Part shown: piece after piece, positions 1 through 46,825 of the stretch
Layout of the letters: each line of letters begins with the position of its first letter
Position numbering within the stretch: the first letter of the stretch is position 1
Source: a virus
Strand: one strand, 5' to 3'
Length of the DNA: 46,825 bases
Virus record (IMG/VR): IMGVR_UViG_3300005289_000059
Coordinates: 1 to 46,825 of that record
Notes under the pieces: generated by a model
The model's database searches: none
Seen by the model: the letters and a program-made list of their open reading frames with translations, nothing else
What the model was told of the DNA's origin: nothing
Program-made: the position numbers and the translations under genes

Positions 1-404
1 CCCATACCCACGGAGATAACTACGCGGGTGCGCGAGAGACCGGGCCTGTTGAGGTGCTGGTTCTGACCCAGGTCGAGCCCAAGCCGCCCGACAAGGCAAG
101 GGGATCGCGCCTTCCCGAAGCGTGGACGCCGACAGCCGCCGATGACGAATTTGCCGCCCAGATGGGCCTGAGCCCCCAAGAGGTTCTCCGTGTTGCAGAA
201 AATTTCCGAGATTACTGGGTCGCTAAGCCTGGGGCAGCAGGTCGAAAATCCGACTGGTCCGCGACCTGGCGCAACTGGGTCCGTCGCGACTGTGAGCGCC
301 GACCGCGTGGTGGGATGGCTTCTCGCCCAGCCTTCGGTGGCGGAGGCGGACAAGAGCCTTCGGACTTCGCTACAATCGTCGCTCGGCGTAACGGTTTCGG
401 TTGA
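1..404 (+). CDS. C-terminal part of phage replication protein (5' truncated)
   Basis: The frame is open from the window edge (first full codon at base 3) and stops at 402-404, so only the C-terminus is present. Its tail carries the pattern FRDYW-AKPGAAGRKSDW-ATWRNW, which from memory closes phage replication-initiation proteins (O-like/DUF1376-type) in alphaproteobacteria. The role in phage DNA replication is inferred from that motif and from the helicase-loader-like gene that follows. The N-terminal DNA-binding part lies outside the window. GC3 weakens after about 300, where the next gene overlaps in another frame. Confidence 0.7.
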   Translation, partial: HTHGDNYAGARETGPVEVLVLTQVEPKPPDKARGSRLPEAWTPTAADDEFAAQMGLSPQEVLRVAENFRDYWVAKPGAAGRKSDWSATWRNWVRRDCERRPRGGMASRPAFGGGGGQEPSDFATIVARRNGFG

Positions 405-993
405 GCGCGAGGGCCGCTTTCCCGAGAACAAGCCGGCCTACTTCGTCGGCGCGGCGTGCAGCCTGACGGTAGCCGACCCTGCCCAGATCCCGGCGGCCAT
501 CGCCAAGATCGAAGCGGCCATGACGCCGGGAACGCGCGAACAGTGCGAGGCTTGGCTTGTGATGCTGCAGGCCGCGCTGAACCAGGGCAAGCGCTCCCAG
601 GCCTCGGCGCTGGTGGCGCTGGAACTCTACGCCGGAGCGCTGAGCAGATACCCGGCCGACGTCGCCAAGCGGGCCTGTGAGACCCTCGCCACCCGTCCGC
701 GCAAGGGCGGCACGTGGTTCCCCAGCCTTCCCGAACTTATCGAGGAGCTGGACGCCTGCGTGATGGAGCGAACGTCGCTCCTCGCCGCGCTGAAGTCGTG
801 GCGTCCAGCATCCGAGGCCGACCGCCTGAACGAAGAGGCTCGCGAGTGGGCGTTCCTTGCGGTGCGAGCTGAAGACGACGCGCTCGCGTGCCGCCGTAGC
901 GATCCAGACCTTTCGACCGAGGCCGCCGAGTTCGCCATCATCGCACGCCAGGAGGCCAAGCGCCTGCGCGTCGCCGCGAGGCAGGCCGCATGA
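307..993 (+). CDS. Phage replication-associated protein, possible helicase-loader analogue
   Basis: The core motif YPADVAKRACETLATRP followed by W-FPSLPELIEEL matches a family that follows O-like replication proteins in many alphaproteobacterial prophages; by position it resembles lambda P/DnaC-type loaders, but that function is inferred. The C-terminal third is charged and helical. The start is uncertain: the frame is open from 190, GTG codons occur at 307, 310 and 337, and the next ATG is at 520. GC3 favours this frame over the upstream gene's frame from about 300, so a start near 307 with an overlap of about 100 bases is preferred. Confidence 0.65.
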   Translation: MVGWLLAQPSVAEADKSLRTSLQSSLGVTVSVEREGRFPENKPAYFVGAACSLTVADPAQIPAAIAKIEAAMTPGTREQCEAWLVMLQAALNQGKRSQASALVALELYAGALSRYPADVAKRACETLATRPRKGGTWFPSLPELIEELDACVMERTSLLAALKSWRPASEADRLNEEAREWAFLAVRAEDDALACRRSDPDLSTEAAEFAIIARQEAKRLRVAARQAA

Positions 994-1265
994 GCGCCGA
1001 AGCCATCCGCCAAGCCGCTACTGAAAGCGCCTACCTCGCTCAGCGCTTGGCGACAAACCTTCTTGCCGCAACCACAGCAGGCGCATCGCCGGAATCGCGC
1101 GTGGCCAGCATGACCGAAGGTTTCGCGGCTTGGGCGCTGCTCTGCCGGCGCATGGCCCTGTTGGAGGACTATGCCCCGCGCACATCGGACGCCGGCAGGG
1201 ACCGCGACGACGCCATGCTCGAGCGCATGGCCGCGTTCCGCGACCGCATCATCGCCCAAGCCTGA
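990..1265 (+). CDS. Small helical phage protein, unknown function
   Basis: 91 residues, starting on the ATGA overlap with the preceding stop, so probably translated by coupling. It is alanine-rich and predicted all-helical, without cysteines or membrane segments. It sits between the replication genes and the NusG-like gene, so an early role is likely. No family was recognised. Confidence 0.65.
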   Translation: MSAEAIRQAATESAYLAQRLATNLLAATTAGASPESRVASMTEGFAAWALLCRRMALLEDYAPRTSDAGRDRDDAMLERMAAFRDRIIAQA

Positions 1266-1291
1266 CCACCAGCTAATTCGGGGAAAGACAC

Positions 1292-1882
1292 ATGACGAAG
1301 ACCATCACCGATCCGCACAGCTGGTTCGCCATTCGCTGCACGAGCGGACGGGAGGGCAAGGCGATCGAGGCGATCGAGGCGCTGGCGAAGAAGGAGGCGC
1401 TTGACCTGGAGGCCTACATGCCGGCCGTCACCCGCTGGCGCCGGATCCGCATGAGCCGAAAGAACGTGGTGCGCGAGAAATTCGACCGCGCGCTGTTCCC
1501 AGGCATCGTGTTCATCTGGGCGTTTCCGGCCCATTGTGGTAGGATTTCCAGCGAGATCGAGGGCGTCAAATTCTACACCCGCCGGGACGCGAAGGGCGAC
1601 AACGTGGTCGCCGTCCTGCCCTCCGCAGGCATCGAGGCTATCCGCTGGCTGCACATCCAGGGCGAGTTCGATGAGACCCGCCCCAAGGGCCCTGAGTACA
1701 CCCCCGCCATTGGCGATAAGGCCTATGCCGAGAAGGGTGAGTGGGTTGGCAGGATCGGGGAAATCGTGAAGATCCAAGCCAAGCACGGCACGGCGACGCT
1801 TCTTATCGGCAAGCTCCGGGTCAAGGCTGAGCTGAAGACGATCCGACCGGCGCCGGTGCAGGAAGAGGAGGTCGCGGCATGA
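1292..1882 (+). CDS. NusG/RfaH-type transcription elongation factor paralogue
   Basis: 196 residues. The N-terminal half (about 10-115) fits an NGN domain: W-FAIRCTSGREGKAIEAIEAL, then the W-RR/LFPGIVFIW strand that is typical of NusG-family proteins. The C-terminal part (about 138-190) fits a KOW domain, with GDKAYAEKGEWVGRIGEIVKI. Known family role: binding the RNA polymerase clamp and changing pausing or termination. A specialised paralogue in a phage, just upstream of a tRNA-like gene and the terminase/structural operon, is inferred to be a processive antiterminator for late transcription. RBS GGGGAAAG lies 9-16 bases before ATG. It is coupled by ATGA to the next small gene. Confidence 0.8.
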   Translation: MTKTITDPHSWFAIRCTSGREGKAIEAIEALAKKEALDLEAYMPAVTRWRRIRMSRKNVVREKFDRALFPGIVFIWAFPAHCGRISSEIEGVKFYTRRDAKGDNVVAVLPSAGIEAIRWLHIQGEFDETRPKGPEYTPAIGDKAYAEKGEWVGRIGEIVKIQAKHGTATLLIGKLRVKAELKTIRPAPVQEEEVAA

Positions 1883-1992
1883 CCCCTGAATTCATCGTTC
1901 AATGCGTCGCGTTCGCGGCCGGTATACCGTGCGGGATCATCATCCGCATGTGCTTTGAATTCGCCAAACCAAAGACGGACAATAGATCATGA
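1879..1992 (+). CDS. 37-residue single-pass membrane protein
   Basis: A short gene with ATGA overlaps at both ends (stop of the NusG-like gene, start of the next gene), which supports translation. Residues 5-26 form one hydrophobic helix (FIVQCVAFAAGIPCGIIIRM), followed by a basic tail. The function is unknown; tiny membrane proteins like this are common in phage early operons. Confidence 0.5.
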   Translation: MTPEFIVQCVAFAAGIPCGIIIRMCFEFAKPKTDNRS

Positions 1993-2189
1993 CCGACGCC
2001 TCGATTGAGCTCCGCGACGGAAGATGGTTCATGATCATCGGCGACGAGGCTTCGCCCATGGATGCGGTGATCTCCTCGATGCTCAACGCCAAGCGGGCGA
2101 GGATGCTGGAGGCGCAGCGGACTGGTCAGGATCGGCGGGCTAGGGCTATGGCCGACCTTGCCGAGCAAGATGGGGAACTTCTGCCGTAA
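1989..2189 (+). CDS. Small phage protein, unknown function
   Basis: 66 residues starting on an ATGA overlap with the 37-residue gene. It opens with a short beta-like segment (IELRDGRWFMIIGDEAS) followed by a charged helix rich in Arg, Ala and Glu. It is the last gene before a 380-base stretch without protein genes that holds the tRNA-like element. No family was recognised. Confidence 0.55.
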   Translation: MTDASIELRDGRWFMIIGDEASPMDAVISSMLNAKRARMLEAQRTGQDRRARAMADLAEQDGELLP

Positions 2190-2270
2190 TCGACGTGATC
2201 CACCACCTATTGCGCCCTAGTGCGAACCACTGCATAAATGAGGTGTTCTCCGGTCCCCATGTGACCGCCT

Positions 2271-2300
2271 TTGACGCCATCGGGAGCTACAGAGTATTCT
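2271..2300 (+). promoter_or_regulatory. Candidate sigma-70 promoter of the tRNA-like gene
   Basis: TTGACG at 2271-2276 and TATTCT at 2295-2300 are separated by 18 bases, giving a start near 2307. The same TTGACG -35 recurs at 22767 and 27066. It lies in the 200-base gene-free stretch before the tRNA-like element. A small inverted repeat (ACCGGC/GCCGGT, 2324-2341) follows in the leader. Confidence 0.4.
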
Positions 2301-2390
2301 GGTGCTCGATAGTGCGAGATCAAACCGGCCCGAGCGCCGGTGCGCAAGCATTTCAAAAACGGCCCCGCCACATAATCCCTGACGGCGCCG

Positions 2391-2485
2391 GGTATCTGCG
2401 GAAGCGTAAGTCTCAGCTGGTAGAGCTATGGGCTGCTTGCCCAGCGCGCGGGTTCGAGTCCCGTTGCTATCCGCAGATGCCACCA
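2391..2485 (+). tRNA. tRNA-like gene with an extended acceptor stem
   Basis: The 3' end reads GCC-A-CCA. GGTATCTGCGGA (2391-2402) pairs with TCCGCAGATGCC (2471-2482 minus the discriminator offset; 12 pairs, one G-U), and AGCG/TGCT can extend the helix past a bulged A. A normal acceptor has 7 pairs. Inside are a D-arm-like CTC-AGCTGGTA-GAG, an anticodon-like arm GGG-CTGCTTG-CCC (candidate anticodon GCU at 2435-2437) and a canonical T-loop TTCGAGT on a GC stem. The spacing between acceptor and D-arm is irregular and the variable loop is too short for a serine tRNA, so the decoding identity is unclear. It may be a functional atypical tRNA or a tRNA mimic. Confidence 0.5.
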
Positions 2486-2526
2486 AGTTTCCCGCCTCTC
2501 CTCATCCCCTAGGGACACGAGTAGCC

Positions 2527-2550
2527 CCCTCCGCCCAAAGCCGGGGAGGG
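2527..2550 (+). terminator. GC-rich hairpin downstream of the tRNA-like gene
   Basis: CCCTCC (2527-2532) pairs with GGAGGG (2545-2550) around a 12-base loop, 41 bases after the CCA end. No U-run follows, so it may be a processing barrier or a Rho-assisted stop rather than a classic intrinsic terminator. Confidence 0.3.
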
Positions 2551-2573
2551 CGGGAATACACACCGAGGTTCGC

Positions 2574-2663
2574 ATGATTTCTGTGAAGGACGACATCAGC
2601 ACCGAGACCCTCCCTGAGGGCTGGGGCCACGTCTATGTCGGCGATGGCGGCAGTGTTGGCTGA
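2574..2663 (+). CDS. 29-residue peptide gene
   Basis: ATG at 2574 follows a GAGG Shine-Dalgarno sequence by 6 bases. The short product contains LPEGWGHVYVGDGG and stops at 2661-2663, two bases before the next ATG. The start of the following gene, LSDGWHGAYGRGR, has a similar look, so the two may be related or derived from one broken gene. Confidence 0.35.
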   Translation: MISVKDDISTETLPEGWGHVYVGDGGSVG

Positions 2664-2664
2664 T

Positions 2665-2838
2665 ATGAGCGACGATCGGCTCTCGGATGGCTGGCACGGC
2701 GCTTATGGCCGTGGCCGCATCGTCAGTTCCTTCCGCCGCGATGGCGCCTGGACTGCTCACGGCCCCTACATGGCTGGCCACAATGGCCGCGTCCTCCGCA
2801 ACTATACCGACTGGCTCAAGCGCGGCTGGCGCTGGTAG
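2665..2838 (+). CDS. Small basic phage protein, unknown function
   Basis: 57 residues from ATG 2665, which lies just after the stop of the 29-residue gene and suggests coupling. It is rich in Gly, Arg and Trp and ends in WLKRGWRW. No cysteines or membrane segments are seen, and no family was recognised. Confidence 0.5.
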   Translation: MSDDRLSDGWHGAYGRGRIVSSFRRDGAWTAHGPYMAGHNGRVLRNYTDWLKRGWRW

Positions 2839-2846
2839 CCCACGCA

Positions 2847-2906
2847 TTCGCGCCGCCCGCCACAGCTACAGCAGCCCCTTAACCAGAGGGCGGGGCCTGG
2901 CGCGAA
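2847..2906 (+). other. Long GC-rich stem-loop upstream of a small gene
   Basis: TTCGCGCC (2847-2854) pairs with GGCGCGAA (2899-2906), and the next bases GCCCGCC can pair with GGCGGGGC after a short bulge, enclosing an AC-rich loop. It ends 22 bases before the ATG of the next gene. It may be a transcript-stabilising or attenuating leader structure. Confidence 0.35.
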
Positions 2907-2927
2907 CCTCACACCTAGGAGGCAGCA

Positions 2928-3125
2928 ATGCTGACCGGCCACGTCCCGCACCTAAGGGACATTTTGCACCAGAACGCCGCCGCCCTGAGTGAGCAGATTT
3001 CCACCATCGGCTACAAGTTGCGCTCCGAGAAGGAGTCTTTGCAGCGCAGCCAAGACAAACTCGACGAGCTTACCAAGCAGCGTGACGCGGTCCGTGCCGC
3101 CCTGAAAATACTCGACGCCCTGTAA
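2928..3125 (+). CDS. Small coiled-coil phage protein
   Basis: 65 residues with a strong AGGAGG seven bases before ATG. Residues about 18-55 form a heptad-like charged helix (SEQISTIGYKLRSEKESLQR), which suggests a dimeric coiled coil. It lies between the tRNA-like element and terminase. The function is unknown. Confidence 0.65.
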   Translation: MLTGHVPHLRDILHQNAAALSEQISTIGYKLRSEKESLQRSQDKLDELTKQRDAVRAALKILDAL

Positions 3126-3173
3126 GACCGGCGCGAGTCTACTTCATCAATGACCACCAAAAAGGAATAGGTC

Positions 3174-3533
3174 ATGTCCCCAGCCGAACAGATTGAAGCC
3201 ACCCGCCTGCGCGAAGTCGCGCTCCACCAAGCCGCGCACGACTGCAAAGGCAATTTGGACGCCGAAGATGTCGTGAAGCGCGCGGAGGTCTACCTGGGAT
3301 TCCTGGGCCCGCCCGATGGACATGCGGACATCAGGGTCAAGCACATGGTTGACCGCTTCCTTAGCTGGAAGCTGCCCAAAACCTTCAACCCGGACAATGG
3401 CATCAGCTTCACAAAGCCGACCGGCGTAAACGCGGACGCCGAATGGCCTAGCGGCACGAACCTGCTCGACGCTGACCAGGCCGCCGCGATGGTCTGCCAC
3501 ATGCTGTCCGGCCCCACGGAAATCCGGCGCTAG
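3174..3533 (+). CDS. Conserved phage hypothetical protein
   Basis: 119 residues; AAAAGGAAT precedes the ATG. The C-terminal block DRFLSWKLPKTFNPDNGISF, followed by a segment ending WPSGTNLL, recurs in many phage small proteins and is usually annotated only as hypothetical. The protein is soluble and has one C-terminal helix. A role cannot be assigned. Confidence 0.7.
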   Translation: MSPAEQIEATRLREVALHQAAHDCKGNLDAEDVVKRAEVYLGFLGPPDGHADIRVKHMVDRFLSWKLPKTFNPDNGISFTKPTGVNADAEWPSGTNLLDADQAAAMVCHMLSGPTEIRR

Positions 3534-3556
3534 CGCGAGACCTACAGGAGGCCGGC

Positions 3557-3670
3557 ATGAAAGACATCGCCGTCGCTACCGCTGTTGGCTTCATCCTGAT
3601 CATGCTGACCTGCGCCTGGATTGGCGCCAAGGCCATCACCGAAGTTAAGCGGGCGCTCGGCGTCCTCTAG
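3557..3670 (+). CDS. 37-residue single-pass membrane protein
   Basis: AGGAGG precedes ATG 3557. Residues 3-25 are a hydrophobic helix (DIAVATAVGFILIMLTCAWI) and the tail is basic, which predicts an inner-membrane protein with its C-terminus in the cytoplasm. It is the second tiny membrane protein of this leader region. The function is unknown. Confidence 0.5.
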   Translation: MKDIAVATAVGFILIMLTCAWIGAKAITEVKRALGVL

Positions 3671-3745
3671 CCAAGACCACCATCCCAGCCTGTGTACTGC
3701 GCTACGGCAACGGCCAGAGCTGGGATCAAGTCGAGGAACACCCCT

Positions 3746-3913
3746 ATGCAGACCGAAACCCCCGCGCCCATTGGCGACTGGCAATCCCTGGCTGAAGGTG
3801 GACGCATCGCCCTGGCGATCGGCCTTGGCTGGGAAGGCGTACCAAGCATCGAGGACGCGGACGCCTGGATCTCCGACGTCTTGAAGATCCGCGAGCGCGT
3901 GGCCCTGCACTAA
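3746..3913 (+). CDS. Small acidic phage protein
   Basis: 55 residues from ATG 3746, with GAGGA upstream; a frame extension to 3692 lacks an RBS and codes for an atypical basic leader, so it is not used. The product is helical and acidic (SIEDADAWISDVLKIRER). It forms part of the small-gene run before terminase. Function unknown. Confidence 0.5.
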   Translation: MQTETPAPIGDWQSLAEGGRIALAIGLGWEGVPSIEDADAWISDVLKIRERVALH

Positions 3914-3958
3914 CCAAGGAAGGCCAGGACACCTGCAAGGGTCTGGCGAGAGGTAGTC

Positions 3959-4114
3959 ATGAAGACCAACCCCATGGGCCTGCTGATCGGCCACAAGGAA
4001 ACGATCGACGGCGTCACCTACCTCGTGACCAAGGACGGTATTGAGCGCATGTCGGGCTCCCGCAAGGAGCGCCGCGCCCGTGAGGCTGAGCTTCGCAAGG
4101 CGGGAGCGGTTTGA
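3959..4114 (+). CDS. Small basic phage protein
   Basis: 51 residues; GAGAGG precedes ATG 3959. The N-terminus looks like a small beta-hairpin (LLIGHKETIDGVTYLVTKDG) and the C-terminus is an Arg/Glu-rich helix. It is the last gene before the small terminase subunit. Function unknown. Confidence 0.5.
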   Translation: MKTNPMGLLIGHKETIDGVTYLVTKDGIERMSGSRKERRAREAELRKAGAV

Positions 4115-4148
4115 TGATCGGCATTCGCAAAAATAGTAATAACTAGCC

Positions 4149-4448
4149 ATGGCCAGGGGAAGTAAGCCCGGCGAGCGCAGGGGTGGCCGCCAGAAGGGCA
4201 CGCCCAACAAGGCGACGGCCGACATCAAGGAAGCGGCAAGCGAGTACAGCGGCGAGGCCTTGTCGGTGCTTGTCACAGTGGCGCGAGACACCGGGTCGCC
4301 GGCTGCTGCCAGGGTAGCCGCCGCTAACGCCATCCTCGACCGCGCCCACGGCAAGCCGAAACAGGCCGTGGATGTGGACGCGAACATCAAAGCAGCGGTG
4401 ACCGAGGTGAGGCGAGTCATTGTCGACCCTCGACGTACCGACAGCTAG
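4149..4448 (+). CDS. terS: Small terminase subunit-like DNA-binding protein
   Basis: 99 residues. It begins with the basic block RRGGRQKGTPNKATADIKEA and continues with a helical segment ending ARVAAANAILDRAHGKPKQ, a pattern of phage small terminase/DUF5681-like proteins in alphaproteobacteria. By family and position it should recognise the packaging site and recruit the large subunit. Its 3' end overlaps the large subunit gene by 29 bases. The pac site itself could not be located by eye. Confidence 0.75.
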   Translation: MARGSKPGERRGGRQKGTPNKATADIKEAASEYSGEALSVLVTVARDTGSPAAARVAAANAILDRAHGKPKQAVDVDANIKAAVTEVRRVIVDPRRTDS

Positions 4449-5721
4449 GGTCTTCACGCCACTCCTGCAGCCGTCTCGCTACAAGGGCGCCTGGGGAGGC
4501 CGGGGCTCAGGTAAATCGCACTTTTTCGCCGGCCGCCTGATCGAGGACAGCCTTGCGGAGCCTGGCATGTTGTCGGTGTGCATCCGCGAGGTTCAGAAGT
4601 CGCTCGCGCAATCGTCCAAGCGCCTGATCGAGGCCAAGCTGTCCGACTTCGGCCTGGGCGAGGCGGACGGCTTCAAGGTCTTCAAGGAGCTGATCGAGAC
4701 GCCCGGCGACGGAGTGATCATCTTCCAGGGGATGCAGGACCACACGGCCGAAAGCATCAAGTCGCTAGAGGGCTTCCGGCGAGCGTGGTGCGAAGAGGCG
4801 CAGGCCCTTTCGCCCAACAGCCTCAAGCTGCTTCGCCCGACAATTCGAGCGGAGGGCTCGGAGCTTTGGTTCTCTTGGAACCCGCGCCGTAAGACCGATC
4901 CGGTCGACGTCATGCTGCGGGGCCAGGAAATCCCGACCGGAGCCGTCGTTGTTCGAGCCAACTGGCAAGACAACCCGTGGTTCACCGACGAGCTGGAGCA
5001 AGAGCGACAGGATACCTTGCGCATGGAGCCAGACCAGTACGACCACGTCTGGGAGGGCGACTACGTCAAGGTGACGGTGGGCGCCTACTACGCCAAGGAT
5101 TTGACCGAGGCAAAAGCTGACGGTCGCATTGGCAAGGTCGCGCCGGATCCGCTCATGACGTATCGGGCGTTCTGGGACATCGGCGGCACCGGTGCAAAGG
5201 CCGATGCTTGCGCCATCTGGATTGCCCAGTTCATCGGTAAGGAAATCCGCGTCCTCGACTACTACGAGGCTCAGGGCCAGCCATTGGCCACGCACATCAA
5301 CTGGCTTCGATCTAAGGGCTACGACAACGCGCTTTGCGTTCTGCCCCACGATGGAGCGAGCAACGACAAGGTCTTCAACGTCTCATATGAGAGCGCGCTT
5401 CGGAGCGCCGGTTTTCAGGTCCGCGTTGTGCCGAACCAAGGCGCTGGCGCGGCCGGTAAGCGCATCGAGGCCGCTCGCCGCATCTTCGGGAGCATGTGGT
5501 TCAACGAAGAGACGACGGAGCCTGGCCGCGAGGCGATAGGCGCCTACCACGAGAAGCGAGACGAGGCCCGCAACATAGGTCTTGGCCCGAACCACGACTG
5601 GTCGTCTCACGCTGCAGATGCCTTTGGCCTCATGGCGGTCGCCTACGAAGAGCCGAAGGTCAAGCCGCCAACCAAGGTCGTCCGCCCGCCTGCCCACGGG
5701 GCCGGTGGCTGGATGGCCTGA
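4420..5721 (+). CDS. terL: Terminase large subunit
   Basis: 433 residues: ATPase plus nuclease that packages DNA through the portal. Walker A GGRGSGKS is at residues 26-33 and the Walker B-like AWCEEA at about 122-126. The RNase H-like nuclease domain begins with FWDIGGTGAKADA, followed by the acidic PHDGASND segment and the terminal HAADAFGLMA. The start is a TTG at 4420 inside terS, with GAGG upstream. The length is normal for this terminase class. Confidence 0.93.
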   Translation: MSTLDVPTARVFTPLLQPSRYKGAWGGRGSGKSHFFAGRLIEDSLAEPGMLSVCIREVQKSLAQSSKRLIEAKLSDFGLGEADGFKVFKELIETPGDGVIIFQGMQDHTAESIKSLEGFRRAWCEEAQALSPNSLKLLRPTIRAEGSELWFSWNPRRKTDPVDVMLRGQEIPTGAVVVRANWQDNPWFTDELEQERQDTLRMEPDQYDHVWEGDYVKVTVGAYYAKDLTEAKADGRIGKVAPDPLMTYRAFWDIGGTGAKADACAIWIAQFIGKEIRVLDYYEAQGQPLATHINWLRSKGYDNALCVLPHDGASNDKVFNVSYESALRSAGFQVRVVPNQGAGAAGKRIEAARRIFGSMWFNEETTEPGREAIGAYHEKRDEARNIGLGPNHDWSSHAADAFGLMAVAYEEPKVKPPTKVVRPPAHGAGGWMA

Positions 5722-5735
5722 CAGGAGATCCGCCG

Positions 5736-6071
5736 ATGGACAATGTTCAGAATCTCATCGACGCGGTGGAACGCGAGCTCGGATATGGGCCGACTGAGGC
5801 GGACTACGACGCCATCGGCGAGCATGGCTTTGCCAACACCTACGGCGTCACGACTGCCGATGGCGCGGTGAGTAAGCGGATCCTGTCATCCATGCTTGGC
5901 GTGCTCCGCACGATGGGCGTGGACTTCCAACGCAAGCCGGCCTGGACTGTGCGACGCGCCGGTGATGGCGGCCTAGACCTCGTGGTTGGCCTGACCAAGG
6001 AACAGCCGTTGCTTTCCTGTGACGATGTGATGGCGCGGATGATGAAGCCCGCCTTTCCTAACGCGGCCTGA
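5736..6071 (+). CDS. Phage hypothetical protein in packaging region
   Basis: 111 residues; AGGAGAT precedes ATG 5736. The protein is soluble with mixed alpha/beta character and no recognised motif. It lies between terminase and the decoration-like gene, so a virion or packaging accessory role is possible but unsupported. Confidence 0.6.
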   Translation: MDNVQNLIDAVERELGYGPTEADYDAIGEHGFANTYGVTTADGAVSKRILSSMLGVLRTMGVDFQRKPAWTVRRAGDGGLDLVVGLTKEQPLLSCDDVMARMMKPAFPNAA

Positions 6072-6083
6072 CTAGGAAAAAAC

Positions 6084-6302
6084 ATGGCCATTCTTATGGT
6101 TTCGCGCTCAGCAAATGAGTACCTTGAGGTTGAGGGAGAGCACGGCCATCCACTGGTCAGGTGCTCGACCCGAGCCTTGGCGCCTAGAACAGCAGAAGAG
6201 GCCAAGGCGCGGCCTTGGTTTTTCTCGGCATCACCATATGGCGCTGAAATTGTCGGGCTAGCGTGGGAGCGCTCAGCCGAACATCTCCTGGCGCGCAAGT
6301 AG
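6084..6302 (+). CDS. Small phage hypothetical protein
   Basis: 72 residues; AGGAAAA precedes ATG 6084. It contains NEYLEVEGEHGHPLVRCSTR and a C-terminal helix. The base composition is less GC-rich than its neighbours (third codon positions include many A/T), which hints at later acquisition. Function unknown. Confidence 0.6.
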   Translation: MAILMVSRSANEYLEVEGEHGHPLVRCSTRALAPRTAEEAKARPWFFSASPYGAEIVGLAWERSAEHLLARK

Positions 6303-6383
6303 CGCAGCCTGAACCTATCGCCGTCGAGAGACGCCGACCACTCCGGAATGACCCGGGGTTCCCTTGAGATGGAGATCTGAACC

Positions 6384-6617
6384 ATGACTGTGAAGAACCT
6401 GTCGGACGGTGGTCCGGACGGCGTCGTCGTTGGCCAGTCGGCCACTGACAAGATCCACCTTTACGGCGGCACGCCGGTCGCCCAGCGCACCAGCACCGTC
6501 CTGGCGACCTCGCTTCTGTCGGCGTCGTCCTATGTGTCGGTCGCCTCGAACACAGCCGCCATTCTGACCGAGCTGGCCACCGGCCTGATCGCTCTCGGCG
6601 CGTTCAAGACGGCCTAA
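6384..6617 (+). CDS. Head fibre/capsid decoration-like protein
   Basis: 77 residues. The N-terminus DGGPDGVVVGQSATDKIHLY followed by GGTPVAQR matches short structural proteins found beside portal and coat genes and often labelled head fibre or decoration protein. The C-terminus is a helix (AAILTELATGLIALGAFK), a possible trimerisation segment. The leader TTGAGATGGA resembles that of the coat gene (CTGAGATGGA), which suggests shared high-level translation. Assignment is by family resemblance only. Confidence 0.6.
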   Translation: MTVKNLSDGGPDGVVVGQSATDKIHLYGGTPVAQRTSTVLATSLLSASSYVSVASNTAAILTELATGLIALGAFKTA

Positions 6618-6625
6618 GGTCTGGC

Positions 6626-7342
6626 GTGGTGACCTCTCCGCTTAAGGTGGCGATCGCCACGCCGACCATTTCGCGGCCTCTGCCGGCTTATATCGCCGCG
6701 CTGGAGGCCTCTGTGCCTGTAGTCGAGGCCTCGGGCTACGAGCTCAAGACCGTCTACGAAATTGGCAATCCGTATATCAGCGGCGCCCGCGCCACGCTGC
6801 TGCGAAAGTGCCTGGATTGGCCGGCGGACGTGATCGTCTTCATCGACCACGACATGGCCTGGCGCCCCGAGGATCTGCTGACCCTGATCCAGACGGAAGG
6901 GGAGGTCGTCGCCGGCCTCTACCGCTTCAAGAAGGACGACGAGGAGTATATGGGCGCGTGGGAGAGCGATCCCGCCAACGGCCATCGCCCCATCATCCGT
7001 CCAGACGGAAATCTGGTCGGCCATCGGATCCCGGCCGGCTTCATGAAGATCACCAAGGAGGGTGTGGAGCGCTTCATGCGCGCCTATCCCGAGTTGGTCT
7101 ACGGCCCGACCTATCACCCTTCAGTCGACCTCTTCAACCACGGCGCCATTGAGGGCGTCTGGTACGGCGAGGACTACGCCTTTTCCAAGCGCTGGCGCGA
7201 TTGTGGCGGGGAGATCGTCGTGATCCCCGAGCTGCAGCTTGATCACCACTCCGCTGACGCGGTGTTTCCCGGAAACCTGCACGAGTTCCTGATGCGCCAA
7301 GCCGGCGGCGTCAACGACCCGATGCGGCTAGCGGCGGAGTAG
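6626..7342 (+). CDS. GT-A-fold glycosyltransferase
   Basis: 238 residues from GTG 6626. VAIATPTISRP opens a Rossmann-like nucleotide-sugar fold, FIDHDMAW supplies a DxD-like metal site (about residues 72-76), and WYGEDYAFSKRW is the acceptor-side acidic motif. Known for the family: sugar transfer from an activated nucleotide sugar. Lying between the decoration-like gene and the portal, it could glycosylate a virion protein or the host surface polysaccharide; neither is shown. No signal peptide or membrane helix is present. Confidence 0.8.
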   Translation: MVTSPLKVAIATPTISRPLPAYIAALEASVPVVEASGYELKTVYEIGNPYISGARATLLRKCLDWPADVIVFIDHDMAWRPEDLLTLIQTEGEVVAGLYRFKKDDEEYMGAWESDPANGHRPIIRPDGNLVGHRIPAGFMKITKEGVERFMRAYPELVYGPTYHPSVDLFNHGAIEGVWYGEDYAFSKRWRDCGGEIVVIPELQLDHHSADAVFPGNLHEFLMRQAGGVNDPMRLAAE

Positions 7343-7345
7343 GGC

Positions 7346-9634
7346 ATGGCCGAAGACTACGCCGCCGACATGGACACCGACGACAGCCTGGTTTCCGAGG
7401 GCAAAGACCTCTTCAAGGCCTGCGATGAGGCCTGGAGCAAAAACCGCGAGGCCTTTCTGGAAGACCTCAAGTTCGCTCGCCTGTCAGAGCAATGGCCAGA
7501 CACGGTCGCGGCCGATCGCAAGACCGCGCAACGGCCGGCCCTGACCCTCAACTTCCTTCCGGCGTTCCTTCGCCAGGTCGTCAACGACGCGCGCCAGAAC
7601 AAGCCACAAATCCGCGTCCAGCCTGTCGACGATGAAGCCGATCCCGAGACCGCCGAGATCTTCAACGGCCTGATCCGCAACATCGAGACCGTCTCCAGCT
7701 CGGATGTGGCGACGGATACGGCGATCGACAGCGCCACGTCCGGCGGATTCGGGTTCATGAAGGTGAACCTAGAATACACCGCCGACGACACGTTCGATCA
7801 GGATATCGTCATTGGCGCGGTCCCCAACCCGCTGAGCATCCTAGGCGATCCCGATTATTCGGGCGCGGACTCCGCTAACTGGAACACCGCCTTTGAAATC
7901 GAGGAACCGAGCCGCAAGCAGTTCGAGCGCCGTTGGAAGGGCGCCGACGTCGTGGACTGGAAGTCTGGCGACTACTCGCGCCTCGACAACGACTGGTGCG
8001 CCGAGAAGAAGGTTCGCGTCGCTAGTTGGTGGGCCCGCGACGAGGTTCGCAAGAAGCTGCTGGCGGTCAAGATCCCGGCGCAGATCATGCCGCTTCCGAG
8101 CGACGCTCCCGTCCCCGTACCTTCGGATGGCGGGGTCATTCCCGTCTATGCCGACGTCTACAAGCAGCACCAGGACTTCTTCACGGCCTTGGGAGCCGAG
8201 GTCGTGGGCCAGCCGCGCGATGTGGTGAGCCACAAGGTCACGCAGCGCATCATGAGCGGCGTGGAGATCCTCGAAACCATCGAGTGGGCGGGTAAGTACA
8301 TCCCGATCATCCCGGTCTATGGCGACGTGGTGAACGTTGAAGGCAAGGTGCATCTGCGCTCGCTGATCCGCGACGCCAAGGACGCCCAGCAACAGTGCAA
8401 CTTCTGGGAAACGACCGCCACAGAGGCGGTTTCCAACGCGCCCAAGGCTCCGTTCGTGGGCCCGGAGGAAGCGTTCCAGGGTATTGATCAAAGCAAGTGG
8501 GAGCGCGCCAATCAGGTCGCCTACCCCTATCTCAGCCACCCGGCCTATGATGAGCAGGGAAGGCCCATTGCTCCGCCACAGCGCCAGTCGCCAGCGTTCG
8601 CCGCCTCGGCCGAGATGGCGATGGCCGGCCGCTCGCATGACACGATCAAGGCGATCCTGGGTCTGTACGACGCCTCGCTTGGCCAGCGCTCTAACGAAAC
8701 CAGCGGTCGCGCGATCCTGGCCCGCCAACGCGAAGGCGATACGTCGACCTTCCACTTCACCGACAACCTGACCCGGGCCATCCGCCACATGGGCCGGGTG
8801 ATCATCGACCTCATCCCTCACGTCTACTCCGCCGAGCGCGTCATCCGCGTCCTGGGCGAGGACGGAACGCCTAAACCCGTTCAGATCGGCCGCGTCCCTC
8901 CCGAGCAGGCCGCTGCGCTCAAGCAGCGATCAGAGCTTGGCCAGGACCAAGAAGAAGCCGCCGAGATCGCCCGGATCTATGACCTGACGGTTGGCAAGTA
9001 CGATCTGGTCGTGTCGGCTGGTCCGTCGTTCAACACCAAGCGCGAGGAGTCGGCCTCGCAGATGATCGAACTGATCCGGAATTATCCGGCGGCAGCTCCG
9101 CTCATCGGCGACCTTCTGGCCAAGAACCTCGACTGGCCTGGCGCCGATGAGATCGCCAAGCGCCTCAAGGCCATGTTGCCGCCTCAAGTCCAGGGCCAGA
9201 ACCCCGAGCTTCAGGCCGCCCAGCAGCAGTTGCAGGCCCTGCAAGGTCAACTCCAGCAGATGGCCGACGAGCTCAAGAGGGAGCGCGAGGATCGTTCTCT
9301 TGAAGCGGCCAAAGTCGAAGCGGACGCCACGGACAAGGCCGAACAGCGCAAGCTTGAAGAGCGCAAGATCGAGATCGACGAATTTAAGGCTGAAACCGAC
9401 CGCATGAAGGCCCTGGCGCCTAAGGGCGTTGGCCTGCCTGCCGGTTCCGAAGAAGCCATAACGGCGATGGTGCTCAAGACCATTGGTCAACTCCTCGACA
9501 GTCCTGACCTGATCACGGCCGGCGAGGATATTGAGATCCCAGAGTTTGAGGCTCCGCTAGAGGGCGAGCCTCCAGAAGAACCCGCTCCCGAGCCGATGGA
9601 AGGCCAGGAGCAGCTTGAGGCCATCGAGGCCTAG
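7346..9634 (+). CDS. Portal protein, P22 type
   Basis: 762 residues, close to the long P22-family portals. The N-terminal region has the typical LEDLKFARLSEQWPD block, then RPALTLNFLPAFLRQVVNDA and RQNKPQIRVQPVDDEADPET. The C-terminal 170 residues are a Gln/Glu/Lys-rich helical barrel or coiled coil ending in an acidic tail. It forms the dodecameric DNA channel at the capsid vertex. It starts three bases after the glycosyltransferase stop. Confidence 0.93.
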   Translation: MAEDYAADMDTDDSLVSEGKDLFKACDEAWSKNREAFLEDLKFARLSEQWPDTVAADRKTAQRPALTLNFLPAFLRQVVNDARQNKPQIRVQPVDDEADPETAEIFNGLIRNIETVSSSDVATDTAIDSATSGGFGFMKVNLEYTADDTFDQDIVIGAVPNPLSILGDPDYSGADSANWNTAFEIEEPSRKQFERRWKGADVVDWKSGDYSRLDNDWCAEKKVRVASWWARDEVRKKLLAVKIPAQIMPLPSDAPVPVPSDGGVIPVYADVYKQHQDFFTALGAEVVGQPRDVVSHKVTQRIMSGVEILETIEWAGKYIPIIPVYGDVVNVEGKVHLRSLIRDAKDAQQQCNFWETTATEAVSNAPKAPFVGPEEAFQGIDQSKWERANQVAYPYLSHPAYDEQGRPIAPPQRQSPAFAASAEMAMAGRSHDTIKAILGLYDASLGQRSNETSGRAILARQREGDTSTFHFTDNLTRAIRHMGRVIIDLIPHVYSAERVIRVLGEDGTPKPVQIGRVPPEQAAALKQRSELGQDQEEAAEIARIYDLTVGKYDLVVSAGPSFNTKREESASQMIELIRNYPAAAPLIGDLLAKNLDWPGADEIAKRLKAMLPPQVQGQNPELQAAQQQLQALQGQLQQMADELKREREDRSLEAAKVEADATDKAEQRKLEERKIEIDEFKAETDRMKALAPKGVGLPAGSEEAITAMVLKTIGQLLDSPDLITAGEDIEIPEFEAPLEGEPPEEPAPEPMEGQEQLEAIEA

Positions 9635-9714
9635 GCATCTCCAACACCCCGCGACGCGCCAACTGACCACTACCGGTCGGAGCGCCAGCGTGCGTGCTCC
9701 AAGGACTAACCACC

Positions 9715-10698
9715 ATGAGCGAAGAAACGACCAACCCGACCGAAGACGCGCCGGAAATCACGGACGCTGACGCTGAGGGAGTCGAAAACCCTACGACCGA
9801 CGAAACGGAAGTCGACCAAGACGACGACGGAACCGGCGATGACGCCGACAATCCCGATGGCGCTGAAGACGACGACTCCGAAGAAATCGAGTTCGAGGGC
9901 GTCAAGGCCACGGTTCCCAAGGCTCTGGCCCAAGCGATCGCGAAAGGCGCGCTATTCCAAAAGGACTACACCCAGAAGACCCAAGCGGTCGCAGCCCAAG
10001 CCAAGGCCCTGGAATCCCGCGAGGCGGAGATCACCCAGCGCGCCGAGGTCTACAAGGCCAACATCGCCACGGTCGCCCAGCTCCACGCCGTGGACGCGGA
10101 TCTGGAAGCCCTGAACGCCCTCACCAATGACCAGTGGGAGGCGATCAAGGCCAAGGACATCGACACCTACCGTGACCTCAAGGACCAACACCGGGACCTG
10201 AAGGACAAGCGGGTCGCCCTCCAGGGTGACTTGGACAGCAAGGAAGCCGAGGCCAAGCAGCAAGCAGCCGAAGCCGAAACCGTCCAGTTCCGCGAAGCCC
10301 GCCAGGCCATGGGTCGCGTCGTCATGGGCCTCGATAAGACGCCTGACGGCCCGGACCTATCTATCCCCGGACTGACGCCCCAGACGGCGCCGGTGATCCT
10401 GAGCAAGATCGAGACCTTCGCGCGCTCTGCGCTCGGGCTCACTCCGGAAGATCTGGAGCAAGTGACCGACCCGCGAGTTCTCAAGGGCCTCTATCTGGCC
10501 ATGCAGGCGTCCGCGAACGCCAAGGTCACCAAGCAGGTCGAGAACGTCCAGGCCTCCCAGAAGACCAAGCCCGCCAAGAACGTCGGCGGCGCCGCTCCCC
10601 ATGCTCGCAGGCCAACAGACGCCTCTGGCGACGGCCTCAGCACCGAGGAGTGGATCCGCAGGCGTGAGCAAGAACGCCGCGCCGCCGCCCAGCGGTAG
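9715..10698 (+). CDS. Capsid scaffolding protein
   Basis: 327 residues from ATG 9715 (an in-frame GTG at 9694 has no better RBS). The first 60 residues are extremely acidic. IEFEGVKATVPKALAQAIAK and FQKDYTQKTQAVAAQAK then start a long coiled coil, and the C-terminus is basic (EEWIRRREQERRAAAQR). This architecture and the position directly before the coat gene are those of podovirus scaffolds, which template procapsid assembly and then leave. Confidence 0.85.
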   Translation: MSEETTNPTEDAPEITDADAEGVENPTTDETEVDQDDDGTGDDADNPDGAEDDDSEEIEFEGVKATVPKALAQAIAKGALFQKDYTQKTQAVAAQAKALESREAEITQRAEVYKANIATVAQLHAVDADLEALNALTNDQWEAIKAKDIDTYRDLKDQHRDLKDKRVALQGDLDSKEAEAKQQAAEAETVQFREARQAMGRVVMGLDKTPDGPDLSIPGLTPQTAPVILSKIETFARSALGLTPEDLEQVTDPRVLKGLYLAMQASANAKVTKQVENVQASQKTKPAKNVGGAAPHARRPTDASGDGLSTEEWIRRREQERRAAAQR

Positions 10699-10715
10699 CG
10701 CACACCCCCAAAACG

Positions 10716-10736
10716 CCAGCGTCGCGATGACGCCGG
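10716..10736 (+). other. Hairpin in the coat-gene leader
   Basis: CCAGCGTC (10716-10723) pairs with GACGCCGG (10729-10736) around GCGAT, with one A/C mismatch. It stands 25 bases before the coat GTG. It shares GACGCCGG with the terminator hairpin after the coat gene. It may adjust scaffold/coat ratio by protecting or ending transcripts. Confidence 0.35.
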
Positions 10737-10761
10737 CCTTCCCTGAGATGGAAACCAAGCC

Positions 10762-11955
10762 GTGTCCAACACGATCCTGACCCCGACGCAGGTGACCCGC
10801 GAGGCCCTGCGTGTTCTGCACCAAAAGCTGACCCTCGTCGGCAACATCAACCGCCAATACGACGACTCCTTCGCCAAGGAAGGCGCCAAGATCGGCGACA
10901 GCCTGAAGATCCGCCTGCCGAACAAGTACAACGTTCGGACCGGCCGGGTCATGCAGACCAACGACACGACCGAGACCAGCGTCACGCTGCAAGTCGCCAC
11001 CCAGAAGGGCGTCGACCTGAACTTCACCTCGGCCGACCTGACCCTGTCGCTGGACGACTTCTCCAAGCGCATCCTGCAGCCGGCCATGGCTCGTCTCGCC
11101 TCGGCGATCGAGGCCGACGCGATGTCCATGTACAAGGACGTCTACCAACTGGTCGGCACCGCCGGCACCACGCCGAACGCTCTGTCGACCTACCTGCTGG
11201 CCGGCGCCCGCCTCGACGACAGTCTGGCCCCCCGCGACGACAACCGCTCGCTTCACCTGACTCCGGTGGCGCAAGCGACGATCGTCGACGCCCTGAAGGG
11301 CCTGTTCCAAGACAGCGGCGCCATTCGCGATCAGTACCGCGAAGGCCTTATGGGCCGCACCGCCGGCTTCGACTGGTACAGCAACACGCTGATGCCGACC
11401 CACACGAACGGCAACGACGTGACGGGCGTGGCGATCAGCGGCGCGAGCCAGACCGGTTCGAGCATCCTGGTCAGCGGCGTCACCTCGTCGTCGACCTTCA
11501 CCAAGGGCACGGTCTTCACGATCGCCAATGTCTACGAGGTCCACCCGGAAACGGGCGCCTCGACCGGCGTTCTGCAGAACTTCGTGATCACCGCCGACAC
11601 CAACGCGACGACCACGACCGTCACGCTGCCCATCAGCCCGTCGATCATCATCACGGGCGCCACCAAGACCGTCGACTCGTCGCCGGCCGACACCGCCGCC
11701 CTGACCTTCGTCGGCGCGGCCTCGACCAGCTATCGCCAGATGCTGGCCCTGCACCGTGACGCCTTCACCTTCGCGACCGCCGACCTGTTCATGCCCAAGG
11801 GTGTGGACATGGCGGCCCGCGAGGTCTTCGACGGCATCTCGATGCGCCTGATCCGCGCCTACGACGTGACCAATGACACGCTCGCGGCCCGTCTGGACGT
11901 CCTCTACGGCTACAAGACGATCCGTCCCGAGCTGGCTGTGCGCGTCACGGCCTAA
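10762..11955 (+). CDS. Major capsid (coat) protein, P22 gp5-like
   Basis: 397 residues from GTG 10762 with GAGATGGA upstream. It resembles the P22 coat-protein family: LTPTQVTREALRVLHQKL, then IGDSLKIRLPNKYNVRTG, with an inserted Thr/Ser-rich beta domain (about 210-310) where P22 carries its I-domain. HRDAFTFATADLFMPKG near the C-terminus is also characteristic. Codon use is strongly biased to C/G third positions, as expected for the most expressed virion gene. It is followed by a terminator hairpin. Confidence 0.92.
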   Translation: MSNTILTPTQVTREALRVLHQKLTLVGNINRQYDDSFAKEGAKIGDSLKIRLPNKYNVRTGRVMQTNDTTETSVTLQVATQKGVDLNFTSADLTLSLDDFSKRILQPAMARLASAIEADAMSMYKDVYQLVGTAGTTPNALSTYLLAGARLDDSLAPRDDNRSLHLTPVAQATIVDALKGLFQDSGAIRDQYREGLMGRTAGFDWYSNTLMPTHTNGNDVTGVAISGASQTGSSILVSGVTSSSTFTKGTVFTIANVYEVHPETGASTGVLQNFVITADTNATTTTVTLPISPSIIITGATKTVDSSPADTAALTFVGAASTSYRQMLALHRDAFTFATADLFMPKGVDMAAREVFDGISMRLIRAYDVTNDTLAARLDVLYGYKTIRPELAVRVTA

Positions 11956-11971
11956 GACCTCCCTGCCACTG

Positions 11972-12008
11972 ACGCCGGCCTTCATTCGATGGTCGGCGTC
12001 GCCTTTTT
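11972..12008 (+). terminator. Intrinsic terminator after the coat gene
   Basis: ACGCCGGCC (11972-11980) pairs with GGTCGGCGT (11991-11999) with one G-U, and TTTTT follows at 12004-12008. It would reduce transcription of downstream tail genes relative to coat. Confidence 0.75.
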
Positions 12009-12019
12009 CGGGACGCCAC

Positions 12020-12790
12020 ATGGACTATCAGCCCTATCCCAAGCTCCTGTACATCGATCGCTCGACCTACAAGGCGGCGGCAAACGAAGAGGAGCACGAT
12101 GCGCTTCTGGCGCAAGGCTATGTCGCGTTCGCCGACCTGCCGCCGCCCGATCCTGACGGCCTGGATCTCCTGAGCGACGACCAGCTTCGAGCCAAGCTCC
12201 TGGACATGGCCAAGGCCCTGTTCGCCAGCCGTCCTCGGTCTGAGCTCATCTTCCAAATCCGCTTCCAAATGGACGCCGCCGCGCGCGAGAAAGCCGCCGC
12301 CGAAGCGCCGCCCATGCCGGAACCGGAGCCGGTTGAACTGCCCGAAGAGACGGAAAACACCATCATCTATGGCTCGGCGACCCATCCCGAGACCGTCACG
12401 ATCAACGGCCAAGACCTCGACATTGGTCCGATCGTCCGTTCCGCCTTCGTCGACAGCGGTATGACCACGGCGGAATGGAACGCCGCCGCTTCAAACGACC
12501 GCGACGCGCTGATCCAGCTGACCATCGATCGCCTGGCCGAAGCCGAGCCTGAAACGGTGATCGAGGAGCTGAGCGCCGATGGCGCGGATCCGACGCCGCG
12601 CGCCGATGAGGCTGAAGCCAAGGTCCAGCCGCTCGACCATGACGGCGATGGCGAGAAGGGTGGCGCGCCAAAGGTGAGCGAAGCCGTCCTGAAGCTTCGC
12701 GCCGATCTCGACGCGCTGGGCGTCAAGTACGACAAGCGCTGGCGTGAAGAGCGTTTGACGCAAGCGCTCGACGAAGCGACCAAGGCCTAA
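12020..12790 (+). CDS. Virion-module protein with C-terminal HeH/LEM-like domain
   Basis: 256 residues from ATG 12020, just after the terminator. The N-terminus begins YPKLLYIDRSTYKAAANEEE, a pattern common in phage head-assembly accessory proteins; the middle is acidic and Pro-rich. The last 40 residues (LRADLDALGVKYDKRWREER) fit a HeH/LEM helix-extension-helix domain, a nucleic-acid or protein contact module often at the C-terminus of phage head proteins. The exact role is unknown. Confidence 0.65.
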   Translation: MDYQPYPKLLYIDRSTYKAAANEEEHDALLAQGYVAFADLPPPDPDGLDLLSDDQLRAKLLDMAKALFASRPRSELIFQIRFQMDAAAREKAAAEAPPMPEPEPVELPEETENTIIYGSATHPETVTINGQDLDIGPIVRSAFVDSGMTTAEWNAAASNDRDALIQLTIDRLAEAEPETVIEELSADGADPTPRADEAEAKVQPLDHDGDGEKGGAPKVSEAVLKLRADLDALGVKYDKRWREERLTQALDEATKA

Positions 12791-12793
12791 GCC

Positions 12794-13474
12794 GTGGCGC
12801 TCTCCACCTATACAGAGCTCAAGGCGTCCCTGGCTGGGTGGCTGCACCGTGCCGACGTCAACGCATCGGCATCCGGCGTCGGCGTCGACAATGTCGTGGC
12901 CGACTGGATCACTCTGGTCGAGTCAGACCTCAACGCCGATCTGCGCCTTCGCGTGATGGAGAGCGATCGCATCCTGACGACCACCCAGGGCTCGCGCACC
13001 ATCGACCTTCCGTCCGACTTCATCGAGCCGCTGGGGCTGATGCTGCAGACCGACCCCAACACTGATCCTTATCCCCTGCAGCCCTCTCCGATTGAGGCCA
13101 TGGGCAAGCAGGTCGCCGCCAACATCCCGGCCTATTGGGGGATCGACGGCGACACAATTCGGTTCGAGTGCCCGGTCAACGCGGCATACACCGTGATCTT
13201 CCGCCAAGTCGCCAAGTTCTGCCTGTCCGAAGCGCAGCCCACCAACTGGCTGCTGACCAACTACCCGAACCTCTATCTCTACGGCGCCCTGATGCACTCG
13301 CCAGGTTATGTCGGTGTCGAGGAGCGCTCGGCGCTGTGGCCCAGCATGTTCAGCACGTCGATGAGCCGCCTTATCAAGCGCGAGGCGCGTTCACGCCCGC
13401 CCGTCACCCTCTTCTCCGATCCCGCCCTGCTCAACCGCACGCGTCGCGGCTTCAACATCTATCGCGACTGGTAG
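12794..13474 (+). CDS. Head-tail adaptor protein (gp4-like)
   Basis: 226 residues from GTG 12794, three bases after the previous stop. It carries ADWITLVESDLNADLRLR-ME, then IDLPSDFIEP, and later LYLYGALMHSPGYVG, a pattern of podovirus adaptor proteins that bind below the portal. Position before the fibre and tail hub agrees. Such adaptors close the DNA channel and anchor the tail. Confidence 0.8.
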   Translation: MALSTYTELKASLAGWLHRADVNASASGVGVDNVVADWITLVESDLNADLRLRVMESDRILTTTQGSRTIDLPSDFIEPLGLMLQTDPNTDPYPLQPSPIEAMGKQVAANIPAYWGIDGDTIRFECPVNAAYTVIFRQVAKFCLSEAQPTNWLLTNYPNLYLYGALMHSPGYVGVEERSALWPSMFSTSMSRLIKREARSRPPVTLFSDPALLNRTRRGFNIYRDW

Positions 13475-13486
13475 GAGACCTGATCC

Positions 13487-15364
13487 ATGGGCCTGGAAAC
13501 CGGCGTCAACTACATCAACGACCTTGTCGCTACAAATCCGACCGGGACCGACCCCAAGGGCGAGGGCGATGACCATATTCGGAACCTCAAGCGTGCCGAC
13601 AAGAACACCTTCCCTGGCTTTCTTGGCGCTGTAGAGGTCACCGGAGACGACACTGGCTCGGCTAATGCCTACGTCCTGACGCCTGTCACGCCCCTGGTCA
13701 GCTACGTCAAGGGCATGTCGGTCCGATTCCTGCCGGCCAATGCCAACACCAGCGCCTCGACGCTCAACATCTCGTCGTTGGGCGTAAAGGCGCTCAAGAG
13801 CTCTACCGGTGATGACCTCCTCGCCAATGAGCTGGTGCCTACCTGCTGGGTGCGCGCGACATACGACGGTTCTCGCTTCTTGCTCGATGGCCCCACCGAA
13901 GAGTGGGTCAACCAGCAATCTCTTACCGCTGCTCTGCCCGGACAAAGCGGAAACGCCGGAAAGTTCCTGACGACGAACGGCACGAGCGCATCGTGGTCAT
14001 ACGCCGGCATTCGCGGATATGCAGCAAAGACCGCAGACTACACGCTGGTAGCCGATGACCGTGAAATGGTCATTGAGTCGACGACCTCAAACGCCGTAAC
14101 GTTCAGCTTGCTTGCCGCCGCCACGGCGGGGAATGGCTACGCGTTTTATCCGCAGGCCGCTGGTGGCGGAAACCTTACGCTAGATCCGGACGGCTCGGAG
14201 ACGATTAACGGCCAGTCGACCTGGGTTCTTCGTCCCGGTGATAGCGCCATTGTCGTCAGCGACGGATCGGCTTGGCATGTAATTGCCTGCGCCAACACCT
14301 ACGCCGAAGACGCCATGCTGTTCGGAGACGGCAGCGACGGCAATGTGACCGTGAACGGGTCCGTCACCCTAACGCGGGACATGTACTACGCCAACCTCAC
14401 CCTGGCGTCTGGCGCGGCGATCACGACGAACGGCTTCCGCATCTTCGTTCGCGACGTCCTGGATATGACCTCGGCGCCAGCCGGATCAATCCAGTGGGAC
14501 GGCAACGCAGCAAGCGGTGTCACCGCCGGGGCCTCGCTAAGCAATAACGGATTTTTGGCGGGCACGACGGTCGCTGCGGCTAACGGGGCCAATGCGACAA
14601 CCTCTGTGGCCAACGCCGGCACGGCGGGAAGCGCCGCTCAAAGCAACGGTGGTTTGGGGGGGCAAAGCGGGGCTGGCGGAGCGAGTGGTGGTGGTACATC
14701 TGGGGCTGTCGCTGTTGCGCCTGGCGCACAAACCGCGATCATTCCACGATATGCGAACCCGCTTCCGCCCATGGCGGCATTTGCTTCGCTCCTGTCCGGC
14801 CGCGTCATGGGGGGAGGAACAGGATCGTCAGGCGGAAGTGGAGGGGGCTCCGGAGGGGCGGACCTTTCCGGTTTCGGCGGCGGAGCCGGATCCGGCGGAG
14901 GCGCCCTCGCGATTTTCGCAAGGATTATCAGCCGGGGCGCATCTACCGCCGCAGCGGCTATTCGAGCCAAAGGCGGAGCTGGCGGAACGGCGGGCAATGG
15001 AGCGGCAAGCACGCAAATTGGCTCGCCATCTCCAGGCGGTGGCGGCGGCGGCGGCGGAGCGGGCGGTGGATGGGTTTACATCATCAATCGCGTGCTGGTC
15101 GGATCTTCCGCAACCGGCGCCGTCGATGTCACCGGCGGCAACGGCGGCGCGGGCGGCAACGGCGGCGCTATTGGCGTTGGGACTGCTGTTGGTAAGGGTG
15201 GCAACGGTGGAGCATCCGGACAGGGTGGCCGCGTTCAGTTCTGGAGCCTCGCAGCGCGTACCTATGCCGAGCTTACGCCCGAAGCCTCGGTCGCTGGATC
15301 AACGACAACGACGCAGACCGGCGCGGCCGGCGGCGCGGCCACGACGTCTAGGCTTTCCCTGTGA
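13487..15364 (+). CDS. Tail fibre/adhesin with polyglycine domain
   Basis: 625 residues. Residues 1-45 (YINDLVATNPTGTDPKGEGD, DHIRNLKRA-KNTFPGF) are the familiar virion-attachment end of podovirus fibres. A beta-rich middle (about 180-350) is followed by about 230 residues dominated by Gly, Ala and Ser with GGxGG runs (GGGGGGGGAGGG, GGNGGAGGNGGA). Such segments form polyglycine-II lattices in phage S16-type adhesins, where loops between strands bind receptors. Receptor binding is inferred. The gene overlaps a small gene by GTGA. Confidence 0.8.
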   Translation: MGLETGVNYINDLVATNPTGTDPKGEGDDHIRNLKRADKNTFPGFLGAVEVTGDDTGSANAYVLTPVTPLVSYVKGMSVRFLPANANTSASTLNISSLGVKALKSSTGDDLLANELVPTCWVRATYDGSRFLLDGPTEEWVNQQSLTAALPGQSGNAGKFLTTNGTSASWSYAGIRGYAAKTADYTLVADDREMVIESTTSNAVTFSLLAAATAGNGYAFYPQAAGGGNLTLDPDGSETINGQSTWVLRPGDSAIVVSDGSAWHVIACANTYAEDAMLFGDGSDGNVTVNGSVTLTRDMYYANLTLASGAAITTNGFRIFVRDVLDMTSAPAGSIQWDGNAASGVTAGASLSNNGFLAGTTVAAANGANATTSVANAGTAGSAAQSNGGLGGQSGAGGASGGGTSGAVAVAPGAQTAIIPRYANPLPPMAAFASLLSGRVMGGGTGSSGGSGGGSGGADLSGFGGGAGSGGGALAIFARIISRGASTAAAAIRAKGGAGGTAGNGAASTQIGSPSPGGGGGGGGAGGGWVYIINRVLVGSSATGAVDVTGGNGGAGGNGGAIGVGTAVGKGGNGGASGQGGRVQFWSLAARTYAELTPEASVAGSTTTTQTGAAGGAATTSRLSL

Positions 15365-15525
15365 GGCGCGTGTTCCTGGTCGATCATTCTGTAGATGACG
15401 AGGCCCTCGCCGAGGCAAACTCCATAGGCGCGGTAGAAATCATCCATTGTGAAAACGGGGCGCCGCCGCCGGCTCTGGCTGGACTGGCCATGGGGTATCA
15501 CGAGCTCCCAGAAAGCGGGGACTGA
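15361..15525 (+). CDS. 54-residue protein coupled to the fibre gene
   Basis: GTG at 15361 overlaps the fibre stop (GTGA), and its own stop overlaps the next ATG (TGATG). The product begins RRVFLVDHSVDDEALAEANS and has one Cys. The tight coupling at both ends supports expression. A fibre chaperone role is possible from position only. Confidence 0.5.
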   Translation: MRRVFLVDHSVDDEALAEANSIGAVEIIHCENGAPPPALAGLAMGYHELPESGD

Positions 15526-17084
15526 TGGCGTATCGTCCTATCGGCCCCGCCGGCTCTGTCGGCGTCAATAAAGACCTTTCGTCCAAGCTGCTGAAGCCTG
15601 AGGCCTGGACGGATGCGCTCAACATCCGGTTTCTGGACCAGATGGCTTACCAGTTCCTTGGTCACGGTGAGGTGTTCCAAGGCGCTCCGATTGTCCCGTT
15701 CCACGTTCTTCCGGTGTCGATCGGAGGGGCGCGGTACTGGATTTATGCAGGACTCGGAAAGGTCTACGCCGTCTCTGGCGCTACGGGCTCGACGGTTCAC
15801 ACCGACATCACCCGCTCGTCTGGCGGCGACTATACGGCTACGCCCAATAGCTGGACGTCAACGACCATCGGCGGGATCCCGGTTCTGAACCCAGGAAACA
15901 CCACCGATCCGCCCCAGCGCTGGGACCTAAACCTGGCCAACAATCTCGTCACGCTCGACAACTGGCCCGCAAACACCTTCTGCAGGTCGATGCGGTCGTT
16001 CAAAAACCAACTCGTCGCCCTGAACGTGACAGAGAGCGGGACCAACTATCCCTATATGGTGTGGTGGTCGAGCTTGGCGGATCCTGGAAGCGTCCCGGCG
16101 TCCTGGGTCATCAATGATCCGTCCATCGACGCCGGCCGCTTCGACCTCGCCGAGGGCTACGACGCTATCATCGACGGCCTGCAGCTTCGTGACAGCCTCA
16201 TGATCTACAAGGAGTCGTCTGTCTACCGCCTGGACTATGTCGGCGGCGCCTTCATCAATCAATCGTCCAAGGTGCTCGGCACCTCCGGTGCGATGAACCG
16301 CAACTGCATCGTCGAACTTGATGGGCTGCATCTGCTGCTGACCAACCAAGACGTTGTCGTGCATGATGGGCAGACCGCGACATCGGCTCTGGATAAACAG
16401 GCCCGCCGCGATCTTTTCCGGTCTATCGACAGCCAGAACTACTATCGGTCGTTCGTCACCAAAAATCCGTTCCTGAACGAGGTTTTGATCTGTTATCCAC
16501 AAGCAGGATCGACCTATCCAGATCGGGCCCTGGTTTGGAACTATGTTGACCGGACCACGTCATTCCGAGAAATCCCCAACCTCAACCACGCCAACTTCGG
16601 CCCCGTCGAAGTGGGCTCCTCGCAGCCTTGGAACGGCGACGACAGCCCGTGGTCGAGCGACACGACGCTCTGGAATGCTCCTGAGTACACGCCGGACGCC
16701 GCCCGGGTCTTGATGGCGTCGAATGACCAGAAGCTTTTCCTTCTGGACAGTTCGACCACCTTCGACGGGGTTCTTCCCCAAGCCCATCTGGAAAGGCGCG
16801 GGCTGTCGTGGTGGCCTCTTGAGCGCCGCTCGATGGTCCGCAAGGTTCGCCCTCACATCCAGGGCCAGGTCGGCGCCACGGTCATGGTCTCGGTCGGCTA
16901 CGCTGACGATCCCTATAGCGACCCCACCTACGCCAGCCCTGTCGCCTACACGATCGGTACGGGCAATGACTGCGATTTCACCGTGGACGGAAGGTACATC
17001 GCCTTTAAGTTCTGGTCAGGCACGGCCTATGAGTGGCGGCTGGACAGCTTCGATGTCGATGTTGTCCCATCGGGGTTCTGGTGA
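15525..17084 (+). CDS. Tail hub / packaged-DNA stabilisation protein, gp10-like
   Basis: 519 residues, nearly all beta strand with repeated Trp/Tyr motifs (RYWIYAGLGKVYAVSG, WWSSLADPGS-P, SLMIYKESSVYRL), consistent with the beta-propeller hub of P22 gp10-type proteins. In P22 this protein forms the tail hub that holds DNA in and mounts the spikes. Length and location after the adaptor and fibre fit. It is coupled to its neighbours by TGATG on both sides. Confidence 0.8.
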   Translation: MAYRPIGPAGSVGVNKDLSSKLLKPEAWTDALNIRFLDQMAYQFLGHGEVFQGAPIVPFHVLPVSIGGARYWIYAGLGKVYAVSGATGSTVHTDITRSSGGDYTATPNSWTSTTIGGIPVLNPGNTTDPPQRWDLNLANNLVTLDNWPANTFCRSMRSFKNQLVALNVTESGTNYPYMVWWSSLADPGSVPASWVINDPSIDAGRFDLAEGYDAIIDGLQLRDSLMIYKESSVYRLDYVGGAFINQSSKVLGTSGAMNRNCIVELDGLHLLLTNQDVVVHDGQTATSALDKQARRDLFRSIDSQNYYRSFVTKNPFLNEVLICYPQAGSTYPDRALVWNYVDRTTSFREIPNLNHANFGPVEVGSSQPWNGDDSPWSSDTTLWNAPEYTPDAARVLMASNDQKLFLLDSSTTFDGVLPQAHLERRGLSWWPLERRSMVRKVRPHIQGQVGATVMVSVGYADDPYSDPTYASPVAYTIGTGNDCDFTVDGRYIAFKFWSGTAYEWRLDSFDVDVVPSGFW

Positions 17085-17383
17085 TGGGAAAGCCTGTCGC
17101 CGCGATCTTCTACAAACCCGATCTGGCGCCTAGCGACCCCAAAGACTTGGGCCGCTACGTCGAGCGAGAACTGGAAAAGATCTCGCAGACCGTGGCCCTC
17201 CTGTCCCTTGGCCACATCGACGTGACCTACGTGGCGCCTGAGCGGTTCAAGGAAGGCGACTTCCGCTTGGCCGCCGGCACGCTGGAAGGCGCGCACTGGG
17301 ATCCCGATAGCTCCGGCGACAGAGCGCTCTACCAATACCGCCGGACGGGCGCGTCGACCTTCGACTGGGTCAAGATTGGATGA
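17084..17383 (+). CDS. Small tail-module protein
   Basis: 99 residues from ATG 17084, overlapping the hub stop. An N-terminal helix (DPKDLGRYVERELEKISQTV) is followed by a beta segment (YRRTGASTFDWVKIG). The helix-then-strand pattern recurs in short podovirus proteins beside ejection genes. Function unknown. Confidence 0.6.
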   Translation: MGKPVAAIFYKPDLAPSDPKDLGRYVERELEKISQTVALLSLGHIDVTYVAPERFKEGDFRLAAGTLEGAHWDPDSSGDRALYQYRRTGASTFDWVKIG

Positions 17384-17796
17384 TCACCTTTCGGGGTGTG
17401 CTCGCCGAGGATGTCGACGCCTGGTGGCCGTGGATCATGGATTGGGTCAGGGCGGCGCTAGAGCATGGTCCGGGCCTCTACGCGCCGGATGATGTGCTGG
17501 AGCGCCTCAGGGCCCGCGAAATGCAGCTTTGGGTGGCCTGCGAGGATGATCGGCCCATCGGGTGCGTCACCACCTCGATAGAGCGCTTTCCACGCAAGAC
17601 GGCTCTGGTCATCGGCGTTGTCGGCGGAGAGAGCGGCCGTGTCCGGTCTTGGATCAGGGGAATGGACGAATTGCTGCGGGCCTTTGCCGCGCACGAGGGC
17701 TGCGACGCGCAGCTTTCGGAGGGGCGCCCGGGTTGGGACCGATTTATTGGAAATGGATGGCGAAAAGTGGCGACGCAATATCTTCGGGAGCTTTAG
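17380..17796 (+). CDS. GNAT-like acetyltransferase-fold protein
   Basis: 138 residues, ATGA-coupled. The order of elements fits a reduced GNAT fold: an N-terminal helix pair, LWVACEDDRPIGCVTTSIER as central strands, and a C-terminal FIGNGWRKVATQYLREL. The usual acetyl-CoA loop (Q/RxxGxG/A) is not clear; GESGRVRSW occupies that place. Similar short GNAT-like genes precede ejection proteins in podoviruses, so a morphogenetic rather than enzymatic role is likely. Confidence 0.65.
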   Translation: MITFRGVLAEDVDAWWPWIMDWVRAALEHGPGLYAPDDVLERLRAREMQLWVACEDDRPIGCVTTSIERFPRKTALVIGVVGGESGRVRSWIRGMDELLRAFAAHEGCDAQLSEGRPGWDRFIGNGWRKVATQYLREL

Positions 17797-17798
17797 CG

Positions 17799-19016
17799 AT
17801 GAGCCTGAGCGGCAGCAAGTCCAAGTCGAGCACGACGGAAAACTCGTCCTCGAACAGCACGTCGACCGGCACGCAAACCAAGAACCCGTGGTCTGAGGTC
17901 GTCCCGTATCTGACAGGCGATAACGGCATCCTGGCGAAGGCCTCGCAGCTGTATGGTCAGAACGGCACGGCCACGCCGGCAATGACGCAGGCTTTCGGCG
18001 ATCTGGTCAAGGCAGGTCAGGGCAACGCTAGTGTGGCGAGCACTCTGGCCGCTGGGCAGACGCGCCCTGGTGACATCACCTTCCAAGCCGCCAACAGCGC
18101 TCCAACCGTTGGCGCCACTCAGGTGCAAGCATCCACTGTCGACCCGAAGGGGGCCTTTGGTGCTCTAGGGTCAATCGATCCCACTTCGGCGTTTAAGGAT
18201 CTGCTCACTGGAGACGTCTCCAACTCCTACATCGCCGACGCCCTGAAGGCCAACGAAGCTGGCGCCAAGGCCACCTACGCGAACCTGCTGGGAGACGCCT
18301 CGGACAACCTGACCAGAACGGTTTTGCCGGCAATTCGCTCTGGCGCGAACCTCTCGGGCGGCTACGGTGGATCTCGCCAGGGCATTGCGGAAGGTGTGGC
18401 GATCGGCGACACCAACAAGCAGCTGACTCGCAGCGCCGACAGTTTGGCGGCGAATCTTGCCCAAACGAACGCAAACGCCTTGTCCACCGCCTATGAGGCC
18501 GCTCAGGGCCGAAAGGCTGACGCCGCCGCTGGACTTGGCGGTATTGCGACCAACGTAGCCACCGGAAATGCTGATCGCGCTCAGTCCGCCGCGACCGGCA
18601 ATGCCGACCGATCGTTGGTCGCCCAGACGACGAACGCCAAAAATGCGATGGACACCAGCCAATTCAACGTCGGCGCCCTGAACGATCTGGCGAAGTTCAA
18701 CACGAACAAGAACCTCGCCGTGAACGACCAGCGGCTCAACGAGGCCAAGACGGCGGCGGACCTGACGGGCCAGTCCTATGACCAGATCCTCACCGGTCTC
18801 ACTGGAGCGAGCAACTACGACGCCTCTCAGCTTGGTTCCTTCGCCGATCTCCTGACCCAACTGGCTGGGCTGGGTGGAACTATCAACACCAACGAAACGA
18901 CGAACGAGACCTCGACCGGTACGAGCAAAACAAAGGGGTCGAAGCTTGGCCTAACTGGTAGCGTTAGCGGCAGCGTGAAATCAGGCCTAAAGGGTCTGAC
19001 GTTCGGAGGTTTGTGA
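17799..19016 (+). CDS. Ejection (internal virion) protein 1
   Basis: 405 residues from ATG 17799. A Ser/Thr-rich N-terminus precedes a long Ala/Asn/Gln helical body with a small Gly patch (SGANLSGGYGGSRQGIAEGV) and a low-complexity Gly/Ser/Thr tail. The composition and position (first of four consecutive genes after the tail hub) match P22-type ejection proteins, which leave the capsid with the DNA and form a trans-envelope channel. Assignment is by context. Confidence 0.65.
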   Translation: MSLSGSKSKSSTTENSSSNSTSTGTQTKNPWSEVVPYLTGDNGILAKASQLYGQNGTATPAMTQAFGDLVKAGQGNASVASTLAAGQTRPGDITFQAANSAPTVGATQVQASTVDPKGAFGALGSIDPTSAFKDLLTGDVSNSYIADALKANEAGAKATYANLLGDASDNLTRTVLPAIRSGANLSGGYGGSRQGIAEGVAIGDTNKQLTRSADSLAANLAQTNANALSTAYEAAQGRKADAAAGLGGIATNVATGNADRAQSAATGNADRSLVAQTTNAKNAMDTSQFNVGALNDLAKFNTNKNLAVNDQRLNEAKTAADLTGQSYDQILTGLTGASNYDASQLGSFADLLTQLAGLGGTINTNETTNETSTGTSKTKGSKLGLTGSVSGSVKSGLKGLTFGGL

Positions 19017-19744
19017 TGGCTGGTTTCCCCTTCCTTCCGAATGGCGCGCCACAGATGCAGGCCGGCAGGCCCTCGCTCGGCAATCGGATAAAAACGCTTC
19101 TCCTTGACGGAACCGACGGGCTGGAAGCCCAAAAGCGGGCCCAGCAGCAGGCGCAACAAGAGCAGTTGCTTAGCGAATACCTGGAGCGGCTGGGAGCCCC
19201 GGCTGAAATCCGCGCGGCCGCGAAATTCAACCCCGGTTCCGGACTCGAATGGCTAACGAAAGCCGCAGCTCCGACCAAGCTGTCGGCCGGCGAAAGCATC
19301 GTCAGCGGCGGCCAGACCATCAATGCGGCCCCGAAATACGAGAATGTGGGCGACCAGACAATCCGCGTCGGCGGGATGCCGACCGTTGAGCAGGATCCGG
19401 CGGTCCGTCCCGTCCGTACAGTCGACATCATGGGTCAAGTCGAGGAAAGCGACACATCCGCGCCTGGCGGAGGAGATGTGCAACAGGTCTTCAAGCGCGA
19501 CCCGACGTTTGACGAGCAGACGGACCGCTCCAAAGTCCTAGCCGATATCGACGCTCAGATCGAACAACTCAAGTTGAAGCGCCAGCAGTTGGACATCGAT
19601 CGGGGGCAACTCGGCGTATCTCAGAGCCGTCTTGTCCTAGATCGCCAACGTGAGGGGCGGGTCGCGTCGAAGGATGGTGGCGGGTCTAGCCCGGCCCTGT
19701 TGGCAATCGAAGGCGCACTCCGTAAGCGAGGTCTTCTGAAATGA
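19016..19744 (+). CDS. Ejection (internal virion) protein 2
   Basis: 242 residues from ATG 19016 (GTG 19013 also possible), overlapping the previous stop. It has a Gln-rich helix (KRAQQQAQQEQLLSEYLERL) and a second coiled coil (ADIDAQIEQLKLKRQQLDID). Helical, Gln-rich, without cysteines: typical of ejected proteins. Coupled by ATGA to the next gene. Confidence 0.6.
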   Translation: MAGFPFLPNGAPQMQAGRPSLGNRIKTLLLDGTDGLEAQKRAQQQAQQEQLLSEYLERLGAPAEIRAAAKFNPGSGLEWLTKAAAPTKLSAGESIVSGGQTINAAPKYENVGDQTIRVGGMPTVEQDPAVRPVRTVDIMGQVEESDTSAPGGGDVQQVFKRDPTFDEQTDRSKVLADIDAQIEQLKLKRQQLDIDRGQLGVSQSRLVLDRQREGRVASKDGGGSSPALLAIEGALRKRGLLK

Positions 19745-20520
19745 ACCAAGATTACGATCAGATGACCGATCAGGAGCTTCTCGCGCTCTATGAGCAGGAA
19801 AAGGCTCGCGTCGCCGGTAAGCAGCCCGCCCGCCTGCCGAGCGGGCAGCAGACGCAAGAGTCAGAGGACATTCAAGGCATCCAGACTGCGGCCGGAATCA
19901 ACAATCAGCTTGACCAAGTGAGGGGCAAGATTGCGACCGGTGCGTTGAAGTTGGGGCCTGTCACAAACGCAGCCAGCGTCATCAAAAACTTGATCGGTAA
20001 GTCGGACACCAACAGCCGTAACTACGGATCGCTCAAGGCAACGCTCGAAAAGCTCCGCAATGACAGTTTGCGGCTTAACAAGGGCACGCAAACCGAAGGT
20101 GATGCCCAGCGTGCGTGGAACGAGCTTCTCTCAAGCCTAAACGACCAAAAATTGGTGGAGCAACGCCTATCCGAAATCGGGACCATGAATTCCCGCCAAG
20201 CCGATAACCGCAAGGCCCTGATTCAGCAGCGGCGAGCGGCGCAGGGTGTTGCATCCGCTGACTTGTCCGCCGTGGACGTAGGGGCACTCGAAAACCCATA
20301 TGACCTCTCGCGCGGACAATCGCGTTCTACCATACCACTCGGCGCCTATTACAAGGATCCGTTCGGCAACCTGCGCCGCAACGACAATGGCGACACCGGG
20401 AACCCGAAGATCGACGCATTGACGCGACTGCAGCGCAAAGAAGCTGTGGGCGCTAAGGTCAGCCGAGCCTTGAAGCCGAAGGTGCTGACCTACAACCCCA
20501 AGACCGGGGAGCTTGAATAA
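19741..20520 (+). CDS. Ejection (internal virion) protein 3
   Basis: 259 residues, almost all helical and polar. The N-terminus is Asp/Glu/Gln-rich (DQMTDQELLALYEQEKARVA) and the C-terminus has YYKDPFGNLRRNDNGDTGNP, a Gly/Asn segment seen in internal virion proteins. Coupled on both sides. Role inferred from context. Confidence 0.6.
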   Translation: MNQDYDQMTDQELLALYEQEKARVAGKQPARLPSGQQTQESEDIQGIQTAAGINNQLDQVRGKIATGALKLGPVTNAASVIKNLIGKSDTNSRNYGSLKATLEKLRNDSLRLNKGTQTEGDAQRAWNELLSSLNDQKLVEQRLSEIGTMNSRQADNRKALIQQRRAAQGVASADLSAVDVGALENPYDLSRGQSRSTIPLGAYYKDPFGNLRRNDNGDTGNPKIDALTRLQRKEAVGAKVSRALKPKVLTYNPKTGELE

Positions 20521-22094
20521 TGCCGATTGAGGTGAGGGCTCCTGATGGATCGATCGCACAGTTCCCGGATGGTACGTCGCCAGATATCATAAAGTCGGCC
20601 ATGGCTAAGCGTTTCGGCGGACCGAAGCGCACAATGCTGCAGGAAGCCGCCGGCGCTGCGGCCAACTTCAATCGGCAAGTTCCACTCCTTGACGAAGTCG
20701 GTGCCGGAATCGGCGTGGCGCTCGATGCCGTCACTGGCAAGGTTCGCTCGCTTGATGATGTCGCCAAGTCCTGGAAGCGCAACCGGGATGTCCAGGACGA
20801 TTTCGAGCAGGACTTCGAACGCCGCCGCCCGGCCGCAGCGGCCCTGTCAAAGGGCGTCGGCAATGCCGTGACGGTGGCGGCGCCTGTTGGGAATGTCGCA
20901 TCGGCTTTCACCATCAGCAGCAAGTTGCCGGTCGCAGCGCGGGTTGCCAATGCCGTCCGGGGGGCGACATTGGCTGGAGCGCAGGCTGGGGTGATGGGCG
21001 CGGCTGATCGCGGCACGGTCAAGCAGCGCGTCGAGGCCGCCATTAAGGCGGCATACGACATTCCGACCTTGGCACTCGGAGCAGTTGGAGGTGCGCTAGC
21101 GCCGGTCGTTAAGGAGGCCGGGGCGGTCAAGCCGAGGGCCATTCCGGTGGAAGACCTGAAGGCGGCCAAGGGTGCTGCCTATAAGGCCGTCGAGAACGCT
21201 GGTGTAACGTATAAGCCGGACGCGTTTGCTGGCCTGGTAGACAACATCACCAAAGACGCCGTCGGCAACAACCTTAGCCCAATGCGGCACCCCAAGGCTG
21301 CTTCAATGGTAAGCGACCTTCAAAATCTCGCGGGATCGTCGCCGACGCTCACCGAAATCGACCAGCTGCGTCAGGTTATCCGGCGCGACGTCGCCAGCTC
21401 GTCGGATCCCGCCGAAAAGTTCTTCGGCCGACGGATGATCGACCAGATTGACCAATTCATCGAAGGGGCAGGACCGGAAGCGGTTTCGGCTGGATCGGCT
21501 AGCGATGCGGCCGGACTTATGGCAACAGCGCGTGATCTGAACGCTCGATACCGCAAGACTGAGGGGGTGACAGAAGCGGTTGAAAAGGCCAAGCGTCAAG
21601 CCGGATCAACTGGCTCGGGCGGCAACGTCGACAATGCGATCAGGCAAAAGCTGCGCACCCTTTTGGAGAAAACGCCCAATCTCACCGCCGAGGAAAAGGC
21701 CGCGTTCGACAAGGTCATCCTGGGAGGTGGACGTGTGCAGAATACACTGCGCACGGTTGGAAAGTTGTCGCCTCAGGGGAATGGCCTGATGACCGCACTG
21801 AGCATTGGCGGGACAATGGCAAACCCGGCCCTCGGTGTTCCAACGGTTGCCGGCGCAGTATCCAAAACCATCGCCGATGCCATGACCAGGGGCAATGTTG
21901 ACGACCTACTTCGGATCGTGTCGACCGGAGGGACAAGCCGAGCGGAGCTGGAGGCCATCGACCAAGCGCTCACAAGCGCTCCCGCTACAGAGGCGGTAAA
22001 CGCTCTTCGCCGCGAGGTGGCGGCAAAGCTAGCAAGGGCGGCGGGAGCGCAAGGCGCGACGGTGCAACAGCAAGGCGCCATGCCCGTCCGATAG
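20520..22094 (+). CDS. Ejection (internal virion) protein 4
   Basis: 524 residues. The start PIEVRAPDGSIAQFPDGTS, followed by PDIIKSAMAKRF, is a short module repeated at the N-termini of many phage internal virion and transglycosylase proteins. The body is Ala/Val/Gly-rich and could insert in membranes (TLAGAQAGVMGAA; LMTALSIGGTMANPALGVP). No lysozyme motif is present, so cell-wall cutting must come from elsewhere. Last gene of the ejection cluster. Confidence 0.65.
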   Translation: MPIEVRAPDGSIAQFPDGTSPDIIKSAMAKRFGGPKRTMLQEAAGAAANFNRQVPLLDEVGAGIGVALDAVTGKVRSLDDVAKSWKRNRDVQDDFEQDFERRRPAAAALSKGVGNAVTVAAPVGNVASAFTISSKLPVAARVANAVRGATLAGAQAGVMGAADRGTVKQRVEAAIKAAYDIPTLALGAVGGALAPVVKEAGAVKPRAIPVEDLKAAKGAAYKAVENAGVTYKPDAFAGLVDNITKDAVGNNLSPMRHPKAASMVSDLQNLAGSSPTLTEIDQLRQVIRRDVASSSDPAEKFFGRRMIDQIDQFIEGAGPEAVSAGSASDAAGLMATARDLNARYRKTEGVTEAVEKAKRQAGSTGSGGNVDNAIRQKLRTLLEKTPNLTAEEKAAFDKVILGGGRVQNTLRTVGKLSPQGNGLMTALSIGGTMANPALGVPTVAGAVSKTIADAMTRGNVDDLLRIVSTGGTSRAELEAIDQALTSAPATEAVNALRREVAAKLARAAGAQGATVQQQGAMPVR

Positions 22095-22248
22095 TACGGC
22101 CAACCCAACGCCCACCGCGTACTGCGGCGGTCCAGAACACGAACAGGCCAAACACCCATTCGGATGTGCGATAGATGACATCAAACTCGTCCTCCCCGTG
22201 ACGAACGATGTAATCTCCTCGCATTCTTCGGAGGTCTCGCTTTCTCAC
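21985..22248 (-). CDS. Moron protein, possibly membrane-associated
   Basis: 87 residues read against the late operon. Its start ATG overlaps the lipoprotein stop (ATGA). The first 50 residues look protein-like (YIVRHGEDEFDVIYRTSEWV, then FGLFVFWTAAV as a short hydrophobic helix). The Pro/Leu/Ala-rich tail lies antisense to the end of the ejection gene, so the true end may be less constrained. Likely works with the lipoprotein. Confidence 0.45.
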   Translation of the reverse strand: MRKRDLRRMRGDYIVRHGEDEFDVIYRTSEWVFGLFVFWTAAVRGGRWVGRTIGRAWRLAVAPSRLALPPPLLALPPPRGEERLPPL

Positions 22249-22529
22249 TTCCGCTTGTCCTTGCAGATCATGAGGCCTCCGAAGTCCTCACGGGTGCGGC
22301 ACTTAAAGCCACAGATGAAGTCTCCCGCATCGGGTTCTTCATACTGGCGCAGGCGATTGATGGCCTGCGCCTGGCACTCCTCAAAAGTACCGTAGTTCCC
22401 TACGAACTCGGGATGATCAAGGTCTGCACGATCGCGATAGACCAGCGCAGACCACTCTGCTGGACGATCGCAGGATAGAAGTAGTCCGCAAGCGCCAAGC
22501 GCGACGACACGTAGAAGTTTCAGCCCCAT
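22245..22529 (-). CDS. Lipoprotein, candidate superinfection-exclusion moron
   Basis: 94 residues. A basic start (MGLKLLRV), hydrophobic core and lipobox LLLSC give a lipoprotein signal with Cys21 as the lipidated residue. The mature part is about 74 residues with four further cysteines (EECQAQA, FICGFKC, MIC), likely disulphide-bonded in the periplasm. Opposite orientation to the late operon and lower GC fit a moron. Phage lipoproteins such as T5 Llp block receptors; that role here is only inferred. Confidence 0.7.
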   Translation of the reverse strand: MGLKLLRVVALGACGLLLSCDRPAEWSALVYRDRADLDHPEFVGNYGTFEECQAQAINRLRQYEEPDAGDFICGFKCRTREDFGGLMICKDKRK

Positions 22530-22551
22530 GGCGGGGGACTATGCCACAAAC

Positions 22552-22779
22552 CTACGGTTTGAGGAGACCCATCTTCACCAAGCCCTCGCGCGCCGCACGG
22601 CGCAGGGCCTCGGGGCGGCTGATCTCCTCGGGGTTGGCGGTGCTGGCCTTGGCTTCGGCCACCATCGTGTCGAGGGCGGCCAGCTCAGCCTTACCAAGGC
22701 GAACCATAAGGCCGGGCTTCCTGCCGCCAGCGGAGGGGCGGCCCCTTCTTTTCGGGATATCCGATATTGACGAGGTCAT
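22552..22779 (-). CDS. Ribbon-helix-helix DNA-binding protein
   Basis: 75 residues. KRRGRPSAGGRKPGLMVRL gives the basic arm and beta strand, followed by KAELAALDTMVAEAK and SRPEALRRAAREGLVKMG as helices A and B: an RHH fold. A palindrome lies 5 bases upstream of its start and a second half-matched site lies inside its first codons, 32 bp apart. Autoregulation, and control of the divergent + genes, is inferred. Confidence 0.75.
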   Translation of the reverse strand: MTSSISDIPKRRGRPSAGGRKPGLMVRLGKAELAALDTMVAEAKASTANPEEISRPEALRRAAREGLVKMGLLKP

Positions 22780-22797
22780 GCAATAGGGATATCCCTA
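22752..22797 (+). promoter_or_regulatory. Divergent promoter with paired palindromic operators
   Basis: A rightward promoter TTGACG (22767-22772), 17 bases, TATCCC (22790-22795) is overlapped at its -10 by the perfect palindrome TAGGGATATCCCTA (22784-22797). A second GGATATCC core (22755-22762) lies upstream. The two centres are 32 bp apart, close to three helical turns, so bound dimers would lie on one face of the DNA. Confidence 0.55.
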
Positions 22798-22803
22798 AAT
22801 GCA

Positions 22804-22837
22804 GATCGGAGCAAGGGCGGCAACCCAAGCTCCGATC
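22804..22837 (+). other. Stem-loop leader before the 22.87 kb gene
   Basis: GATCGGAGC (22804-22812) pairs perfectly with GCTCCGATC (22829-22837), with an inner GGG/CCC and a CGGCAA loop. It lies at the expected 5' end of the rightward transcript, 29 bases before the ATG. Probably a stabilising or regulatory RNA leader. Confidence 0.45.
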
Positions 22838-22866
22838 CTGACCCAAGAACGGAAGGATGAGTTCCG

Positions 22867-23235
22867 ATGTCCCAGGCTGCTGAAGCCTATACCACGCCCG
22901 TTGTGCATCTTGCACGCGCCGCCAGCGAACCCGTCAAGCAACCGCGTCTGCACCGTTACTACTGCCGGAAAAACGGCATCACGTATCTGCCGCTGGAGCG
23001 GCTAAAGCGCGAGAACGAGCAGAAGCGCTCCGAGGCGCGCGAGCCTACTCATTCCGAAATCCACGGCGTTCTGATCGCATGCTTGGTCACCGGTCTCACG
23101 GACCGTGCCAAGCTCGCGCTCCAAGCCAGGATGCAAAAAATGTACGATCGCGCCGCCGGCAACGCCGAACGCCAGGCGGCGGTAAAGGCCGCTGCGGACT
23201 GCATGTACTTCACCCTGAAGGCGGCTGCTCGCTGA
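22867..23235 (+). CDS. Phage hypothetical protein, unknown function
   Basis: 122 residues with GGAAGGA before ATG 22867. A basic stretch (PRLHRYYCRKNGITYLPLER, then LKRENEQKRSE) is followed by a helical C-terminal half. It is first in the operon behind the palindromic promoter and overlaps the next start by TGATG. No family was recognised. Confidence 0.6.
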   Translation: MSQAAEAYTTPVVHLARAASEPVKQPRLHRYYCRKNGITYLPLERLKRENEQKRSEAREPTHSEIHGVLIACLVTGLTDRAKLALQARMQKMYDRAAGNAERQAAVKAAADCMYFTLKAAAR

Positions 23236-23873
23236 TGGCCGCCGCAAAGCAAACGGGCGGCATCGAACTGCCGCCGCTGAACATCCAGACCATGAAGGTC
23301 ACCCTGATCGGCGATAGCCCGCTGATCGTCCATGCCTGGAGCCCCAAGGCCCTCAAGCAGATGGCCGACAAGCAGCAGAAGAAGGCCACGACCGGCCGCG
23401 AGGCCAAGGACCCTTGGGCCGACTTCTGCGGCTCGATGTACTGGCTGAGCGATCGGCCGGAGAAGCCGACCGAGGCTGACGTCGAGGCCGCGCGCTTCGG
23501 ATTCCCAGCCATCGCCTTCAAGGCGGCTGCGGTGACGGCCTGCACTTCCATCGGTGGCGTCACCAAGGTCGCCGCCCGCCAAGCCTTCCACGTTGAAGGC
23601 GAGTTCGTGGAGATCAACAGCCCCGAACCGCCCTCCATGCGCGAGGACGTTGTCAGGGTCGGCATGGGCGCGGCCGATCTCCGCTATCGCGGCGAGTGGT
23701 CAGTCTGGTCGGTCGACCTGCTGGTCAAGTTCAACGCTGGCCTGATGTCGGCGGAGCAGGTCGTGAACCTCTTCGAAACGGCCGGCTTCGCGGTCGGCGT
23801 CGGCGAGTGGCGGCCCGAACGGGATGGCCCCAACGGGCGGTTCCACGTCGCCAGGGCTGGGGAGGGCGCCTGA
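23235..23873 (+). CDS. Conserved phage protein, RAMP-like features
   Basis: 212 residues. It matches a widespread phage family with MKVTLIGDSPLIVHAWSPKA at the N-terminus, FPAIAFKAAAVTACTSIGG in the middle, WSVDLLVKFNAGLMSAEQVV near the end, and a Gly-rich VGVGEWRPERDGPNGRFHV. The strand pattern plus Gly-rich loop resembles RAMP/Cas7-type RNA-binding folds; this is a visual impression, not a proven homology. It always seems to travel with the next gene. Function unknown. Confidence 0.65.
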   Translation: MAAAKQTGGIELPPLNIQTMKVTLIGDSPLIVHAWSPKALKQMADKQQKKATTGREAKDPWADFCGSMYWLSDRPEKPTEADVEAARFGFPAIAFKAAAVTACTSIGGVTKVAARQAFHVEGEFVEINSPEPPSMREDVVRVGMGAADLRYRGEWSVWSVDLLVKFNAGLMSAEQVVNLFETAGFAVGVGEWRPERDGPNGRFHVARAGEGA

Positions 23874-24346
23874 TGGCCGTCCGCTACGGTTGGCGACCAG
23901 GATCGCGCGTCAAGATCGATGCCGACAAGGCCGGGCGTGAAATGGAGGATGTGCGGCGCCAGAACGGCGGCGCGCTCACCCCGGCGGCGCTCCTCGAAAG
24001 GGCGCGCTCGTCGAACGCCGCGACGCACGATCACTTCGAATGGGACGATGCGGTGGCGGCGGAAGAGCATCGTCTGGCCCAGGCCAGCGAGCTCATCCGT
24101 TTCATCACCGTAGACGTCTCGCGGTCCAACATCGAAGAGCCAAAGCCTATGCGGGCCTTCGTCAGCGTCGAGCGAGAGGGCGAGCGGAGCTACACCAGCA
24201 CCGCCCACGCCCTGTCCGATCAAGAACTTCGCCGCCAAGTCCTAGACCGGGCATGGCGCGATCTGGAGGCGTGGCGGGAACGTCATGCAGAGCTGACCGA
24301 GTTCGCCAAGGTCTTTGCGGCGATTGATCAGGCTCGGACCGCCTAA
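23873..24346 (+). CDS. Conserved phage protein, partner of the preceding gene
   Basis: 157 residues starting on TGATG. It has YGWRPGSRVKIDADKAGREM, then GGALTPAALLERARS, HFEWDDAVAAEEHRLAQA and the C-terminal LRRQVLDRAWRDLEAW. This combination is found beside the RAMP-like gene in other phages from memory, as a two-gene unit. Mixed alpha/beta, soluble. Function unknown. Confidence 0.65.
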   Translation: MAVRYGWRPGSRVKIDADKAGREMEDVRRQNGGALTPAALLERARSSNAATHDHFEWDDAVAAEEHRLAQASELIRFITVDVSRSNIEEPKPMRAFVSVEREGERSYTSTAHALSDQELRRQVLDRAWRDLEAWRERHAELTEFAKVFAAIDQARTA

Positions 24347-24431
24347 GGGTCCGAAACAAGGCAGGCGAGGCAAGTCGTGGCAAGCACCGGCGAGCCCTGG
24401 TTTGTTCTGGCAAGGCAGGTAGTTTTACATG

Positions 24432-24457
24432 AAGGGCTCGGCTTAGGCCGGGCCCTT
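24432..24457 (+). terminator. Strong hairpin, possible transcription stop
   Basis: AAGGGCTCGGC (24432-24442) pairs with GCCGGGCCCTT (24447-24457), 11 pairs with one G-U and a TTAG loop. No U-run follows, so it may slow polymerase or protect RNA ends instead of terminating fully. The 160 bases before the next gene otherwise hold only GGCAAG-type repeats. Confidence 0.45.
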
Positions 24458-24508
24458 CCCATACGCCCCGTCGAGATGACGCGGCTTTTCCCAGAGAAGG
24501 AGGTCGCC

Positions 24509-24775
24509 ATGACCACTATCGTCCGTGAATTCTTCCATCGTGACCCGCTGACCGGCGATGCGGTCTATCCGGCCAACAAGTCGACCACGCTCAGCAGCAC
24601 CGCGACCCTGACGACTGACAACCGCACCAAGATGGTGGCGATCACCACGGACAGTTCGACGGTGACGTTCGCGTTCGGTCGCGACGCCGTAGCGGCGGAT
24701 CTGGCGCCAGCCGCCCGCGGCTATTTCCAGATGGTCACGTCCGGCGCGGTGAACCTCAACTTCGCGAACGCCTAA
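24509..24775 (+). CDS. Small virion-module protein before the spike
   Basis: 88 residues from ATG 24509, chosen for its AAGGAGG at optimal spacing. Thr/Ser-rich and beta-like (STTLSSTATLTTDNRTKMVA). Located immediately before the tail spike; it may be a spike-associated or head-decoration protein, but no family was recognised. Confidence 0.6.
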   Translation: MTTIVREFFHRDPLTGDAVYPANKSTTLSSTATLTTDNRTKMVAITTDSSTVTFAFGRDAVAADLAPAARGYFQMVTSGAVNLNFANA

Positions 24776-24791
24776 CCGGAGGCGCCGTCCC

Positions 24792-26780
24792 ATGCCCAAG
24801 ATCTTCTACCCCGGCGAGACGCCAGGCCGGGACGGCGTCAACGCGCCTTCACCGGCAAATCCCGCGATCTATCCCATTGGTGGCCGCAAGGGCCGCCTCG
24901 GCCTCACCCCTGGAAAGGGTGGGGGGGCGCCGATCATCGTGACGGTCAATGGCCAGAGCAACGCCGAGGGGACGGGAACGACCACCTCGGCCGTACCGGC
25001 CGAGGTCTCGGCGGCGATGAGCAATGTCTATATCTGGCGCGATATCGCCACGTCCGGCGGCGTGGTCATGGGCTGGGCGCAATACCAGGCCGGGGTCAAC
25101 TCCAACGTCCTGACCCGTCCGGGCTCGCAACAGACCTTCGGGCCGGAAGCCGGGGCGGCGCTGGAGCTTCGGGCGCGCTATCCGAACTCGCCGATCTACA
25201 TCATCTCGACCACGCAAGGCGGCTCACAGCTTGGCGCGGTCTCGATCTACGGTCTGCTTTCGGGCTCGCCGGGTGACTGGGCTCCGGCGACGGCGGCCAA
25301 ATACTTCGCCACCGCCAAGAGCCGCACCGCCGCTGCCCTCGCTGCCCTCCCAGCGTCGGTTAACGTCAGCACGGCCCTCAAGCTCGATATCTGGATGCAG
25401 GGCGAAGCCGAGGCCGGCGCGGGTGACGTGCCGGTGTCGCAGGACTACGGCGACAACCTCAAGGCCTTCATCGTGGCCGCCCGTGACCCATCCACTGGTT
25501 GGGGTCTCGCAGCGGACCTGCCGTTCATCGTGGGCCGCGTGAACGATCCTCAGCCCGCCGCCGTTCTCGGCCGCCGAAATGTCCGCATGGGGCAGGCCAG
25601 GGCGGTCAATGAAACCGCCGTCGCCTATCTGGTCGAGACGGACGACCTGCCGCTCTACACCGGCGACAACATCCACTACACCGGTCCCGGCATGGTGACC
25701 TTCGGCAAGCGCTGCGCCCAAGCCTATCTGGGCGCGGTAAGCCGTACAGCGCCCACCTATGGCGCTCTCACGGCCACGGTCGGCGAGCAGCTCGGCAACG
25801 GGTCCGTGCTCTACACGGTCGCGCCCAGCAACACGCCGAGCCCGACCGTGACCTACGCCCTGCCATCCGGCCAGTCGCAGGCGGCGGGTCTCGGCATCAC
25901 CGACCTGGGCGCCGTCTATGTCACGGACGGAACCCAGCTGGCCTATGCGTCCGGCGCGTCGCGGACGTTCAACATCACCTATGGCAACGGGCCGGGATAC
26001 GGTACCCAGAGCGTCACCATCAACCTGACGGCCGCCGGCACGATCACCGACGTCGCTGGTCGTTGGGCTGAGGTCGACCCGACCCTTTCCGCCTACTACA
26101 CCGTTTCGGGCGGCCTTTATTCTGCGATCAACGACGATCGCGGCAGCGGCAACGGCTTCACCGCCTCAGGCACGCCGCGTCCCACGCAGGTCACTTTTCC
26201 GGGCGCGACCAATTCGAAGGGGATGCAGTTCTCGGGCGCGCAGTACATGCAAGGCCCGCTGCTGTCTTCCGCGGTCACGGCGGACGTCACCCAGGACTTT
26301 ACCTGGGAGGGCGTTGTGGCGTTTCCGTCGTCGCCTACGGCGCAGACTGCAGGCTATCTTTTCTGCCTCGGCAAGTCAGGGACGGTTCCGGCGCTTGCGC
26401 TCTCGGTCAACAACCAGACTGGCGCGCTGAAGATCGATTACCTGAATGCGGCCAACCGGGCCGCCACTTCGGTCACGTCGGCGACGGGTCTCATCGTCAA
26501 CGGCAACGTCCACAAGATCCGGCTGCGAAAGCAGGGGCAGACGCTGCAACTGTTCGTCGATGAGGTCGATGTGACGCCGACCATCGTCACCGCCGTCATG
26601 GGCCCGATCATGATTGCGTCTGAGGTCGCGTCGTCGGGGCGCCTGTTGCTTGGGGCCTACTTCACGGCCTCGCCGTCGCTCCGCGCCACGATCGGCAAGC
26701 ACTACTGGGTGTTCGGCAATCCGAGCTTCCCAGAGGTCGCCTACATGGACGATCAGCTCGACGCTTGGAAGGTGGGCTAA
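24792..26780 (+). CDS. Tail spike with SGNH/SASA carbohydrate esterase and LamG-like domain
   Basis: 662 residues. SGNH-type blocks are visible: nucleophile motif GQSN at 54-57, QGE at 203-205, and D292/H295 in GDNIHYTGPG, matching the sialate-O-acetylesterase (SASA/CE6-like) family. After an Ig-like linker (about 310-420), residues 430-660 form a jelly-roll of LamG/concanavalin type (FTWEGVVAFPSS, YWVFGNPSFPEVAYMDDQLD). The expected activity is removal of acetyl groups from a surface polysaccharide on adsorption. Substrate is not known. Confidence 0.8.
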   Translation: MPKIFYPGETPGRDGVNAPSPANPAIYPIGGRKGRLGLTPGKGGGAPIIVTVNGQSNAEGTGTTTSAVPAEVSAAMSNVYIWRDIATSGGVVMGWAQYQAGVNSNVLTRPGSQQTFGPEAGAALELRARYPNSPIYIISTTQGGSQLGAVSIYGLLSGSPGDWAPATAAKYFATAKSRTAAALAALPASVNVSTALKLDIWMQGEAEAGAGDVPVSQDYGDNLKAFIVAARDPSTGWGLAADLPFIVGRVNDPQPAAVLGRRNVRMGQARAVNETAVAYLVETDDLPLYTGDNIHYTGPGMVTFGKRCAQAYLGAVSRTAPTYGALTATVGEQLGNGSVLYTVAPSNTPSPTVTYALPSGQSQAAGLGITDLGAVYVTDGTQLAYASGASRTFNITYGNGPGYGTQSVTINLTAAGTITDVAGRWAEVDPTLSAYYTVSGGLYSAINDDRGSGNGFTASGTPRPTQVTFPGATNSKGMQFSGAQYMQGPLLSSAVTADVTQDFTWEGVVAFPSSPTAQTAGYLFCLGKSGTVPALALSVNNQTGALKIDYLNAANRAATSVTSATGLIVNGNVHKIRLRKQGQTLQLFVDEVDVTPTIVTAVMGPIMIASEVASSGRLLLGAYFTASPSLRATIGKHYWVFGNPSFPEVAYMDDQLDAWKVG

Positions 26781-26814
26781 CCCCCATCACCCCCGCTTCA
26801 AAGGATTGGGCCGT

Positions 26815-27003
26815 TTACTCCGGCTTGCGCCCGCCCTTCACCGTCATTTTCTGGGCCGCCTCGGCGGTGTCGAGGGCTTGGTCGAGAGCCATGCGGATGA
26901 AGGCGGCGCGGCCCTTCTCGCCCACGATCGCGTCCAGGCGGGCCAGCGCTTTGGCGTCGATGCTCACATGCGTGCGGATGTAGTCGAGGCGCGGCCGGCC
27001 CAT
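26815..27003 (-). CDS. Ribbon-helix-helix DNA-binding protein
   Basis: 62 residues from the ATG at 27003 (MGRPRLDYIRTHVSIDAKAL); a longer frame to 27033 lacks an RBS, while AGGGAGG precedes this ATG. Strand THVSID, helix KALARLDAIVGE and helix AAFIRMALDQALDTAE make an RHH fold with a DNA-binding arm. It is convergent with the spike gene and divergent from the structured RNA. CGGCGCCG at 27054-27061 is a possible operator. Confidence 0.7.
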   Translation of the reverse strand: MGRPRLDYIRTHVSIDAKALARLDAIVGEKGRAAFIRMALDQALDTAEAAQKMTVKGGRKPE

Positions 27004-27065
27004 GTCGCCCTCCCTGTTCGAGGGCTTCACCATAGCGGGCAGGCGTAAATAGACGGCGCCGAGTA

Positions 27066-27094
27066 TTGACGGGTTTTAATGTGCCGTTTATCTC
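27066..27094 (+). promoter_or_regulatory. Candidate sigma-70 promoter of the structured RNA
   Basis: TTGACG (27066-27071), 17 bases, TATCTC (27089-27094), predicting a start near 27101. It has the same -35 and spacing as the promoter at 22767. The palindrome CGGCGCCG (27054-27061) abuts it upstream, so the neighbouring RHH protein could regulate it. Confidence 0.5.
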
Positions 27095-27100
27095 TAGCGC

Positions 27101-27420
27101 TTCCTCGCCACTGCCGCGCGCGAGCGCCGTACCCGAGCAGTGCTGACCGTCGTAGTCGGTCCGAGGCAGTCATCCCGTGCGAACGGGGAGGGTTGATGGA
27201 AGCTCCTCGAGATGGGGCAACCGGACTTCCCCTAGTAGGCCAGTCCCGAGGCGGTTCGGTGACCACTAGGTGCGGGGTGTAACCGCATCAGAGGCCTAGG
27301 CCGCGCCGGGGTGAAATCCTCCGGCACCCCTCACTCACGGTTAACGGCCCAATCCGCTGCCCTACCAACCGCGGCTGACCATCAGGCTCGGACGGTGTTT
27401 GCCGCACCGCCCGAGCCCTT
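27101..27420 (+). ncRNA. Candidate structured non-coding RNA
   Basis: About 320 bases with no convincing ORF. Helices seen by eye: GACCG/CGGTC with a 7-base loop (27145-27161); CCCGT/ACGGG closed by a GCGA tetraloop (27174-27187); GGGG/CCCC (27214-27232); CCTAGT/ACTAGG (27231-27270); TGCGG/CCGCA with a 7-base loop (27271-27287); GGGGTG/CACCCC (27274-27330); GCCGGGG/CCTCCGGC (27305-27325). Some are mutually exclusive, as in a switching RNA. It ends at GGCTCGG-A-CGGTG / CACCG-C-CCGAGCC (27385-27417), a terminator-like hairpin without a U-run. No known RNA family was recognised. Confidence 0.4.
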
Positions 27421-27488
27421 CCCACCGGATGGGCCGGCGAGAGCCTGATCAGGCGCCGCGTTCCTCCTCCACAGCAGAGCTAGAGTCA

Positions 27489-27551
27489 ATGAAGGGAGTG
27501 GCGATGGGCGCCTCGTTCTCGGTAACGCTACATGCGCGCGGGTGTTCCTGA
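27489..27551 (+). CDS. 20-codon leader ORF coupled to the holin
   Basis: The ORF starts at ATG 27489 and its stop overlaps the holin start (TGATG). The holin ATG has no Shine-Dalgarno of its own, so translation through this ORF may set holin timing. An internal ATG at 27504 has GGGAG at better spacing. A perfect palindrome GCCTGATCAGGC (27443-27454) lies upstream. Confidence 0.3.
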   Translation: MKGVAMGASFSVTLHARGCS

Positions 27552-27907
27552 TGGATCGGTCTAGGATCCTCGGGGCGGCAATGGCCGCGGGCTTCGTCCT
27601 GCTCTGGGGCCTTCCCCGCCTTCTGGCGGTGTGGTTCAGCGAGCCTCCGCCGACCAGGGAGCGCAAGATGCTCGCCCTGGGCAACGCCATCGCCTCGACG
27701 GCCATGGGGGCGCTCCTGGGCGTCCTGGCTAGCGGGTGGGCGGCGGCCTTCTTCAACGGCCTGGTCGAGAAGTTCCTGGGCGTGAATCCCCATACCTCCG
27801 ACACCGTGGCCGGCGTGTTCCTCGCCGTGGTCATCATCCACCTTGGCCCCGCCGTCCTGGCCAAGGCCGAGAAGATGCTGGGCAAGTCGACGGAGGCCAA
27901 TCCGTGA
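27551..27907 (+). CDS. Holin-like membrane protein
   Basis: 118 residues with an N-terminal hydrophobic helix (about 6-25), a second across ALGNAIASTAMGALLGVLAS (42-62) and a third near TVAGVFLAVVIIHLGPAVLA (84-104). Position at the head of the lysis cassette supports a holin, which times release of endolysin. It overlaps the next gene by GTGA. Alternative: a phage-holin-family small membrane protein without lethal function. Confidence 0.65.
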   Translation: MDRSRILGAAMAAGFVLLWGLPRLLAVWFSEPPPTRERKMLALGNAIASTAMGALLGVLASGWAAAFFNGLVEKFLGVNPHTSDTVAGVFLAVVIIHLGPAVLAKAEKMLGKSTEANP

Positions 27908-28191
27908 CCCTGATCTCCATCCTCGGTGGGGGCGGGCTGATCGCGGCGGCCTACGCCTTCCACATCCGGGCCCGGCTGCTGGGCTCTCATGCCCTGGGCT
28001 GGCCTCAAGCGCCAAAGGTGGTGCTCTGGGCGATCGACGCAGCCCTTCTCCCGACGGCCCTGGCCGGTCTGTGGTGGATCGCGACCGGGAAGCTGCCTGA
28101 ATGGCTCTCCGTCGTCATGGCGCTGTCCTGGGCGGCCTATGGCGGCGTGATGGCGTTCAATGTCGGGCGACAGCGGGGAAGCGGCGAATGA
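27904..28191 (+). CDS. Second small membrane protein of lysis cassette
   Basis: 95 residues from GTG 27904 (GTGA overlap). Three hydrophobic helices are likely: ISILGGGGLIAAAYAF, VVLWAIDAALLPTALAGLWW and LSVVMALSWAAYGGVMAF. The tail is basic. It may be an antiholin or holin partner of the preceding protein. It overlaps the next start by ATGA. Confidence 0.6.
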   Translation: MTLISILGGGGLIAAAYAFHIRARLLGSHALGWPQAPKVVLWAIDAALLPTALAGLWWIATGKLPEWLSVVMALSWAAYGGVMAFNVGRQRGSGE

Positions 28192-29378
28192 GCATCCCAA
28201 CCGACGTCAAGGGCCTGTTGCTCCCCGAGAACCAAGAACACCTGACGGCTCGGCAGTGGGAAGTCCTGCAGGCCATCGACAAGCACGGTAGCCAGCAAGC
28301 CGCCGCTAGAGCGCTCGGCGTCGCCAACAACGCTGTCCATGAGCAATATCATGCGGCGAGGAAGAAGCTGGCCGCCGCCGGTCACGCGCCTGGGCACTTC
28401 AACGATGGCGTGGCGCCGGGCTACAAGATGGGCAAGGTCACCGTGCAGCGCGGGCCGGGCGGCGTCGAGCGGGTATGGGAGCGCCAGCATCCGGAACAAG
28501 GAGAGGCGCTAGAGGCCATCCGCAAGTTCGTCGCCGAGCTGTGCGAGCCTATACGGGGCAAATCGCCACTGATCCCGGCTCCGCGCCACCTCATGAGCGA
28601 CATGCTCGTCGCCTACAAGTTCGGTGATCCGCACTTTGGCATGGCGTCGGGACCTGAGGCTGGCGGCGACGAGTTCGACATTGACGAGGCTGACCGCTTG
28701 ACCCGCGCCGGGATTGACCGGTTGATCGCCGTCGCGCCGCCAACCGAAACCTGCATCGTCGAAGTCATCGGCGACGCCATGCACGCCAACGACAGTTCCG
28801 CCCTTACGCCAGGACATAAGAACCGTTTGGACGTCGACAAGCGCGGGTTCGCGTATGCCCTGTTGCGGTGCGCTCGCGCCTGGCAATACGTCATTGAGCG
28901 TGCGCTAGAGCATCACAAGACGGTCCACGTCTGGTTTCTTCGCGGCAATCACGACGAGGACGCGGCCGAGGCCATCAAGATCGCACTGGGCTTCTACTTC
29001 GAGCGCGAGCCGCGCGTCGTCATCGACTTGAGCCCCGCCGTGTTCCGCTATCTGCGCTTCGGCAAGAACCTGCTGGGCGCTCACCATGGCGATAAAGTCA
29101 AGATGGACGCCTTGCCGCTTCTCATGGCCGTCGACCGGCCGGAGGATTGGGGCGCGACGAGTTTCCGGTACATCACGACCGGTCATATCCATCATGACGT
29201 GGTCAAGGAGGTCCAGGGCGTGCGCGTCGAGAGCCTTCGCACCCTAGCGCCGAAGGATCCCTACCACGCCTCAAAGGGCTATCGCGCCCTGAGGGATACG
29301 CGCGCGGTCGCCTATCACGCCGAGTTCGGCGAGGTCGAGCGCTACACGGTATCGGCCGCGATGCTGGCTGCCGCCTAG
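28188..29378 (+). CDS. HTH domain fused to calcineurin-like metallophosphoesterase
   Basis: 396 residues. Residues about 18-66 are a helix-turn-helix resembling sigma region 4/LuxR types (LTARQWEVLQAI, then SQQAAARALGVANNAVHEQY). The metallophosphoesterase motifs are complete: GDPH 146-149, GDAMHAND 195-202, GNHDE 253-257, HHGD 299-302, GHIHHD 332-337. Known family chemistry is two-metal phosphoester cleavage, often of nucleic acids. Placement between holin and endolysin is odd. A DNA-directed nuclease or nucleotide phosphatase is inferred. Confidence 0.8.
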   Translation: MSIPTDVKGLLLPENQEHLTARQWEVLQAIDKHGSQQAAARALGVANNAVHEQYHAARKKLAAAGHAPGHFNDGVAPGYKMGKVTVQRGPGGVERVWERQHPEQGEALEAIRKFVAELCEPIRGKSPLIPAPRHLMSDMLVAYKFGDPHFGMASGPEAGGDEFDIDEADRLTRAGIDRLIAVAPPTETCIVEVIGDAMHANDSSALTPGHKNRLDVDKRGFAYALLRCARAWQYVIERALEHHKTVHVWFLRGNHDEDAAEAIKIALGFYFEREPRVVIDLSPAVFRYLRFGKNLLGAHHGDKVKMDALPLLMAVDRPEDWGATSFRYITTGHIHHDVVKEVQGVRVESLRTLAPKDPYHASKGYRALRDTRAVAYHAEFGEVERYTVSAAMLAAA

Positions 29379-29407
29379 CACCCCACCACATCGAGAGGAG
29401 CGAGCCC

Positions 29408-29959
29408 ATGGCATCGCCAGAACTTGTCGCCAGCACCGCGCTGGGCGAAGGCTTGCGGCTGGAAGCCTATCCGGATCCTCTGTCGCCGCTCGCCCAAGCC
29501 TGCGTCAAGGCCAAGATCGACTTCACCCGGGCCTATCGCAAGCTGTCCGGCTGGCAGGCCCTGGACGGTTCGCCGTGGACGATCGGCTGCGGACACACCG
29601 GGCCTGAGGTTCATCCGGGCCTGACCTGGACGGAAGAGAGGGCCAAGGCTGTCCTGCTCATGGACCTCGATCGCCACATCGAGGAACTGATCGCCAAGGA
29701 GCCGTGGATCGCGCGCCTTGATCCTGTCCGCCGCGATGTCCTGTACGAGATGGCGTTCAACATGGGCGTCGGCTATCCGCCGGCCAAGGCTGGGGCGAAG
29801 GGCAGGGGGCTCCGCGCCTTCGTCAATACCTTGGCCGCCGTTCGCCGCGGTGACTACGAGGCTGCGACGGCTGGGATGCTGGCGAGCGCTTGGGCCTCCC
29901 AAGTCGGCTCGCGTGCTCAGCGCCTGGCTAAGGCAATGCGCCTGGGGGTGCGGTCATGA
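29408..29959 (+). CDS. Endolysin, T4-type lysozyme (GH24)
   Basis: 183 residues; AGGAG precedes ATG 29408. The N-terminal ALGEGLRLEAYPDP carries the catalytic Glu14 of GH24 enzymes. After an unusual insert of about 25 residues (LAQACVKAKIDFTRAYRKLS) comes WTIGCGHTGPEVHPG, the substrate-cleft motif. YEMAFNMGVG and the C-terminal SQVGSRAQRLAKAM are also typical. It cleaves peptidoglycan MurNAc-GlcNAc bonds. No signal-anchor is seen, so export depends on the holin. Confidence 0.88.
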   Translation: MASPELVASTALGEGLRLEAYPDPLSPLAQACVKAKIDFTRAYRKLSGWQALDGSPWTIGCGHTGPEVHPGLTWTEERAKAVLLMDLDRHIEELIAKEPWIARLDPVRRDVLYEMAFNMGVGYPPAKAGAKGRGLRAFVNTLAAVRRGDYEAATAGMLASAWASQVGSRAQRLAKAMRLGVRS

Positions 29960-30051
29960 CCCACGAAGAGAAATCCGCCGTGTCCGTTCTCGCCGTTCTG
30001 GCGCTTTGCGTCTTGGCGTTCGTGGCTGTGGCGCTGGGGGCGTTCCAATGA
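29956..30051 (+). CDS. 31-residue membrane peptide in the lysis cassette
   Basis: ATG overlaps the endolysin stop (ATGA), and its stop overlaps the spanin start (ATGA). Almost the whole product is one hydrophobic helix (VSVLAVLALCVLAFVAVALG). Coupling on both sides supports expression. It may modulate holin or spanin. Confidence 0.5.
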   Translation: MTHEEKSAVSVLAVLALCVLAFVAVALGAFQ

Positions 30052-30413
30052 CCCGCGCCGCCCTCATCACCATCGGCGCGGTGATCGCCGCCGCGCTTAT
30101 CGCCTGGGGGCTGTGGTCGTTCGATCCATTCGGCCGGCGCAAGCACGCCGAGCAAAAGGCCACGGTCGCCACCCAGCAAGCCCACGTCGAAGCCGCCAAG
30201 ACGGAGGCCGTCGAGAAGGTCATCCGCTCGGAGGTCGTCATTCGCCAAGTCTCACAGGAGGCCATCGCCCATGTCCAGCAAGCCCAAGGCTCTGACGCCG
30301 CGCTCGATCCTGCCGTTTCTGCTGCTGTCCGTGGCGGCGTCGAGCGGTTGCGCCAGCCTACCGCGCCAAGCGATCCTGACCGTTCCGCCGACGCTTCGGG
30401 CGCCATGCGATAG
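30048..30413 (+). CDS. Inner-membrane spanin (Rz-like)
   Basis: 121 residues: N-terminal anchor (ALITIGAVIAAALIAWGLW) followed by a periplasmic coiled coil (AEQKATVATQQAHVEAAKTE, then AVEKVIRSEVV). This is the i-spanin layout. Its 3' part contains the o-spanin gene in another frame. The pair fuses inner and outer membranes in the last lysis step. Confidence 0.75.
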   Translation: MTRAALITIGAVIAAALIAWGLWSFDPFGRRKHAEQKATVATQQAHVEAAKTEAVEKVIRSEVVIRQVSQEAIAHVQQAQGSDAALDPAVSAAVRGGVERLRQPTAPSDPDRSADASGAMR

Positions 30414-30585
30414 AACGGAGGTCGGCAATCTCGCTACGGTCGGAGACCTCGGCTCGCTCGTCATCCGCCAAGAGGCCGCCGTATCGTCCTGCGATACCAA
30501 GCGCGCGGCTCTGGTGGGTCTCATCGACACCTATGGGGAAATCACCAAGCCCAAACGCTGGCGCCTTCCATGGTCTCGACGATAG
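30271..30585 (+). CDS. Outer-membrane spanin lipoprotein (Rz1-like)
   Basis: 104 residues, starting inside the i-spanin gene in a shifted frame, as for lambda Rz/Rz1. LLLSVAASSGC is a lipoprotein signal with Cys27 as the lipidated residue; the mature protein begins with ASLPRQAILTVPPTLRAPC and is longer than Rz1. GGAGG lies before ATG. The two further Cys residues suggest disulphide-linked dimers. Confidence 0.75.
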   Translation: MSSKPKALTPRSILPFLLLSVAASSGCASLPRQAILTVPPTLRAPCDRTEVGNLATVGDLGSLVIRQEAAVSSCDTKRAALVGLIDTYGEITKPKRWRLPWSRR

Positions 30586-30679
30586 CCCTCCGGGGCCAAC
30601 CCACTCATACGGTCTAGCGCATATCAGCAGATTATGTGGTTCACCGTATCGGCTCGCCTAACCGACTAGAGCCTACACC

Positions 30680-30710
30680 AAGGCCCGGTTCGCTTCGGCG
30701 GCCGGGCCTT
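30680..30710. terminator. Bidirectional terminator between lysis and leftward operons
   Basis: AAGGCCCGG (30680-30688) pairs with CCGGGCCTT (30702-30710) and TCGTCGTTCT follows. It lies between the convergent + lysis genes and the - small-gene operon, so it can end both. The 90 bases before it hold no gene. Confidence 0.65.
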
Positions 30711-30718
30711 TCGTCGTT

Positions 30719-31066
30719 CTAGATGCCAGTAGCAGGCATAATGATCGGACGCGGATAGAAGTTGAGGACGTCGACAAGCATCTTTGTCCACGGCTCCATT
30801 GCTCTGCGATATGCCTCGTGGTGCTCAGCGATCTCTTCGTTGGACAGCGGGCGTCGCCGTTGGGCCTCTATGGCCGTGAGGGACGCCTTTGCGGCTTCAA
30901 ACGTTGTCCACTGCTCAGGATACTGAAATAGATCCCGCACCGACTCCATGGCCGTGAATATCTGAGCGACGCGCAACCGGACGTCATCCGGTAGGTAGGC
31001 GAACTCAGCCTCGGCCTTTTCTCTGGCGCTCTCGCTGACGGCCGGCTCAAAGATACTCTCACTCAC
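30719..31066 (-). CDS. Phage hypothetical protein, end of small-gene operon
   Basis: 115 residues from GTG 31066, chosen because AAGGAG precedes it; a longer frame to 31117 overlaps the upstream gene. The product is helical and acidic (AEFAYLPDDVRLRVAQIFTA) and ends in FYPRPIIMPATGI. Last gene before the terminator. Function unknown. Confidence 0.6.
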   Translation of the reverse strand: MSESIFEPAVSESAREKAEAEFAYLPDDVRLRVAQIFTAMESVRDLFQYPEQWTTFEAAKASLTAIEAQRRRPLSNEEIAEHHEAYRRAMEPWTKMLVDVLNFYPRPIIMPATGI

Positions 31067-31106
31067 GGCTATCTCCTTTCCAGCCCGTCGTCTCTCAGGA
31101 GGGGGG

Positions 31107-31355
31107 CTACGGTTCACCTATTGCAGAGCGGCCGGCAGGGGTCGCCATGGCCTCAAAGTGGCCGCTGAAGCTGCGCTCCCCCAGGATGCGGCAAAGACCG
31201 CGCGCCGCCAACGAATTCGCCGTGCGCCATTCGTGGGGGTGACACTCGACCGTCGCCTCTTCGCCGCAGTCCTCGACCAGATCGGCCATGAACGCCCGTT
31301 GTGCCTTCGTCAGCTTCTGGGCGCCATCGTCGCGCCTGTTTTCTTCTTCGCTCAT
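31107..31355 (-). CDS. Small winged-helix-like phage protein
   Basis: 82 residues from ATG 31355 with GGGGAG upstream. KLTKAQRAFMADLVED, then TANSLAARGLCRILGE and ATPAGRSAIGEP follow the helix-helix-wing order of phage wHTH-type proteins (TPAGRxAL ending). DNA binding is plausible but not shown. Confidence 0.55.
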   Translation of the reverse strand: MSEEENRRDDGAQKLTKAQRAFMADLVEDCGEEATVECHPHEWRTANSLAARGLCRILGERSFSGHFEAMATPAGRSAIGEP

Positions 31356-31356
31356 G

Positions 31357-31626
31357 CTAGATCTCCCCTTGATAGCAGCCAACGTCGATATGCCGGTGAT
31401 TTTGGCGCCAAGTACGCCGCCCAACCTTAGCCATGGCGTCGCGCCGCAAGCATCCGCAGCTCCTGACGTGACCGCGTCTCAGCTCGCGACCATCGACCAG
31501 AACGCTGCCGCCACAGTCGCAGGCGCAGCGCCATGTCGGACGCCCACTTAGCGTTTGCCCCTCGTCTCGCTCAACGGTTAGTCTGCCGAAGACTTTACCG
31601 GCCATTTCAATGCGCGGAGCGGCCAT
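31357..31626 (-). CDS. Zinc-binding protein of the GxxFGRLTV family
   Basis: 89 residues. GKVFGRLTVERDEG, WRCACDCGGSVLVDG and HVRSCGCLRR form the common phage domain with CxCDCG and SCGCL, two Cys pairs that should bind zinc; it often precedes HNH or AP2 domains in homing proteins but stands alone here. The start ATG 31626 overlaps the stop of the 31-residue gene (TAATG). Function unknown. Confidence 0.65.
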   Translation of the reverse strand: MAAPRIEMAGKVFGRLTVERDEGQTLSGRPTWRCACDCGGSVLVDGRELRRGHVRSCGCLRRDAMAKVGRRTWRQNHRHIDVGCYQGEI

Positions 31627-31721
31627 TAGCGCGGCTTGAAGATTAAATATCCGAGGTAGACCCAAAGCCCCACCGCATAGATACACACAAAAGCCATTAC
31701 TAGCTTATCGAGAATTGTCAT
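31626..31721 (-). CDS. 31-residue single-pass membrane protein
   Basis: The stop overlaps the next start (TAATG) and the start lies inside the end of the upstream gene. Residues 8-28 are one hydrophobic helix (MAFVCIYAVGLWVYLGYLIF) with a basic end. Supported by coupling; function unknown. Confidence 0.45.
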   Translation of the reverse strand: MTILDKLVMAFVCIYAVGLWVYLGYLIFKPR

Positions 31722-31935
31722 CTGGCCATAGCTCCAGCCAAAAGGGGATGTGGTACATGAGAACTATCAAGTCGATGATCAGGCCCACGATGATCCCAGA
31801 GCGCGGATCGCCCGGATAACCGCCGTGGCGGACACACCATGCGCTGAGAACCGCCGTCACCGCCCAAACCCCGGCGGGGTAAAGCGTGGCGAAGATAAGG
31901 AAGGCCCGCACCGTCATGTACGGGTTTGGCTTCAC
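31705..31935 (-). CDS. Two-helix small membrane protein
   Basis: 76 residues with hydrophobic helices at about 9-31 (VRAFLIFATLYPAGVWAVTA) and 46-68 (GIIVGLIIDLIVLMYHIPFW). It starts on an ATGA overlap. Superinfection or membrane-modifying roles are common for such proteins, but none can be assigned. Confidence 0.55.
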   Translation of the reverse strand: MKPNPYMTVRAFLIFATLYPAGVWAVTAVLSAWCVRHGGYPGDPRSGIIVGLIIDLIVLMYHIPFWLELWPDDNSR

Positions 31936-32180
31936 GGTCTCGGCTCCGATAGTAGGCCACGCACTGCGATCCCAAGCGCAGCGGCGCCGGGAAGGCTGGA
32001 CGAGTTAGTCTCCCAACCCACCCGGAATGTGCCAGCATCGTCCATAAGGACGTAAACTACGGCGGTGGGCGGCGTGCCGTTAGCGACCTCGAACACCTCT
32101 GACGACTGCGCTACGGCGTCGGTGAGAAGTCTCCTTACCGGTACACCTTCGGCCGTGCCGTATAGCGATGTGATGGTCAT
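31932..32180 (-). CDS. Small phage protein, unknown function
   Basis: 82 residues starting on an ATGA overlap. Mixed alpha/beta (AVVYVLMDDAGTFRVGWETN, then AAALGIAVRGLL). It resembles small phage proteins that share the VLMDDAG.F.VGWET pattern, whose role is unknown. Soluble, no cysteines. Confidence 0.6.
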   Translation of the reverse strand: MTITSLYGTAEGVPVRRLLTDAVAQSSEVFEVANGTPPTAVVYVLMDDAGTFRVGWETNSSSLPGAAALGIAVRGLLSEPRP

Positions 32181-32494
32181 ATCGTTGTTCCGCCATCACC
32201 TTCGATGCGATCCATGAACTGCTCAAGCATCTCCAAGACCCATAATGGTTGTCGGCATAACGGTGCTAGGTAATCGAAGCCGGGAGAGGAGAGGTCGGTC
32301 CATCGGTCGGCAAACTTCAGGTCGACCCCTCCCTCCTTCACATCACCAGCAACAGCAACAGGCCAGGAGTGGTGCGCATTGAAAGTGGCGCTGGTCGAGT
32401 CACAAGGTAAACCTTGATCTTCCCGGCCTGCCACATCCTTATCCAGAGCAAATCCGAAGCCGGCATGGCCTATATCGAATATCGACTGTTTCAT
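32177..32494 (-). CDS. Phage hypothetical protein
   Basis: 105 residues from ATG 32494 with GAGG upstream. It includes FGFALDKDVAG, AHHSWPVAVAGDVKEGGVDL and a C-terminal helix (WVLEMLEQFMDRIEGD). GC is lower than in the structural genes. Function unknown. Confidence 0.55.
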   Translation of the reverse strand: MKQSIFDIGHAGFGFALDKDVAGREDQGLPCDSTSATFNAHHSWPVAVAGDVKEGGVDLKFADRWTDLSSPGFDYLAPLCRQPLWVLEMLEQFMDRIEGDGGTTI

Positions 32495-32560
32495 GACGAC
32501 CTCGGGAGCCAAGGATTGCGCGAAGATATTGAATCACAACGCCATTTTACTATCAAGGTA

Positions 32561-32680
32561 CTATAGTGACTCTATTGCAGAGTCGCCTTTCGCGAGCGCA
32601 GCCGTCGCATCGTGGTTGATGCCGTCACGCGAGCCGCACTGGTCTGTCAAGCGTTCCGGGAGGTCTTCAGATCCGTTCAT
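32561..32680 (-). CDS. 39-residue acidic protein
   Basis: ATG 32680 overlaps the upstream stop (TGATG) and GAGG precedes it. The product is soluble and ends in AALAKGDSAIESL. Below the length where chance can be excluded, but coupling and RBS support it. Confidence 0.4.
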   Translation of the reverse strand: MNGSEDLPERLTDQCGSRDGINHDATAALAKGDSAIESL

Positions 32681-32811
32681 CACATCACCTCTTCTGGTCT
32701 AAACGTAACAGCCCATGGGAAATCCCCTTGAACTGGGGTCACGTCGCCGTTCACGCGCATAGCGAAGAAGTCGGCTTCTAGCTGGTCGCGGAAGTAGATG
32801 GTGGCGGTCAT
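32680..32811 (-). CDS. 43-residue phage protein
   Basis: ATG 32811 overlaps the upstream stop (ATGA) and its stop overlaps the next start. Sequence pattern TIYFRDQLEADFFAMRVN and DFPWAVTFRPEEV suggests a small beta-hairpin fold. Function unknown. Confidence 0.45.
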   Translation of the reverse strand: MTATIYFRDQLEADFFAMRVNGDVTPVQGDFPWAVTFRPEEVM

Positions 32812-32981
32812 GGGGCAGCCTGAAGAAGCTTAATGGCGACCTCAAGGGCCTCTGCGTTCTTCTCGTGGTCCTGCGCCCACAGTATGCGCGGGCCGGTGCT
32901 TCGATTGCGTTCCGTGATAGCGTCCGAGCGTTGGCGCTTCAGCAGCACATCCAGGCGCTTAAGAACCTGCGCTTTCGTCAT
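32808..32981 (-). CDS. 57-residue helical protein
   Basis: From ATG 32981 with a GGG/GAAG purine stretch upstream. A basic helix (KAQVLKRLDVLLKRQRSD) and a second helix (NAEALEVAIKLLQAA) form a likely helical hairpin. Coupled to the next gene. Function unknown. Confidence 0.5.
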   Translation of the reverse strand: MTKAQVLKRLDVLLKRQRSDAITERNRSTGPRILWAQDHEKNAEALEVAIKLLQAAP

Positions 32982-33011
32982 CTTCTCAGCCCCTACGGCT
33001 AGTGGTGGTGG

Positions 33012-33179
33012 TTAGGCTGGTTCGTCATGGATAGCGCCCTTGGAAATCCAGTCGCGCTTGCGAAGTCCGTAGTCATCGAGCGGCTTGCCATCGACGCGCT
33101 CGACCAGGAACACCAAGTAGTCGGACCCGAGAACGCGAACCGGTATCCTTCCGTTTAGGTACTTCACGGTCTCGCTCAT
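33012..33179 (-). CDS. 55-residue phage protein
   Basis: Three consecutive ATG codons follow AGGAG; the third (33179) has the best spacing. The product is beta-rich (VKYLNGRIPVRVLGSDYLVF, then LVERVDGKPL), SH3-like in pattern. Function unknown. Confidence 0.5.
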   Translation of the reverse strand: MSETVKYLNGRIPVRVLGSDYLVFLVERVDGKPLDDYGLRKRDWISKGAIHDEPA

Positions 33180-33217
33180 CATCATCTCCTAGTGCATCCC
33201 CGTTGAAGGGGAGGGGG

Positions 33218-33346
33218 TTAAGCGTCTTCGTCGTCGAACGGGCCGAACTCTCGGCGCTCGCAGGCCTCGCAGATCATGCCGACGCCAGCGACGTGGACTA
33301 GTCGCTCGTTGTCCTCGCCGCACAGGTCGCAGGTATGGCTTTCCAT
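33218..33346 (-). CDS. 42-residue zinc-ribbon protein
   Basis: Two CxxC knuckles, CDLC and CEAC, separated by 18 residues, with GGAGGG before ATG 33346. This spacing fits a minimal zinc ribbon. It may bind nucleic acid or a host protein. Function unknown. Confidence 0.55.
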   Translation of the reverse strand: MESHTCDLCGEDNERLVHVAGVGMICEACERREFGPFDDEDA

Positions 33347-33387
33347 GGGTCTTCCCTCCTAGCGGCTTATCCGCTGATGATGTTGGA

Positions 33388-33591
33388 CTAGGCGTCGTCG
33401 TGGTTCGGAACGTCCGTCACCTCGACGTTCCCGCCGATGGCGCGGGCGATGCTGACGAAGAGATCGTCGGCCAGAGACATACCGTCCGAGCCGTGCTCCT
33501 CGTAGTTCGACCGGCCGACCTCGTGCCCGTCGATCAGGTAGCGGTTGCCGGTGTCACGATCATAGGCTCGCGCCAGGGTGAAGGTCTTCAT
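33388..33591 (-). CDS. 67-residue phage protein
   Basis: From ATG 33591 with GGAG upstream; the longer frame to 33705 has no RBS. It includes ARAYDRDTGNRYLIDGHEVG and a Ser/Asp-rich helical C-terminus. No family was recognised. Confidence 0.55.
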   Translation of the reverse strand: MKTFTLARAYDRDTGNRYLIDGHEVGRSNYEEHGSDGMSLADDLFVSIARAIGGNVEVTDVPNHDDA

Positions 33592-33668
33592 GTGCTCATC
33601 TCCTACGGCAAGAGCCGCTGTGTTGGGGTTGGTTAGGGGCGACGAGCGCCGCGCCGTCTCGCGAAGGG

Positions 33669-33863
33669 CTAGATCAGACGCTCCAGCTCTTCGCGTCGAT
33701 ACCAACGCTCCGCAGTGACGCCCTTAATGCGTCCGCCGACTTGGTCCTCCTCCTCGTGCTCAGGATAGAGGAGGCGACCCGCATACGGCTTGACCCCGTC
33801 TCGGATGCGATAGCGGATCGGTTTAAGCGCATCCCAATGTCCTGATTTTGGTCCGCTATGCAT
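33669..33863 (-). CDS. 64-residue basic phage protein
   Basis: GAGGGTGAG precedes ATG 33863. Arg-rich (IRYRIRDGVKPYAGR, WYRREELERLI). A frame shifted by one base is also open but has an atypical composition. Function unknown. Confidence 0.5.
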   Translation of the reverse strand: MHSGPKSGHWDALKPIRYRIRDGVKPYAGRLLYPEHEEEDQVGGRIKGVTAERWYRREELERLI

Positions 33864-33908
33864 CTCACCCTCCGCGCGGCCCGAAGCCGCCTTGTTGGTT
33901 GGTTGTTG

Positions 33909-34109
33909 TTAGGCTTCCTCAGTGAGGAGCTCCGGCATGACCTTGAGGTCTTCGATCCCTACCTCGACCAAGAAATCGTCAACATGGACGATTGCCTTTG
34001 GGGCGGGCACAAACCCAACCACGACACCCTCATATTGGATGTCGGGACCTGTGCTCACCCAGCTCATTTCGCTCGGGTAACCGCATGGGCGGGACCATTG
34101 GACACGCAT
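33909..34109 (-). CDS. 66-residue phage protein
   Basis: AGGAGAG precedes ATG 34109. The C-terminal half is acidic (HVDDFLVEVGIEDLKVMPEL). Soluble, one Cys. Function unknown. Confidence 0.55.
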   Translation of the reverse strand: MRVQWSRPCGYPSEMSWVSTGPDIQYEGVVVGFVPAPKAIVHVDDFLVEVGIEDLKVMPELLTEEA

Positions 34110-34123
34110 TGTTCTCTCCTGGA

Positions 34124-34423
34124 TCAGGCGGCGACAGCTTCCGGCTGTGAGCAGCGCGGCGAGAAGAAGTCGCCCAGGGCGCCGGTCTCGCGGTCGAGGT
34201 GACGGCAGATGCCGAAGGCGTCGTGCATGAAATTGAAGTCGTCGGCCCTCAGAAGCTTCTCCAGATCCAGCGGGTTGCCGTTCAGGTGCGTCGCCGTGAA
34301 GTCCATGACCCAGTCCATCTGATCGCGCGGCTGGCCGCCGTTCTCAGTCTCCAAGGCGCGAGCGCGAATGGCCAGCTTGCTGATGATGGCCGCGTCGGCC
34401 GGCGTGGACTTGAAGTTGATCAT
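34124..34423 (-). CDS. First gene of the leftward small-gene operon
   Basis: 99 residues from ATG 34423 with GGGAGAG upstream; the frame extends to 34663 but that part crosses the promoter region and is not coding-like. Helical N-terminus (DAAIISKLAIRARALETENG), then MDWVMDFTATHLNG and FNFMHDAFGICRHLDRETG. It is the gene nearest the ATGTACAT operators, so probably the most strongly controlled. Function unknown. Confidence 0.6.
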   Translation of the reverse strand: MINFKSTPADAAIISKLAIRARALETENGGQPRDQMDWVMDFTATHLNGNPLDLEKLLRADDFNFMHDAFGICRHLDRETGALGDFFSPRCSQPEAVAA

Positions 34424-34461
34424 CTTGCTCTCCCTGGCGGCCGAACGCCGCTTGCCGATCC

Positions 34462-34546
34462 AACCTAAAGAATGTACATTCAATGTCAACGACAAATGTA
34501 CATAGTTGGAGCGCGATTTGACCTGGATCGATGTACAGCCTAAACC
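34462..34546. promoter_or_regulatory. Divergent promoters with three ATGTAC operators
   Basis: Leftward: TTGACA (complement of 34484-34489), 16 bases, TAGGTT (complement of 34462-34467). Rightward: TTGACC (34518-34523), 17 bases, TAAACC (34541-34546). ATGTACAT occurs at 34472-34479, inside the leftward spacer, and at 34496-34503 between the promoters; ATGTACA at 34531-34537 is inside the rightward spacer. A repressor at these sites would silence both directions. Confidence 0.6.
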
Positions 34547-34553
34547 GCGCCCC

Positions 34554-34721
34554 ATGGCGCCCAAGCAGTTCATCGGCGAGAACCTGAACCTCCTCCTGCC
34601 GAAGGGCACGAAGGACAGGATCAAGGCCGCGCTAAATCCGGGGGAGAAGAGCCTGGGGTTCATCCGCGAGGCGATCGAACTTCACCTCAAGCGCAGAGAG
34701 CGCCAGCGTACCAAGCCCTGA
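34554..34721 (+). CDS. Ribbon-helix-helix regulator, probably leaderless
   Basis: 55 residues: GENLNLLLPKGTKDRIKAAL is the beta strand and first helix, SLGFIREAIELHLKRRERQR the second helix with a basic tail. The rightward -10 ends at 34546, so transcription should begin at about 34553, at the ATG itself, consistent with no RBS. A TTG at 34506 would give 71 residues but lies upstream of the predicted start. It is the likely repressor of the ATGTACAT sites. Confidence 0.7.
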   Translation: MAPKQFIGENLNLLLPKGTKDRIKAALNPGEKSLGFIREAIELHLKRRERQRTKP

Positions 34722-34733
34722 GGGGGAGATGAT

Positions 34734-34967
34734 ATGACCAACCTAGAACAAGAGGCGGAAACCGCTCGCATGATGGTCGAGGTCGCTGGAAAGCGAGCCT
34801 TCGTCCTGATAGCTGAAGTCCAGGGTGATCACGTCTCTCTGACGCGTGCGATAAGCCAAGGAACTACCAAGCGCGAGGGCATGGCGTGGATAGGCGCGTT
34901 GAACCGTGAGCGCGACCGCGTCGCCAAGCTGATTGGCGTGGACCCAGATTTTATCAAGACTGCATGA
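34734..34967 (+). CDS. Small phage protein, unknown function
   Basis: 77 residues; GGGGAG precedes ATG 34734. Alpha/beta with RAFVLIAEVQGDHVSLTRAI and a basic helix. It lies between the RHH regulator and the SLOG gene and overlaps the latter by ATGA. Function unknown. Confidence 0.6.
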   Translation: MTNLEQEAETARMMVEVAGKRAFVLIAEVQGDHVSLTRAISQGTTKREGMAWIGALNRERDRVAKLIGVDPDFIKTA

Positions 34968-35314
34968 TACGCAAGGTCATCGTAACCGGAGGTCGCGACT
35001 ACGACGACGAGGCGACGGTCTTTGCCACGCTGGATCGCATCAACCCAGACGTCGTGATCCAGGGCGAGTGCCCGCTGGGTGGCGCTGACAAGCTGGCCAA
35101 GAAATGGTGCCGCCTTCGCCGCAAGCCCTGCATTGGCATGGAGGCGTGGTTCGACACGATGGGCAAGGCAGGCGGCCCGATCCGCAACGGGTGGATGATA
35201 GAGTTCAACCAGCCCATTGCGGGCGTCGTGGCGTTCCCTGGCGAAGTCGGAACCCGCAACATGGTCGCCCAAGCCAAGGCTGCTGGTCTGAAGGTCTACA
35301 AGGTCGGCTGGTAG
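34964..35314 (+). CDS. SLOG-fold protein, DUF2493/YspA-like
   Basis: 116 residues. VIVTGGRDYDDEATVFATLD opens a Rossmann-like fold, VVIQGECPLGGADKLAKKWC carries the Gly-rich nucleotide loop, and FPGEVGTRNMVAQAKAAGLK is the second signature. The family (SLOG superfamily, with DprA/LOG-like members) binds nucleotides or their derivatives and is common in phages. It may sense or cleave a nucleotide signal. No partner effector is visible. Confidence 0.8.
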   Translation: MIRKVIVTGGRDYDDEATVFATLDRINPDVVIQGECPLGGADKLAKKWCRLRRKPCIGMEAWFDTMGKAGGPIRNGWMIEFNQPIAGVVAFPGEVGTRNMVAQAKAAGLKVYKVGW

Positions 35315-35364
35315 ACCTGAGTCCGCTCGTTCTCATTCCTGTTCCCTTCCATGAGGGAGTAGGG

Positions 35365-35460
35365 TATAAACAAGGCTCGGCGACGGTTCGCTGCGTCGGG
35401 TGAAGAGGGGTTCAAGTCCCCGAACTGATCGGTTCGACTCCGGCCAGTGCAGGTGCAATA
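35365..35460 (+). ncRNA. tRNA-like RNA with two T-loop hairpins
   Basis: TATAAA at 35365-35370 is a good -10, predicting a start near 35377. Then follow CGACG/CGTCG (35381-35398), GGGG-TTCAAGT-CCCC (35407-35421) and ACTGATCGG-TTCGACT-CCGGCCAGT (35424-35448, one mismatch). Both 7-base loops match the T-loop consensus TTCRANY. No complete cloverleaf could be drawn. It may be a tRNA relic or a tRNA mimic. The -35 region is weak. Confidence 0.35.
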
Positions 35461-35673
35461 CCCCGGCGGCCAGTTGTGAGTTAAGTCGAAGGGGTTTCCC
35501 GCCAAGGATTTGGCCCCTACGACGAATAGGTGGTGGAGTCGGGGGTGTTCAAGCGCCTCTGGCCCGCAGCATCAGTACCGCGTACGGGGCGGCAAGCGCT
35601 GGAATAACGCCGAGTTGGCCTTCGGGCTGGCAGCGCCCTTCACGGGCGTGGGACAGGCGCCAGGGGCCGCCCC
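35461..35673. other. Gene-free stretch between tRNA-like RNA and zinc protein
   Basis: About 210 bases without a convincing gene. It has several GC hairpins, the clearest being CGCCC-TTCAC-GGGCG at 35634-35648, which could end the tRNA-like transcript or the leftward gene to its right. Nothing else was recognised. Confidence 0.4.
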
Positions 35674-35994
35674 TCACTTCCTCCAAGTCCATACCGCATC
35701 TCTCACTAGATGTGCTGAGACCGAGACAAAACCGGCCGGCGCTCCGCAGCGAGAGCACCGAAACGCCCCGCTTTCGGCGAGATCCTGAAGCGTCCGCTCC
35801 CTCCACGGTCCAGGCCTTGAGCAATCCAGCTCACGCCCAGGGCATCGGTTCACGCACCAGATATAGACGCTATGGCCTTCGCGGGTGCAGTCGGAGGGGG
35901 TGAGGGCGTCGGACACGTCTCCTATATGCGACGCCGCGGAAAACGGGTCACGCCCCAGTTTCGCCCCAGATTGATCGCAACCAAACGCGAACAC
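35674..35994 (-). CDS. Cysteine-rich zinc-ribbon-like protein
   Basis: 106 residues as an open frame; the coding-like part begins around VYIWCVNRCPGRELDC (residue 43 on) and includes LAESGAFRCSRCGAPAGFVS. CxxxC and CxxC pairs suggest zinc binding. The real start may be downstream of 35994, because the first 40 residues overlap the left attP arm sites. No family was recognised. Confidence 0.5.
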   Translation of the reverse strand: MFAFGCDQSGAKLGRDPFSAASHIGDVSDALTPSDCTREGHSVYIWCVNRCPGRELDCSRPGPWRERTLQDLAESGAFRCSRCGAPAGFVSVSAHLVRDAVWTWRK

Positions 35995-36166
35995 GATCGC
36001 CTGAAAATGCCCGTCCTGCTGGGAAAAAGCCCCGGTTCGTAAGGGGCGGACAGTGCAAACCTTCGTTTACACCGAGAGGGTCGGGGGTTCGATCCCCTCA
36101 CTGCCCACCATATTTTACAGGGGTTTCCGTCTTCGCCCCAGATTTACGCCCCAGATTTCGCCCCGG
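35951..36166. other. attP: attP with arm-type repeats on both sides of the core
   Basis: CGCCCCAGATT or close variants occur at 35951-35960 (CGCCCCAGTT), 35962-35972, 36134-36144, 36147-36157 and 36159-36166 (CGCCCCGG). Two copies lie left and three right of the tRNA-Val fragment, spaced 11-13 bases. This matches phage attP layout, where integrase N-terminal domains bind direct repeats on both arms while the catalytic domain binds the core. The integrase gene lies 1.1 kb to the right. Confidence 0.7.
36059..36110 (+). other. 3' part of tRNA-Val(UAC): attachment core
   Basis: The fragment has the anticodon arm CTTCG-TTTACAC-CGAGA (anticodon UAC at 36068-36070), T-arm GGGGG-TTCGATC-CCCTC and acceptor ACTGCCC-A-CCA. 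The 5' acceptor (expected GGGCAGT) and D-arm are absent, so it is not a full tRNA. Phages keep such a segment in attP so that integration restores the host tRNA. The exact crossover cannot be fixed without the host sequence. Confidence 0.75.
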
Positions 36167-36171
36167 AAACG

Positions 36172-36360
36172 TCAGTCTAGGCCGCCCAAGCGATCAAGCG
36201 CGTCGATCATGGCCTTTATGGCCTTGGGGCGTGTAACGCCTTGCCGAGCCGCCCACGCGTCGATCTTGGCGAGCTGATCAGGCTGCACGCGAACCTGAAT
36301 TGGCACGCCCTTGCCGGTGGGCTTAGGGCCACGTTTCTTTTGTGGTTGCACGGTTTCCAT
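36172..36360 (-). CDS. Ribbon-helix-helix protein beside attP
   Basis: 62 residues. The basic arm KKRGPKPTGKGVPIQVRVQ gives the strand, followed by QLAKIDAWAARQG and RPKAIKAMIDALDRLG as helices: an RHH fold. Its coding end borders the right attP arm. A predicted -10 five bases before ATG suggests a leaderless mRNA. It may autoregulate through TGGTACCA; an excision-cofactor role is possible from position alone. Confidence 0.7.
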   Translation of the reverse strand: METVQPQKKRGPKPTGKGVPIQVRVQPDQLAKIDAWAARQGVTRPKAIKAMIDALDRLGGLD

Positions 36361-36365
36361 AAACT

Positions 36366-36395
36366 ATGGTACCACTGTAGTCATTGAAGCGGCAA
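36366..36395 (-). promoter_or_regulatory. Leftward promoter with TGGTACCA palindrome
   Basis: On the minus strand: TTGCCG (complement of 36390-36395), 18 bases, TACCAT (complement of 36366-36371). Start is expected at or next to the RHH ATG at 36360. The palindrome TGGTACCA (36367-36374) covers the -10. Confidence 0.45.
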
Positions 36396-36416
36396 GGGGC
36401 CGCAGGGGACCACACG

Positions 36417-36812
36417 ATGCCTAAGCGCTATACCTTTGAGACGACGGTCGCGCTGGAAAGCGGCGGCCAAGCCGAGGGCGCCGAGTTCGACGTCAAGGTC
36501 GAGTTCTCGGTTGCCTGGGGATCGGCCCCAACTCCGACCTACTACATGATGGACCCGCGCCTTTACGATCCCGGCTCGGATAGCGAGGTCGAGGACATCA
36601 AGGTCCTGGCTGTCGAAGGTCTCACCGAGGGCTGGGGCAAGGCCTTCGCCTTCGGCTACATGACCGATCAGCAAATCGCCGACACCATCATCGCTGCGCT
36701 GAACGAGGACGACCTTCTGGCGTCGGCCTGCGAGGAAGAGGCAGACAACGCAGCATATGCCGAGGAGGCTCGCGCCGAAAGCCGAGCCGAATGGGCGCGG
36801 GAGGGCTGGTAG
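36417..36812 (+). CDS. Phage hypothetical protein
   Basis: 131 residues from ATG 36417, with GGGGAC upstream. The N-terminal half is beta-rich (YTFETTVALESGGQAEGAEF, then VKVEFSVAW) and the C-terminal half is a Glu/Ala helix. The pattern EFDVKVEFSV.WG.APT recurs in small phage proteins. It abuts the next gene without a gap. Function unknown. Confidence 0.6.
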   Translation: MPKRYTFETTVALESGGQAEGAEFDVKVEFSVAWGSAPTPTYYMMDPRLYDPGSDSEVEDIKVLAVEGLTEGWGKAFAFGYMTDQQIADTIIAALNEDDLLASACEEEADNAAYAEEARAESRAEWAREGW

Positions 36813-37052
36813 ATGCCCTACGAGTGGCGCGAGCCCGACCTTGACGCCCTTAACGCCGACGCATGGGCGCTGCATTGCTCCATGCGTCCCGCCACAGATG
36901 ATGAGCGCATCGAACTTGCCGCACGGATTATCGATCCAGTGTCGTTCGAGAAGGTCCGCCAATTGGGCGCCGAGAAAGCGTCAGACGCCGCTTGGCGTTG
37001 CGACCGTGCACGGGACAAGGCTCGGCACATCGCCAGTCTGTTCGCGTCATGA
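36813..37052 (+). CDS. Small phage protein, unknown function
   Basis: 79 residues, starting immediately after the previous stop with GGGAGGG upstream. Helical and charged (DERIELAARIIDPVSFEKVR). Coupled by ATGA to the next gene. Function unknown. Confidence 0.55.
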   Translation: MPYEWREPDLDALNADAWALHCSMRPATDDERIELAARIIDPVSFEKVRQLGAEKASDAAWRCDRARDKARHIASLFAS

Positions 37053-37261
37053 CGCGCGTTAATCCCCGAGGCGTCCCCAAGGTGCTGGCTGGCGTTCCGG
37101 TCGATCGCCAGACCTTGGAGCGCATCAAGCTCCGCGTCGCTAGCGTGCTACCGCCCCGGCCCCTTGAACGCCCGCTGAGCGACCTCCTAGCCGCCGCCTA
37201 CATGGCAGGGATTGTCGATGCGGCTCGCCAGGCCGGTGCGCTGGACGAAAGCTCAGCCTAA
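37049..37261 (+). CDS. Small phage protein convergent with integrase
   Basis: 70 residues from the ATGA overlap at 37049. The segment GVPVDRQTLERIKLRVASVL, with a later LSDLLAAAYMAGIVDAARQA, predicts two or three helices. Its stop overlaps the integrase stop region. Function unknown. Confidence 0.5.
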   Translation: MTRVNPRGVPKVLAGVPVDRQTLERIKLRVASVLPPRPLERPLSDLLAAAYMAGIVDAARQAGALDESSA

Positions 37262-38472
37262 CCCCGCGCAATAGCCCTCCGCGCCGCACGCTGATGATCT
37301 GGCCTGTGATGGCCGTAATGGGCCTCCAGGGTCGCGGCAGTCATGCCGAGGTAAGCGGCGGCATCCCAGATGTCGGCCCCGCCTTCCATGAGCCACGTTG
37401 CGGCGGTGTGGCGTAGCCAGTGCGGCGTCACGGCCGGCGGAAGGCCCGCGTCGGCGACCATTGAGGCGAATCCGTTGCGGACGTCGGTGACGATCGGCTG
37501 GCCGCCGTAGTGCAGGACGGCGTTGATCCTGGCCTCCGGGTTCTCGCGACGAAGCGTGGCCTCTTTGCACCGGTCTATCTCACGCCAGCGCCGCATGTGC
37601 GCCAGCAGCCTAGCAGGGATGCGGACGACGGGACGGCGCTTGGTGGCCTTTTCCTTCTCCTCCTTGCCGCGCCGGTAGATCATCCCCTTGTCGAGGTCGA
37701 CCCAGGCTTGCTTGGGCGTCTCTGACCAGAGCAGGGACGTGATGACCTTGGCTCGCGTGCCGGTGTAGAGACCTATCAGGGCGTAGCGGCGGAGGTGGAG
37801 GCGCTGGGCTCGCACCTGGGGCGTTGCGGGCTCCCATCGGCCGTCCTGGCGCTTCTTGCGGCCCATGGAGGACCAGAGTAGGGCTGCAGCCTGGGATCTC
37901 GTCAGGGCGTCGCGCGGGCTCTCAGGCTTGGCGGGAAGCCAGACCTTCGGCCGCGCCGTCAAGGTGTGCTCCTCATGCCAATGGCCGATCGCCCCGGAAA
38001 GCGTCTCCAGCTCACGGCGCGCGGTTTGCATAGAGACCATGCGCTTGCTCGTGCCGTTGCCCGAGGCGATGCGCTGGGCGGTGCGCCAGGCGGCGTAGGC
38101 TTGGCAGCTTGACCGCTTCACGTCGGCAACTGTCTTGTCGCCCCACCATGCCCCGAGGTTTGTCAGCCAGCCCTTGGCGCTTTTCGGGTCGGATAGGTCT
38201 GGCGCGCGCTCCTTAGCGTAGAGCGCCAGGACTTCGGCGACTAGGACGTTCGTCGGGTCGGAAGGTGAACCACCTGCGACCGGCGCCCACTTCTGGGCGA
38301 TGTACTCGGCGAGCCGCTTCCCAGCGTCGTCAAGCTGTTCGCGAGGGAGGCCTGTGCTAACTTCACGCGATCCATCGCGGATGACCCAGACGGGATCTCG
38401 CCGCTTTCCGGTGCTGGGCTCGATACGTCCCTCACGTAGGTAGAGCCTGGGGCCTTTGGCTTGGCGGGGCAT
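37258..38472 (-). CDS. int: Tyrosine integrase
   Basis: 404 residues. The catalytic domain (about 185-404) shows Arg240 in GLYTGTRAKVITSL, H351-x-x-R354 in TPHWLRHTAATWLM, and nucleophile Tyr386 in LEAHYGHHR. The N-terminal 60 residues fit an arm-binding domain and the next 120 a core-binding SAM-like domain. It should recombine attP at 36.1 kb with the host tRNA-Val(UAC). Its 5' end is overlapped by the excisionase-like gene. Confidence 0.93.
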   Translation of the reverse strand: MPRQAKGPRLYLREGRIEPSTGKRRDPVWVIRDGSREVSTGLPREQLDDAGKRLAEYIAQKWAPVAGGSPSDPTNVLVAEVLALYAKERAPDLSDPKSAKGWLTNLGAWWGDKTVADVKRSSCQAYAAWRTAQRIASGNGTSKRMVSMQTARRELETLSGAIGHWHEEHTLTARPKVWLPAKPESPRDALTRSQAAALLWSSMGRKKRQDGRWEPATPQVRAQRLHLRRYALIGLYTGTRAKVITSLLWSETPKQAWVDLDKGMIYRRGKEEKEKATKRRPVVRIPARLLAHMRRWREIDRCKEATLRRENPEARINAVLHYGGQPIVTDVRNGFASMVADAGLPPAVTPHWLRHTAATWLMEGGADIWDAAAYLGMTAATLEAHYGHHRPDHQRAARRAIARG

Positions 38473-38702
38473 TGCGCGGCCTTGAACATGGCCCGCACAC
38501 CAGCGGGCGTGATATAGAACTTCCCGGCGATCTCTGCCGGCGTGAGGCGACCCTTGCGGATCTCCGTCCGAAGAGACGAGGTGGTCAAGGGGCCATGCGG
38601 ATAGAACACCGCAATGAACTCGTCGAGAAGCATCGGCGCGTCGTCAGGCCAGTCCTCCGGGTTCGGTCGCGCCCGGACGCGTGGCAGGGTCTCAGCCCCC
38701 AT
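38241..38702 (-). CDS. Excisionase-like DNA-binding protein overlapping int
   Basis: 153 residues. The first 75 residues fit a winged-helix/MerR-like excisionase: LLDEFIAVFYPHGPLTTSSL, then RKGRLTPAEIAGKFYITPAG. The C-terminal half is disordered and Ser/Pro-rich (SPSTSPRSGRRSQ) and is encoded by bases that also encode the integrase N-terminus in another frame (232-base overlap). Similar gene pairs occur before integrases in alphaproteobacterial prophages. Excision direction control is inferred. Confidence 0.7.
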   Translation of the reverse strand: MGAETLPRVRARPNPEDWPDDAPMLLDEFIAVFYPHGPLTTSSLRTEIRKGRLTPAEIAGKFYITPAGVRAMFKAAQCPAKPKAPGSTYVRDVSSPAPESGEIPSGSSAMDRVKLAQASLANSLTTLGSGSPSTSPRSGRRSQVVHLPTRRTS

Positions 38703-39117
38703 GGCGTTGCTCCTCGGTTTGGATGGCGCGGAGAAGGGCGATGCAGGCCGCGAGCGGAGCCGATGATGCGCCCGCAGAAGTCCGGAACGGCCACGGATCG
38801 GTGATGCTTGCGGCGGTATTGTCTGGCGCCCCTAGTTCGCACACATGCTTGAAGGTGGGTTTAGACGGGATACGGATCACCACGTCCCACCCCGGAAGCT
38901 TCTCCCCGATGAGCGCCACTATGGCGTCTAGGGAAGTGGTGTAGGTCGGTGGCCACGCAGTCGACCAGCCAGGCCCCGCCCATCCGACGCTTACCCCGTC
39001 GAATCCACTCCGAAGCCGGAAACCTATAAGGTGCGGATGAAAAGCCTCGGAAATGTCGTGGTCCAATTCCCGGCCCCCGATCTCCGCCTTTTCCAGCCGT
39101 TCGATCAGATCAAGCAT
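38692..39117 (-). CDS. Conserved phage hypothetical protein (LIERLE-type)
   Basis: 141 residues. LIERLEKAEIGGRELDHDIS at the start, TTSLDAIVALIGEKLPGWDV in the middle and AACIALLRAIQTEEQRHGG at the end match a family that is very common in phage early operons, with unknown function. It overlaps the excisionase-like gene by 11 bases. Confidence 0.7.
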   Translation of the reverse strand: MLDLIERLEKAEIGGRELDHDISEAFHPHLIGFRLRSGFDGVSVGWAGPGWSTAWPPTYTTSLDAIVALIGEKLPGWDVVIRIPSKPTFKHVCELGAPDNTAASITDPWPFRTSAGASSAPLAACIALLRAIQTEEQRHGG

Positions 39118-39336
39118 CTACTCCCCTCCTTGTTCTGCTGGAGGGGAGGGGGTGTAGTCGAGCGCCGTCGGGTGGCTGAACCCAGCCGCGCCGTTCGGAA
39201 GCTTGATGCGGACGTAGTGGGCGTGCGACGGACGCTCGCGAAGGATCTTCACCAGCTCGCCGGTTTCGGTGTGCCGAGCCATCCGGCCCGGGACTGGATG
39301 AACGCCGTACATGCGCTTGATGTAGTCGTAGCTCAC
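39118..39336 (-). CDS. Small phage protein, unknown function
   Basis: 72 residues, abutting the next gene downstream and overlapping the upstream one by ATGA/GTGA-type coupling. Pattern GRMARHTETGELVKILRERP and HYVRIKLPNG suggests a small beta-barrel (KOW/SH3-like). Function unknown. Confidence 0.55.
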   Translation of the reverse strand: MSYDYIKRMYGVHPVPGRMARHTETGELVKILRERPSHAHYVRIKLPNGAAGFSHPTALDYTPSPPAEQGGE

Positions 39337-40112
39337 CGCCCTTCCTCCGCCTCTGAAGGCTCATCTTCCCATGGAACGCGATCAGCGAAGGCTTCCGAGG
39401 CAGCGTCGAGTTCTTTCAGCTCTTCGGTAGTGGCATCGTCATGGAAGGCCACAGCACGAGCGGCCAGCACCAGCCGCGTCACGTCGGCCGGAGTTTCTTC
39501 TAAGGCATGAGGTGGAGTAGCCGCATAGAGGGCAATCGGATGCGCGTCCGAGCGGTCTCGCCACATGAAGCCCGCTCGATTGCTCGTTGCCCTGATAAAA
39601 GCGAGTGCCTCGGATCCAGTCCACGCCACCGGCTCTTCCCGCCCCGGCCGCTCGGCTGAGACAGCGGGGGCGCGGCGGACAGATGCTTCGGCTTTAACCA
39701 GGCGATTTCGAAGACCGGCCACCATGTTGTCGATCTGGGTCATTAGTGACGAAGCAGCGGTGAACGGCTTCCAGTCGGTGACTTCTGAATAGAAGTTCTT
39801 ATGCAGCCAGGTGGCAAGTTCGAGGGCCTCCCGCTGTGCATGACCGTATTCGATGCGAAGGTCTTCCAGCGCCGTGCGGAGGTCTTCGACCTCACCCAAT
39901 GCTTCGGGGTGGGGGCGGCGATTCCAGGCGGCGATAGCGTTTGCTTCGCTGGCCTGATCACAGACGCCCGCAGTGCAGCCGCACTGAACGTACCAAATCG
40001 GCTCTTCGTGGTCGCTGCAGCCGATGGTCATGTCGTCGTCGCGTCCGCAGTAGGCGCACGGCTTGAGTTCGATCAGCGCGCGGTCTTCTGGCTTCATCGG
40101 GTGGTCGGTCAT
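39333..40112 (-). CDS. Lar-like restriction-alleviation domain protein
   Basis: 259 residues. Residues 15-65 form the Lar-type zinc domain: LKPCAYCGRDDDM, WYVQCGCTAGVCD and ASEANAIAAWNRR. Known Lar proteins reduce host type I restriction; most phage homologues are untested. The remaining 190 residues are a separate helical region with a WTGSEALAFIRATSNRAGF segment. Function of the fusion is unknown. Confidence 0.7.
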   Translation of the reverse strand: MTDHPMKPEDRALIELKPCAYCGRDDDMTIGCSDHEEPIWYVQCGCTAGVCDQASEANAIAAWNRRPHPEALGEVEDLRTALEDLRIEYGHAQREALELATWLHKNFYSEVTDWKPFTAASSLMTQIDNMVAGLRNRLVKAEASVRRAPAVSAERPGREEPVAWTGSEALAFIRATSNRAGFMWRDRSDAHPIALYAATPPHALEETPADVTRLVLAARAVAFHDDATTEELKELDAASEAFADRVPWEDEPSEAEEGR

Positions 40113-40228
40113 GGTTGGTCCTCCGAGCGCTTCTCATTGTGCTCTTTCAGGCGGATGGCTGGATCGAAGCGTGCCGGGATCAGGAAGGCAGCCACGACCA
40201 TTGCGGCGATGATCAAGATGGCGTTCAC
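40109..40228 (-). CDS. 39-residue single-pass membrane protein
   Basis: From GTG 40228 with GGAAG upstream; the longer frame to 40309 is not coding-like. One hydrophobic helix (AILIIAAMVVAAFLIP) precedes a charged tail. Stop and start are coupled to neighbours by 4-base overlaps. Function unknown. Confidence 0.45.
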   Translation of the reverse strand: MNAILIIAAMVVAAFLIPARFDPAIRLKEHNEKRSEDQP

Positions 40229-40413
40229 CCCGCTTCCCCATTCTGCTGGAGCGCGGCGCGGCCGGAGATCCTGTTCTGTCGAAGCTCTACGCGGATGGGT
40301 CCGGGGCAAGGATTATTCAGGCCATCGGCGCGCTGCACGATTCCGCACTTACGACAGCAGTTAAGGCCGAAGCGCTCGATCCAGTCGTGTTCCCGCTTGG
40401 TCAGCTTAGGCAT
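40225..40413 (-). CDS. Small zinc-ribbon phage protein
   Basis: 62 residues from ATG 40413, with GGAGGGGG upstream. TKREHDWIERFGLNCCRKCG begins a family common in phages, with CRKCG and a later NPCPG as zinc ligands. Function unknown. Confidence 0.6.
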   Translation of the reverse strand: MPKLTKREHDWIERFGLNCCRKCGIVQRADGLNNPCPGPIRVELRQNRISGRAALQQNGEAG

Positions 40414-40630
40414 CTCCCCCTCCGATCTCGCTTCGGCGCCAGAACACGGCGCAGCGGTCTTGCTCGTCGAGAGAGCAGCAGTCGCACTCGTAGTCGTCCT
40501 CCCAGGCGATCGGCCCGGTAACGTCGGCGTCGTGGTGCGGCCCGTCGTGTCCGCGTTCACGGGTGCAGCCGGTGCAGCCCTTGAAGTCGAGCGAGTTGAA
40601 GCGGGGCGGGAGAAGGTCACAGGTCGTCAC
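40406..40630 (-). CDS. Cys/His-rich small phage protein
   Basis: 74 residues with CTGCTRERGHDGPHH and CDCCSLDEQDRC, two clusters of likely metal ligands. The HDGPHH segment is typical of small phage zinc proteins. It overlaps the next start by 8 bases. Function unknown. Confidence 0.6.
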   Translation of the reverse strand: MTTCDLLPPRFNSLDFKGCTGCTRERGHDGPHHDADVTGPIAWEDDYECDCCSLDEQDRCAVFWRRSEIGGGDA

Positions 40631-41067
40631 GCCTCCCCTCCATTGGTGGAAGGAGGGGCGAGAGCGCCAGCGCGGGTCAGGATCATGCCGACGAAGTCGT
40701 GGAACTGGTCGGCCGGGATCGTCATCACGTCAGGCCCCAGGGCGGGCGCATCCGTACCTCCGTGGCTCTTCCAGATCCGGCGCGCTTCGCCCCTGGTCAG
40801 CGGATCGGCGGCACGAACGCCTTTCTCCCCACCCCCTGGTGGTTGAGAGCTTGCCAGGAGGGCGGCGACCCGTTCGAACGTGGATTTCGGGATCAGCACA
40901 TGGTCGGGGTGGTGGTGCTCGCTGGTCTGGTAGTCGTCTGCGAAGCCGTTCAGGCCCTCGCGGAGTTCTGCGATCTGGCCGCGCGTTTCGGCGAGAGCGG
41001 CTTCTGCGGTAGCCGCTCGCTTCGAAATCTCCGAGACCTTGGCGGCCTGGATGGGGTCAGCGGTCAT
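40627..41067 (-). CDS. Early-region hypothetical protein with N-terminal coiled coil
   Basis: 146 residues. The first 40 residues are a coiled coil (KRAATAEAALAETRGQIAEL) and the C-terminal half contains WKSHGGTDAPALGPDVMTIP and FHDFVGMILTRAGA. Coupled by ATGA. Function unknown. Confidence 0.6.
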   Translation of the reverse strand: MTADPIQAAKVSEISKRAATAEAALAETRGQIAELREGLNGFADDYQTSEHHHPDHVLIPKSTFERVAALLASSQPPGGGEKGVRAADPLTRGEARRIWKSHGGTDAPALGPDVMTIPADQFHDFVGMILTRAGALAPPSTNGGEA

Positions 41068-41246
41068 CGGCCACCGTCCGCGTTGCAGGTTTGGCAGGCG
41101 CGGGCGCTATGGCAGTCGGCCGCGTCGGTGCTGCCCCGGCAAAGGTCGTCGCAGCAGCCGTGACGCCAGCCCATGTCGCAGTTCGCGCACCCAATGCTGC
41201 CGTCGTCATCGTCGTAGAAATCGGGATCGTCAGGAGCGCAGATCAT
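41064..41246 (-). CDS. Cysteine-rich 60-residue protein
   Basis: Eight cysteines in 60 residues, in CANCDMGWRHGCCDDLCRG and CQTCNADGG, with an acidic N-terminus. This is consistent with a compact two-metal zinc fold. Overlaps the next gene by 17 bases. Function unknown. Confidence 0.55.
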   Translation of the reverse strand: MICAPDDPDFYDDDDGSIGCANCDMGWRHGCCDDLCRGSTDAADCHSARACQTCNADGGR

Positions 41247-41730
41247 TGGCGGCCTCGCTCTTAGAGGGGGAGATGGCGGCGTCGATCTCGTCGATCGCCT
41301 GGGTAAATTCCTCGCTCTCTGGAGTGTCGCGGGCGTTCATCCGAGCCTGAACCAGGGAATAGCGCGCGTTGCGAAGCGCTTCGTCCTTCGCCGCCGCCAT
41401 CTGTTCGGCCTTCTCGGCGTGCGCCATCCAGACTTGAGCGTCGTGCTCGTTCGCCTTTGCCCGCCCCTCTGCTTCTTCAAGGGCGGTGAGAAGGCCGGGC
41501 GTGGCGTTGACGACGCGGCAGAGCGCCCACAGCACCAGTTCCGACATGGACAGGTCAGGATGGCCGTCGCTGCGCTGGGCGTAGGCGTGCAGGACGCCGC
41601 CGTCCTTGCCGTCCGGGCCGTTGATCCGCCGGAAGCTGTTGGAGCTGGCCACGGTCCACGGGCCAGCCGGCAGCATCGCCAGGGCCTCGGCGACCAACTT
41701 CCGCTCTTCAGCTGTAAGGTTCTCGCTCAT
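41230..41730 (-). CDS. Phage early hypothetical protein with coiled coil
   Basis: 166 residues. N-terminal part includes LPAGPWTVASSNSFRRING and HPDLSMSELVLWALCRVVNA, a pattern in phage proteins of unknown function; residues 85-155 are a charged coiled coil. Coupled by ATGA to the next gene upstream. Confidence 0.6.
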   Translation of the reverse strand: MSENLTAEERKLVAEALAMLPAGPWTVASSNSFRRINGPDGKDGGVLHAYAQRSDGHPDLSMSELVLWALCRVVNATPGLLTALEEAEGRAKANEHDAQVWMAHAEKAEQMAAAKDEALRNARYSLVQARMNARDTPESEEFTQAIDEIDAAISPSKSEAANDLRS

Positions 41731-41978
41731 GGGTGGTTGCCTTCGGAAAAGGAGGGAGGGGGCATCCCGGAACGCGTGACAGGCTCTGCGGCGCTTCCGT
41801 CCGTGGACGTGTCAGGCGTCAGTGTGATGGCCGCGCGAGGGGTGGGAATGCGAGCTAAAGCGTCGTGAATGATCGCCATCTCGGTGCCGGTGAGCACGTA
41901 CTTCACGACCGGGTCGGTTGCCCCGTGGTCAGGATAGTGACGCAGCTTGTCGCGGACGATGGCCAGAGCGTCAGTCAT
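41727..41978 (-). CDS. Small phage protein, unknown function
   Basis: 83 residues from ATG 41978. DALAIVRDKLRHYPDHG and TEMAIIHDALARIPT are helical; the C-terminus is Thr/Pro-rich and probably disordered. It overlaps the upstream stop. Function unknown. Confidence 0.5.
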   Translation of the reverse strand: MTDALAIVRDKLRHYPDHGATDPVVKYVLTGTEMAIIHDALARIPTPRAAITLTPDTSTDGSAAEPVTRSGMPPPSFSEGNHP

Positions 41979-42141
41979 GGCCGCGCTCCAGCTTATCCGC
42001 GGCCCTTCGGATGTTGTCGACGATATCGGCGCGCTGCTGTGCGCTGATGTTGTCTTCCAAGGCGGCAAACAGGATGTCTTGCTGGGCCTGGATGAGCTGA
42101 TTGTTCACGCTGCGCAGGCAGCGCTTCTCATCGCGCGTCAT
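41971..42141 (-). CDS. 56-residue helical protein
   Basis: ATG 42141 overlaps the end of the PP-loop gene (ATGA) and its 3' end overlaps the next gene. Predicted helical hairpin (SVNNQLIQAQQDILFAALED, then AQQRADIVDNIRRAADKLER). Function unknown. Confidence 0.5.
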   Translation of the reverse strand: MTRDEKRCLRSVNNQLIQAQQDILFAALEDNISAQQRADIVDNIRRAADKLERGHD

Positions 42142-42977
42142 TTCTCACCTCGCCGCAGACAGCTTCCGCACATGGGCTGGAAGTCGTCGAACATGTTGAG
42201 TTGGTTAGGGTCTACTGGCTTGGGGTGATGCTCTCCCCAACCGAAGCCGTGCAGGCGCTTGGCTTCGGCATCCAGGCCGTCAAGCCAGCGACCCCATTCG
42301 GGATAGAGGATCGACGCCTCAATACGGTCGAAGCGCTCTTGCATCGTTCCGCACATGCATTCACCCGACCGGCAAATCTGCTTTGCCACGGGGTTCACCA
42401 CGACCTTCCGACTGGCGAGATATTCTGCCTTCTCGGCATCCGACCATTCGTGGATCAGGTTGACCCACATATTGCCGCGCCATAGGCGGGTCTCCGGCAT
42501 GTTGATGCGCCGGTTCTCGCTTTCGAACTTGCGAGCGCCGTTGATCAGCAGCACGCGGATGTTGCGCCGCCGGTGACGGATGTTGCGCGAGATCGCCGTC
42601 TTGAAGGGGTCAGCCTTTAGGATTCGATAGGCGAAGTTGTGAGCCTGGCGCCCGACACCGAAGAAGCCCTTGCGGAGAACATACCGCTCGTATGCGTCGC
42701 CGGCGTCTGCCAAGGCGAATTCACCAAGCTTGCTGTAGTGATCGATGCAGAATTGCGTCGTGTCGGGAATTCCGCAGCCAGTCCGGCCATGGATGCGGAG
42801 GTCGATCTTGATCCCCATCTCCTCGGCTAAGGCATCGCTCACGGCGCTGTCCGTGCCGCCCGACACCATCGAAGCGACATGGGTAGGGTTGAAGGTCTCG
42901 ACCGCGCGCTTGAAAATGGCGTGTGAACGCTCGATTGCGTGGGGCAGGGTCGACGGAAGATCGAACAGCGCGCTCAC
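42138..42977 (-). CDS. PP-loop ATPase, PAPS-reductase/DndC-like
   Basis: 279 residues. SMVSGGTDSAVS contains the PP-loop SGGTDS (39-44), which binds ATP in adenine-nucleotide alpha hydrolases. LRIHGRTGCGIPDTTQFCID and the strand/helix order fit the PAPS-reductase superfamily. C-terminal cysteines in RSGECMCGTM and CGSC could bind a metal or Fe-S cluster. The CysH-type ECGLH ending is absent, so ordinary sulfate reduction is unlikely; nucleotide or DNA/tRNA thio-modification, as for DndC/TtcA relatives, is one possibility. Confidence 0.75.
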   Translation of the reverse strand: MSALFDLPSTLPHAIERSHAIFKRAVETFNPTHVASMVSGGTDSAVSDALAEEMGIKIDLRIHGRTGCGIPDTTQFCIDHYSKLGEFALADAGDAYERYVLRKGFFGVGRQAHNFAYRILKADPFKTAISRNIRHRRRNIRVLLINGARKFESENRRINMPETRLWRGNMWVNLIHEWSDAEKAEYLASRKVVVNPVAKQICRSGECMCGTMQERFDRIEASILYPEWGRWLDGLDAEAKRLHGFGWGEHHPKPVDPNQLNMFDDFQPMCGSCLRRGEK

Positions 42978-43219
42978 TCCCCACCCCCTACATCCGCCGT
43001 GCTCGTGGAAGGGGTAGGGGGGGAATCGTACGGCTCGCCATTTTCCTCGTTCAGGTGGCGACCTTCGGCGTCGAAGAAGTCAGGCGAATGGAAATCGCCA
43101 TCGTCGCAGTTCGGGCACACCAGAGTGGCCGAAACGGCTTTTGCCGGATCGGTGTTCTCCCGGGCGAGATCGTCCCTGCGAAGGCACTTTGGGCAAAGGA
43201 AGTTGATCGTCTCGCCCAT
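42974..43219 (-). CDS. Zinc-ribbon phage protein upstream of the PP-loop gene
   Basis: 81 residues with FLCPKCLRRDDLA and LVCPNCDDGDF, a two-knuckle zinc ribbon, followed by an acidic, Pro/Ser/Thr-rich tail. ATGA-coupled to the PP-loop gene. It could deliver or position a substrate for it; this is inference from coupling. Confidence 0.6.
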   Translation of the reverse strand: MGETINFLCPKCLRRDDLARENTDPAKAVSATLVCPNCDDGDFHSPDFFDAEGRHLNEENGEPYDSPPTPSTSTADVGGGE

Positions 43220-43270
43220 CTACAGTTCTCCCCCAGAGGAAAGAGCCGATCCGCTTTGGTCTTTAGTCAT
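43220..43270 (-). CDS. 16-codon coupled ORF
   Basis: Start overlaps the HNH gene stop (ATGA) and its stop abuts the next ATG. It bridges two genes with no gap and may serve mainly for translational coupling. Too short for any other inference. Confidence 0.25.
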   Translation of the reverse strand: MTKDQSGSALSSGGEL

Positions 43271-43722
43271 TGGGGTTGGCTCCTACGGGTGGAGAAGGCC
43301 CGCTTGGGCCATTTCGTCTTGGGCGCGTTGGGGCGGTTCTTGCCCCATGGGTCGACGTGGACGGGGATGGACTTGCCGGCTGCATTGCAGGTCTCGCCCG
43401 CGTTGCGCTTGGCCTTGGCGATGCCCGGCTGGTCGACCTCCGCCGTCTTCTTCGCGGCGCACGGCTTGCGGAAGAGGGCGCGGTTCTTCAGGTCGTTGGC
43501 GTCTTCCTTGCCGTAGGCGAGGGGGATGACGTGTTCGTCCACGACACCTTCGGTCATGGGCTGCAGCTTGCCGCCGCATCCACATCCGCACCGGCCCTCT
43601 TGGTTGAGGATGAGCTGGGCGAACTCGGAGCGCGTCAATTCGCGGCGCTTGGTCGGCTTCGGGATCTCGCGCGCCGGTACGATGGTGAGGTCTGGCTTCA
43701 CGGCAGCATGTCCCTGATCCAA
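43267..43722 (-). CDS. HNH endonuclease
   Basis: 151 residues. GRCGCGCGGKL provides a zinc-knuckle pair, DEHVIPLAYGKEDANDLKNR carries the H-N core of the HNH motif, and LFRKPCAAKKTAEVDQPG completes it. The rest is basic. HNH proteins of this size nick or cut DNA in packaging, homing or repair; its position in the early operon argues against a terminase role. Confidence 0.75.
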   Translation of the reverse strand: MDQGHAAVKPDLTIVPAREIPKPTKRRELTRSEFAQLILNQEGRCGCGCGGKLQPMTEGVVDEHVIPLAYGKEDANDLKNRALFRKPCAAKKTAEVDQPGIAKAKRNAGETCNAAGKSIPVHVDPWGKNRPNAPKTKWPKRAFSTRRSQPQ

Positions 43723-43916
43723 GCCTCGACGGGCTCTCCAGCGGCGATGTCCTGTTGCGCCTTGATGAAGAGGCTGGCGTAGCTCTCGTCTTCAGGACGC
43801 TCTGGGCGGAGGTGCTTGACCTTCTTTCCGCCGTGCTTGGCCTTGGCGTGCATCCACAAGCCGTTCTGGTCGGCGAAGTGGCGGGTGCAGTACGGGCAGG
43901 GGAGCTTTTCCATCAC
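43698..43916 (-). CDS. C2H2 zinc-finger protein
   Basis: 72 residues. PCPYCTRHFADQNGLWMHAK and the following AKHG give one C-x2-C-x12-H-x4-H finger, like the Ros/phage-type short fingers. The C-terminus is acidic. It overlaps the HNH gene by 25 bases and the NinB gene by ATGA. DNA binding is likely. Confidence 0.65.
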   Translation of the reverse strand: MMEKLPCPYCTRHFADQNGLWMHAKAKHGGKKVKHLRPERPEDESYASLFIKAQQDIAAGEPVEAWIRDMLP

Positions 43917-44308
43917 GCTGCCTCGCTCTGCTGATCGTGGAAGATCACGCCGTTCTCAGCGCCCCATGCCTGGATGATCTCCAGGAGGTCGCCAAATTCG
44001 GCCTTGGACAGGTCAGAGGAGGACGTTCCGATCGCGACCATGCCGTTGCCGTCAAGGTTCGGAACCATCCGCATCTCGCGCTTCAGGGCGTCCATGAACA
44101 GGAGCTTCCAAGCCTCGGGCTCCAGCTTCAGGCCGTGGTGCAGCTTCTGGATGCTGATGTCCGTCAGGCAGGCCCAAAGCTTGCTGTTCTGGTCCGTGGA
44201 GCGTTGCGGCTCCTTGATCTCGACGCGGAAGCCGTTGGGTGCGCGCCGGACCCAGGCCAGGACGCGCTCACGCTCGCGGTCAGACAGGATGAAGGCCCAG
44301 CGGCTCAC
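43913..44308 (-). CDS. ninB: NinB-like recombination protein
   Basis: 131 residues from GTG 44308, which overlaps the upstream HNH stop (GTGA). RSTDQNSKLWACLTDISIQ, MRMVPNLDGNGMVAIGTSSS and EFGDLLEIIQAWGAENG match the NinB/Orf family. In lambda, Orf binds ssDNA and SSB and stands in for RecFOR in recombination. Its neighbourhood with Bet supports the same role. Confidence 0.82.
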   Translation of the reverse strand: MSRWAFILSDRERERVLAWVRRAPNGFRVEIKEPQRSTDQNSKLWACLTDISIQKLHHGLKLEPEAWKLLFMDALKREMRMVPNLDGNGMVAIGTSSSDLSKAEFGDLLEIIQAWGAENGVIFHDQQSEAA

Positions 44309-44850
44309 GAGACATGCCCCCACGTGGCGCCGGTGACGATCATGCTGACGTTCGACTGTGAGATGCCGTGTTCAACGGCGATCGCATCCTGACGCTGACC
44401 AGAGCGGGCGGCGCTCCGGATGGCCCGAACAGCATCTTCGGTCAGTTTGCAGCTCGTGACCCTGCGGCCCCGAGCTTGGCGCCCCTTGGCAACCATGTCG
44501 GCCGTGTTGTCCTCCCGCGTTCCCCAAAAGAGGTTATCGGGTCGGTTGTTCGACGGATCATCGTCACGGTGGCAAACACAGTCCTGGCCCTCCTGTGGCG
44601 GCGGCAGGAAGGCCTCAGCAACCAACCGGTGGACAAGCCTGGTCACGGGGGCGTTGTTCTCGGACATTGTCACCTGCAGGTGACCACGCGGCAGGGCGCG
44701 CACTGCCAACGTCCCCGTGGGAATGCGAACCGATCCCATCCCACCGTGCACGATCGCCTGTCGCTTCACTCGTCCCATGGATGAGACCGCATAGGACGGG
44801 TGAGACGGGATGGTCTTCCAGACCTCACCTATGATCGGCGCGGAGGACAT
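44305..44850 (-). CDS. NUMOD4-HNH homing endonuclease
   Basis: 181 residues from ATG 44850, which overlaps the bet stop (TAATG). EVWKTIPSHPSYAVSSMGRV is a NUMOD4 domain, RLVAEAFLPPPQEGQDCVCH begins the HNH domain that continues through NNRPDNLFWGT, and LTEDAVRAIRSAARSG to ISQSNVSMIV is a DNA-binding HTH. It is a free-standing mobile endonuclease placed precisely between bet and ninB. Confidence 0.85.
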   Translation of the reverse strand: MSSAPIIGEVWKTIPSHPSYAVSSMGRVKRQAIVHGGMGSVRIPTGTLAVRALPRGHLQVTMSENNAPVTRLVHRLVAEAFLPPPQEGQDCVCHRDDDPSNNRPDNLFWGTREDNTADMVAKGRQARGRRVTSCKLTEDAVRAIRSAARSGQRQDAIAVEHGISQSNVSMIVTGATWGHVS

Positions 44851-45869
44851 TAGGCGGCGCTTTCCGCGTCGGCGGCCTTCAGCTCGGCCTCGCGCTTCTC
44901 CAGCACTTCCTTGACGGCCAGGGCGTCGCTCATCGCGCGCGCCCAGAACTCTTGCATAGCGGCGCGGTTGATGTCCCTGAACCAGCGCAGGTGCGCGGCG
45001 CTGGTGAACTTCTTGGCCTGCTCGAAAAGGCGGTCGGCGATCTTGCCGAGCTGCACGCTCTCCAGGGCGCCGTTCGGCTCGAACTGGAAGAGGATGCCCG
45101 ACGTGCCGCCGATGCGAAGAAGGCGTTGCTCCACGCCGGCAGCCTCGACCACTTCGGACGGCATGAGGTCGCGGACCGACGCTTGGTCCATTTCGGCGTG
45201 CTCGTAGAGGTTCGACAGGTCTTCGGGGAAGGCCTTGCGGAGGGCTTGGCTCTCGGCGCACTTGGCCAGCATCAAGCGGCCCATCTTGCCCCACTGGCCA
45301 GACGTATCGAGTTGGCGCACGACCTGGGCGCCGGCCTGGCGCGGGACCTTCTTCTTCTTGGGTTTGCCGCTGTCGGGCCACGTCTCGCCGGTATCGACCC
45401 AGTCGAAGCCGCCCTCGACCTCTTCCTTCATGGGAGCGAACTCGTCCCAGTAGGCGACGCCGGCCACGGGACGCCAGCCGCCTTCGCGGGAAGCGTCGGC
45501 TATGAAGATCTTCACGACCGCCTTGACCAGACCGAGGGGGTTGTCGAGGCCCTTCAGGTCCGCGTCATAGGTGAACTCGGGCTCGTTCTCGTCGGGGCGG
45601 TAGCGGTTGCTGCGGGCGGCGATGGCGCGGAAGCCGTCGATGCCGGTGATGATCGTCATCCGGCGCTTCTCGGGATCGTTCTTGCTGTAGACGACGGCCA
45701 TGATCTGCTTGCGCAGCGGGTCCAGGCCGGTGTTGCGAGCGACGCTGACGAACAGGTTGAACTCGTCGCTGTTGGTGTCCTTGGCGACGGTGTTCTTGAT
45801 GAGCGTGATCTGAGCGGCCGAAAAGCCGCTGCTGGTGCTGTTGAGCGCGACGACGTTGTTCATGGTCAT
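44850..45869 (-). CDS. bet: Bet/RecT-type single-strand annealing protein
   Basis: 339 residues. FVSVARNTGLDPLRKQIMAV, KRRMTIITGIDGFRAIAARS and LMLAKCAESQALRKAFPEDL are the signatures of the RecT/Bet family, which anneals complementary strands during phage recombination and replication. The length is normal with a C-terminal charged helix. No 5'-3' exonuclease (lambda exo/RecE) gene is visible inside the window. Confidence 0.9.
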   Translation of the reverse strand: MTMNNVVALNSTSSGFSAAQITLIKNTVAKDTNSDEFNLFVSVARNTGLDPLRKQIMAVVYSKNDPEKRRMTIITGIDGFRAIAARSNRYRPDENEPEFTYDADLKGLDNPLGLVKAVVKIFIADASREGGWRPVAGVAYWDEFAPMKEEVEGGFDWVDTGETWPDSGKPKKKKVPRQAGAQVVRQLDTSGQWGKMGRLMLAKCAESQALRKAFPEDLSNLYEHAEMDQASVRDLMPSEVVEAAGVEQRLLRIGGTSGILFQFEPNGALESVQLGKIADRLFEQAKKFTSAAHLRWFRDINRAAMQEFWARAMSDALAVKEVLEKREAELKAADAESAA

Positions 45870-46435
45870 TTCACCCGGATCGTGAGGGAGGGGGCGGCGT
45901 TCGACAGGGTCGCGCCGGGGATTTCGGGGGGCAGGGCGGCCAAGGCCTCGGCGCGGGCGTCGGGGTCTTCCGGCAGGGCGTCGATGGCCCTGCGGCGCTC
46001 GCGCAGCGCTTCGGTCAGGGCCTTCTTGTCGAGCGAGGGCGCGCCGGCCTTCCAGTATTGGGCCGGAATTTCAGCCTCGGTCTCGACGACCAGCACCGGC
46101 GCCCGCTTTGTCAGCGACAGCGTCCCGGCCGGACGCTCCAGCTTCGTGTCGATTTCGGCGATCATGAGCGCCTGTTCGATCAGGGCGCGGTCGGACTTGA
46201 TGCGCTGCTCGAACCGGGTCTTGCGCGCCTCCAGGTCGCCGATGACGGCCTCGCAACCGCGCACCAAGGCCTGGTCGTTGGCCATGCGCGCCAGGACGGC
46301 GTCGATGGTCTCGAACAGGTCCGTCTCGCCCTCAATGGTGTCGATGATCAGGGCGTCGTCGGGGTCCAGGGCGCGGATACTATCCACCAGGGACTTGGCG
46401 GCCTGGGCGGCGCGGATCGGGTCGATGTAGCTCAC
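45866..46435 (-). CDS. Gp157-family protein
   Basis: 189 residues. LIIDTIEGETDLFETIDAVL, LEARKTRFEQRIKSDRALIE, then LERPAGTLSLTKRAP and the terminal PSLTIR match the Siphovirus Gp157 family. It is long-coiled-coil and usually lies beside single-strand annealing proteins, as here (ATGA overlap with bet). One streptococcal member has been linked to phage resistance; the molecular role is unclear. Confidence 0.82.
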   Translation of the reverse strand: MSYIDPIRAAQAAKSLVDSIRALDPDDALIIDTIEGETDLFETIDAVLARMANDQALVRGCEAVIGDLEARKTRFEQRIKSDRALIEQALMIAEIDTKLERPAGTLSLTKRAPVLVVETEAEIPAQYWKAGAPSLDKKALTEALRERRRAIDALPEDPDARAEALAALPPEIPGATLSNAAPSLTIRVK

Positions 46436-46632
46436 GGCTTGCCTTTCAGTTCGCCAAGCCGACGCACATAGGCAGCGCGAGCAGCGGCGTAGGTTGGCGG
46501 GTCGAGACCCTGGAAGGCGGAGGCGTTGACCGCTCCGAAGGCCTGGAGGTCGGGAATTGTCCGCGCGAGGTCGCAGGCCATTTTGATGAGGGCGACGGCT
46601 CGGGCATCAGGAAGAGCGGGCTCATCGGCCAT
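46432..46632 (-). CDS. Small helical early protein
   Basis: 66 residues, ATGA-coupled to the Gp157 gene. Helical (AVALIKMACDLARTIPDLQA and YAAARAAYVRRLGELKGKP). It overlaps the upstream membrane protein gene by 11 bases. Function unknown. Confidence 0.55.
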   Translation of the reverse strand: MADEPALPDARAVALIKMACDLARTIPDLQAFGAVNASAFQGLDPPTYAAARAAYVRRLGELKGKP

Positions 46633-46819
46633 GCTTCCGGCGACGCAGGTTGGCGATGATCAGCAGGCCGCAGCCGGCCAGGATGACGCCATAGACCAGC
46701 ATCGCTTGAGCGGGCCGGGGCAGGAGCAGGAAGAACACCGCTCCGCCGCCGATCGCCATGATGGTCGACACAAACAGCAGGCCGTGGCGCACGTCCTTCC
46801 AGAACAAGCTCTGGTCCAA
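46622..46819 (-). CDS. Two-helix small membrane protein
   Basis: 65 residues. Hydrophobic helices at about 11-32 (GLLFVSTIMAIGGGAVFFLL) and 37-58 (QAMLVYGVILAGCGLLIIAN), basic C-terminus. The start lies 6 bases from the window edge, so promoter and RBS are only partly visible. Function unknown. Confidence 0.6.
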   Translation of the reverse strand: MDQSLFWKDVRHGLLFVSTIMAIGGGAVFFLLLPRPAQAMLVYGVILAGCGLLIIANLRRRKHGR

Positions 46820-46825
46820 GGTCCG

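Follow-up and report, generated by a model that had tools for sequence, protein, structure and literature searches.

A probable non-coding RNA cargo of a moron cassette with a ribbon-helix-helix regulator gene in a Caulobacter-type phage

The closest described arrangement is the immI region of phage P22 (mnt-arc-ant and the sar RNA), which combines two repressors with an antirepressor protein and in which the sar RNA is antisense to ant. Both Mnt and Arc belong to the RHH proteins. Among the RNAs, GOLLD is in part phage-borne. GOLLD and ROOL are structured non-coding RNAs of bacteria (PMC12286853). Small RNAs of the AgvB/EcOnc family are encoded at variable moron insertion sites of temperate lambdoid prophages; they are unusually short and bind Hfq, and no dedicated RHH regulator is described there (PMC4104026).

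The window analyzed here (the whole stretch of 46,825 nt) contains a 553-bp cassette at 26803-27355. It belongs to a Caulobacter-type phage, and the cassette has a tail gene on one side and the lysis genes on the other. The host group was inferred from relatives, e.g., the gene downstream of the cassette is 71% identical to a gene of Caulobacter phage DMCA. One half of the cassette is occupied by a probable RNA gene at about 27098-27330 and the other half by a divergent RHH gene. By analogy, the RNA cassette is best read as comparable to P22 immI, but it has one RHH gene instead of two repressors and no ant-like protein: no credible protein gene that could stand under Mnt/Arc-type control was found in the cargo slot of the window, and the RNA itself, unlike the antisense sar, fills this slot. 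Like the AgvB/EcOnc family (PMC4104026), it would be a small RNA at a moron site, but it is longer and has a multi-domain fold. The likeness to GOLLD proposed in the preliminary description was not supported, since the RNA is much smaller than GOLLD and ROOL, matches no Rfam family, and has no motif found in common with them.

Boundaries and distribution of the cassette

The features of the cassette are listed in Table 1. Its end repeat was the only 16-nt inverted repeat found in the window when up to one mismatch and a spacing of 300-900 nt were allowed. The preliminary description had placed the RNA at 27066-27420; the non-coding and probably structured nature of this region was retained, but its coordinates cut across the cassette.

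Table 1. Positions of the cassette features in the window
Feature	Position	Strand	Remarks
Whole cassette (RHH gene, divergent control region, RNA cargo)	26803..27355	.	Inverted repeats bound both ends
Left end repeat GGATTGGGCCGTTTAC (TAAACGGCCCAATCC on the minus strand)	26803..26818	-	Starts at the RHH stop codon
RHH (CopG/Arc/MetJ-type) regulator	26815..27033	-	72 aa, or 62 aa from the internal MGRPRLDY start
Control block GTAAATAGACGGCGCC	27045..27060	+	Just upstream of the RHH start; proposed RHH-gene operator
Putative RNA promoter	27066..27094	+	-35 TTGACGG, -10-like TTTATCTC; GCCGTTTA (end-repeat core) overlaps the -10
RNA domain 1	27098..27170	+	CCUCG/CGAGG closing helix around CACUGC/GCAGUG and GACCG/CGGUC arms
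L006 insertion junction	27167..27172	+	About 191 extra nt in L006
RNA domain 2	27172..27325	+	GNRA hairpin; GG-AA-GCUC/GGGC-AA-CC arm; CCUAGUaGG/CCACUAGG helix with internal hairpin; GGUGUAA-loop hairpin; GCCGGGG-UGAAAU-CCUCCGGC hairpin
28-codon ORF in domain 2 (MEAPRDGATGLPLVGQSRGGSVTTRCGV)	27196..27282	+	Shine-Dalgarno-like GGAGG
Right end repeat GTTAACGGCCCAATCC	27340..27355	+	
GC-rich hairpin	27385..27417	+	Outside the cassette, starts 30 nt past its right end; no U tract

Relatives of the RHH protein were encoded in seven other loci, each with a related cassette. One of them, L006, carries the same RNA, five (L003, L004, L077, L082, and L107) have small protein genes in the cargo slot, and one (L005) is incomplete, being cut off by the contig end. 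L107 is located in the genome of a bacterium from the family of G048. The architecture of the window cassette was found in all of these loci except L005. The complete cassettes have a common layout. An end repeat, which reads TAAACGGCCC outward from the RHH stop codon, flanks the RHH gene; next come the block TAAATAGACGGCGCC and, where the cargo promoter lies, a second motif, GGGCCG(TTTA); the cargo itself is followed by an end repeat of the TAAACGGCCCAATC form. In these cassettes, the motif is present at both ends and in the control region. The cargo proteins of L003, L004, L077, and L082 had almost no family matches. In L004 (around 3215-3235, minus-strand reading), the left end repeat is flipped relative to the other cassettes and the ends are direct repeats; because of this opposite orientation, the end repeats need not be transposon ends.

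Empty sites were found in L002 and in phage DMCA, where the tail/lysis junction comprises about 86 nt with neither the RHH gene nor the RNA, while about 760 nt separate the tail gene from the downstream gene in the window. Therefore, the RHH gene and the non-coding stretch represent an insert, and its location between two genes and absence from the same junction in relatives are those of a moron. A C-rich stretch follows the gene preceding the cassette in nearly all loci, and its G-rich complement (GTGGGGG or GAGGGGG) follows the cassette in five loci, with this right half missing in the window. Judging from these flanks, a former hairpin may hold the cassette in its loop.

The tail gene preceding the cassette in the window (24792-26780, plus strand) has a SASA carbohydrate-esterase domain, and the gene at the same place in L006 appeared by eye to encode another esterase-type tail protein. 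The product of the gene downstream of the cassette in the window, a membrane protein, had no family match; its place upstream of a Phage_lysozyme gene, the sole hint, suggests a holin. The 186 nt between the cassette and this gene (27356-27541) have no relative found and no GTGGGGG-like sequence, and contain the GC-rich hairpin of Table 1. The preliminary description had taken this 12-pair hairpin as closing the RNA. It is present in the sequence but lies outside the cassette, is not conserved in L006 or L003, and is replaced by unrelated hairpins there and likewise in the cassette-less L002. We take it as part of the phage backbone, perhaps a transcription terminator that lacks a U tract.

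The second RNA copy and the shared fold

Two copies of the RNA were found, and the one in L006 was reached independently via the RHH protein and via an RNA motif. Both RNA domains are 84% identical between the copies, and the RHH gene is 78% identical. Rfam 15 gave no match at the gathering threshold for the RNA region, in the window or in L006, and only chance-level matches at a relaxed E-value; the sole Rfam match in the window is a DUF3800-VII RNA (RF02967, 58.2 bits) at 35587-35677 on the plus strand. An RNase P-like string seen by eye on the minus strand was set aside, as Rfam has no match at that place. With BLASTN, the window region had no match in phages and plasmids, and a single chance match, 34 nt long, was obtained for the L006 copy. 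In 398 genomes of the order of G001, a DNA search yielded weak fragments only, mostly of the RHH gene, and patterns of domain 2 revealed no third RNA copy in viral contigs. The covariance model R1 scored 193 bits in the window and 190 bits in L006, with nothing comparable elsewhere. In 390 genomes of the family of G048 it gave matches of at most 25 bits that kept few conserved blocks; they were rejected as noise because a reverse-strand match inside L006 itself reached 19 bits. Also rejected were 32 stretches matching a gapped motif in one genome per species of 84,980 species, which had nothing in common outside the motif. The RNA is rare, fast evolving, or both.

The non-coding gap at 27034-27541 (about 510 nt) contains no credible ORF. 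The substitutions between the two RNA copies are distributed by reading-frame class as 16/17/20, i.e., without codon periodicity, whereas those in the RHH gene fall mostly on third codon positions (25, compared with 13 and 10 on the other two).

All the individual hairpins listed in the preliminary description are present in the sequence, including the GNRA hairpin CCCGU-GCGA-ACGGG at 27174-27187 and two hairpins with 7-nt loops, GACCG-UCGUAGU-CGGUC and UGCGG-GGUGUAA-CCGCA. Competing helices also occur in domain 2. From the window alone, the helices are no more than expected by chance, since the single-sequence fold has a z-score of only -0.8 to -1.2 on the plus strand (27040-27545, 27096-27420, and 27090-27345). 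The minimum-energy fold of the window has 17 of its 85 pairs broken in L006, and the single-sequence folds of the two copies have only 12 pairs in common.

With two copies, the structure rests on one pairwise comparison. RNAalifold predicted a consensus fold of 72 pairs over the shared part. Of these, 62 are unchanged, 3 have a one-sided and 7 a two-sided change, and none is broken; both sequences had entered into the choice of this fold, which biases the count in its favour. The consensus energy (z -4.3) was reached by none of 300 shuffles that kept the pattern of conserved and variable columns, while 21 of the 300 reached the observed number of two-sided changes. In a less biased test limited to pairs predicted from the window only, 6 two-sided changes were found in L006 where 1.7 were expected (P 0.003), and 17 pairs were broken where 25 were expected (P 0.009). 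Compensatory changes in domain 1 are located at 27112-27139 and 27118-27125, and all 35 pairs of domain 2 are kept, 4 of them with changes on both sides; with the partners slid, the domain 2 structure gave no two-sided changes. For example, CCGA-GGCGGU-UCGG of the window corresponds to GCGC-GGCGGU-GCGC in L006, and UGCGG-GGUGUAA-CCGCA to CGCCG-GGUGUGA-CGGCG. The second copy, the compensatory pairs, and the absence of codon periodicity agree with the structured RNA proposed earlier, although two-sequence covariation cannot settle individual helices.

The L006 copy contains about 191-195 extra nt (2672-2866, minus strand) with several short GC-rich hairpins and a fold z-score of only -1.0, and database searches with this segment gave no match of note.

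Promoter, regulator, and control region

The reverse strand performed as well as the forward one in RNAalifold (z -4.3 for both), so the strand assignment of the RNA rests on the promoter and the cassette layout, the cargo of the other cassettes being read in the same direction. The -35 element at 27066, TTGACGG, agrees fully with the published RpoD -35 consensus of Caulobacter, TTGaCgS (PMC8144410). Of the promoter originally described as consensus-like, the -10 TTTATCTC matches GCTANAWC partially, and a sigma-70 scan did not report this promoter. Both RNA cassettes have the TTGACG element and the five protein cassettes do not; these have a CGGCGTATA-like sequence at this position, or CGGCATATT in the case of L082. 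These data would fit a promoter of its own for the RNA, and TTGACG is predicted to direct transcription.

The RHH gene, correctly described earlier as divergent, turned out to be weightier than was seen at that time, because together with the control region it travels with both RNA and protein cargo. Its product matched Pfam RHH_1 with 18.3 bits (E 0.002), slightly below the cut-off of 20.5, showed a weak sequence match to the CopG-family protein 7by2 (E 0.68), and was aligned with five relatives. A distant relative with 40% identity is encoded in Pseudanabaena phage Pam5 (ON014757.1; L086, 2001-2174), where its gene, unaccompanied and in divergent orientation, is flanked by a transglycosylase gene and a 1.1-kb late gene, i.e., in a similar position in an unrelated phage. 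In L006, a second, different RHH gene (2212-2445, plus strand) lies directly past the right cassette end, next to an integrase-like gene.

The control block upstream of the RHH gene is identical in the window, L003, L004, L006, L077, and L107 and has two changes in L082. Its 16-base pattern also matches L074, L075, and L076, where no such cassette was seen. The RHH gene and the cargo are divergent, with one motif just upstream of the RHH start and another over the cargo -10, where GCCGTTTA is proposed as the second RHH operator. A repressor that controls its own gene and also shuts off the partner gene would be expected to have such a layout. The evidence that the repeated motif at both promoters represents RHH operators is circumstantial; the region predicted to be bound by RHH spans TAGACGGCGCC...GCCGTTTA.

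Possible role of the RNA cargo

We consider it likely that the region contains the RNA gene of a two-gene phage moron, whose cargo is under RHH repression and whose RNA acts in trans. Such a moron would be an insert among the late genes that brings cargo and promoters of its own. The RHH protein would bind sites of the TA(A/G)ACGGCCC type in the divergent control region and repress both its own gene and the cargo promoter, thus setting the timing of cargo production. The cargo slot, filled with small protein genes in most related phages, would in the window and L006 hold a two-domain non-coding RNA of about 230-450 nt. Since small RNAs are known at moron sites of prophages (PMC4104026), we read this one as trans-acting cargo that probably targets host or phage RNA or protein and would serve lysogeny or a stage of infection rather than control the lysis genes next to it.

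Other cassettes carry protein genes, and the same could apply here if the 28-codon ORF were the cargo or the RNA a dual-function mRNA; the GGAGG and ATG of this frame are fully conserved and its stop position is kept in L006 (TAA against TGA). However, 10 codon changes are nonsynonymous and 3 synonymous, and the substitutions are distributed as 9/3/6 over codon positions 1/2/3, which is not protein-like. Because 10 of the 13 changed codons are nonsynonymous, the frame is probably no protein gene and looks unselected. Moreover, parts outside the ORF, namely domain 1 and the hairpins downstream, are conserved as well, and the stop codon of the frame falls inside a hairpin loop. A coding role is thus improbable, and beyond this frame no conserved ORF was found. 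It is slightly less probable still that the shared fold arose by chance in two GC-rich sequences conserved at 84% identity for another reason. The near-random single-sequence energies, the number of copies, and the shuffles that equalled the count of two-sided changes are compatible with such an origin, but no shuffle reached the consensus energy, and sliding the partners abolished the two-sided changes of domain 2.

The preliminary description considered a role in lysis timing. The RNA would then act in cis on the lysis genes downstream, as their leader or attenuator. The RNA is indeed upstream of the putative holin gene on the same strand, and some of its helices are mutually exclusive. But the cassette ends at 27355, about 186 nt short of this gene, L002 and DMCA keep the gene without the RNA, in L006 the cassette is followed by the second RHH gene and an integrase, and other relatives have protein cargo in place of the RNA. 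This role is therefore very unlikely. We give as little weight to conservation at the DNA level, either of an element for recombination, packaging, or attachment or of a recently decayed gene. Inverted repeats at both ends, the occurrence of two copies only, and the integrase gene near the L006 cassette would fit a DNA element, but two-sided helix changes with nearly constant loops are a prediction of RNA pairing, and the five protein cassettes have the same ends and none of the RNA sequence. The attachment-site variant was dropped since the integrase of the window is about 10 kb from the cassette.

A more far-reaching version of the trans-acting cargo reading can be offered only tentatively: the RNA might represent a new two-domain phage RNA family that is the equivalent of a protein gene as interchangeable cargo and acts directly on the host in trans, for instance, by inhibiting a defence or RNA-binding system or serving as a decoy for one. 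Searches of phage cargo slots are usually aimed at proteins. That an RNA and several proteins can stand in for each other in a slot with a common repressor and common end repeats suggests an effect of its own as the reason why the RNA is carried, and the signature of the RHH gene, the TAAATAGACGGCGCC block, and TAAACGGCCCAATCC ends could be used to search for protein and RNA cargo in phages of Caulobacterales.
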